Positions 1 through 39,139 of a stretch of DNA of 39,139 nt are shown here, piece after piece; position 1 is the stretch's first letter; each line of letters begins with the position of its first letter. This DNA is from Alphaproteobacteria bacterium. GTDB taxonomy: Bacteria > Pseudomonadota > Alphaproteobacteria > SHVZ01. The stretch covers positions 1 through 39,139 of the forward strand of contig SHVZ01000024.1 of assembly GCA_009694025.1 (NCBI GenBank), given 5' to 3'. The notes under the pieces are model-generated. The model made no database searches. It saw only the letters and a program-made list of their open reading frames with translations, and was not told the DNA's origin. A program made the translations under genes and the position numbers.

Positions 1-150
1 CGCCGACCGGCCGCACTCCTCGCTCGCCGGCAGCACGCCCGACGAGGCCTATGCTATCGAGCCCATGATGGATAAATTGGCAGCGTAAATATCAACCCGA
101 TCCACCTTAGCCAGGCTGCCAAACTGTCTCAGGAACCGGGACCACCTCTA
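1..150 (+). mobile_element. Right end of an IS3-type insertion sequence (partial)
   Basis: This is the tail of an insertion sequence whose body lies left of the window. It holds the last codons of a transposase and about 60 bases of non-coding end. The outermost part, roughly 125-150, reads inward on the minus strand as TAGAGGTGGTCCCGG, which resembles terminal repeats I recall for IS3-family elements. The exact boundary is inferred, because neither the left repeat nor a target duplication can be seen. Confidence 0.6.
2..88 (+). CDS. IS3-family transposase, C-terminal fragment
   Basis: Only the last 28 codons are in the window, ending in TAA at 86-88. They contain RPHSSLAGSTPDEAY, which matches the conserved tail just after the catalytic glutamate of IS3-type integrase-core transposases (usual form RPHSSLGGxTPxEAY). 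The catalytic core lies outside the window, so it cannot be judged whether the enzyme is intact. Confidence 0.75.
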   Translation, partial: ADRPHSSLAGSTPDEAYAIEPMMDKLAA

Positions 151-357
151 TCCAACAACGTCGGCGCGCGCGGCGCAAGCACGCCGACGCAGCCGCCGTC
201 CCTTGCCAAGGAGGTCGTGGCCGATTTCCGTGGCCTCCTGCACCGGGCGGCCACCGATCTTCGCGCCGAGGCCCTGAGCAAGACCGACTCCGATCAGCGT
301 GAGCGCCTGTTGAAGATGGCAGACGTGCTCGACCGCTACGCCGAGGATGCAGCCTAG
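151..357 (+). pseudogene. 3' remnant of a gene cut by the insertion sequence
   Basis: An open frame runs from inside the insertion-sequence end to TAG at 355-357. After the element boundary it encodes about 68 residues, ending KMADVLDRYAEDAA, and is probably helical and rich in charged residues. No convincing start codon with a ribosome binding site exists inside it: the only in-frame ATG is at 316. It is best read as the C-terminal part of a gene interrupted by the insertion. The family is not recognised. Confidence 0.45.
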
Positions 358-368
358 CCACACCGGAT

Positions 369-1526
369 TTATGGCCGCGCGATGGCGCGGGCGAAGCGGG
401 CGGCTATCGCAGGCAGCAGGGCGGCGGCGGCGAGATAGAGCGGAGGCCCCCCGATCCAGTCGAAAAACGGTCCCGCCAGCGCCACCCCCGCCGCCTGACC
501 GACGAACAGCATGGCCGCGAACATGGCGAGCGCCGTTCCGCGCGCCTCCGGGATCATCTGCGTCGCCTCGGTCTGCAGGCTGTTGTGCAGCATGTAGAAG
601 CCGAAGCCGATGACCATCAGCGCCGCGAGCGCCGCAGCGAGATACGGGACGAGGGCAAGCGCCATGAAGCCGGCGGCGAGCGCGAAGGACCCAAGGAGGG
701 CGATGCGGCTTCTGCTCATCGCCGCCACCAGCCGACCGACGGCGAGCGCATAGCCGAGCGCGCCGAAGGCGAAAGCGGTGAGCAGCATGCCGGCCGCCGC
801 TACCGACACGCCGAAGCGCTGCTGCAGGTCGGTGCCGACATAGGAGAAGGCGCCGTACATGGCGGCGCCTTCGAGGAAGACGGTGATCAGGACCACCCGC
901 ACGCGCGGACGCGCCAGCGCCACCCTTGGATGGATGCGGCCGGCGGGCCCGGTGGCGCCCGAGCCGTCGAGCGCCGGGTGCAGGCGGAGCGCCACGAACG
1001 GCGCCACGCCGCCCAGAAGATAGAGCCCGGCCAGCATCAGGAACGCGGTGCGCCAGCCGAAGGCGTCGCCGATCAAGCCGCCCAGGGCCTGGCCTGCAGC
1101 GAGACCGAAGATCTGTCCCAGAAGGAAACGCGCGAGCGCGCGTTGGCGGTTCTCGAATGTGACGACGTCGCCGATCCAGGCGAGGCAGAGCGGGATCACG
1201 CCGCCGGCGGTGGCCCCGGCAACGATGCGGGCGAGCGAGATCTGGTCGAGGTCGGTGGCCAAGGCGCAGCCGATCGAGGCGAGGACCGAGAGCAGCGACG
1301 CCGTCGCGATGGTCTTGACCTTGCCGAAGCGGTCGCCGATCGGGCCGAAGGCGATCTGGATGACGCCATAGGCGACGGTGAAGGTGGTGAGCACGCCGGC
1401 GGCGGCGGCGCCCGGCGTGGTCGAGAACTCGGCGGCGATTTCCGGAAGAAGCGAGTCGGCGATGCGGAGGGTGGCGGCGCTGGCAAAGGCGGCGACCGAG
1501 AGCGCGGCGAAGAGCCAGAGCGGCAT
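369..1526 (-). CDS. MFS transporter, DHA1-like
   Basis: The gene encodes a 385-residue major facilitator with about 12 hydrophobic segments, the usual size for the 12-helix drug:H+ antiporter-1 group. The start is the ATG at 1526 (MPLWLFAALS), 7 bases after the stop of the upstream amidohydrolase gene. A longer reading from 1631 would overlap that gene and adds a non-membrane leader. The loop GDRFGK between the second and third helices fits the MFS motif A region. It is an inner-membrane carrier, perhaps exporting a product or importing a substrate of the amidohydrolase. The substrate cannot be read from the sequence. Confidence 0.85.
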   Translation of the reverse strand: MPLWLFAALSVAAFASAATLRIADSLLPEIAAEFSTTPGAAAAGVLTTFTVAYGVIQIAFGPIGDRFGKVKTIATASLLSVLASIGCALATDLDQISLARIVAGATAGGVIPLCLAWIGDVVTFENRQRALARFLLGQIFGLAAGQALGGLIGDAFGWRTAFLMLAGLYLLGGVAPFVALRLHPALDGSGATGPAGRIHPRVALARPRVRVVLITVFLEGAAMYGAFSYVGTDLQQRFGVSVAAAGMLLTAFAFGALGYALAVGRLVAAMSRSRIALLGSFALAAGFMALALVPYLAAALAALMVIGFGFYMLHNSLQTEATQMIPEARGTALAMFAAMLFVGQAAGVALAGPFFDWIGGPPLYLAAAALLPAIAARFARAIARP

Positions 1527-1533
1527 CGGGACA

Positions 1534-2400
1534 TTAGGCCCCGTAGAGGCGCGGCGGATTGTCGACGAGGATGCGTTTGCGGGTGGCGGCGTCAGGGACC
1601 CAGGCGGCGAGGAGCTCCAACAGTCCGGCATCGTCGATCATGTGATCGGCGGCCGGGTGCGGCCAGTCAGTCCCCCAGACGCAGCGGTCCGGCGCGGCGG
1701 CGACTAGCGCCTGAGCGAGCGGCGTCGAGGCGGCGTAGGGCGGACGGATCGACTTGTCGAGATAGGGGCCGGATACCTTGACCCAGAGGTTTGGAGAACG
1801 GCGGAAGGCGTCGAGGAAGACCCGGTAGCCGGGGTCGTCGACGCCCCTGGTCGCCGGCATGCCGCCGAGATGATCGAAGATCACAGGCACCGCCGTCTTG
1901 GCCGCGCGCTCGACCAGGTCCGGCCGGCTCGAGGCGTCGACCAGGAGCTGGATGTGCCATCCGAGGGGCTTCAGCCGCGCCGCCATCCGCTCCATGTTGG
2001 CGGTCGATACGGCGCCGATCATGGTGTCTGAAAGCCGGATGCCGCGGATGCCGCCCCGGTGGAGCGCCTTCAGCTCATCGTCGGCGACGTCGGCGGAGAC
2101 AACGGCGACGCCGCGATAGGCGGGACCGAGCTCGGCCAGCGCCGCGACCGTCGCCCGGTTGTCGGTGCCATAGACCGAGGCCTGGACCAGCACGCCGCGG
2201 GCGATGCCGATGGCGTCGTGCATGCGCTTCCAGTCGGCCCCGGGGGCGAGATCGGGCGTATAGGCGCGCTCGGGCCTGAGCGGAAACCGATCGAAGGGGC
2301 CGAAGACATGGGCATGGCAATCCCAGGCGCCTGCCGGCACCTCGACCGTCGGGCGGCGGGCGCGGGCTTCGTGGGGAACGACGGCTGGGGCAGCGCTCAC
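1534..2400 (-). CDS. COG3618 TIM-barrel amidohydrolase (PDC-lactonase-like)
   Basis: The predicted protein has 288 residues and belongs to the metal-dependent hydrolases that include 2-pyrone-4,6-dicarboxylate lactonase and L-fucono/rhamnono-lactonase-type enzymes. It shows the N-terminal HxH (WDCHAHVFGP, His29 and His31), VIFDHLGG (His177) and the C-terminal WGTDWPHP with the expected acidic residue Asp245. The start chosen is GTG at 2400, preceded by GGAG eight bases upstream. The longer frame from 2625 would run into the divergent M81 gene. It would hydrolyse a lactone or cyclic ester in the cytoplasm. It is the first gene of a two-gene unit with the MFS carrier. Confidence 0.85.
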   Translation of the reverse strand: MSAAPAVVPHEARARRPTVEVPAGAWDCHAHVFGPFDRFPLRPERAYTPDLAPGADWKRMHDAIGIARGVLVQASVYGTDNRATVAALAELGPAYRGVAVVSADVADDELKALHRGGIRGIRLSDTMIGAVSTANMERMAARLKPLGWHIQLLVDASSRPDLVERAAKTAVPVIFDHLGGMPATRGVDDPGYRVFLDAFRRSPNLWVKVSGPYLDKSIRPPYAASTPLAQALVAAAPDRCVWGTDWPHPAADHMIDDAGLLELLAAWVPDAATRKRILVDNPPRLYGA

Positions 2401-2575
2401 TGGACGATCTCCGTGCCGGGCCGGGAGAGGGTGCACCGATATGGCGGCGACCGCCAACCCTCGTTCGCGGCGGGCGAAAGCCAGGGTCCCTGTTTCGGCG
2501 GCGGGCGGGAGGGGGAGGCGGGGCGCGGCGTTTGGGCTAGTCTTCGCCTGGAGACGACAACGGGGGGAGAAGGGT
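2401..2575. promoter_or_regulatory. Divergent intergenic region, amidohydrolase / first M81 gene
   Basis: The 175 bases between the GTG at 2400 and the ATG at 2576 must hold both promoters. On the plus strand a GGGCTAGTCTT at about 2534-2544 could be a CTAG-type -10 box, but no good -35 lies 17 bases upstream of it. No clear operator was found. Confidence 0.35.
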
Positions 2576-4069
2576 ATGCCTCGGATTCTGTTGGCCGACT
2601 GCGAGCAGGAGATTTCTTCCTTCAATCCGGTGCCGAGCGACTACGGCTACTTCTCGGTCAAGCGGGGCGAGGAGATCTATCGCGACCGTGGCCTCAACAC
2701 CCAGATGGGCGGCGCGCTCGCGGTGTTCGATGCCGACGACAAGGTCGAGCTGGTGCCGACCATGTCCGCCCGTGGGCCGAGCGCCGGCATCCTCGCGAAG
2801 AAGAGCTGGAAGCGGCTCTCCGGCGAGATCCTGGACTCGATCGCCAAGTCGGCCAAGGGGATCGACGGCATCTATTTCGCCATGCACGGCGCCATGGGCG
2901 CCGAGGGCGAGCTCGATCCCGAAGGCTATCTCTTGCAAGAGGTCAGGAAGATCGTCGGCGAGAAGATGCCGCTGGTCATCTCCCTCGACCTCCACGGCAT
3001 CATGACCGAGCGCATGCTCCGCCACATCGACGGCGTCACCATCTATCACACCTATCCGCATGTCGACTTCGCCGACACCGGCGCCCGGGGCGCGCGCATG
3101 CTGCTCGACATCATCCGAAAGAACCTCAATCCGGTGATCGCCCGCGTGGTCATCCCGGCGCTGGTGCGCGGCGACGAGCTGGTGACCAAGTCGGGCTGCT
3201 ACGGCGACATCTTGAGGGAGGCGCGCCGGCTGGAGAACGAGGGCAAGGCGATGTTCGCCGGTGTCATGATCGGGAATCCCTTTACCGACGTGCCGGAGCT
3301 GTGCAGCCAGGCCATCGTCGTCGCCGAGAAGGACGCGGCCTTCGCCGAGAAGGCGGCGCTGGGGTTCGCGCGCCGGTTCTGGCCGAACCGCCATCGCATG
3401 CAGGGGAAGCTGATTCCGCTGGATGCAGCCATCGCCCAGGCCCGGCACATGCAGGGCCCGGTGATCTTCACCGACGCCGCCGATGCCACGTCCTCTGGCG
3501 CGTCCGGCGACAGCAACGCCATCCTGGCGGCGCTGATGAAAGCGAAGTACGACCGGCGCGTGCTGGTTCCCATCGTCGATCCGCCGGCGGCGGCGGCGGC
3601 GATGAAGGCCGGCATCGGCGCCAAGATCACGGTCGCTCTCGGCGGCGCGCTCGACAAGCGCTTCGCTCCGCTCAAGGTGACGGCGACGGTCGACATGCTG
3701 TCGGGCGGGCACATGCGGCTGGAGACCATGCGCTCGCCGTTCGAGGGCGGCGACACCGCGGTCCTCATCGCCGGCAACTACACCATCCTGGTATTCAGCA
3801 AGCCGGCCTACTTCTTCGACCGGGCGCCATTCCTGGCGCATGGCCGCAACCCGCGCGACTACGACCTGATCGTCGTCAAGTCGCCGCATTGCGAGTACCA
3901 CATGTTCGAGGAGTGGGCGGAGAAGAACTTCAACATCGACGCCCCCGGCGCCACCAGCGCCAACATCGCCGCGCTCGGCCACACCATCGTCAAGCGTCCG
4001 ATGTTCCCGCTCGACCCGAGTATCGGTTTTGAGCCGAAGGCAGCTCGGTTTCATACCAAGCGGCGGTAG
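2576..4069 (+). CDS. M81 family metallopeptidase (MlrC-like), first copy
   Basis: The 497-residue protein belongs to the M81 family, named for MlrC, the zinc enzyme that finishes breakdown of linearised microcystin. The start is ATG at 2576 with GGGGGGAGAAGGG just upstream. Visible family landmarks are FAMHGAMGAEGELDPEG (His104), SLDLHG (Asp138 and His140) and YPHVD (His162). Asp-x-His plus the later His are the likely zinc ligands. The C-terminal M81 domain follows with a Ser/Gly-rich TSSGASGDSNA loop. It differs from its three paralogues at the N-terminal motif: CEQE replaces the FxHE seen in the others, so His is Gln11. There is no signal peptide, so it is cytoplasmic. The substrate is unknown. 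Confidence 0.93.
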   Translation: MPRILLADCEQEISSFNPVPSDYGYFSVKRGEEIYRDRGLNTQMGGALAVFDADDKVELVPTMSARGPSAGILAKKSWKRLSGEILDSIAKSAKGIDGIYFAMHGAMGAEGELDPEGYLLQEVRKIVGEKMPLVISLDLHGIMTERMLRHIDGVTIYHTYPHVDFADTGARGARMLLDIIRKNLNPVIARVVIPALVRGDELVTKSGCYGDILREARRLENEGKAMFAGVMIGNPFTDVPELCSQAIVVAEKDAAFAEKAALGFARRFWPNRHRMQGKLIPLDAAIAQARHMQGPVIFTDAADATSSGASGDSNAILAALMKAKYDRRVLVPIVDPPAAAAAMKAGIGAKITVALGGALDKRFAPLKVTATVDMLSGGHMRLETMRSPFEGGDTAVLIAGNYTILVFSKPAYFFDRAPFLAHGRNPRDYDLIVVKSPHCEYHMFEEWAEKNFNIDAPGATSANIAALGHTIVKRPMFPLDPSIGFEPKAARFHTKRR

Positions 4070-4096
4070 AGAAGATCTACGCGCTTGCCAAAACAG

Positions 4097-4124
4097 AGAG
4101 GCCGCACCTTTCGATGCGGCCTCT
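4097..4124. terminator. Bidirectional rho-independent terminator
   Basis: A perfect 10-bp stem (AGAGGCCGCA / TGCGGCCTCT, 8-base loop) lies between the convergent stops of the first M81 gene and SBP3. On the plus strand it is followed by TTTTCTTCTT, and on the minus strand by GTTTT, so it can end both transcripts. Confidence 0.85.
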
Positions 4125-4150
4125 GCGATTTTCTTCTTATGTAGCGAAAA

Positions 4151-5734
4151 TTACTTCCGGATCGACACGTTCCAGGCGCGCGGCACGAAGAAGTTCTGGA
4201 ACCCGTCGACGTTGGAACGCACCGCCGCGACCTTGGGCAGGACGCCGAAGGTCAGTGCCAGGGCTTCGTCGTAGATGCGCTGCTGCGCCTTCGCGAAGAA
4301 GACCTTGCGCTCGTCCAGCGTCTTCGCGCGCAGGCCGGCGTTCCAGTTTTCCATCAGGATGGCGTCGGACTTGTTGTCCTTGGGCTTGTGCACGTTGTTC
4401 GGGTCGGTAAGGTTGCGCAGCGACGGCAACCCGGTCTGCCCGACCACGCTCGTCCAGCCGGTGTAGAAGTAGTTCCAGCCCTGGGTTTCCTTGACGCTCT
4501 TCGCCAACGCCGCCGGCCAGTCGTGGACCAGGAGCTCGGCGTTGATGCCGACCGCCTTCATCTGCTCGGACATCACCAGCGAGGCGTTGTACATCACCGT
4601 ATAGTCCTTGTTGGTGAGCAGGACGACCTTCTCGCCCTTGTAGCCGGCTTCCTGCAGCAGGCGCTTCGCCTTGTCCTTGTTCTTCTGGTTGTAGTGCTCC
4701 TTGCCGGCGGGGGAGTAGTAGGGGCTTGTCGGGAACTGGAGGGCGTGATCCATCCGATGAAGCCCATCGCTCGAGGCCTCCATGATCTCGTCCATGTCGA
4801 GAGCCGCCTGGACGGCCTGCCGGAACTTCAGGTTGTCGGTCGGCGGGAACGAGAGATTGGGATATGAGAGGTGGACCCAGAAGTTCTCCATCGGCTGGAA
4901 CTTGATGTTCGGATTGTTGGCGAGCCGCTTCTGCGACGGCCGCGGCATGTCTTCGACGCCGTGGACCTCTCCGGTCTCAAGCGCCGCGACCCGCGCCTGC
5001 GGCTCGACGATCATGCGGAAATTGACGGTGTCGACGCAGGCCACCTTGTAGCCGCCAAGCCCGTTGGTGCCGGTCTGAGCCGTGTTCGGCTTGAAGCCGT
5101 CGAAGCGCTTGACCTTGAAGTGGCTGTCGGCGACGAACTCGACGAACTGGAACGGGCCGGTGCCGACCGCCGGCAGCTGCATGGCTTCGGCGCCGGCGTT
5201 CTCCTTCGGAATGATGACGATCGGCGGGGCGATGTTGGAGAACGACTCAAGGTATGTCGCCTGCGGCTCCTTCATCACCACCACGAAGGTCGAGGCGTCT
5301 GGCGCCTCCAGCCGGTCGACGACGCCGAGGACGGACTTGTCGACGCCGACCTTGCGGTAGCGCTCGTAGGAGGCGAGCACGTCCGCCGAGGTCATGATCT
5401 TGCCGTTGTGAAAAGGCACGCCCTGGCGAATCTTAAAGGTGTAGACGAGGCCGTCCTGGCTTTCGCTCACCGACTCCGCGAGCGAAAGCGTCGGCTGCAT
5501 CTTTTCGTCTCGCGTAATCAGCGACTCGAACATCAACGACGCGACGTTGCGGCTCTGGGCCGAAGTCGAGACGTGCTGGTCGTAGGTGGGAATCTTGGCC
5601 TCGAGGGCGAAGATGAATTCGCCGCCTTTGGCCGTGCACTCGAAGCGCGCCTGCGCAAGAGCCGTGGAGCTCATGCCCAAGAAACAGGTAACGCCGAGAG
5701 CGGACATGAAATGCCGTGCAGTCAACGCGTCCAT
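4151..5734 (-). CDS. ABC transporter peptide-type substrate-binding protein (SBP3)
   Basis: The gene encodes a 527-residue periplasmic binding protein of the SBP_bac_5 (DppA/OppA) family. A signal peptide ends near STALA-Q (about residue 27). The start is ATG at 5734, with GGGAGG five bases upstream. Over its first 240 residues it aligns without gaps with SBP2 at 9828, and both have exactly 527 residues. Cys33 and Cys233 are conserved in the pair and could form a disulphide. The gene lies downstream of the ATPase genes but has its own candidate promoter (5768-5796) and a strong terminator, so it may be expressed independently while feeding the same permease. The ligand is unknown, probably a peptide or peptide-like compound. 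Confidence 0.92.
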   Translation of the reverse strand: MDALTARHFMSALGVTCFLGMSSTALAQARFECTAKGGEFIFALEAKIPTYDQHVSTSAQSRNVASLMFESLITRDEKMQPTLSLAESVSESQDGLVYTFKIRQGVPFHNGKIMTSADVLASYERYRKVGVDKSVLGVVDRLEAPDASTFVVVMKEPQATYLESFSNIAPPIVIIPKENAGAEAMQLPAVGTGPFQFVEFVADSHFKVKRFDGFKPNTAQTGTNGLGGYKVACVDTVNFRMIVEPQARVAALETGEVHGVEDMPRPSQKRLANNPNIKFQPMENFWVHLSYPNLSFPPTDNLKFRQAVQAALDMDEIMEASSDGLHRMDHALQFPTSPYYSPAGKEHYNQKNKDKAKRLLQEAGYKGEKVVLLTNKDYTVMYNASLVMSEQMKAVGINAELLVHDWPAALAKSVKETQGWNYFYTGWTSVVGQTGLPSLRNLTDPNNVHKPKDNKSDAILMENWNAGLRAKTLDERKVFFAKAQQRIYDEALALTFGVLPKVAAVRSNVDGFQNFFVPRAWNVSIRK

Positions 5735-5767
5735 TGGAGCCTCCCTGTAGAAGTCGAGATGAGAGAA

Positions 5768-5796
5768 CGGTAGCGGTCCGACAACCGAACGGTCAA
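5768..5796 (-). promoter_or_regulatory. Candidate sigma-70 promoter for SBP3
   Basis: On the minus strand TTGACC (5791-5796) is followed after exactly 17 bases by CTACCG (5768-5773), 34 bases before the start codon. The -35 is good and the -10 is weak but of the alphaproteobacterial CTA type. An imperfect inverted repeat overlaps the -35 (left arm 5781-5792, right arm 5803-5813). Confidence 0.5.
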
Positions 5797-5835
5797 CACG
5801 ATCCGTCCGTTGTTGCACGCGGTAGTCGAGGCGGT

Positions 5836-6825
5836 TCAACCCGCCTTCACCAGATGACACGCGACCTCGTGTCCGGTCGCGATGGCGATCCGTGGGGGTT
5901 CGATTTCGCGGCAAACCTCCTTGGCATAGGGACAACGAGTGTGAAACCGGCAGCCCGTCGGCGGATTGATCGGGCTCGGCACGTCGCCCTTCAACACCAT
6001 GCGGGCGCGCCGGGCACGCGGCTTCGGCACCGGAATCGCCGACAGCAGGGCTTGCGTGTAGGGATGCAGCGGCTGGCGATAGAGGGTTCGCTTGTCGGCG
6101 ACCTCGACGATCTTGCCGAGATACATGACCGCGACCCGGTCGGAGATGTGCTTCACCACGCCGAGATCGTGGGCGATGAACAGATACGTCAGCTTGAACT
6201 CATCCTGCAGGTCCTGCAGCAGATTGACGACCTGGGCCTGGATCGATACGTCGAGCGCCGAGACCGCCTCGTCGCAGACGATGAATTTCGGATGCGAGGC
6301 CAATGCGCGCGCGATGCCGATGCGCTGGCGCTGGCCGCCGGAGAACTCGTGCGGATAGCGCTTGGCGTGGAAGCTGGCGAGGCCGACGGTCTCGAGCAGG
6401 TCGCGGGCGCGCTTGGTCAAGGCCGGTCCGGGCTTCTCGCCGAAGATGACCAGCGGCTCGGTGATGATGTCCTCGACCCGCATCCGCGGATTGAGCGAGC
6501 CGTAGGGGTCCTGGAAGATGATCTGCAGATCCCGCCGCTTCAGCCGCATGGCTTCCGGTTCGAGGGCCTGCAGGTCGACGCCGTCGTAGCGGATGGACCC
6601 GGCGGTGGGCGGGATCAATCGCAAGATCAGCCGACCGGTGGTCGACTTGCCGCAGCCGCTCTCGCCGACCAGGCCCAAGGTTTCGCCGGCCTGGATCGAG
6701 AAGCTGACGTCGTCGACGGCCTGGACTGCGCCGACCCGGCGGGAGAACATCAATCCCTCATAGATCGGGAAGTGCTTCACAAGCCCCTGGACCTCGAGCA
6801 GGGGGCGCGCGGCGGCGACGGTCAT
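5836..6825 (-). CDS. Oligo/dipeptide ABC transporter ATP-binding protein (DppF/OppF type)
   Basis: The protein has 329 residues. It shows Walker [10 protein letters not shown] (about 54-62), the Q-loop [14 protein letters not shown], the signature [14 protein letters not shown], Walker [13 protein letters not shown] and the switch [11 protein letters not shown]. The C-terminal oligopeptide-transporter extension contains [11 protein letters not shown], with cysteines of the kind that bind an Fe-S cluster in some family members. The start is ATG at 6825, overlapping the stop of the upstream ATPase gene as ATGA, so the two are translationally coupled. It would energise uptake together with the upstream ATPase and the two permeases. 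Confidence 0.93.
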
Positions 6826-7850
6826 GACGCCGCCTCGGCCAGCCGCGCGCCGGTCTCGACGTGCTGGAAGCCGGTGTGTCGGATGCAGGCGGCCGACCGG
6901 CCCTCGCCGAGGTCGATCAGCGACGGCACGCGCTCGGCGCAGGCCGGCCGCGCCTCCGGGCATCTCGGCTGAAAGGAGCACCCCGGCGGCAGGGCGAAGG
7001 GGTTCGGCATGACGCCGGGGATCGCGGTCAGCCGGCGGTGTTCGACCTCCAGATCGGGGATGCTGCGAAGCAGGCCTTCGGTATAGGGGTGACCGGGGCG
7101 ATAGAAGACATCGTCGACGCTTGCCTGCTCGACGATCCTTCCGGCGTACATGACGAGCACGCGATCGGCGAACTCCGCCACCACCCCCATGTTGTGGGTG
7201 ATGAGGATGACCGCCATGTGCATCTCTTCCTGAAGCGCGCGCAGCAGGTCGAGGATCTGCGCCTGGATGGTGACGTCCAGCGCCGTGGTAGGCTCGTCGG
7301 CGAGCAGCAGCTTCGGGCTGCAGGCCAGCGCCATGGCGATCATGATCCGTTGGCGCATGCCGCCGGACAGCTGATGCGGATAGTCGTCGATGCGACGCTC
7401 CGGCGAGGGGATGCCGACCTTGGTCAACATTTCGATCGCCCGGTCCCGCGCGTCCTTCTGCCCAAGTTTCTCATGGACGCGGATCGTTTCCATGACCTGA
7501 TCGCCGACGCTGAACACCGGATTGAGCGACGTCATCGGCTCCTGGAAGATCATCGAGATGTCGCCGCCGCGGATCGCCTGCATCCTGGACTCGGACAGCG
7601 TCAGGAGGTCCTGCCCCTCGAACAGGACCTGCCCGCCTGCGACCCGGCCCGGAGGCTCCGGCAAGAGACCCAGGATCGACAAGGCGGTCACGCTCTTGCC
7701 CGAGCCCGACTCGCCGACGATGCCGAGGACCTCGTTTTTTCCGAGGTCGAAGCTGACGTCGTCGACGGCCGTGACCTCGCCTTTGCGGGTGGCGAACACG
7801 GTCGTCAGGTTGCGGACGCTCAGCAGCGTCTCGTTCGGCGCATCCGGCAT
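6822..7850 (-). CDS. Oligo/dipeptide ABC transporter ATP-binding protein (DppD/OppD type)
   Basis: The protein has 342 residues. It carries Walker [10 protein letters not shown] (about 46-54), Q-loop [13 protein letters not shown], signature [15 protein letters not shown], Walker [12 protein letters not shown] and switch [11 protein letters not shown]. The usual C-terminal Cys-containing extension ([13 protein letters not shown]) is present. The start ATG at 7850 lies 3 bases after the stop of the permease gene. The pattern is the standard D-type subunit that pairs with an F-type subunit to drive a peptide importer at the inner membrane. Confidence 0.93.
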
Positions 7851-7853
7851 AGG

Positions 7854-8765
7854 TTAGCCTTGCTGTACCTTGAGGCGTGGATCCAGGACGTCGCGGAGCC
7901 CGTCGCCCAGCAGATTGAGGCTCAGCACCGTCACCGCGAGCACGATTCCGGGAATCAACGTGATCCACTCGGCCTCGCGCATGTAGGTGCGGCCCTCGGC
8001 GATGATGTTGCCCCAGGTCGGCGCCGGCGGCGCCGCGCCCAGACCGAGGAAGCTCAGCACGGCCTCCGTCAGCACGGCATAGGCGAAGATGAAGCTCAAT
8101 TGAACGATCAGCGGCGCCATGCAGTTCGGCAGCACGTGCTTGCGCACGATGCGGTAGTGGGTGGCACCGGAAGCCAACGCCGCCTGAACGAATTCCATCT
8201 CGCGCACCACCAGGACCGACGCGCGCACGATGCGCGCCGTTCGCGGGATGTAGACCACGGATATGGCGATCACCGCGGTCATCGACGACGGTCCGAGCGC
8301 GGCGGCGATGCCGATGGCGAGCAGGATCGCCGGAAACGCCATGAACGCGTCGGCGACGCGCATCAGCGGGCCGTCGAGCTTTCGCACGTAGCCGGCGGCG
8401 GCGCCGAGCAATACGCCGAAGACCGCATTCAGAACGAGGACACCCAGGCCGATGCCCAGGCTCAATCGGGCGCCGTAGACCACCCGGCTGAGCTGGCTGC
8501 GCCCGAAGTTGTCGGTTCCGAACGGGTATTCCCAGGACGGCGGCTTGAACTTGTTGCGGATCGACAGCGCGTTGGGATCGACCGAGGTGATCAGCGGCGC
8601 CAGCGCGCCGACGAGGGCGACGATCGCGAACAGGACGGCTCCGACCATGAAGGCCCTGTGCCGGATAAGCCGTTGAAACGTGTCGGTTCGCCAGAACGCC
8701 CAGGGTTGCGGCGGCGTCTCGTCCAGCTCGGGCGCATAGCCGATGTTGCTACTTGCCTCGGTCAT
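7854..8765 (-). CDS. Peptide ABC transporter permease (DppC/OppC type)
   Basis: The 303-residue inner-membrane protein has a cytoplasmic N-terminus of about 35 residues before the first helix, the usual DppC arrangement. The coupling-helix (EAA) region is visible as [19 protein letters not shown], followed by [15 protein letters not shown], a hallmark of C-type peptide permeases. Its first 17 bases overlap the end of the upstream permease gene, so the two are coupled. It forms half of the channel for the shared importer. Confidence 0.93.
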
Positions 8766-9702
8766 AGCGCACCCGCGGATCGAGATAGACGTAGAGGACG
8801 TCGACGACGATGTTCATCAGCATCAGCGAGCCGGCGACGAACAGCAGCCCGCCCTGGATCATCGGGTAGTCGCGCCGAAGAATGGCGTTGCCCAGCAGCG
8901 AGCCAACGCCGGGGATGGAGAAGATCGCCTCGATCACCACCGAACCGGAGATCAACACCGACAGGATGATGCCGATGATCGTCACCACCGGGATCATGAC
9001 GTTGGCCATCGCGTGCTTGCCTACGATCAGGTGCTTGGGCAGGCCCTTGGCCTTGGCCGTCCGGATGTAGTCCTGGCGCAGGACCTCCAGCATGGTGGAC
9101 CGGGTGATGCGCGCCAAGAGCCCCATCTGCAACACGGCGAGCGACACCGCCGCCAGGGTCGTGGTCCGGAACCAACCCCACAGATCGGTCTGCCAGGGAA
9201 TGTAGCCGCCCGACGGCAGCCAGCCGAGATGCACGGCGAACAGCACGATCATCATGAGGCCGAGCCAGAAGTTCGGTATCGACACGCCGAGGAGCGCGAA
9301 GGTCATCACCGTCTGATCGACCCAGGTGTTCTGGCGAAGGGCGGCGATGACGCCGGCGAGTATGCCGAAGAAGAGGGTGAGGATCATGGCGTAGATCGAG
9401 ATCGAGATCGTCACCGGCAACCTCTCGATGGTCGCCTCGAGCACCGGTTTGCCGAGGAGAAGCGAGCGGCCGAGATCGCCTTGCAGGGCGCCGGCGTAGA
9501 ACTTGAGCAGTTGGACGTGGAAGGGCTTGTCGAGCCCGAGGTTCTCCCGGATGGCCTGGAGCTCGGCCGGTGTCGCCGACGGCCCGCCGATCAGCGTCGC
9601 CGCGTCTCCCGGGACCAGCTGCATGATCGAGAACGAGATCAGGCTGACCAGCGCCAGGATCGGCACCGCCTGAATCAAGCGTTGCAGGATGTAGCGACCC
9701 AT
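8749..9702 (-). CDS. Peptide ABC transporter permease (DppB/OppB type)
   Basis: The 317-residue inner-membrane protein begins MGRYILQRLIQAVPIL, the typical first helix of B-type peptide permeases, followed by the periplasmic VPGDAAT segment. The coupling motif region DYIRTAKAKGLPKHLIVGKH and IFSIPGVGSLLGNAI match the family. Codons start at ATG 9702 with only a weak ribosome binding site. The gene is separated from SBP2 by a strong hairpin, suggesting that the permease is made at a lower level than the binding protein. Confidence 0.93.
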   Translation of the reverse strand: MGRYILQRLIQAVPILALVSLISFSIMQLVPGDAATLIGGPSATPAELQAIRENLGLDKPFHVQLLKFYAGALQGDLGRSLLLGKPVLEATIERLPVTISISIYAMILTLFFGILAGVIAALRQNTWVDQTVMTFALLGVSIPNFWLGLMMIVLFAVHLGWLPSGGYIPWQTDLWGWFRTTTLAAVSLAVLQMGLLARITRSTMLEVLRQDYIRTAKAKGLPKHLIVGKHAMANVMIPVVTIIGIILSVLISGSVVIEAIFSIPGVGSLLGNAILRRDYPMIQGGLLFVAGSLMLMNIVVDVLYVYLDPRVRYDRGK

Positions 9703-9746
9703 GAAGCGATCAGACCCGTAGACAGGCGTGGACGGTACGGACCGAA

Positions 9747-9787
9747 ACGACGAAGGGCGGAGCCGAACCGTCTCCGCCCTTCATCGT
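9747..9787 (-). terminator. Hairpin between SBP2 and the permease genes
   Basis: GAAGGGCGGAG (9752-9762) pairs perfectly with CTCCGCCCTTC (9772-9782). The stem extends outward by four more pairs after one mismatch. No strong U-tract follows on the minus strand, so it is more likely a partial terminator or an mRNA-stabilising stem than a full stop. It fits the common design in which a binding protein is made in excess over its permease. Confidence 0.65.
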
Positions 9788-9827
9788 CAACGGTCATTCC
9801 CCGTTTGAGCTCCGAAACGTCGTAGTC

Positions 9828-11411
9828 TCAGTCGAAGTAGACGTTGGCGGCGCGCTGGATTCGATACGGCCGGAAATTCTTCACGTTCGACCGAACCGCC
9901 TGCAACTGATTCAAGGCGCCGAAGGGAAGAACCAGCACCTGATCGAGCAGGCGCACCTGGGCGCGGGCGAAGGCGGCCTTGCGGATGTCCGGGGTCGCGC
10001 CGTTCACCATCTCGTCGAAGGCGTCGTTGAACGGCTTGTCGGCGTCCGCCGGCGTCTTCGGCTTGTAGGCGCTCTGCGGGGCGGCGTACTGACGGATGGT
10101 CTGGACCGGGCCCTGCACCGGCCCGTTGCCGCTGGCGTTGAAGAAAAGGTTCCAGCCGGTCGCGGAGTTGGACCACGTCTGCGCCGCCGCCGGCCAGTCG
10201 ACCACCGACAGCTTGACGTTGATGCCGATCGCTTTCAGCTGCTCCGCCACGACCAGCGAGGCGTTGTACATCGAGGTGTAGTCCTTGTTCGTCAGCAGAA
10301 CCACCTCCTCGCCCTTGTAGCCGGACTCGGTCAGGAGCTGCTTCGCCTTCGCCGGGTTTTTCTGATTGTAGGTCTCCTTGCCGGCGTCGGTGTATTGGGA
10401 CTGGCCGGGGTACTGGAAGCCGACGTTGAGCCGGAAGGCGCCGTCGGAGGCCGACTCCATGATCTCGTCCATGTTGAGCACGGCCTGTATGGCCTGGCGG
10501 AACTTGAGATTGTCGGTCGGCGCAGCCGAGATGTTCACCTCGGCCACCTGGATCCAGAAGTTGTTGAGATAGGTCAGAACGATGTTCTTGTTCTCTTTCA
10601 AGCGTGCCTGGGACGTGACCGGGAGATCCTCGACCGCGTGAAGCCCTCCGGTCTCAATTCCTGCCACCCGTGCGCCGGGCTCGGTGACGATGCGGTAGGT
10701 CACGGTATCGACACAGGCAACCCGATAGCCGGCGAAGCCGTCGGTGTTGTTGTAGCGGGTATCGGGCGTGTAGCCATCGAAGCGCTTCAGCTTCACATGG
10801 CTGTCCGCGACGTTCTCGACGAGCTCGAACGGGCCGGTGCCGATGGACGGCAGCTGCATGGCTGGCGCCGTCGCGTTTTCCGCCGGAATGATCGCGACCG
10901 GCACCAGGAACGAGCTCAAATTCTCGAGGAAGGTGGGCTGCGGCGTCTTCATGTGGATGACGAAGGTCGAGGCGTCCCGTGCCTCCCACTTGTCGACCGG
11001 AGCCAGCATGCCGCGGTCGATGCCCATCTGCTTGTAGCGATCGAACGTGGCAACGACGTCGGCCGTGGTCAGCGGCTTGCCGTTGTGGAACTTGACCCCG
11101 GGCCTGAGCTTGAAGACGTAGGTCTTGCCGTCCGCGCTGGTCTCGACCGAGGCCGCCAGATTCGGCATCACCGCGAAGTTCTCGTCGCGGATCAGCAGGG
11201 TCTCGAAGATGCTCATCGCGATGTTGCGGGTCGAGGCCGCCGCCGAGGTGTGGGTATCCAGGCTGTTGACCTTGGCCTGCTGGCCGAAGACGAAGTCTCC
11301 GCCCTTTTTCGGGCAGGTGAACTGTTGAGCCTCGGCGCCGCCGCTGCCGAGCGCGAGCGCCGCGACCGAGGCCATGATCCATGCCGGCTTGCCGATATGA
11401 GCGAGCGCCAT
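9828..11411 (-). CDS. ABC transporter peptide-type substrate-binding protein (SBP2)
   Basis: The gene encodes a 527-residue periplasmic SBP_bac_5 family protein with a signal peptide ending at GAEA-QQ (about residue 28). The start is ATG at 11411, with AGGAGG upstream. It sits directly before the permease genes and is therefore the natural partner of this importer. It is co-linear with SBP3 (same length, no gaps over the first 240 residues, shared Cys33 and Cys233). The binding site is probably lined by the divergent residues, but the ligand cannot be read. A candidate promoter and a palindromic operator lie upstream. Confidence 0.93.
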   Translation of the reverse strand: MALAHIGKPAWIMASVAALALGSGGAEAQQFTCPKKGGDFVFGQQAKVNSLDTHTSAAASTRNIAMSIFETLLIRDENFAVMPNLAASVETSADGKTYVFKLRPGVKFHNGKPLTTADVVATFDRYKQMGIDRGMLAPVDKWEARDASTFVIHMKTPQPTFLENLSSFLVPVAIIPAENATAPAMQLPSIGTGPFELVENVADSHVKLKRFDGYTPDTRYNNTDGFAGYRVACVDTVTYRIVTEPGARVAGIETGGLHAVEDLPVTSQARLKENKNIVLTYLNNFWIQVAEVNISAAPTDNLKFRQAIQAVLNMDEIMESASDGAFRLNVGFQYPGQSQYTDAGKETYNQKNPAKAKQLLTESGYKGEEVVLLTNKDYTSMYNASLVVAEQLKAIGINVKLSVVDWPAAAQTWSNSATGWNLFFNASGNGPVQGPVQTIRQYAAPQSAYKPKTPADADKPFNDAFDEMVNGATPDIRKAAFARAQVRLLDQVLVLPFGALNQLQAVRSNVKNFRPYRIQRAANVYFD

Positions 11412-11474
11412 GACGGGTTTCCTCCTTGGTGAGCCGTTGCCTGTCGGAAAACTTTCTGTCGTCCGGGTTCCGGA

Positions 11475-11490
11475 GAGACCCCGGTTTCTC
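11475..11490. promoter_or_regulatory. Candidate operator GAGAnnCCGGnnTCTC
   Basis: GAGACCCCGGTTTCTC is an imperfect palindrome with symmetric GAGA/TCTC ends and a CCGG core. It lies just downstream of the predicted -10 of the SBP2 promoter, where a bound repressor would block transcription. A related sequence lies at 14541-14570. The regulator is not in the window. Confidence 0.4.
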
Positions 11491-11495
11491 GCACT

Positions 11496-11524
11496 ACAGT
11501 AGCCACAGGAGCCATTTCGGGCAA
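11496..11524 (-). promoter_or_regulatory. Candidate sigma-70 promoter for SBP2 and the permease operon
   Basis: On the minus strand TTGCCC (11519-11524) and TACTGT (11496-11501) are separated by 17 bases, about 85 bases upstream of the SBP2 start codon. Both boxes are reasonable matches to the housekeeping consensus. Confidence 0.45.
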
Positions 11525-11592
11525 TCTCGCCACGATGGGCCCTGAAATCACGGATTCGTCAGCGCCTTTCCTCTCGGAAACAGGCGGATCGG

Positions 11593-12765
11593 CTAGTTCG
11601 CCCGGTGTCTTTGGACGAAGTCCTCGTCGACCTCGACGCCGATGCCGGGCGTATCCGGGATCGGCACGGTGCCGTCCGGCTGAAGCCTGAACGACGCTCT
11701 GGCTATGCCCGCCGTCAGCGCGCTCTGGCTCACGTTGAACTCGACGAAGCGGGCCCTCGGCAGGGTCGAGATGAGCTGCAGGCTGTAGCCGGTGAGCAGG
11801 TGGGTGAGCCACGAATGGGGCACCAGGTCGATGCCGGCCTGCTCAGCCATCTCGGCGACCCGCTTGGCGACGCTGACCCCGCCGCAGCGCGAGAGATCGG
11901 GCTGGATCACGTCGACGCAGCCCTCGCCGATGAAGCGCTGGAAGTCCCAGACGGTGGCGACCTGCTCGCCCGCCGCGATCGGCACCGGGCTGCGTGAGCG
12001 GATATAGGCGTATTCGTCGAAGCGCTCGGGGTGGATGAAGTCCTCGCACCAGCCGACGCCGTAGTCGGCAAGCCATTCGACGAGCGCAACGGCGTCCCGC
12101 CGGCTCCGCATCGGCCCCGGCGTCTTCCACCCCGCCGGATACCAGCCGGGATCGACCAGGAGGTGGCGCTCGGGCCCGAGGGCCTCGCGGGCGGCAGCGA
12201 CCAACTCGCGGTCGCGGCCGGGATCCTCGCCGAAGACGCCCCAGCCGAACTTGACCGCGTGGAAGCCCCGGTCGACATAGCCCTGGGCCGCCGCCTTCAT
12301 GCCCTCCGGCGTCTCGCGGAAGAGGGTGGAGGCATAGGCCATCACCCGGTCGTGGCGGCGGCCGCCGAGCAGGCGCGCCAGCGACACGCCCGCCGCCTGC
12401 GAGCGGATCGACCACAGGCAGTTGTCGATCGCCGAGATGCACTGGATCGCGATGCCGCGGCGGCCGTAATAGGCGCTGCCGACATAAAGCTTGTCCCAGA
12501 GCCGCTCGACGTCGAGCGGGTTCTCGCCGATCAGCAGTTCGCCCAGCGTCTTGAAGCCGAGCACCGCCATGCCCTGGCCGGCGATGATGGCGACCGCGGC
12601 GGGCGCCAGGGTCTCGGCATCGGCCCAGCCGGTGAGCCCCTCGTCGGTCGCGACCCGGACCAGCAGCTGCCAGTCGCCGTTGTCGGTCGCCTCCTCGGCA
12701 CCGGCGGTGGCACCGTAGGTCTGCGTGCCTTTCAGCAGGATCGGCTCGACCGCGGTGATGCGCAT
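11593..12765 (-). CDS. Mandelate racemase / enolase-superfamily enzyme
   Basis: The protein has 390 residues with an enolase-like N-terminal domain and a TIM barrel. Likely metal ligands are Asp205 (LLVDPGW), Glu241 (WCEDF) and Glu267 (AAGEQ). Lys172 (VKFGWG) and His317 (VPHSW) are in the positions of the catalytic base and acid. KFGW replaces the KxK of mandelate racemase, as in several acid-sugar dehydratase-like subgroups. The start is ATG at 12765; the longer frame would run back through the SBP1 gene. The enzyme would abstract the proton alpha to a carboxylate. It lies between SBP1 and SBP2, which suggests that it acts on an imported compound. The substrate is unknown. Confidence 0.88.
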   Translation of the reverse strand: MRITAVEPILLKGTQTYGATAGAEEATDNGDWQLLVRVATDEGLTGWADAETLAPAAVAIIAGQGMAVLGFKTLGELLIGENPLDVERLWDKLYVGSAYYGRRGIAIQCISAIDNCLWSIRSQAAGVSLARLLGGRRHDRVMAYASTLFRETPEGMKAAAQGYVDRGFHAVKFGWGVFGEDPGRDRELVAAAREALGPERHLLVDPGWYPAGWKTPGPMRSRRDAVALVEWLADYGVGWCEDFIHPERFDEYAYIRSRSPVPIAAGEQVATVWDFQRFIGEGCVDVIQPDLSRCGGVSVAKRVAEMAEQAGIDLVPHSWLTHLLTGYSLQLISTLPRARFVEFNVSQSALTAGIARASFRLQPDGTVPIPDTPGIGVEVDEDFVQRHRAN

Positions 12766-12784
12766 CCGGGACCTCGGCCAGGCA

Positions 12785-12819
12785 AAAGAAAGCCGCGGGC
12801 GCCCGGAAGCGCCCGCGGC
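12785..12819 (-). terminator. Rho-independent terminator after SBP1
   Basis: An 11-bp perfect GC stem (GCCGCGGGCGC at 12792-12802, GCGCCCGCGGC at 12809-12819) with a 6-base loop is followed on the minus strand by TTTCTTTTG. It lies between SBP1 and the enolase-superfamily gene and would end or attenuate transcription after the binding protein. Confidence 0.8.
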
Positions 12820-12832
12820 GGGGTGACGACGA

Positions 12833-14410
12833 TCAGTTCTTCTCGATGTTCCAGTAGACGACGGTGTTGGCCTTGAGAATGCCGGTGACGTTCTTCCGCC
12901 ACAGGAACGGCTGCTGATACTGGCCGACCGGCAGAACCGGGATGTTCTCCTCCCACAGCCGCTTGTGCAGCGTCTCGCCGAGCTGCTTCTGCTTCGCCGG
13001 GTCGGTCTCGCGGATGAAGGCCTGGCGGATCTTCTCCAGCTCGGCATCGCAGGGCCAGCCGAACCAGGCGGCGTCGCAGTTCGTCGTCGAGATGTTGCTC
13101 GACATCGGGTTCGCCTGGGAAGCAGTGCCGGATCCGGTATGGAAGATGTTCCAGCCGCCCTGGGCCGGCGGCTCCTTCTTCGACCGCCGGGTCACGATGC
13201 TGCCCCAGTCCTGGATCACCAGCTCGACGTTGACGCCGATCTTCTTCAGGTTCTCGGCGCTCACCAGGGTGAAGGCGTTGAGGAACGCGATGTCGGCCGC
13301 GCCCATCAGCAGTACCTTCTCGCCCTTGTAGCCGGACTCGATCATCAGCTGCTTGGCTTTTTCGAGGTTCTGCTTGCGGTATTGCTCGGAGCCCGCCTCG
13401 GTGCCGTAGGGCGTGCCGCAGATCCAGAGAGAGAAGCACTCCCGCCAGTACTTCGCCGGACCGATGCCCGCCGCCAGATACTCCTTCTGGTCGATCATCA
13501 GCGCGACCGCCTGCCGGGCCTTCAGGTTGTTGAACGGCGGATGCAGGTGGTTCATCCGCAGGAGACCGAAGCCCTCGGTCGGCCAGATCGTGCCGACGAC
13601 GACGTCCGGGTTCTTCTCGACCGTTGCCACCAAGTCGATCGCCGTCTGGTCGAGGAAGTCGACCTCGCCGGCGTTGAAGGCGGCGAAAACGGTCGCCGGG
13701 TCCGGGATGACCCGGTACTCGACCCGGTCGATCTTCACCACCTTGCCGCCGGCGAAGCCCGACGGCTGCTCGCTGCGCGGCACATAGTCCTTGAACTTGT
13801 CGTAGACGACCTTGGAGCCCGGCACCCATTCGGCCTTGTTGAAGCTGAACGGGCCGGAGCCGATCGGCTCGGTGATCGGCGTGTTCGGATCGACCAGCGC
13901 TTCCTTCTCGCGGTAGATACCGGCGAGATTCGACGATCCGCCGAGCGCGTAGAGCAGCAGGCCGAAAGGCTCCTTCAGCTTGATGGTGAAGGTCTTGTCG
14001 TCGACTGCGTCGATCGAGGCCAGGAACGGCTCGATCGAGCGACCCAGCACCTCGCGCTTCACCAGGCGCCTCACCGAGGCGACCACATCCTTGGTGGTGA
14101 CCGGCGAGCCGTCATGGAACTTGAGGCCCGGCCGCAAGGTCATCGTGTAGGTGAGCTTGTCCGCCGACAGCGTATGACGCTCGACCATCTGCGGCTGGGA
14201 CTCGGTCTTGTCGTCCCAGCTGAACAGCGTGTCCAAGATCGCGCCCATGTGCATGGCCGTGATGGTCGCGGTGGTCTGGTAGCCGTCGAGAACCTTCAAG
14301 TCGGCGTGGGGAACGACCCTCAGCACCTTCTGCTGCGCCCAGGCATCGCCGGAGGCGAGCGCGAGGAGCGCGGCAGCGGCGGCGACGGCCGTCGAGCGCA
14401 TGCGTTTCAT
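12833..14410 (-). CDS. ABC transporter peptide-type substrate-binding protein (SBP1)
   Basis: The gene encodes a 525-residue periplasmic protein of the SBP_bac_5 family with a signal peptide ending at DAWA-QQ (about residue 25). The start is ATG at 14410, with GGGAGG upstream. Family landmarks include LRPGLKFHDGSPVTTKDV and SGPFSFNKAEWVPGS. It is clearly more distant from SBP2 and SBP3 than those are from each other and lacks the Cys33/Cys233 pair. It has no permease genes of its own, so it probably delivers a different ligand to the shared downstream importer. It lies head-to-head with the second M81 gene. Confidence 0.92.
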   Translation of the reverse strand: MKRMRSTAVAAAAALLALASGDAWAQQKVLRVVPHADLKVLDGYQTTATITAMHMGAILDTLFSWDDKTESQPQMVERHTLSADKLTYTMTLRPGLKFHDGSPVTTKDVVASVRRLVKREVLGRSIEPFLASIDAVDDKTFTIKLKEPFGLLLYALGGSSNLAGIYREKEALVDPNTPITEPIGSGPFSFNKAEWVPGSKVVYDKFKDYVPRSEQPSGFAGGKVVKIDRVEYRVIPDPATVFAAFNAGEVDFLDQTAIDLVATVEKNPDVVVGTIWPTEGFGLLRMNHLHPPFNNLKARQAVALMIDQKEYLAAGIGPAKYWRECFSLWICGTPYGTEAGSEQYRKQNLEKAKQLMIESGYKGEKVLLMGAADIAFLNAFTLVSAENLKKIGVNVELVIQDWGSIVTRRSKKEPPAQGGWNIFHTGSGTASQANPMSSNISTTNCDAAWFGWPCDAELEKIRQAFIRETDPAKQKQLGETLHKRLWEENIPVLPVGQYQQPFLWRKNVTGILKANTVVYWNIEKN

Positions 14411-14433
14411 GGATTAAGTCCTCCCGTGTTGTG

Positions 14434-14450
14434 GGGTGACCCGGTCACCC
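14434..14450. promoter_or_regulatory. Perfect palindrome in the SBP1 leader
   Basis: GGGTGACC-C-GGTCACCC has perfect 8-bp arms around one central base. It lies 24-40 bases upstream of the SBP1 start, between the gene and its presumed promoter. It could be a repressor operator; a 1-base centre is too tight for an RNA hairpin without unpairing. Confidence 0.45.
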
Positions 14451-14540
14451 GCCTCGATGGTGCACAGTTTCCTCGTCCGATCAAAGATTTCCGTTGGGAA
14501 AGCGGAACCGCGGGCTGGTGCCGCCGGGGTCGGGGCTGAC

Positions 14541-14570
14541 GTCCGGGTATTCCGGAAATGCCGGGTTTCT
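14541..14570. promoter_or_regulatory. Element shared with the SBP2 upstream region
   Basis: GTCCGGGT, TCCGGA and CCGG(G)TTTCT occur here in the same order and nearly the same spacing as at 11461-11490. It also contains the palindrome TTCCGGAA. It lies between the divergent SBP1 and second M81 genes, so a common regulator could bind both sites. This is an inference from only two sites. Confidence 0.4.
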
Positions 14571-14617
14571 CACGATTTCCGATGAGGATCGGCTAGCGTC
14601 CCGACCGGAGGTTGCCT

Positions 14618-16099
14618 ATGACCCGTGTGCTCTTCGCCAACCTGTTCCACGAGACCCACACCTTCCTTCCGGAGCCGACCCGGCTTTCGGACTTCGAGGC
14701 GCTGAAGGGCGAAGAGACGTTCCGCCGCCTTGGCGACGGCTCGAACATCGACGGCTTCCTGAGCCGCGCCCGGGCCCACGGCTGGACCGTGTTGCCGACC
14801 GCCGACTACCAAGCGATGCCATCAGGCACCGTCGATCACCAGGTGTTCGAGAGCTTCTGGGCCGACATCGAGCGGGAGATGGCGAAGCTCAAAGGCACGG
14901 CGATCGACGCGGTCTATCTCTCGCTCCACGGCGCCATGGTCACGGACCGCGAGGTCGATCCGGAGGGCGAGCTGCTTGCCCGCCTGCGGCCTCTGTTGCC
15001 TCCGGAGACACCGATGTTCGGCGTCTTCGACCTCCACGCGAATTTCACCCGGAGGATGGCGGAGCTCTCGGACTGCCTCGTCGCCTATCGTGAGAACCCG
15101 CACATCGATGCCCGCGATTCCGCGGTTCGAGCGACCGACCTCCTGGCCGAGGCCTTGAAGACGGGGCGGACCCCGAAGACCTACTGGCGCCATCCACCGC
15201 TGATGTGGCCACCGACCGGCGTCGGCACCGCCGATACCCCGATGCGCGATCTCGAGGCCACCGCCCGCCGGATCGAGGCCGAGGTGCCGGGCGTGCTCGT
15301 CGCCAACGTGGTCGCCGGCTTCGCCTTCGCCGACGTGCCGGACGTAGGTGTTTCCTTCACCATCGTCTCCGGCGGCGATCCCGAGGCGGCGGAAGCGGCG
15401 CTCGACCGGCTGGAGGCCGAGGCGATCCGCTTGAAGGAGGCAGGGGTACCGCGCGACCAGTCGGTCGACGAGGTGCTCGAGAAGATCCTGCCGGTCGAGC
15501 AAGGGCCGGTGCTGCTGGTCGAGCCCTCCGACAACATCGGCGGCGGCACCACCGGCGACGGCACAGGCATCCTGCGCGCGCTTCTCCGGCACAAAGTGCG
15601 TGAGGCCGCCGTCATCATCGCCGATCCGGAGTCGGTCGCGGCCATCGGCAAGACCTTGGTCGGCGACAGCGTGAGCCTCACCGTCGGCGGCAAGCGCAAT
15701 CCCTTCGACGAGGGCCCGGTCACGATGACGGCGACGCTGAGGTCGAAAAGCGATGGGCGCTTTACCCTCGAAGATCCGCGGAGCCACCTCGCCACCTTCG
15801 GGCTCGCCATCGACATGGGCCCCTCGGCGGTGGTCGAGCACGAAGGCATCCAGATCCTGCTGACCAGCCGGAAGATCCCGCCCTGGGATCTGGGACAGCT
15901 CCGCAGCCAGGGGATCGAGCCGACCACGCTCAAGGTGATCGGGATCAAGGCGGCGGTTGCCCATCGCCGCGCCTACGATCCCATCACCGTGGCGAGCTAC
16001 ACGGTCGCGACCCCCGGCCCGGGCATGAGCGACCTCACGAAATTCCCGTACAAGAAGGCGAAGCGCCCGCTCTATCCCCTCGACGACATCGGCGCCTGA
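14618..16099 (+). CDS. M81 family metallopeptidase (MlrC-like), second copy
   Basis: The 493-residue protein has the complete M81 pattern: FHETHTF (His11, Glu12) at the N-terminus, SLHGAMVTDREVDPEG, FDLHAN (Asp138, His140) and NPHIDARD (His162). The likely zinc ligands fall at exactly the same residue numbers as in the first copy. The start chosen is ATG at 14618, with CGGAGG six bases upstream; a TTG two codons earlier is less likely. There is no signal peptide, so it acts in the cytoplasm. It is head-to-head with SBP1 and 26 bases upstream of an exporter gene, probably in one transcript with it. It is expected to be a zinc peptidase or amidase, with unknown substrate. Confidence 0.93.
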   Translation: MTRVLFANLFHETHTFLPEPTRLSDFEALKGEETFRRLGDGSNIDGFLSRARAHGWTVLPTADYQAMPSGTVDHQVFESFWADIEREMAKLKGTAIDAVYLSLHGAMVTDREVDPEGELLARLRPLLPPETPMFGVFDLHANFTRRMAELSDCLVAYRENPHIDARDSAVRATDLLAEALKTGRTPKTYWRHPPLMWPPTGVGTADTPMRDLEATARRIEAEVPGVLVANVVAGFAFADVPDVGVSFTIVSGGDPEAAEAALDRLEAEAIRLKEAGVPRDQSVDEVLEKILPVEQGPVLLVEPSDNIGGGTTGDGTGILRALLRHKVREAAVIIADPESVAAIGKTLVGDSVSLTVGGKRNPFDEGPVTMTATLRSKSDGRFTLEDPRSHLATFGLAIDMGPSAVVEHEGIQILLTSRKIPPWDLGQLRSQGIEPTTLKVIGIKAAVAHRRAYDPITVASYTVATPGPGMSDLTKFPYKKAKRPLYPLDDIGA

Positions 16100-16125
16100 C
16101 GGTGTAGGGAGGATCGCCACGCCGG

Positions 16126-17511
16126 ATGCCCCGCCCGCAAACCATCGCGCTGATCGTCGCCTGCGCCTTGTTCATGGAAAATCTCGACGGCACGATCATC
16201 ACCACGGCGCTGCCGCAGATCGCCGCCGACTTCGGCGTCAATCCCGTCCATCTCAGCCTGTCGATCACCAGCTATCTCTTGGGGATGGCGGCCTTTATCC
16301 CGATCAGCGGCTGGCTCGCCGACAAGGTCGGCGCCCGCGACGTGTTCCGTGCCGCCATCGTCGTCTTCGTCCTCGCTTCGGTCGCCTGCGGGAGCTCGGT
16401 CAACCTGCCGATGCTGGCGACCTCGCGCTTCGTCCAGGGCATCGCCGGCGCGATGATGATGCCGGTCGGCCGGCTGGTGCTGCTCCGCAACTGCACCAAG
16501 GCCGAGCTCGTGCAGGCGCTGACCTACGTCACCATGCCGGCGATGATCGGCCCGATCGTCGGGCCGCCGCTCGGCGGCTTCATCGCCACCTACGCCGACT
16601 GGCGCTGGATCTTCTTCCTGAACGTGCCGGTGGGCATACTGGGGTTCATCCTCGTCAGCCTCAAGATCCCGCAGGAGCCGGTGCTGGCGCCGCCGCCGCT
16701 CGACATAATCGGATTCCTCATCTGTGCGACGGCGCTCTCCGGCCTGGTGATGGGCGTGGAGCTGGTCGGACGCAGCGACGAGAGCCCGGCGGCGGGCTTG
16801 GCGCTCCTCGGCATCGGCGCCGTCGCCGGGGCGATCTACCTCGTCCATGCCGGCCGCCGCGAGCGGCCGATCCTTCAGCTTCGCCTGCTCCGCATCCCGA
16901 CTTTCGGGCTGTCGGTGTTCGGCGGCTCGATCTTCCGCATCGGCGGCGGCGCGCTGCCCTTGCTGCTGCCGCTTTTGCTTCAGGTTGGTTTCGGCAAGAC
17001 GGCCTTCGCCGCCGGGCTCCTGACGTTCATCGGCGCGGTCGGGGCCTTCGCCATGAAGTTCACCGCCCGCGGCATCATCCGCGCCTTTGGCTTCCGTGCC
17101 GTGCTGATCGGCAACGGAGTGATCTCGGCCGGGCTCACCGGGCTCTACGGCATCTTCCGGCCCGAGAGCTCGGAAGTGCTGATCCTGGTCATTCTCTTGG
17201 CGAGCGGATTTTTCCGCTCGCTCCAGTTCACCTCGCTCAACGCCCTCGCCTTTGCCGACATGCGGCCCGAGGATCTGAGCCAGGCGACCAGCGTCTCCGG
17301 CACCGCGCAGCAGGTGGCGCAGAGCCTAGGCGTGGCGCTCGGCGCATCGGCGTTGCACCTGACGCTGGCGGCCAAATCGACCGACCGGCTCGACGCCGCC
17401 GACTTCTGGCCGGCCTTCCTTGCCGTCGCCGCGGTGACCCTGGTCTCGGCACTGGTATTCTTCCGCCTGGAGCGGAGCGCGGCCCAGCAGGTGAGCGGCC
17501 ACGGCGGCTAG
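16126..17511 (+). CDS. MFS transporter, DHA2-like (EmrB/QacA type)
   Basis: The protein has 461 residues with about 14 hydrophobic segments. The first helix region MENLDGTIITTALPQIAADF and the fifth-helix motif IGPIVGPPLGG followed by WRWIFFLNVPVG are typical of the DHA2 drug:H+ antiporters. The start is ATG at 16126, with AGGGAGGA about 15 bases upstream. It follows the second M81 gene by 26 bases and is probably cotranscribed, so it could remove a toxic substrate or product of that enzyme. No periplasmic adaptor gene of the EmrA type is nearby. Confidence 0.88.
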   Translation: MPRPQTIALIVACALFMENLDGTIITTALPQIAADFGVNPVHLSLSITSYLLGMAAFIPISGWLADKVGARDVFRAAIVVFVLASVACGSSVNLPMLATSRFVQGIAGAMMMPVGRLVLLRNCTKAELVQALTYVTMPAMIGPIVGPPLGGFIATYADWRWIFFLNVPVGILGFILVSLKIPQEPVLAPPPLDIIGFLICATALSGLVMGVELVGRSDESPAAGLALLGIGAVAGAIYLVHAGRRERPILQLRLLRIPTFGLSVFGGSIFRIGGGALPLLLPLLLQVGFGKTAFAAGLLTFIGAVGAFAMKFTARGIIRAFGFRAVLIGNGVISAGLTGLYGIFRPESSEVLILVILLASGFFRSLQFTSLNALAFADMRPEDLSQATSVSGTAQQVAQSLGVALGASALHLTLAAKSTDRLDAADFWPAFLAVAAVTLVSALVFFRLERSAAQQVSGHGG

Positions 17512-17542
17512 GAGCCCGGCGCCGGCGAGCGGGGCGTCCCGC

Positions 17543-18484
17543 TCAGCGGCCGGAAAGCTTGTCGATCTCCGCCATGTCCTCGGGCGTGAGTGCCCAGCCG
17601 GCGGCGGTGACGTTCTGCACGAGCTGCTCGGGCTTGGTCGCGCCGGCGATGACGCTGGCGACCGGCGGCCGGCAGGCGAGCCAGCTGAAAGCCAGCTCGA
17701 GGAGGGTCTTGCCGCGTTTGGTCGCGAAGTCCGTGAGCTTCTCGACCGTCTGCCAGTTGGCGTCGGTGAGGTAGCGGTCGGCGAGGTTCTGGACGTAGCT
17801 CAAGCGCGCCTTTTCCGGCATCGGCGCGTTCCGCTTGTACTTGCCGGTGAGCAGCCCGCTCGCCAGCGGGAAGTAGGGGAGGAGGCCGAGGCCGTAGGCC
17901 TTCATCGCCGGGATCAGCTCCTTCTCGGCGTCGCGGACGATCAGGCTGTACTCGTCCTGGCAGGAGATGAACGCCTCGATCCCACCCTGGCGCGAGGTCC
18001 ACTGCGCCTCGACCACCTGCCAGGACTTGAGGTTGGAGCAGCCGATGTAGCGGACCTTGCCGGCATGCACGAGATCGTCGAGGGCGCTGAGCGTCTCCTC
18101 GATCGGGGTCAGCGGGTCCGGCATGTGGATCTGGTAGAGGTCGATCCAGTCGGTCTTCATCCGCTTCAGGCTCGCCTCGACCGCGGTCACGATGTAGCGG
18201 CGCGACGCGCCCTTGAGCTTGCCGGCATCGTCCATCGCGCCGCAGAACTTGGTCGCGAGCACGATGTCCTTTCGTCGGGCGCCCAGGATCTCGCCGAGGC
18301 AGGTCTCGGAGCCGCCCTTGTTGCCGTAGACGTCGGCGGTGTCGAAGAGGGTGATGCCGAGGTCGAAGGCCTTGTCGACGACCTTGCGCGAGGCGTCGAG
18401 GTCGATGCGGCCGCCGAAATTGTTGCAGCCGAGGCCGACCACCGACACCTGCAGGCCCGACTTGCCGAGTACGCGCTGCTCCAT
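17543..18484 (-). CDS. Aldo/keto reductase
   Basis: The 313-residue NADPH-type aldo/keto reductase shows the catalytic tetrad: Asp48 and Tyr53 (FDTADVYG), Lys79 (LATKF) and His120 (DLYQIH). The LGLLPYFPLASGLLTGKY segment matches the Kv-beta/YhdN-like branch. The start is ATG at 18484, with GGAAGGG upstream. Its closest branch usually reduces small aldehydes or ketones, and the physiological substrate here is not evident. It is convergent with the DHA2 gene and divergent from the first gamma-glutamyltransferase-family gene. Confidence 0.9.
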   Translation of the reverse strand: MEQRVLGKSGLQVSVVGLGCNNFGGRIDLDASRKVVDKAFDLGITLFDTADVYGNKGGSETCLGEILGARRKDIVLATKFCGAMDDAGKLKGASRRYIVTAVEASLKRMKTDWIDLYQIHMPDPLTPIEETLSALDDLVHAGKVRYIGCSNLKSWQVVEAQWTSRQGGIEAFISCQDEYSLIVRDAEKELIPAMKAYGLGLLPYFPLASGLLTGKYKRNAPMPEKARLSYVQNLADRYLTDANWQTVEKLTDFATKRGKTLLELAFSWLACRPPVASVIAGATKPEQLVQNVTAAGWALTPEDMAEIDKLSGR

Positions 18485-18608
18485 CGCTGCCACCCTTCCG
18501 TTTGCGCCGCTTGCGGTCGGGGAAGGTAGGGCCTGCGCCCGTGGTTGGCTACCTCTGTTCGATCGTCCCGACCTCTGCCATGCTAGCGCCCTTTCCGAAG
18601 GGGATTTC

Positions 18609-20303
18609 ATGGCTTCCAGCGCTTGGCGGAACCGAGCCGGTACGTTCTTCGACTGCGACAAGCGGCCGGCGTCGGGCCATCGCGGCATGGTCGTCGCCAA
18701 CCATGCGCTTGCCGCCGCAGCCGGGGCCGAGATGCTGGCGGCGGGCGGCAACGCGATCGACGCGGCGATCGCGACCTTGTTCACCTTGAACGTGGTCGAG
18801 CCGATGATGGTCGGCATCCTCGGCGGCGGCATGGCCCATATCCGCCTCGCCGATGGCAGCCACCGGATTCTCGACGGCATGTCGAAGGTGCCGGCGGCGG
18901 GCCGGCCGGACAGCTACAAGCCGGCCTCCGACACCTGGCCCGACTACCTGGAGACGGTCGGGCGCGAAAATTCGGTCGGGCCGAAGTCGGTGGCCGTGCC
19001 GGGCAACCTCAAGGGCTGGTGCGAGGCGCTCGAGCGCTGGGGCACCTTCGATCTCGCCAGCGTCATGGAGCCGGCGATCCGGCACGCCTCCCGCGGCTTC
19101 CGGGTCACCCACTTCCTCAACGAATGCATGGCCCAGGCCGGTCCGGATATGGCCTGGGACCCGGTCATCGCCAAGGTCTTCATGCCCGGCGGCGAGCCGG
19201 CCAAGGCGGGAACGCTCCTGGTGCAAGGCGAGCTCGCCGAGACGTTCCGCGCCGTCGCCAAGGAAGGCCCGGACCTCCTCTATGGCGGCGCCCTCGGACG
19301 CACCGTCGGCGACCACCTGGAGCGCCAGGGATCGCTTCTCGCCTTCGGCGACCTCCGCGACTACCGGACGATCGAGCGGGCACCGGTGCGTGGCATCTAT
19401 CGCGGCATCGAGATCGTCGGCCCGCCACCGCCCTCCTCGGGCGGCGTGCACGTTGTCCAGATGCTGAACCTTCTGGAAGGGTTCGACATCGCCGGATCCG
19501 GCTTCGGCACCGCGCGGACCATCCATCTGATCCTCGAGGCGCTCAAGATCGCCTTCGCCGACCGCTTCGCCTCGACCGGCGATCCGGACTTCGTCAAGGT
19601 CCCGGTCGAACGTCTGCTGTCGAAGGCCTATGGCGATGTCCGGCGGCGGGACATCGACGCGTCCCGCGCCAAACCGCAGAAGGCCGGCGCGATGGCCATG
19701 GAGTCCGCCAATACCACCCATCTGACCGTCGCCGACGACAAGGGCAACATCGTCTGCTCGACCCAGACCATCAACAGCCTGTTCGGCTCCCGCGTCATGG
19801 TGCCGGGCACCGGGCTCATCCCCAACAACTACATGTACACCTTCGATCCGCATCCCGGGCATGCGCTGTCGATCGCGCCGGGCAAGCGGGTCACTACCTC
19901 GATGTCGCCGCTGATCGCGCTCAAGGACGGGAAGCCGCATTTCGCCCTCGGCCTTCCCGGGGGCGTGCGCATCTTCGGCTCGACCATGCAGGCCGTGCTC
20001 AACCTGGTCGACCACGGAATGACCCTGCAGGAGACGGTCGAGGCGCCGCGGGTCTGGACCCAAGGCCAGGCGGTCGAGGTCGAGGCGTCGGTGCCGGAGG
20101 GCGTGCGAGGCGAACTCTCGGCCCTCGGCCACGACGTGCAGGCCGTCCCGCATGTCGCCAGCGGCATGTGCGCCATCGCCTTTGCGCCGGACGGCGCGAT
20201 GACCGGCGCCGCGTGCTGGCGGGCCGACGGCACCGCCGTCGGCATCGGTGGCGGCCATGCCCGTAAGGGCGTCAGGTTCTGGGCGGAGTCGAAGCGAGTT
20301 TAA
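18609..20303 (+). CDS. Gamma-glutamyltransferase family protein, first copy
   Basis: The 564-residue Ntn-hydrolase has the family opening GMVVANHALAAAAGAEMLAAG and GGNAIDAA, and the autoprocessing site NTTHLTVADDKGN. Thr369 would become the catalytic N-terminal residue of the small subunit after self-cleavage. The start is ATG at 18609, with AAGGGGA upstream. No signal peptide is visible, unlike classical periplasmic GGT, so the enzyme should be cytoplasmic. It may hydrolyse gamma-glutamyl or related amide bonds (cephalosporin acylase and GGT-like enzymes share this fold). It is divergent from the aldo/keto reductase gene. Confidence 0.9.
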   Translation: MASSAWRNRAGTFFDCDKRPASGHRGMVVANHALAAAAGAEMLAAGGNAIDAAIATLFTLNVVEPMMVGILGGGMAHIRLADGSHRILDGMSKVPAAGRPDSYKPASDTWPDYLETVGRENSVGPKSVAVPGNLKGWCEALERWGTFDLASVMEPAIRHASRGFRVTHFLNECMAQAGPDMAWDPVIAKVFMPGGEPAKAGTLLVQGELAETFRAVAKEGPDLLYGGALGRTVGDHLERQGSLLAFGDLRDYRTIERAPVRGIYRGIEIVGPPPPSSGGVHVVQMLNLLEGFDIAGSGFGTARTIHLILEALKIAFADRFASTGDPDFVKVPVERLLSKAYGDVRRRDIDASRAKPQKAGAMAMESANTTHLTVADDKGNIVCSTQTINSLFGSRVMVPGTGLIPNNYMYTFDPHPGHALSIAPGKRVTTSMSPLIALKDGKPHFALGLPGGVRIFGSTMQAVLNLVDHGMTLQETVEAPRVWTQGQAVEVEASVPEGVRGELSALGHDVQAVPHVASGMCAIAFAPDGAMTGAACWRADGTAVGIGGGHARKGVRFWAESKRV

Positions 20304-20341
20304 AGCCGCCTCGTATCCGGAACGGGGCGCCGTCGCCGGGT

Positions 20342-20355
20342 TTGATCTGGATCAA
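20342..20355. promoter_or_regulatory. FNR/FixK-type binding site
   Basis: TTGATCTGGATCAA is a perfect match to the TTGAT-N4-ATCAA site bound by FNR, FixK, FnrL and DNR-type regulators. It lies 88 bases upstream of the Spy-like gene start, a suitable place for an activator site. Its occurrence in the only sizeable spacer upstream of that gene argues against chance. Confidence 0.7.
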
Positions 20356-20443
20356 GGCGGGCTGGGTTCGGTTCGACGACTTTCCCTTCATATTGCCGCT
20401 CGCGCGAGTGCTCGTGCGGCCCCATGGACGAGGAGTCGTGATC

Positions 20444-21067
20444 ATGCGCGCTTCCAAGCTGCTTTCCATCGCGTCACTCGTCGCCGCCCTCGCGGTGACC
20501 GCCGTCGTTCCGTCGGGCTCGTCTCTGGCGCAGAGCGCGCCCGCGGCGAGGCAAGACCCGCACCATCCCGGCGGTGCGGCAGCGCCGCCGCCTCCGCCGG
20601 CGCAGGGGCAAGCCACTCCCGCGCCCGGCATGGGCGGTGGGATGCCGATGCCGGGCGGCGCGATGGGCATGATGGGAATGATGGGTTCGGGCGGCATGCC
20701 GTCGATGATGGACGGCATGATGGACCACATGTCGCTGATGCAGATGATGGGCGAACGCACGGAGGGCCGCCTGGCCTTCGTCAAGGCTGAGCTGGCGATC
20801 ACCGAGGCGCAGGCCGCAGTCTGGAATGCCTATGCCGATGTCGTGCGCGCCGAGGCGAAGCGCCGCCGCCCGGGCATGTCGATGGCCCAGGCGATTCCTG
20901 CCGCGACGTGGGTCGATCGCGTTGTGCAGCACGAGCGCGACCTGGAACAGCGCCTCGACGCGCTGCGCCGGCTCAAGGGCGTGTCGTCCGCTCTCTACGC
21001 GGCCCTCTCGGTGCCCCAGAAGAAGATCGCAGACGAGCTCATGAACAGTCCCCTGGGCCACATGTAG
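20444..21067 (+). CDS. Met-rich Spy/CpxP-like periplasmic protein
   Basis: The 207-residue secreted protein has a signal peptide ending at SSLAQ (about residue 30). A Pro/Gly-rich stretch follows, then a segment with 17 methionines in residues 63-102 (MGMMGMM, MPSMMDGMMDHM). The helical C-terminal part contains LAITEAQAAVWNAY, an LTxxQ-like motif as in Spy, CpxP and ZraP-type periplasmic proteins. Met clusters suggest binding of Cu(I) or Ag(I). The start is ATG at 20444, with GAGGAG upstream. It does not fit the catabolic theme of its neighbours and has its own FNR-type site. The role in periplasmic metal or envelope stress is inferred. Confidence 0.75.
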   Translation: MRASKLLSIASLVAALAVTAVVPSGSSLAQSAPAARQDPHHPGGAAAPPPPPAQGQATPAPGMGGGMPMPGGAMGMMGMMGSGGMPSMMDGMMDHMSLMQMMGERTEGRLAFVKAELAITEAQAAVWNAYADVVRAEAKRRRPGMSMAQAIPAATWVDRVVQHERDLEQRLDALRRLKGVSSALYAALSVPQKKIADELMNSPLGHM

Positions 21068-21070
21068 GCG

Positions 21071-22198
21071 TCAGCCCAGGATCTCCCCGATCTTCTGGGT
21101 CGCCTTGAGGCCGGAGCCGGTCAGCACCAGCACCGTGGTCTCTTCCGGCTTGATCGTTCCGGCGGCCAGCAGGCGGGTGAGGGCGGCAGCGGTCTGGGCG
21201 CTGGTCGGCTCGGCATAGAGGCCCATTGCCGCCAGGCCTTTGAGTCCGGCGACGATCTCGTCCTCGGGAACGGCGACGGCGCTGCCGCTGGAGCCGCGAA
21301 GCGCGCCGAGCACCTCTTTGAGGCGGATAGGCTTGGCGATCGCCGTGCCTTCGGCGATGGTCGCCTCGATCTCGGTCTCGACCGGCGTGTCGACGCCGGC
21401 CATGAAGCTGGCGACAATCGGCGCGCAGTTGGCCGGCTGCACGCCGAAGATGCGCGGCATCCGCTTGATCTCGCCGCGGCGGAGCAGCTCGCCGAAGCCG
21501 ATCCAGCATCCCAGGATGTTCGACCCGGCGCCCATCGGGGCGATGACGTTGTCAGGAGCGACGAAGCCGAGGTCCTCCCACAGCTCGTAAGCCAGCGTCT
21601 TCGTTCCCTGCAGGAACAGCGCCTGCCAGTTGTGGCTGGCGTAGAAGATCTTCTCGGCCTGGCGCTCGGCCTCGTCGGCGCAGTCCTGGCGCGTTCCCGG
21701 CACCAGCTCGACCTCGGCGCCGACCGCACGCATCTGCACGATCTTCGCCGGCTGGGTATAGGCCGGCACCAGGATCTTCACCTTCATCCCGCCGGCGACC
21801 GCATAGGCCGCGACCGCCGCACCGCCATTGCCGGAGCTGTCCTCCAGCACGTGGCGCACGCCCTGCTGGCGCAGCACCGAGAGCATCACCGAGGCGCCGC
21901 GATCCTTGAAGCTGCCGGTCGGAGCGAACCATTCGAGCTTCATCAGCGCGCGGGCGCCGCTCCAGCGCCGCTCGATGAGCGGCGTCCGGCCCTCGCCCAT
22001 GGTGATCGGATCTTGAACGGCGAGAGGAAGAGCGCGGGCATATCGCCAGAGCGAGCGGATGGAGGTGTCGATATCGGCGCGGCCGATGCCCGCGAGTTCG
22101 GCCGTCATCAACGGATTGCCGGCGTCCGAACGCCAGCGCGGCTGGGTCAGCGGATAGGCCTTGCCGGTGCGCGGATCGACAAAGACGGCTTCGGACAT
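21071..22198 (-). CDS. Threonine synthase-like PLP-dependent enzyme
   Basis: The 375-residue enzyme belongs to PLP fold type II. The cofactor lysine is Lys98 in APTGSFKDRGA, followed by SSGNGG for phosphate/substrate binding and GAGSNILG for the PLP phosphate. The C-terminal VLVLTGSGLK is typical of threonine synthases. True threonine synthase would convert O-phosphohomoserine to threonine. Its pairing with an RraA-family gene (1 base apart) instead of thrB or hom suggests a catabolic lyase or a substituted substrate. No thrA or thrB is in the window. Confidence 0.8.
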   Translation of the reverse strand: MSEAVFVDPRTGKAYPLTQPRWRSDAGNPLMTAELAGIGRADIDTSIRSLWRYARALPLAVQDPITMGEGRTPLIERRWSGARALMKLEWFAPTGSFKDRGASVMLSVLRQQGVRHVLEDSSGNGGAAVAAYAVAGGMKVKILVPAYTQPAKIVQMRAVGAEVELVPGTRQDCADEAERQAEKIFYASHNWQALFLQGTKTLAYELWEDLGFVAPDNVIAPMGAGSNILGCWIGFGELLRRGEIKRMPRIFGVQPANCAPIVASFMAGVDTPVETEIEATIAEGTAIAKPIRLKEVLGALRGSSGSAVAVPEDEIVAGLKGLAAMGLYAEPTSAQTAAALTRLLAAGTIKPEETTVLVLTGSGLKATQKIGEILG

Positions 22199-22199
22199 G

Positions 22200-22928
22200 C
22201 TATCCGCGCCATTCCCAGGGCTCGCCGGCGGCGATCCAGTCTTTGTACTCGGCCCTGGTCACGTCATTGGCGGGGTAGACGCCGGGTGTCGCCGCGCCGG
22301 CCAGGATCTTGATCTGGATGAAACGCTCGAGCCGCTCCTGCTCGGCGCCGTCCCGGGCGACCTCGGATGCCAACGCCTTCGGCACGACGACGACGCCGTC
22401 CTGGTCGCCGACGATGACGTCGCCGGGAATGACCGCGACCCGGCCGCAGCCGATCGGTCCCTGCATGCCGGCGCCGGAGAGGCCGGCGATGCTCGGCGGC
22501 GAGGCCGGGCCCGCCGCATAGATCGGCAGCCCCAGCGGCACCGTCGCCTCGACGTCGCGGAGTCCGCCGTCGGTGACGATGCCGGCGACGCCGCGGGCGC
22601 GGAGCCGTGCCGTCAGGATGTCGCCGACGATGCCGGTCGCGGCCTCGCCGCGGGCGTCGATCACCAGCACGGCGCCGGCCGGCGCTTCCTCGATGGCGCG
22701 CCTCGGAGCGTAGTCCGGGCGAGCGAGGACGGCATAGTCCGAGAGATCCTCGCGGAGCGGCAGGTAGGCCAGGGTGAACGCCTCGCCGACCATCCGCTGG
22801 GTCATCGGGACCATCGGGCGGACGCCTTCCATGGCGACACGCCTTAGGCCCCGCTTCAGGAGCTGCATGGTCAGCGTCGCCGTGCTGACCCCGCGCAGGG
22901 TGTCGATCAGGTTTCGGTCGAGAGGCAT
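22200..22928 (-). CDS. RraA / HMG-aldolase family protein
   Basis: The 242-residue protein has the family core VGDILTARLRARGVAGIVTDGGLRDV, with the GGxRD metal/substrate motif, and GDVIVGDQDGVVVVP. The same fold serves as 4-hydroxy-4-methyl-2-oxoglutarate or oxaloacetate-type aldolase/decarboxylase, and as the RNase E regulator RraA. The retained Arg-Asp pair favours an enzyme over the RNase regulator. It is the first gene of a two-gene unit with the threonine-synthase-like gene. It could cleave a 4-hydroxy-2-oxo acid into pyruvate and another oxo acid. The exact substrate is not known. Confidence 0.8.
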   Translation of the reverse strand: MPLDRNLIDTLRGVSTATLTMQLLKRGLRRVAMEGVRPMVPMTQRMVGEAFTLAYLPLREDLSDYAVLARPDYAPRRAIEEAPAGAVLVIDARGEAATGIVGDILTARLRARGVAGIVTDGGLRDVEATVPLGLPIYAAGPASPPSIAGLSGAGMQGPIGCGRVAVIPGDVIVGDQDGVVVVPKALASEVARDGAEQERLERFIQIKILAGAATPGVYPANDVTRAEYKDWIAAGEPWEWRG

Positions 22929-22951
22929 GTTTCACCCCGATGTCACGGCAA

Positions 22952-22980
22952 TTGGCGGACCCCGCCGGCACCGCTAGCAT
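22952..22980 (+). promoter_or_regulatory. Candidate sigma-70 promoter for the hydroxy-acid dehydrogenase unit
   Basis: TTGGCG (22952-22957) and TAGCAT (22975-22980) are 17 bases apart, with GC before the -10 giving GCTAGCAT. This resembles the Caulobacter housekeeping -10 (GCTAnAwC). The start codon at 23063 would leave a leader of about 75 bases. Confidence 0.5.
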
Positions 22981-23062
22981 GGGTCGTCTCGTCCGCCTTC
23001 CATCCCACCGAAGCAAAGCAGCGCCCTCGGCGCAAGAGCGGCTTCCTTACCCTGGGTCGCTC

Positions 23063-24250
23063 ATGGCCGATTTCAGCCAAGTTCACAACGTCGACGACTT
23101 CAAGCGACTGGCGCGGGACTATCTGCCGCGGCCGATCTTCGACTGGATCGAGGGCGGCGCCGAGGGCGAGGTTTCGCTCGCCAATAACCGTACCGCCTTC
23201 GATCGGGTGCGCTTCAAGCCCAGGACCATCGTCGACGTTTCCACGCGCGATCAGACGGTCGAGCTGTTCGGGAAGCCGATGTCCTCGCCCTTCGCCATCG
23301 CGCCGATGGGCAATCTCAGCCTGTTCTGGCCGAACGCCGAAGTGGCGATGGCCCAGGCGGCGGTCGCCGCCGGCGTGCCCTTCGTTCTGAGCACGGCATC
23401 GGCCGTCTCGATGGAGACTGTCGCCGAAAGCGCACCCGGCGGGCGGCTCTGGTTCCAGCTCTACGTCTTCAAGGACAAGAAGGTGAACCGCTCGCTGGTC
23501 GATCGCGCCGCTGCCGCGGGATACGAGGCGCTGATGATCACCACCGACACGCATATGTTCCCCAAGCGCGAGCGCGACCGCCGGAACGGCATCGGCCTCA
23601 ACCTGAAGAAGACGCCGCGCAACATCGCGGCCGTGCTCGCCCGCCCGCGCTGGCTCTGGGACGTGGTCTTGAGCCGGCCCATGCCCAAGCTCGCGAACCT
23701 GGAGAGGGAGGTTTCCGGCCCGACCACCTACGAGGCGCTGGCCAACTACTTCCTCAGCCAACGCCACCAGGGCTTCGACCTCGACGACCTGAAGCGGCTC
23801 CGCGACCAATGGAAGGGCAAGCTCCTGGTCAAGGGCATCCTCAACGTCGAGGACGCCCATCGCGCCGCCGGGGCCGGTGTCGACGGCATCATCCTTTCCA
23901 ACCATGGCGGGCGAAACCTGGAAGGGGCGGCCGCTCCCTTCGAGGTGCTGCCCGAGATCGTCGATGGCGTCGCCGGGCGGATACCGGTGCTACTCGACAG
24001 CGGCTTCCGGCGCGGCAGCGACGTCATCAAGGCGCTGGCGATCGGCGCCAAGGCGGTGATGCTCGGCCGGCCCGCCGCCTATGCCGTCTCCGGTACCGGC
24101 AGGGACGGTGTCTCCCACCTGCTCGCGACCATGAAGGACGAGGTCGACCGGGTGCAGGGCTATCTCGGCTGCCGGACGCTGGCCGAGCTCGGCCGCGACC
24201 TCCTGCTGTTCGACCGCCAGCGGCCGGGCGCCAACGCGACGATGATCTGA
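23063..24250 (+). CDS. FMN-dependent alpha-hydroxy acid dehydrogenase (LldD-like)
   Basis: The 395-residue TIM-barrel flavoprotein has the family active site: Tyr134 (QLYV), Lys257 (LLVKGI), His281 and Arg284 (LSNHGGR), and the FMN-phosphate loop DSGFRRGSDV. The N-terminal motif reads FDWIEGGAEGE. Trp28 replaces the tyrosine that binds the substrate carboxylate in glycolate oxidase and lactate or mandelate dehydrogenase (FDYxxGGA). It would oxidise an (S)-2-hydroxy acid to a 2-oxo acid, but perhaps an unusual one. The start is ATG at 23063 (MADFSQVHNV). It is followed after 11 bases by the SelA-like gene, so the two are one operon. Confidence 0.88.
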   Translation: MADFSQVHNVDDFKRLARDYLPRPIFDWIEGGAEGEVSLANNRTAFDRVRFKPRTIVDVSTRDQTVELFGKPMSSPFAIAPMGNLSLFWPNAEVAMAQAAVAAGVPFVLSTASAVSMETVAESAPGGRLWFQLYVFKDKKVNRSLVDRAAAAGYEALMITTDTHMFPKRERDRRNGIGLNLKKTPRNIAAVLARPRWLWDVVLSRPMPKLANLEREVSGPTTYEALANYFLSQRHQGFDLDDLKRLRDQWKGKLLVKGILNVEDAHRAAGAGVDGIILSNHGGRNLEGAAAPFEVLPEIVDGVAGRIPVLLDSGFRRGSDVIKALAIGAKAVMLGRPAAYAVSGTGRDGVSHLLATMKDEVDRVQGYLGCRTLAELGRDLLLFDRQRPGANATMI

Positions 24251-24261
24251 GGAGACGCCCC

Positions 24262-25455
24262 ATGTCCGAGCTCTTCGACCGCTTCGGCATCCGCCGGGTC
24301 GTCAATGCCTCCGGCACGGAGACCGTGCATGGCGCGAGCCGCGCCTCCGATCGCGTCGTCCAGGCGGTGGCCTCCATCCTGCCGCACTGGATCGAGATGT
24401 CGGAGCTGCAGCGCGCCGCTAGCGACTCGATCGCCGAGACCACCGGCGCCGAGGCCGGCTTCGTCACCGGCTGCACCGCGGCCGGGATCGCCGTCGCCTC
24501 GGCGGCGGCGATCGCCGGCGACGACCTCGCCAAGGTCGAGCGCCTGCCGGACACGACCGGCCTCAGGAACCGGATCATCCTGCAGAAGGGCCACGAGGTG
24601 AACTACGGCACCACCATCGGCCAGATGATCCGGATCGTCGGCGGCGTGCCGGTCGAGATCGGCACCGCGACCGGCTGCGCCGCCTACCAGCTCGACGGCG
24701 CCATCGACGACCGGACGGCGGCGGCGATCTACGTGCAGTCGCACCACACCGTGCAGAGCGGCCTCATCGACCTGAAGACCTTCTGCGAGGTGGCGCGCGC
24801 CCGCGGCATTCCGGTGATCGTCGATGCGGCGGCCGAATACGACTGGCCGGGGATGATCAAGGTCGGCGCCACCGCCGTCATCTTCTCAGCCCAGAAGGCG
24901 CCGGCCGGCACCACCGCCGGCGTCATCGCCGGCAGCCGCGACTTCATCCGCGCCTGCTACTACCAGGAACGCGGCATCGGCCGTCCGATGAAGGCCGGAA
25001 AGGAAGGCGTCGCCGGCGCCATCGCCGCGCTCGACCAGTGGCGGGAAACCGACCACCAGGCGGTCGCCAAGGCCGAGGCGGCGAGGCTCGACCGGGCCGA
25101 GCAGATGCTGCAGAACATCCGCGGCCTCCGCCTCGAGCGCGAGCCCGATCCGCCGGGCAACCCGTTCGAGCGGCTGATGCTCCACCTCGATCCGCGGGTC
25201 GCACGCATCTCCGCCTTCCAGCTGGGACAGGCGCTGGCGGCGGGGAAGCCGAAGATCGTGCTCCGGACGCTCCACGTCGACCGCGGCTACCTGCTGCTGG
25301 ACGTGCGGCGCATCGACGACGTCGAGCTCGACCTCGTGGTCGCCCGCATCCGCGAGGTGCTGGCCTCGGTGCCGACGGACGCGAAGCCCGAGGTGCCGCC
25401 GACGTCGGGCGACTTGACCAACCGCGGTCTCGCCAAGTGGCTGGCTAGCGCGTGA
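24262..25455 (+). CDS. SelA-like PLP-dependent enzyme (DgaE-type)
   Basis: The 397-residue protein is related to bacterial selenocysteine synthase and to D-glucosaminate-6-phosphate ammonia-lyase. It begins with the typical FGIRRVVNASGTETVHGASRA, and the likely PLP lysine is Lys212 in FSAQKAPAG. No selB, selD or tRNA-Sec is nearby and the length is below that of true SelA (about 460), so a tRNA substrate is unlikely. It probably eliminates ammonia or water from an amino acid or amino sugar acid. The start is ATG at 24262, with GAGGAGA upstream. Its last 11 bases overlap the third M81 gene tail-to-tail. Confidence 0.82.
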   Translation: MSELFDRFGIRRVVNASGTETVHGASRASDRVVQAVASILPHWIEMSELQRAASDSIAETTGAEAGFVTGCTAAGIAVASAAAIAGDDLAKVERLPDTTGLRNRIILQKGHEVNYGTTIGQMIRIVGGVPVEIGTATGCAAYQLDGAIDDRTAAAIYVQSHHTVQSGLIDLKTFCEVARARGIPVIVDAAAEYDWPGMIKVGATAVIFSAQKAPAGTTAGVIAGSRDFIRACYYQERGIGRPMKAGKEGVAGAIAALDQWRETDHQAVAKAEAARLDRAEQMLQNIRGLRLEREPDPPGNPFERLMLHLDPRVARISAFQLGQALAAGKPKIVLRTLHVDRGYLLLDVRRIDDVELDLVVARIREVLASVPTDAKPEVPPTSGDLTNRGLAKWLASA

Positions 25456-26920
25456 GCGGGTAGAGGGTCTTCGGCGCCTTCTTGAACGGGAATTGGCTGA
25501 AGTCGTAGGCCGCCGGTCCCGGCGCGTCGATGTCGATCATCTCGCGGAAGGTCGAGCCGAACGAGGCGCGGAACTGGTTCTTCGCCTTGACGGCGAGAAC
25601 CGCGAGCTTCTCGAGGTCGATGCCGCCCACCCGGAAGAAGTCCGGATCGGTCGTGTCGTGGCAGATGCCGGTGATCATCACGGAGATCGGCAATCCCACG
25701 AGATCGAGGCGGGCGCAACCCTTGAGATCGGCGCCGAGACCGGTATAGACGGGGCCGACATTGGTGAACTTGCCGTCGGAGAGATGGCCGACCGTCACCT
25801 CGGCTTCGACCGGCGGACCGAAGAGCGGCGTGAGCCGTCCGCCGAGCCTGACCTTGAGCCGCGCGCCGATCCCGGCGGCCTTGGCCTCGGCGAGAAGATC
25901 CGGATCGTGGAAGAAGGCGAAGGCCGTCGGCTTGGCCGGCTTGGCGGCGATCAGCGCCGCGAGCAAACCGGGCGTGTCGCCGATGCCGCCGGCGCCGGTG
26001 TGGTCGGCGGAATCGATGACGGCGATCGGCCCTTGGGCGGCGACGAGCGCGCGGGCGATGCCCTCGGCCGCGGTCGGCAGCTTCTTGAAGAGGAGCGGGC
26101 GGCGCTTGTTCATCGCCTCGACCAGCTCGGTCGCGCCCTTCAGCGCGAGCGCGCGGTCGCCGTCGGCGGTGGCCCAGGCGGAGGCGCCGGCCGCCTCGCT
26201 GTCGGCATAGGCGTAGCCCTGATAGGGCGTGAGATCGAGGAGGCCGTATTTCTTCTCGATGTCGGCGGCGATCTGCTTCACCTCGGCCATCGGGCCGTCG
26301 GTGGTGCGCGCGAACAGGCTCGGGATGATGGCGTCGGCGCGGACGATCACGGCCACCGGCTTGATCTCGCCCTTCACGCGCCGCTCCAGCAGGTCGAGGG
26401 CCTTGGTCGCGGTCTCCGCCATGTCCGTATGCGGGTGGCACTTGTAGCCGACGACGATGTCGGGGATGTCGGCCTCGGCCTGGCTGACATTGGCATGGAG
26501 GTCGAAGCTGACGGCGAGCGGCGTGTCCCTGCCGATGATGGCGCGGACGCGCCGTACGATCTCCAGGTCGGCATGGGTGTATTCCGCCGTGTTGAGAGAG
26601 CCATGCAGCGACAGGAACACCGCGTCCCAGCGACGCTTGGAAAGACCGGTCGTGATCTCGCCGAATATCCTGTCGAAGACGCCCGGCGCCAGAACGCCGG
26701 AAGAAGGGGCGCCGGCGCAGCGGAGATAGGTCGGCTTCCAGCCCGGCCGCCTCTCCAACCAGGCGATCGCGCCGCCGATCTCCGTCTTGGTGCCGCGATA
26801 GTATTTCGTCACACCGTCGCCGACCTGCCATTCGCCGCCGGTGAAGCACTCGATCGGCGTCGGGATCGGCGAGAAGCTGTTGCCCTCATGGGCGAAGCGG
26901 GCGATGGCGATGTCGGGCAT
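25445..26920 (-). CDS. M81 family metallopeptidase (MlrC-like), third copy
   Basis: The 491-residue protein has FAHEGNSF (His11, Glu12), LSLHGSLN, FDLHAN (Asp140, His142) and CHPHTDMAE (His164), the presumed zinc-binding pattern of M81. The C-terminal domain carries SADHTGAGGIGDTPG, the glycine-rich loop shared with the fourth copy but not with the first. The start chosen is ATG at 26920; a GTG three codons earlier (26929) is possible, and neither has a strong ribosome binding site. The enzyme is cytoplasmic. It is head-to-head with the COG3964 amidohydrolase and overlaps the SelA-like gene by 11 bases. The substrate is unknown. Confidence 0.93.
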   Translation of the reverse strand: MPDIAIARFAHEGNSFSPIPTPIECFTGGEWQVGDGVTKYYRGTKTEIGGAIAWLERRPGWKPTYLRCAGAPSSGVLAPGVFDRIFGEITTGLSKRRWDAVFLSLHGSLNTAEYTHADLEIVRRVRAIIGRDTPLAVSFDLHANVSQAEADIPDIVVGYKCHPHTDMAETATKALDLLERRVKGEIKPVAVIVRADAIIPSLFARTTDGPMAEVKQIAADIEKKYGLLDLTPYQGYAYADSEAAGASAWATADGDRALALKGATELVEAMNKRRPLLFKKLPTAAEGIARALVAAQGPIAVIDSADHTGAGGIGDTPGLLAALIAAKPAKPTAFAFFHDPDLLAEAKAAGIGARLKVRLGGRLTPLFGPPVEAEVTVGHLSDGKFTNVGPVYTGLGADLKGCARLDLVGLPISVMITGICHDTTDPDFFRVGGIDLEKLAVLAVKAKNQFRASFGSTFREMIDIDAPGPAAYDFSQFPFKKAPKTLYPLTR

Positions 26921-26981
26921 GGGGCTCACCGAAGGGAAGGATGCATCGCTTATAGCAAGCTTCGCATCCGACCCGTTATCA

Positions 26982-26998
26982 TTCGCGTACCGTGCGAA
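26982..26998. promoter_or_regulatory. Inverted repeat in the third M81 / amidohydrolase spacer
   Basis: TTCGC-N7-GCGAA lies in the 95-base spacer between the divergent start codons. A second pair, GGATGC (26939-26944) and GCATCC (26964-26969), lies nearby. Either could be an operator, but both are short and could be chance. Confidence 0.25.
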
Positions 26999-27015
26999 AT
27001 CTCCCGGAGCCGGCG

Positions 27016-28188
27016 ATGACCTACGACCTGCTGCTCAAGGGCGGCCATGTGATCGATCCGGCCACCGGCCGCGACGGCGTTCTCGACGTGGCCTTCGCCG
27101 GCGGCAAGGTCGCCGCGGTCGCCGAGCGGATCTCCGAGGCCGATGCCCGCGAGGTGCGCCAGGCCGGAGGATTCTATGTCGTCCCCGGGCTGATCGACCT
27201 GCACACCCATGTCTACTGGGGCGGCACGGTCTACGGCGTCGACCCTGACAAGCTGGCGCGCGCGTCGGGCATGACCACCGCGGTCGATGCCGGCAGCGCC
27301 GGTGCGGCGAACATCCGGGGACTGGTCGACCTGCAGCAGTCGAGGACCGACATCCGTCTCCTCGCCTTCGTCAACCTGACCTTCCCAGGCATCTACGGCG
27401 ACCTCCGCGCCGTGGCCGTCGCGGAGGCCGACGACCTCCGCCTTCTCAACGTGCCCCATGTGGTCAGGACGCTGAAGACGTGGCCCGATCAGGTGGTCGG
27501 CATCAAGATCCGCGTCGGCCGCTCCTCGACCGGCGCCCTCGGCGCGATGCCGCTCCACCTCGCCATCAGCGCGTCGGAGCAGGCCGGCAACGCGCCGGTC
27601 ATGGCCCATATCGGCGCCGACATGCCGCCGCGCCTGGAGGAGATCATGGATCCGCTGCGCCAGGGCGACATCGTCACCCATTGCTACACGCCGAAGATGA
27701 ACAAGCCGCTGACCACCAAAGGTCAGCTCCGCGACTGCATGGTCGCCGGGCGCGAGCGCGGCGTGATCATGGATGTCGGCCACGGCGCCGGCTCCTTCGG
27801 CTTCGACGTCTGCCGCGCCATGCTGGAGCTGGGCTTCGCGCCGGACGTTATCTCCTCCGACGTCCATCTCTACTCGGCCGACGGTCCCGCCTACGACGTG
27901 CTCGTCACCATGTCGAAGTTCCTCTGCCTCGGGCTGCCGCTGGCCGACGTGATCCGCGCCGCAACCTCGGCGCCGGCGGCGGCGATGCGACGGACGGACA
28001 TCGGCACGCTGAAGCCGGGCGCCGCCGGCGACGCGGCCCTGCTCGAGATCAGGAAGGGCCCGGTCGCCTATGTCGACGCCATCGGCGGCGAGATGAAGGC
28101 GGACAAGCGGCTGGTGCCGCGCGGCATCGTGCTCGGCGGCAAATGGTGGAGCGACGGCATGGCGCCGACGCTCAACGGTGGGAGGTAA
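27016..28188 (+). CDS. COG3964 amidohydrolase/deacetylase family metallohydrolase
   Basis: The 390-residue protein belongs to the amidohydrolase superfamily. Its metal ligands are the HxH of GLIDLHTH (His63, His65), carbamylated Lys164 (VGIKIRVG), His198 (MAHIG), His222 (THCYTPKMN) and Asp282 (SSDVHL). Members were once called dihydroorotase; a studied Agrobacterium homologue (Atu3266) hydrolyses acetylated hydroxy acids. The start is ATG at 27016, with GGAG six bases upstream; the GTG at 26992 is less likely. As I recall, genes of this family often sit beside SelA-like genes, and here the SelA-like gene is one gene away. The last 17 bases overlap the dimethylformamidase-like gene tail-to-tail. 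Confidence 0.88.
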   Translation: MTYDLLLKGGHVIDPATGRDGVLDVAFAGGKVAAVAERISEADAREVRQAGGFYVVPGLIDLHTHVYWGGTVYGVDPDKLARASGMTTAVDAGSAGAANIRGLVDLQQSRTDIRLLAFVNLTFPGIYGDLRAVAVAEADDLRLLNVPHVVRTLKTWPDQVVGIKIRVGRSSTGALGAMPLHLAISASEQAGNAPVMAHIGADMPPRLEEIMDPLRQGDIVTHCYTPKMNKPLTTKGQLRDCMVAGRERGVIMDVGHGAGSFGFDVCRAMLELGFAPDVISSDVHLYSADGPAYDVLVTMSKFLCLGLPLADVIRAATSAPAAAMRRTDIGTLKPGAAGDAALLEIRKGPVAYVDAIGGEMKADKRLVPRGIVLGGKWWSDGMAPTLNGGR

Positions 28189-30514
28189 CCGGGGGCGGGC
28201 TCCCGACGCCTCCACCTACCGGCTTGCCGTCAGGTCCGGTCGGCGTTCGTTCCGTCTTGTCCGCCTTGAATGGCGCCACCTTGAACGGTGTCGGGTCGAT
28301 GAAGCGCTCGACCGCGTTGGTCATCATCCTGGTCAGCACGTTGTCGTAGTTGTCGACCGGCAGCGCGCCGACGAAGCACATCGAGCCGACCGAGAGCACC
28401 GCTCCGCCTGACGGCGTCTCGAAGAAGGTCAGGTCGGAGCGCATCAGATCCTCCGGCTTGCCCGGCCAGAACTGGTTGAGGCGGTCTTCGTTGACCGGTC
28501 CGTAGTCGGGGTGGCCGAGGACGTGGCCTTCGGCGATCACCAGCGCGTTCCGGGGCGTGCCGAGATGATAGTCGATGCGGTCGAGTTCGTGGCCGACCGC
28601 GCCGCCGCCCATGTGGCCGCGCTCGCCGATCGTGACGCCCGAGGTGAGCTGGTTTTCGATGCCTTTCCTCAGGAACGCCACGCGCGGGTCCATGATTCCC
28701 TCGGTCGTCTTGTAGGGGTGGCCGTTGTAGGTGCCCTGGGCGGTGAAGCTGATGCCGACCAGCTTGTGCGAGCTGCGGCCGATCCGCCGCCAGAGGCCGC
28801 CATAGCTGCCGTCGAAGGCGTGATAACCCTCGCCGACCTCGGTCGCCCAGACGCGGACGCCGCTCTCGGCGCGGCGGACCTCCATCGCCCACGGGGCTTG
28901 GCTGTGGAACACCGCCTTCCAGTAGAAGCCGTTGCCGCCGAGATAGAAGAGCCGGCCGCCGCCGTCGAGATAGCCCTTGAGCCCGTCCAGCGTCTCGTCG
29001 GTGTGGTATTCCGGGTGCTGGCAGGTGATGACCAGGGAGTAGGGCTTGAGCAGGTCCGCGCCCTCGGCGTGGAGATCGTGGTCGGTCAGGATGTCGTGCT
29101 CGAAGCCCTTCCGGGTCAGCCAGTCGACGATGTAGCTGTCGACGTTGAGCCAGTAGGTGCCGGAGCCGATCTCGCTCTGGTCCAGCATGATGAAGTGGTT
29201 GAAGCGTTTGTCGACCATCGGCCGCGCCATCGAGGCGTGGGTCACGCCGCTGCCGTCGGAGTGGTAGTTGTAGGGCGAGAGCCCGAGCTCCGGGTTCTCG
29301 TCCGGCTGCTGGGTGAGCGCGCCCCAGGACTCGGCGCGGGCGCGGTTCTGCGCCCCGAAGCCCGGCCGCACGAACTGGCTGTAGACGTGATAGGTGATGG
29401 TCGGCAGCAGGATCGCGATCTTCGCCTTCTTCCCGCCGTCGGCTGGGCGGACGAAGAACGGCACGTTGTCGATCCCGGCGGCGCTCTTGAGGTGGATCGC
29501 ATACATCCCCGACGGCCAGTCCTTCGGGATCTCGATGTCGAGCGCCTTCTCCCAGCCGACATCGCCGATGTCGTCGTCGTGAAAGTGGATGGCGCCCCAC
29601 TCCTCCGGCAGGTGGGTCCAGCGGTGCTCGCGCCCCGACCAGTTGGATCCCGTCATCGCCCGGTCGGGCATGTTCTCGACGATGCCGTTGAAGCCATGCG
29701 GTCCGACATCGGCGAGGTCGAAGGTCGGGATGCCGACGGAGAAGTCCCAACAGGCCAAGAGCCTTGGCGGACTGTCCTTCGGCACCGGACCCTTCTGGGC
29801 CGCGAGCGCCGCCTTGGCGTCGGTCCCCGCCCAGATCGTCGGGCGCTCGATCTTGCCGTTGTAGTGGGCGGTCGGCTTCGCGCCGGGCTTGTCGCCGGGA
29901 ACGGCGGCGACGAGCGCCGATCCCGCGCCGAGCTTCAGTGCCGCGGGAAGCGCGATCGAGGCCTCACCGCTATCGTCGAAGCCCGGATGGCCTTCGCGCG
30001 GGCGCTGGCCGATGGTGAGCTTCTTCCCGGCGGCGTCGACGACCAGCCAAAGGTCGTACCAGGCGCGTTCCAGCAGCATCCTGCCGGCCGAGACGCTGGT
30101 GGTGCGGCCGCCCGCGATCACCGTGGCGACGGCGCCGTCGCGCTCTATCTCGAGCGCGACGCGCGTGCCGTCGGTGCCGGTCCAGGCGAAGACGCCCTGA
30201 CGGCCCTTCTTCGGCGTGGTCGGCCATGCCGTGACCACCAGGGTGAGCCCGTTTGCCGCCGCCGTCAGGTCGAGCGAGGGGATATGGCCCCAGGAGCCGA
30301 GATGCGTCCCCTGCTCCTTGCCCGGATGCGAACCGTCGGTCGCATGGGGCATCTCGATCTCGCGGTAGCCCGGCCCCTTGGGGTTGGGGTCGCCGCAGAG
30401 GATGCGGGCGATCCGGGTCTCGAACGGCGCGTTCTTGGCGCTTCCGACCCTGAGGGTGACGGTGCCGCCGGGCTTGACGCTCCAGCGATCGATATAGCCC
30501 AGCAGCGGATGCAC
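28172..30514 (-). CDS. N,N-dimethylformamidase large-subunit-like protein
   Basis: The 780-residue protein resembles the large (beta) subunit of N,N-dimethylformamidase, which cleaves dimethylformamide to dimethylamine and formate. The N-terminal half looks like a LamG/concanavalin-type beta-sandwich (around 90-240). The C-terminal half has KIAILLPTITYHVYSQF, ELGLSPYNYHSDGSG, CQHPEYHTDETLDGL and YLGGNGFYW. Dimethylformamidase uses one iron held by two Tyr and one Glu. Tyr375/Tyr378, Tyr415/Tyr417 and Glu502 are candidates here by motif and spacing (inference). No gene for the small subunit, about 130 residues, is in the window. The start is ATG at 30514. It lies 57 bases after the frameshifted isochorismatase-type gene, probably in one operon. 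Confidence 0.82.
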   Translation of the reverse strand: MHPLLGYIDRWSVKPGGTVTLRVGSAKNAPFETRIARILCGDPNPKGPGYREIEMPHATDGSHPGKEQGTHLGSWGHIPSLDLTAAANGLTLVVTAWPTTPKKGRQGVFAWTGTDGTRVALEIERDGAVATVIAGGRTTSVSAGRMLLERAWYDLWLVVDAAGKKLTIGQRPREGHPGFDDSGEASIALPAALKLGAGSALVAAVPGDKPGAKPTAHYNGKIERPTIWAGTDAKAALAAQKGPVPKDSPPRLLACWDFSVGIPTFDLADVGPHGFNGIVENMPDRAMTGSNWSGREHRWTHLPEEWGAIHFHDDDIGDVGWEKALDIEIPKDWPSGMYAIHLKSAAGIDNVPFFVRPADGGKKAKIAILLPTITYHVYSQFVRPGFGAQNRARAESWGALTQQPDENPELGLSPYNYHSDGSGVTHASMARPMVDKRFNHFIMLDQSEIGSGTYWLNVDSYIVDWLTRKGFEHDILTDHDLHAEGADLLKPYSLVITCQHPEYHTDETLDGLKGYLDGGGRLFYLGGNGFYWKAVFHSQAPWAMEVRRAESGVRVWATEVGEGYHAFDGSYGGLWRRIGRSSHKLVGISFTAQGTYNGHPYKTTEGIMDPRVAFLRKGIENQLTSGVTIGERGHMGGGAVGHELDRIDYHLGTPRNALVIAEGHVLGHPDYGPVNEDRLNQFWPGKPEDLMRSDLTFFETPSGGAVLSVGSMCFVGALPVDNYDNVLTRMMTNAVERFIDPTPFKVAPFKADKTERTPTGPDGKPVGGGVGSPPPVTSHR

Positions 30515-30571
30515 GGCGTTCCCCCCGGTACGTTCAGACCCCGGACAGGAGAGCCGTTGACTAAAGGAAAA

Positions 30572-31296
30572 TCAAGACTTGGCCTGTTCCACCGCCGCGA
30601 TCACCTCGCCCGCGCTCCACACCTGGCCGAAGACCCGGGCGAAGCCGGAAAGCGCGGCGCGGTGGTGATGCTCGAAAAAGGTCGCCGACGCGTCCTCGGC
30701 GATGATGACGTTGAAGCCGCGGTCGGCGGCGTCGCGCGAGGTCGTCTCCACGCACATGTCGGTCGCCATGCCGGCGACCACCAGGGTCTCGATGCCCATG
30801 TTGCGGAGCATCCATTCGATGCCGGTCGAGTTGAAGGCACTGGAGGTGTTCTTGTCGATCACCAGCTCGCCGGCCTTAGGGGCCAGCGCCGCGATCACCT
30901 CGTGCTCGAAGCTGCCCTTGCTCCACAAAGTCGGCGTGTTGGTGGTGGTAACGGAGTCGGTGTCGCGCCGGCGGCGGCGGAGGATCATGTCGCTCCCGTC
31001 CGGCAGCAGCGGCCCGTGGCGGGTGAAGAGGACCCGGCGGCCGGCACGGCGGAAGGCGGTCAAGAGGCGCTTGGCGCCGGGATGACCGTGTCCATCAGGC
31101 GCGGCACGTAGTAGCCGGCGATCTCCGGGTAGCGGAGCGACAGCATCTGGGCCACGCCGGCGTCCGGGTTGCAGCCGTAGTTCTGCATGTCGATGACGAT
31201 CAGCGCCGACTTTTTCCAGTCGACCTCGAAGCTCGGCCACGGCATGTGCCAGCCGGGCAGGGTGGTCGGCGAGTCGATCGGATTCTGTTCGGTCAT
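30572..31296 (-). pseudogene. Isochorismatase-family cysteine hydrolase, frameshifted
   Basis: Codons from ATG 31296 (GGGAGGAG upstream) encode the N-terminal half with SALIVIDMQN, carrying the catalytic Asp. The frame runs into a stop (31060-31062) just after DTVIPAPSAS. The second half, KRLLTAFRRAGRRVLFTRHG onward, is in another frame and holds Lys in LVIDKNTSSAF and the nucleophile in VAGMATDMCVETT. One missing base near 31078-31082 explains the break. With it restored, the product would be about 241 residues, in the size range of N-carbamoylsarcosine amidase/nicotinamidase-like enzymes. All catalytic residues are otherwise present, so this is either a recent mutation or a sequencing indel. 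Confidence 0.85.
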
Positions 31297-31359
31297 GGCG
31301 GCTCCTCCCGCCGGGCATGCTAGGCTTAACCCCTGCATTCGTCATTGCCCGAGGTTCCC

Positions 31360-32799
31360 ATGTCCTCCGACCTGCTGGCGCTCTCGGCGACCGAGGCCGC
31401 GCGCCTGATCCGCTGGAAGAAGCTCTCTCCCGTCGAGTACGTGGGCGCGATCCTGGCGGCGATCGAGCGCTCCCAGCCCGTGCTCAACGCATTCACCGTG
31501 GTGACGGCGGAGGCGGCCCTTGAGCAGGCGCGGATCGCCGAGGGCGCGGCGATGGCCGGCGCCGCGCTCGGGCCGCTTCACGGTCTCCCCGTCAGCATCA
31601 AGGACCTGGTGGACACGGCCGGCGTGCCGACGTCCTACGGCTCGGCCGTCCATAAGGGCCGTGTGCCGACCAAGGACGCCTCGACGGTGCGGCGGCTGAA
31701 AGAGGCCGGCGGCATCCTCGTCGGCAAGACGACGACGCCGGAATATGGCCACAAGGGCCTGACCGACAGCCCGGCCTTCGGCATCACCCGTAATCCCTGG
31801 AACCTCGACTACTCACCCGGCGGCTCGTCCGGCGGGGCCGCCGCCCATGTCGCCGCCGGCCTCGGCCCCCTGGCGCTCGGCACCGATGGCGCCGGCTCGA
31901 TCCGGCTGCCGGCTTCGGCCTCCGGCATCGTGGGATTGAAGCCGACGCGCGGCGCGGTTGGGCATGGCTATGCGCCTGATGTCTTCTCCAGCTTCTCCTA
32001 TTCCGGCCCGATGACGCGGACCGTCGCCGATGCCGCCCTGATGTTCGACATTCTCGTCGGGCCGGAGCCTGACGATCCCTGGAGCCTGGGCGGTACGCTG
32101 ACGCCGGTCTCTGCCGGCCTCCTCGGCAACCGCATCGGCGGCCTCCGGATCGGTTACATCCGCCGCATGGCGAACGCGGACGTCGACCGCGAGGTCGAGG
32201 CGGCGACCGACTCAGCGCTCGCGACGCTGGCCGACCTCGGCGCCGAGGTCGAGGAGGTGACAGACAAGATCGACTGGATCGAGGAGGACGGCCGCATCCT
32301 GATGCGGACCGGCATGTGGGCGAGGAGCCGCGCCCATCTCGAGCGCTGGGGCAACCAGCTCGACTCCAGCTACCGCGACTTCATGGAGGACGGGCGGAAG
32401 ATCTCGATGGAGCGCCTGCGCGAGGCCGAGGGTGCTCGCACCCAGCTCTACCAGGCGGTCCAGCACCTGTTCGGCCGCTACGACCTGCTGGCCTCGCCGA
32501 CGCTGGTGACGCCGGCGCTGCCGGTCACCCACCACGCCTCCCGCGACCAGGTGATGGTCAACGGCAAGCCCCAGGGCTTCACCCGCACCGGCTGGACCTC
32601 GTTCCTCTATCCCTTCAACCTGACGGGCCATCCGGCGATCTCGATCCCGAACGGCTGGAGCGCCGCAGGGCTGCCGATCGGCTTCCAGCTCGTCGGCCGC
32701 TGGTGGGCGGATCGGGATTTGCTGCGCCTCGCGGCGATGCTGGAGATAGCGCGCCCCTGGTCCCAGCGCCGCCCGCCGCATTGGGGTGGGGTGAAGTAA
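31360..32799 (+). CDS. Amidase (amidase-signature family)
   Basis: The 479-residue amidase-signature hydrolase has the Ser-cisSer-Lys triad: Lys81 (PVSIKDL), Ser156 (GGSSGG) and nucleophile Ser180 (GTDGAGSIRLPAS). The flanking sequence NPWNLDYSPGGSSGG is typical. The start is ATG at 31360, with GAGG five bases upstream; a TTG five codons earlier has no ribosome binding site. It hydrolyses a carboxamide to acid and ammonia in the cytoplasm. It is divergent from the isochorismatase-type gene and could share the amide substrates of the dimethylformamidase-like neighbour. GatA is unlikely because gatB and gatC are absent. Confidence 0.9.
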   Translation: MSSDLLALSATEAARLIRWKKLSPVEYVGAILAAIERSQPVLNAFTVVTAEAALEQARIAEGAAMAGAALGPLHGLPVSIKDLVDTAGVPTSYGSAVHKGRVPTKDASTVRRLKEAGGILVGKTTTPEYGHKGLTDSPAFGITRNPWNLDYSPGGSSGGAAAHVAAGLGPLALGTDGAGSIRLPASASGIVGLKPTRGAVGHGYAPDVFSSFSYSGPMTRTVADAALMFDILVGPEPDDPWSLGGTLTPVSAGLLGNRIGGLRIGYIRRMANADVDREVEAATDSALATLADLGAEVEEVTDKIDWIEEDGRILMRTGMWARSRAHLERWGNQLDSSYRDFMEDGRKISMERLREAEGARTQLYQAVQHLFGRYDLLASPTLVTPALPVTHHASRDQVMVNGKPQGFTRTGWTSFLYPFNLTGHPAISIPNGWSAAGLPIGFQLVGRWWADRDLLRLAAMLEIARPWSQRRPPHWGGVK

Positions 32800-32818
32800 C
32801 GACCGCCCCCCACCCTAA

Positions 32819-32840
32819 CCCTCCCCCACAAGGGGGAGGG
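32819..32840. repeat. GC-rich intergenic repeat hairpin, possible terminator
   Basis: CCCTCCCCC (32819-32827) pairs with GGGGGAGGG (32832-32840) around an ACAA loop, 20 bases after the amidase stop. The same CCCTAACCCTCCCCC...GGGGGAGGG sequence is common between genes in many alphaproteobacteria. It lacks a U-tract, so termination is possible but not certain. Confidence 0.65.
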
Positions 32841-32844
32841 GACG

Positions 32845-32864
32845 TACAATCGTACTCCCTTGTA
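32845..32864. promoter_or_regulatory. Inverted repeat upstream of the HTH gene
   Basis: TACAA (32845-32849) and TTGTA (32860-32864) are separated by 10 bases, about 75 bases before the HTH gene. Antitoxin-like HTH proteins usually bind such sites in their own promoter. The arms are short. Confidence 0.25.
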
Positions 32865-32939
32865 AGCTGACTTTGTCGCGATTGGGTAAGATGCCAGTCG
32901 CGGTGGCGGGCGGGAGACCGTTGCACCCTGGAGGATCGC

Positions 32940-33206
32940 GTGGACGCAGCCTCTGTCCGGTCGTTCTTGAAAAATCCGACGGAGACCTTCCCTGATGCGG
33001 TCGTGGCCGCGATCCTGAACGGCGATCAGCCGATCAAGGCTTTGCGGGAGCATCGCCTCCTGACCCAGGCGCAGCTCGCCAAGGCGAGCGGGACGAGCGC
33101 GGTCTATCTCTCGCAGATCGAACGTGGCACGCGGCGCGCCGGCCGCAAGCTGCTGGTCAAGCTTGGCAAGGCTCTCGACGTCGACCCTGCCTTGCTGGAG
33201 TGGTAG
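32940..33206 (+). CDS. XRE-family HTH protein, antitoxin-like
   Basis: The 88-residue protein carries an XRE-type helix-turn-helix over about residues 30-88 (KALREHRLLTQAQLAKASG, then TSAVYLSQIERGTR). The LPDAVVAAIL-NGD-PIK-REHR style is that of antitoxins paired with RelE/ParE toxins. The start is GTG at 32940, with GGAGG five bases upstream. No toxin gene is adjacent on either side. It may be an orphan antitoxin or a small autoregulator. Confidence 0.75.
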   Translation: MDAASVRSFLKNPTETFPDAVVAAILNGDQPIKALREHRLLTQAQLAKASGTSAVYLSQIERGTRRAGRKLLVKLGKALDVDPALLEW

Positions 33207-33211
33207 TCGCC

Positions 33212-33748
33212 TCAGCCCTTCTTCGCCCTGGCGCGATCGATCGCGTCCATCACCAGCTGCTCGGCCTCCGCCGTGCCGACCCATTTGACGATCTTCGCCC
33301 ATTTGCCCTTCTCGAGATCCTTGTAGTGCTCGAAGAAGTGGGCGATCTGCTCGCAAAGCACGACGGGTAGATCCTGATAAGTCTGCACACCCGTGTAGAA
33401 CGGGTAGAGGGCGTCGACCGGCACCGCCAGGATCTTCTCGTCCATCCCGGCATTGTCCTCCATCACCAGGGCGCCGACCGGCCGGCAGCGGATGATGGCG
33501 CCCGGCACCACCGGGACCTGGCCGACGACGATGACGTCGCAGGGATCGCCGTCGCCCGAGAGCGTGTGCGGGATGAAGCCGTAATTCCCCGGATAGAACA
33601 TCGCGGTATGCAGGAAGCGGTCGACGAACAAGGCGCCCGACGCCTTGTCGATCTCGTACTTCACCGGAACGCCGCCGAGCGGGATCTCGATCAGGACGTT
33701 CAGGTCCTTCGGCGGGTTGGGCCCGATCGGGATCTTCGAGATGTCCAT
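33212..33748 (-). CDS. ppa: Inorganic pyrophosphatase (family I)
   Basis: The 178-residue protein is nearly the same length as E. coli PPase. It has FIPHTLSGDGDPCDVIVVG, which contains the family signature of three metal-binding aspartates, with Cys in place of the usual aliphatic residue. KYEIDKASG and YPGNYGFIP also match. It hydrolyses pyrophosphate to phosphate in the cytoplasm. The start is ATG at 33748, whose A is the last base of the upstream TGA (TGATG). It is therefore translationally coupled to the second gamma-glutamyltransferase-family gene, an unusual partner for a housekeeping enzyme. Confidence 0.95.
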   Translation of the reverse strand: MDISKIPIGPNPPKDLNVLIEIPLGGVPVKYEIDKASGALFVDRFLHTAMFYPGNYGFIPHTLSGDGDPCDVIVVGQVPVVPGAIIRCRPVGALVMEDNAGMDEKILAVPVDALYPFYTGVQTYQDLPVVLCEQIAHFFEHYKDLEKGKWAKIVKWVGTAEAEQLVMDAIDRARAKKG

Positions 33749-35373
33749 CAATACGCCAGCGCCCAGCCGTCGCGGCGGGGATCGGAACCGGCCATCTTGA
33801 CGCCGTTCGGCAGGATCCGGATCGCCTCGACGCTGCACGGGCCCTCAAGGTCGCCGACGACCTTCACCGGATGGCCCTTCTTTTTGAGCCCATCGACCGC
33901 GTCCTTCGAGAAGCGGCCTTCGAGGGTCACAGCGTCCTCGCCGGTATGCGGATAATTGGCGGCCTGGCCGGGTTGCATGCAGGTCCAGCGCGGCATCTCC
34001 AGCGCCTGCTGCGGGTCGTAGCCGTGCTCGATCATCGCGATCAGCACCTGGAAGTTCACCTGCACCTGGTTGTCGGCGCCGGGGGTGCCGAAGACGCACC
34101 AGGGTTTGCCGTCCTTGAGGACCAAGGGTGCGTTCATGGTGTGGCGGACGCGCTTGCCGGGCTTCAACTGGTTGGCGTGCCCGTCCTCCAGGTGCCAATA
34201 GGCCATGCGGTTGTTCAAGAGGGTGCCGGTGTCGCCGGCGGTGACGCCGGATCCGAAGGCCGAGTTGATGCTCTGGATCGCCGAGACGGCGTTGCCGTCG
34301 CTGTCCACCACGCAGTAGTACGTGGTGTCGCCGCCGGCGGCGGCGGAGAAGGGCTCGGGCGCCGACGCCTTGTTCCGGTCGATGCGCGACGCGCATTCGT
34401 CGGCATAGGCATCGGAGAGGAGGCGGTCGAGCGGCACGTTGCCGTGGCGCGGGTCGGTGCCGTAGCGCTCGCGGTCGAGGAAGGCGCGTTTGCGGGCCTC
34501 GACCAGCAGATGGATGAGCTCCGGCGAGCCCGGCTTCAGGCTCTTCAAGTCGAAGCGCTCGGCGATCTTGAGCTCCTGCAGCATGACGAAGCCGGTCGAG
34601 TTGGGTGGCGTCTGCCGGACCTCGTAGCCCCGGTACCTGATCGAAATCGGGGCGGCGCGCTCGGCCTGGCAGCCGGCGAGGTCGCGCTCGGTCAGCAGCA
34701 CCCCTTGGGCCTGGCAGGCGGCGGCAATCCGCTTGGCGAGCCGGCCGCGGTAGAAGCCCTCGGCGCCGTCGGCCGCGATCTCCTCCAGCGTCCGGGCCAG
34801 GTCTTCCTGGACGATCAGGCTGCCGATCTCCGGCGCGTTCCCGGTCTTGGGATCGAGGAAGACTTTTTTGCTGCGGGGGTCGGCCGAGAGCATCTTCCGG
34901 TTCTCGCCGGCGAAGTGCGAATAGCCGTGGGTCGCGGCAAATCCCGTGCGGGCGTAGTCGATGGCCGTATCGAACAGCTTCGACCACGGCATCTTGCCGT
35001 GCGCCTTGTGCATGAGCGCGATGCCGGCGACGGTGCCGGGGATCGAGGTCGAGAGCGGGCCGATAACCGGGATGCCGCCATCCTTGCGGTAGCGCTCGAC
35101 GGTGGCGCCCTCCGGTGCCGCGCCGGTGCCGTTGTAGCAGATGCCCTCACCCGAGCCGGCCAGCGCCACGTGATAGAAGCCGTCACCGCCGATGCCGGAC
35201 ATCATCGGCTCGACCACGCCGAGCGTGAAGCAGATGGCGACGCTGGCATCGACGGCGTTGCCGCCGGCGCGCAGAACGTCGAAGCCGGCCTGGGTCGCCA
35301 ACGGATGATTGGTGGCGACGGCGCCGCGGCGTCCCATGATGAGCGGGCGGTGGCTGCGGGGATCGGGAAGCAT
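33748..35373 (-). CDS. Gamma-glutamyltransferase family protein, second copy
   Basis: The 541-residue Ntn-hydrolase has MGRRGAVATNHPLATQAG and GGNAVDASVA at the N-terminus, and the self-cleavage site GGDTTYYCVVDSDGNAVS. Thr350 is the predicted nucleophile. TTY replaces the TTH found in the first copy and most relatives. The C-terminal FGTPGADNQVQ matches the region of the small subunit that closes the active site. The start is ATG at 35373. No signal peptide is present, so it should be cytoplasmic. It is head-to-head with the fourth M81 gene and coupled to ppa downstream. It may act on gamma-glutamyl or similar amide bonds. Confidence 0.9.
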   Translation of the reverse strand: MLPDPRSHRPLIMGRRGAVATNHPLATQAGFDVLRAGGNAVDASVAICFTLGVVEPMMSGIGGDGFYHVALAGSGEGICYNGTGAAPEGATVERYRKDGGIPVIGPLSTSIPGTVAGIALMHKAHGKMPWSKLFDTAIDYARTGFAATHGYSHFAGENRKMLSADPRSKKVFLDPKTGNAPEIGSLIVQEDLARTLEEIAADGAEGFYRGRLAKRIAAACQAQGVLLTERDLAGCQAERAAPISIRYRGYEVRQTPPNSTGFVMLQELKIAERFDLKSLKPGSPELIHLLVEARKRAFLDRERYGTDPRHGNVPLDRLLSDAYADECASRIDRNKASAPEPFSAAAGGDTTYYCVVDSDGNAVSAIQSINSAFGSGVTAGDTGTLLNNRMAYWHLEDGHANQLKPGKRVRHTMNAPLVLKDGKPWCVFGTPGADNQVQVNFQVLIAMIEHGYDPQQALEMPRWTCMQPGQAANYPHTGEDAVTLEGRFSKDAVDGLKKKGHPVKVVGDLEGPCSVEAIRILPNGVKMAGSDPRRDGWALAY

Positions 35374-35409
35374 GGCGGCCTCTTCGGGCGATCGGCTGGG
35401 AGCGCCATC

Positions 35410-35438
35410 TTGCGCCGGCGCGCGGCCTCCGACTAGGA
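35410..35438 (+). promoter_or_regulatory. Candidate sigma-70 promoter for the fourth M81 gene
   Basis: TTGCGC (35410-35415) and CTAGGA (35433-35438) are 17 bases apart, a layout very similar to the promoter at 22952. The palindrome at 35435-35453 overlaps the end of the -10 box. Confidence 0.5.
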
Positions 35439-35453
35439 TCGTTTTCCGATCCT
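35435..35453. promoter_or_regulatory. Candidate operator for the fourth M81 gene
   Basis: AGGATCG-TTTTC-CGATCCT has perfect 7-bp arms. It covers the -10 end and the expected transcription start, a typical repressor position. A shorter relative, CCGAT-GAGG-ATCGG, occurs at 14579-14592 before the second M81 gene. Confidence 0.45.
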
Positions 35454-35486
35454 CGAAGCCCCGTCGCCTCGCTTGGGAACCCCGAC

Positions 35487-36950
35487 ATGGCCAAACGCTT
35501 GGCGATCGCCAAGTTCGCTCACGAGAGCAACTCCTTCACGCCCGGCGAGACCTGCGACGCCGACTTCCATGCCTATGGCTGGCATCGCGGCGACGAGGCG
35601 GCGGTCCACTACTCCGGCACACGCACGTCCATCGGCGCGGCGATCGATTTCCTCGGCCTCCACCCGGAGTGGCAGGAGACGTTCCTCATCTGCACCGCGG
35701 CGAACCCGGCCGGGCCGGTCGCCGATGCCACTTTCGAGCGGATCATGGGCGAGATCCTGGGCGGGCTCCGCGGCCAGACCTGGGACGCCGTCTATCTCTG
35801 CCTGCACGGCGCCATGCTGCGGGCGGGAAATCCCAAGGCGGACGAGGAGATCATCGACCGGGTGCGACAGGTGGTCGGCAGAACACCGATCGGGGTCAGC
35901 TACGACCTGCATGGCAATCTGGGCGAAGCGCAGGTGAAGAACGCCACCGTCGCCGTCGGCTACAAGACCCATCCGCATGTCGACATGTACGAGACGACCG
36001 AGAAGACGCTCCGGCTCCTCATCGGCACGGTCGAGGGCCGCTTCCGTCCGGTCGGGGCGTTCGCCCGCGTCGAGGCGCTGCTGCCCAGCTTCAACATGCG
36101 AACCACCGGCGACGGGCCGATGGCCGAGCTGGAGGCCATCGCCGCCGAGGCCGAGAAGCGTCACGGATTGCTGGACGTGACCGTGTTCGGCGGATTCCCC
36201 TATGCCGACACGCCCTATGCCGGCGGCTCGGTCATGGTCCATGCGGATGGCGATGCGGCGCTCGCCGAGCGGGTCGCCCGCGAGGTCGCGGCCGAGGCGC
36301 TGAAGCGGGCACCGCGCTTCCAGGTCGAACTGCCGTCGGCAGAAGAAGCGATCCGACAGGCGCTGGCCTCGCCGCCGGGCGTCGCCGTCGTGCTCGAGAA
36401 TTCCGACAACCCGGGCTCCGGCGGTATCGGCGACACGACCGGGCTCTTCGGCGCGCTGATGGTCGCCAAGCCCAAGGTGCCGACCGCCTTCGCTTTCTTT
36501 CGCGACGAGGCGCTCGTCGCCAAGGCGCACGCGGCCGGCGTCGGAGCCACCCTCGATGTGAGCCTCGGCGGCCGGATTTCCGCCCGGTTCGGCGATCCTG
36601 TGCCGGTGCGGGGCAAGGTGACGATGCTGACCGATGGCCGTTTCCGCAACGTCGGCCCGATGTCGACCAACCTCGAGGTCGACCTCGGGCACACCGCCGT
36701 GCTCGACGTCGACCGCGTCAAGGTGATCCTGACCGAGCACTGCCTGACGCCGAACGATCCGGGCTTCCTTTTGATGCACGGAATCGACCCGGCGAAGCTG
36801 CGCCTCCTCTGCGTCAAGGCGAAGAATCACTTCCGCGCCGCCTTTACGCCGTACGCCACGACGATGGTCGACTGCGACAGTCCGGGACCGGCGGCGCTCA
36901 GCCTCAAGCATTTCAAGTTCCGCCACGTGCCGGTCGCGCTCAGACCTTGA
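35487..36950 (+). CDS. M81 family metallopeptidase (MlrC-like), fourth copy
   Basis: The 487-residue protein has FAHESNSF (His12, Glu13), YLCLHGAMLRAGNPKADEE, YDLHGN (Asp140, His142) and THPHVDMYE (His164), the M81 metal-binding pattern. The C-terminal ENSDNPGSGGIGDTTG loop is closest to that of the third copy. The start is ATG at 35487 (MAKRLAIAKF) behind a weak GGGA site, preceded by the promoter at 35410. It is cytoplasmic, since no signal peptide is present. It is head-to-head with the second gamma-glutamyltransferase-family gene, suggesting joint use on the same compounds. The substrate is unknown. Confidence 0.93.
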   Translation: MAKRLAIAKFAHESNSFTPGETCDADFHAYGWHRGDEAAVHYSGTRTSIGAAIDFLGLHPEWQETFLICTAANPAGPVADATFERIMGEILGGLRGQTWDAVYLCLHGAMLRAGNPKADEEIIDRVRQVVGRTPIGVSYDLHGNLGEAQVKNATVAVGYKTHPHVDMYETTEKTLRLLIGTVEGRFRPVGAFARVEALLPSFNMRTTGDGPMAELEAIAAEAEKRHGLLDVTVFGGFPYADTPYAGGSVMVHADGDAALAERVAREVAAEALKRAPRFQVELPSAEEAIRQALASPPGVAVVLENSDNPGSGGIGDTTGLFGALMVAKPKVPTAFAFFRDEALVAKAHAAGVGATLDVSLGGRISARFGDPVPVRGKVTMLTDGRFRNVGPMSTNLEVDLGHTAVLDVDRVKVILTEHCLTPNDPGFLLMHGIDPAKLRLLCVKAKNHFRAAFTPYATTMVDCDSPGPAALSLKHFKFRHVPVALRP

Positions 36951-36975
36951 GGTCGCTCCGGTTTAGGCGCTCCCC

Positions 36976-38730
36976 CTAGCTGCGGTCGGCCTCGAACAGG
37001 GTGGTGAGCTCGGCCGCGGCCTCCTGGGCGCTCTGGATCACCTTGCGCTCGTCTTGATAGAAGGCGTGAGCCTGCTTCAGCGTGCGTTCGTCGTGCTCGG
37101 CGAAGACGTCGAGTGCCCGCTTGATGCGTTCCTCGGGCACGCCGAGCTCGGCCAGCACAATAGCCGAGAGCTTTAGGCTCGAGTGGAAGGTCTCGCGCAC
37201 GACGGCAGTCAGGCCGCGGTCCATCAGGAGATGGGCGTGGCGTCGGTTGCGGGCACGCGACAGCACCTTAAGGTGGGGAAAATGGCGCCGCGCGATATCG
37301 GCGAGCCTCAGGGTTTCATCGAGCTTGTCGACGGCAATGACCATGATCTTCGCCTCCCCGGCCCCGGCGGCGCGCAGCATCTCGAGCCGGGTCGAATCGC
37401 CGAAGTAGACTTTGGTGCCGAAGCGGCGGAGCACCTCGACCTGGGCCGGATCCTTGTCGAGGGCGGTGAACGGGATGCCCTGGAGGCGCAGCAGGCGGCC
37501 GACGATCTGACCCATCCGGCCGAAGCCGCAGATGATGACCGGTGTACCAGAGGATTCGATCCGGTCGTAGTCGGGCTGGGTCGGCCGCGAGAGGCGAGGG
37601 ACGATCAGCTTCTCGGCGGCGGCGAAGACGAGCGGCGTCGCCGCCATGGAGAGGGCGACGATCAGCATGACGCGGTCGGCCTCGGCCTGCCCGAGGGTAC
37701 CCGCCGCGACGGCGACACCGAAAAGGACAAAGCTGAATTCGCTGCCTTGAGGCAGCGCGAGGGCGAAGCGGAGTGCGGTGCGGTTGTCCTGACCGGCTAA
37801 GCGGCCTAGCGCGAAGACGATCGCCGCCTTGAGGACGACGAGGCCGGCGACGCCGGCGGCGATCAGGGCCGGCTCGCCGAGGACGAGCGGGAGATTGGCC
37901 GACATGCCGACGGACATGAAGAAGAATCCCAGCAGCAGGCCCTCGAAGGGCTCGATGTTGGCCTGCAGCTCGTGGCGGTAGGAGGAGTCGGAGAGCAGCA
38001 CGCCGGCGAGGAAGGCGCCGAGCGAGGTGGACAAACCCGCGAAATGTGCCAGGGCCGCGGTGCCGACGACGATCAGGAGCGCCATGGCGGTGAAGACCTC
38101 GGGCGTCCTGGCGCCGCCGATTGCCCGGAAGATCGGGCCGACGACGAAGCGCCCGCCGCCGCCGATCGCGACGGCGACGGCGATGGCCCCCAGCACCTCC
38201 TGCCAGGGAACCATGTTCGGCATGGTTCCGGCGGCGAGGAGCGGGGCGGCGGCGACCAGGGGGATGAACGCGAGGTCCTGGAACAGCAGCACCGAGAAGC
38301 TGTCGCGCCCGGCGACCGAGCCCAGGAGATCGTGCTCGGCCAGCATCGGCAACACGATGGCGGTCGATGACAGCGCGAGCCCGGCCCCGATCACGACCGC
38401 CGCCGGCCAATCGGCGCCGTAGAGACGGGCGACGAGCGCGATGGCGGCGCCGGTCAGCATCAACTGGGCCGAGCCGAGGCCGAGGATGGCACGTCGCATC
38501 ACCCAGAGGCGCTGCGGGCGGAGCTCGAGTCCGATCAGGAACAGGAGCATGATGACGCCGAGCTCGGAGACACGGGCGATCTGGTCGACGTCGGCGACCA
38601 GCGCCAGGGCCGAGGGACCGATCGCGGCACCGGCGATGAGGTACCCGAGCACGCTGCCGAAGCCGAACCGGCGTGACAGAGGCACGAAGAGGACCGAGGC
38701 GGCGAGGAGAACGACGAGGGTATCGAGCAT
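36976..38730 (-). CDS. CPA2-family cation:proton antiporter with TrkA-N domain (KefB/KefC-like)
   Basis: The 584-residue protein has an N-terminal Na+/H+ exchanger-type membrane domain with about 12 helices (residues 1-380). Motifs include LGYLIAGAAIGPSAL and FLIGLELRPQRLW. A cytoplasmic Rossmann nucleotide-binding domain follows from about residue 393 (VIICGFGRMGQIVGRLL) with the acidic ALDKD strand end. Kef-type proteins exchange K+ or Na+ for H+ under control of glutathione adducts or nucleotides. No KefF/KefG accessory gene is adjacent. It is convergent with the fourth M81 gene (25 bases apart) and seems unrelated to the catabolic genes. Confidence 0.9.
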   Translation of the reverse strand: MLDTLVVLLAASVLFVPLSRRFGFGSVLGYLIAGAAIGPSALALVADVDQIARVSELGVIMLLFLIGLELRPQRLWVMRRAILGLGSAQLMLTGAAIALVARLYGADWPAAVVIGAGLALSSTAIVLPMLAEHDLLGSVAGRDSFSVLLFQDLAFIPLVAAAPLLAAGTMPNMVPWQEVLGAIAVAVAIGGGGRFVVGPIFRAIGGARTPEVFTAMALLIVVGTAALAHFAGLSTSLGAFLAGVLLSDSSYRHELQANIEPFEGLLLGFFFMSVGMSANLPLVLGEPALIAAGVAGLVVLKAAIVFALGRLAGQDNRTALRFALALPQGSEFSFVLFGVAVAAGTLGQAEADRVMLIVALSMAATPLVFAAAEKLIVPRLSRPTQPDYDRIESSGTPVIICGFGRMGQIVGRLLRLQGIPFTALDKDPAQVEVLRRFGTKVYFGDSTRLEMLRAAGAGEAKIMVIAVDKLDETLRLADIARRHFPHLKVLSRARNRRHAHLLMDRGLTAVVRETFHSSLKLSAIVLAELGVPEERIKRALDVFAEHDERTLKQAHAFYQDERKVIQSAQEAAAELTTLFEADRS

Positions 38731-39004
38731 CCTGGGATCCTGGGTGAGGGGCGATCCAGGGTAGCAGGATCGACGGCGTCTTGGACCGGATGCGGGCGTT
38801 CCCTGTCGTCTTCGCTCGGGCTCGATCCCGTCCCGAAGCTCGCTGACGACGTTCGCCTGCGACTCGGGCGGGGCTTAGCGTGGGTGAAGGCGGCGGCCGG
38901 CGATCGATCGGATCCTCAGGGAGACCCAAAAGAGCTCCCGATGCCTGAAGTCGCGGGCGGCCCGCTGGCGGACGCCCAAGGAATAAGGACCCGGGGCCGG
39001 GTAT

Positions 39005-39032
39005 TTGCAGGACCGGCGGCCTGTGTTAGACA
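39005..39032 (+). promoter_or_regulatory. Candidate promoter of tRNA-Gln
   Basis: TTGCAG (39005-39010) is followed after 16 bases by TAGACA (39027-39032), about 33 bases before the mature tRNA 5' end. The position fits a stable-RNA promoter, although the -10 match is weak. Confidence 0.45.
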
Positions 39033-39039
39033 GCCGCCA

Positions 39040-39060
39040 CCGTGCGCCCGAGGCGCACGG
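39040..39060 (+). other. Hairpin in the pre-tRNA leader
   Basis: CCGTGCGCC (39040-39048) and GGCGCACGG (39052-39060) form a perfect 9-bp stem with a 3-base loop. It ends 5 bases before the mature tRNA. It may be a leader structure met by RNase P, or a weak terminator of upstream transcription. Confidence 0.5.
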
Positions 39061-39065
39061 CCCGT

Positions 39066-39139
39066 TGGGGGATCGTCTAACGGTAGGACAGCGGACTCTG
39101 ACTCCGCCAGTCTAGGTTCGAATCCTAGTCCCCCAGCCA
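39066..39139 (+). tRNA. tRNA-Gln (anticodon CUG)
   Basis: The gene folds as a standard cloverleaf. The acceptor is TGGGGGA with TCCCCCA, the D-stem GTCT/GGAC, the anticodon stem GCGGA/TCCGC with loop CTCTGAC (anticodon CTG at 39098-39100), and the T-arm CTAGG-TTCGAAT-CCTAG. The discriminator is G and CCA is encoded at the last three bases of the window. The weak U1-A72 pair is typical of bacterial tRNA-Gln. It decodes CAG. Confidence 0.95.

Follow-up and report, generated by a model that had tools for sequence, protein, structure and literature searches.

Background

The dimethylformamidase (DMFase) of Paracoccus consists of a small subunit, DmfA1, and a three-domain large subunit, DmfA2 (PDB entry 6LVB). 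Its large subunit is inactive by itself, and the Fe ligands are Y399, Y440 and E521: the Y440A and E521A variants are inactive and have lost iron, the H519A variant is inactive, and N547 is named alongside H519 as an active-site residue in the paper describing the structure (PMC7686228). The other solved relative that concerns us here is N-acetyl-(R)-beta-phenylalanine acylase (8HUY, 8I59 and 8I5A), which has the same Tyr/Tyr/His/Glu/Asn positions and no DmfA1 chain in the PDB. Searching the PDB with DmfA1 as the query returned DMFase entries only, with no second chain for 8HUY, a result that fits the acylase being single-chain.

We analysed a DNA stretch of 39,139 nucleotides (hereafter the window), which is positions 1 to 39,139 of contig SHVZ01000024.1 of an Alphaproteobacteria genome and encodes a DmfA2-type protein (hereafter the window protein) that has no DmfA1 gene beside it.

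The window protein and its active site

The first-pass annotation of the window had placed a dimethylformamidase large-subunit homologue at 28172-30514. These coordinates proved exact, with the gene on the minus strand. The gene and its active-site positions, with row counts taken from the wider alignment described below, are as follows.

28172..30514, minus strand: DmfA2-type gene for a predicted single-subunit amidohydrolase, 780 aa, GTG start at 30514
29381..29383, minus strand: Tyr378, aligned with Fe ligand Y399; Tyr in 71/71 rows without and 30/30 rows with a DmfA1 neighbour
29270..29272, minus strand: Tyr415, aligned with Fe ligand Y440 and followed by Asn416
29009..29017, minus strand: His500-Pro501-Glu502, at the positions of H519 (catalytic His) and E521 (Fe-ligand Glu); motif HPEY
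28931..28933, minus strand: Asn528, aligned with N547

A reading-frame check found the frame intact, without an internal stop. The protein matched the Pfam family DMFA2_C (PF20254) over profile positions 2-373 of 374 (E = 3.2e-80), scoring 270.8 bits against a curated cut-off of 27 bits. Its closest PDB sequences were the acylase 8HUY (5e-145, about 36% identity) and then the DMFase large subunit 6LVB (3e-115, about 31-33% identity). An AlphaFold model built with 42 related sequences as input had a mean pLDDT of 89; over its full length, the fold matched 8HUY with a TM score of 0.93 and 6LVB with a TM score of 0.88, making the acylase the best match in both sequence and fold. The N-terminal part of the model resembled pentraxin/laminin-G folds, which bears out the LamG-like region suggested earlier. 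The window protein is of the DmfA2 type and full-length, comprising Ig-like, pentraxin/LamG-like and ThuA-like domains, and it shares this three-domain arrangement with the large subunit of Paracoccus DMFase. Orthologues in three other genomes were 84-86% identical to it.

Five tyrosine and glutamate residues had been put forward as candidates for the iron site. Three of them, Tyr378, Tyr415 and Glu502, align with Y399, Y440 and E521, respectively, and were retained. The other two were dropped: Tyr375 is mostly conserved, yet it does not occupy the place of a ligand, and Tyr417 lacks conservation. In the wider alignment, the two Tyr residues, the His, the Glu and the Asn were invariant in all 71 sequences without a small subunit. 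In DMFase, F693 enters the pocket from the neighbouring large subunit; the corresponding position in the window protein is Asn680, in a variable loop modelled with low confidence.

The small subunit in the window, its genome and related genomes

We iterated a DmfA1 profile from the DmfA1 of Paracoccus aminophilus pAMI2 and a Burkholderia vietnamiensis homologue and ran it over all frames of at least 50 aa in the window and in the related loci. No DmfA1-like gene was detected in the window, in agreement with the first-pass annotation, and none was found beside the orthologues of the window gene. A cryptic partner in the unannotated gap at 32.8-33.7 kb was also considered and rejected, as that stretch contains an inorganic pyrophosphatase gene (33212-33838, minus strand).

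The window belongs to a metagenome-assembled genome of 3.28 Mb in 105 contigs, about 78% complete. Whole-genome searching revealed four DMFA2_C genes and exactly three detectable DmfA1 genes, each of which adjoins one of the other large-subunit genes (G000 C61, C44 and C23), so that only the window copy stands without one. These three paralogues have the domain family and Fe-ligand residues of the window protein but differ from it in having a DmfA1 gene each and in lying on the opposite side of the family tree. One genome with three partnered copies and one unpartnered copy thus offers a clean natural comparison for the role of the small subunit. In the partnered paralogue at C44 (L002), Gln occupies the essential H519 position (NQPEY), with both Tyr residues and the Glu kept.

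Searches of other whole genomes gave a consistent pattern. No DmfA1 was found anywhere in 19 out of 26 genomes carrying window-side genes. Among relatives, Bradyrhizobium barranii, with a complete chromosome, has a single DMFA2_C gene and no DmfA1, and the closest relative of the window protein (L010, 86% identity) is the sole DMFA2_C gene found in its genome, which likewise lacks DmfA1. Conversely, all 20 DmfA1 genes recovered by the whole-genome searches stand near a large subunit. Taken together, the placement of the DmfA1 genes and the existence of DmfA1-free genomes indicate that the small subunit serves one side of the family as its dedicated partner and that borrowing by the window protein is unlikely. 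A phylum-wide count of 21 out of 28 genomes with DMFA2_C and no DmfA1 was set aside because it was inflated by distant relatives lacking HPEY and the LamG-like part; when only full-length proteins of the phylum sample were counted, 2 out of 9 genomes had no DmfA1.

On a tree of 88 large subunits, the state of having an adjacent DmfA1 gene required one change, compared with a mean of about 17 after shuffling, and the branch concerned had an SH-aLRT value of 100. This seed set was skewed toward window-like sequences. We widened the tree to 106 rows by adding full-length members of the genus, the family and an even sample of the phylum, and one change still sufficed, with 30 rows having a DmfA1 neighbour and 71 rows having none. 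L144, relabelled in the widened tree, had been considered an exception to the split; this was rejected, as its DmfA1 sits just beyond the edge of the locus. The window protein lies on the side without DmfA1, as does the 8HUY acylase, and the three paralogues from its own genome lie on the partnered side. Because the tree is unrooted, the partner may have been gained on one side or lost on the other.

The two sides also differ in sequence. The residue after the second Fe-ligand Tyr is Asn in 70 out of 71 unpartnered proteins and Asp in 27 out of 30 partnered ones, and the unpartnered side has three residues fewer just past the first Tyr loop. The window protein has Asn416 where Paracoccus DMFase has Asp441, and it shows the three-residue deletion relative to that enzyme. 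The Asn416/Asp441 position, beside the second iron-ligand Tyr, offers a testable way to tell the two states apart. The absent small subunit is a trait of the lineage and not a gap. The single-subunit architecture proposed by the first-pass annotation is well supported, with no DmfA1 beside the gene or its orthologues and many host genomes free of DmfA1. A small-subunit gene elsewhere in the genome had been named as a point against that architecture; such genes are literally present, but they do not refute it, because each stands beside its own large subunit and many related genomes have none.

Gene neighbourhood

The window gene is surrounded by genes for other hydrolases and for transport.

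5.8-9.7 kb of the window: oligopeptide-type ABC transporter
24265-25455, plus strand: SelA-like PLP enzyme, closest solved relative D-glucosaminate-6-phosphate ammonia lyase; in the conserved L011 cluster
25445..26929, minus strand: M81/MlrC-type metallopeptidase-like protein, part of the conserved neighbourhood
26992..28188, plus strand: dihydroorotase-like amidohydrolase, convergent with the DmfA2-type gene and overlapping its 3' end; kept in orthologous loci
30572..31338, minus strand: isochorismatase-like (biuret-hydrolase-like) amide hydrolase, frame-split in the window
31345..32799, plus strand: amidase-signature hydrolase, intact, nearest solved relative an aryl acylamidase
33748..35373, minus strand: gamma-glutamyltranspeptidase, a neighbour conserved in L011

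The gene had been described as lying with two other amide hydrolases. This held for the amidase, which is intact, but the isochorismatase-like gene is split: its N-terminal part lies at 31060-31338 and its C-terminal part in the frame of 30572-31345, with the frameshift near 31060-31085. The orthologous loci L011 and L012 encode this gene intact, and the split in the window may reflect either a genuine mutation or a fault in the assembly.

L011 and L012 (84-85% identity) share with the window the amidase, isochorismatase-like, DmfA2-type, dihydroorotase-like and MlrC-type genes and the oligopeptide-type ABC transporter; L011 additionally has the gamma-glutamyltranspeptidase, a second MlrC and the SelA-like gene. 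In L010, a dihydroorotase-like remnant (10584-10787; 68 aa, 66% identity) lies beside the intact DmfA2-type gene, and the remaining cluster is gone. In the sister group at 50% identity (Bradyrhizobium, Roseomonas and relatives), the genes run in the sequence class III aminotransferase, solute-binding protein and DMFA2; the aminotransferase is absent from the window locus. A relative with 50% identity from the genus of the window likewise has a Dpp-type transporter and a solute-binding protein as neighbours.

Three M81/MlrC-type genes of the window lie within 23 kb of sequence (14612-16099, plus strand; 25445-26929, minus strand; 35487-36950, plus strand), accompanied by three SBP_bac_5 solute-binding proteins and one oligopeptide-type transporter. 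This part of the window is densely packed with functions for scavenging peptides or amides. Of the window proteins that were scanned, none was recognised as the product of a methylamine or formate gene.

Proposed function and alternative explanations

The window protein is probably an active DMFA2-family amidohydrolase that consists of a single subunit, has an Fe(III) site of the 2-Tyr/1-Glu type and would act on an imported N-acyl or peptide-like amide. The substrate would enter through an oligopeptide-type ABC transporter. Tyr378, Tyr415 and Glu502 would bind a mononuclear Fe(III), which, assisted by His500, would polarise the carbonyl and activate water. Hydrolysis of the amide C-N bond would then give a carboxylic acid and an amine, so that the imported amide would release an amine or amino acid. 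The DmfA1 subunit would not be needed, and the protein would most likely form a homo-oligomer. The gene, its fold, its active-site residues, the split on the tree and the absence of a partner gene are shown by the data; the metal, the activity without a partner and the oligomeric state of the window protein are inferred. That such genes occur in genomes with no DmfA1 would imply that they function without it.

The substrate class is a more tentative assignment, to which we give slightly less than even weight. It draws on the oligopeptide-type transporters and class III aminotransferases found beside relatives and on the precedent of the acylase, which together suggest an imported amide of the N-acyl or peptide-like kind. 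The likeliest candidates are an N-acyl amine, an N-acyl (perhaps beta-) amino acid or some other peptide-like amide. The substrate of the acylase itself is not transferable to the window protein, given their identity of about 36% and their different subgroups, and the same two observations argue against strict orthology. The loci also differ: the acylase relatives L006 and L007 have a class III aminotransferase neighbour, whereas the window locus has none. A new substrate for the window protein, as suggested earlier, is plausible. Its novelty is weaker than was proposed: with a solved acylase already on the same branch, the window protein is not the first single-subunit member but a real, fairly ordinary addition to a branch that works without the small partner.

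We weighed several other explanations. The protein could still work as a DMFase-like enzyme of two subunits by using one of the three DmfA1 proteins encoded elsewhere in its genome, as might be expected from the requirement of the Paracoccus large subunit for its partner (PMC7686228). We regard this as quite improbable, because every DmfA1 found adjoins its own large subunit, L010 and the single-copy Bradyrhizobium relatives reside in DmfA1-free genomes, and the tree splits cleanly by partner presence. That the small subunit is missing merely through assembly gaps or a rearranged locus is scarcely credible, even for an incomplete genome in many contigs: the gene lies inside its contig, with sequence on either side of it, the L011 and L012 orthologues have the same neighbours with no small gene between them, and the absence holds across the whole branch.

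The inactivity of the isolated Paracoccus large subunit means that absence of the partner could also signify an inactive protein, but the conservation of the site speaks against this. That the protein is a degenerate or non-enzymatic homologue would be in keeping with the split isochorismatase frame next to it and with the mere remnant of the dihydroorotase-like neighbour in L010. The intact frame, the high identity to orthologues in three other genomes and the invariance of all five active-site residues make this very unlikely. A functional one-subunit DMFase that hydrolyses N,N-dimethylformamide or other small formamides would have the same catalytic residues and fold, and we consider it unlikely but the least so of these alternatives; both sequence and fold are closer to the N-acyl amino acid acylase than to DMFase, the gene is surrounded by oligopeptide-type transporters and other amide or peptide hydrolases, and methylamine or formate genes were not recognised among the scanned window proteins.

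A single-subunit amidohydrolase acting on an imported amide remains our preferred reading. Much of the family tree lacks a partner gene yet keeps the iron-site residues, even though the isolated DMFase large subunit is reported to be inactive. On a broader reading, which we hold with even confidence for and against, the branch without DmfA1 would constitute a large and for the most part uncharacterised family of iron amidohydrolases with a single subunit and a 2-Tyr-1-Glu site, present in several bacterial phyla. The window subgroup would then act on a natural substrate of the N-acyl or peptide-like kind that differs from the substrates of DMFase and of the known acylase, within a scavenging cluster of an ABC transporter and other amide or peptide hydrolases.

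The DMFA2_C domain also occurs in other architectures: in L131, L140 and L143, it lies within frames of more than 1,000 residues, together with DUF4082, cadherin-like and bacterial Ig domains and with no HPEY motif.
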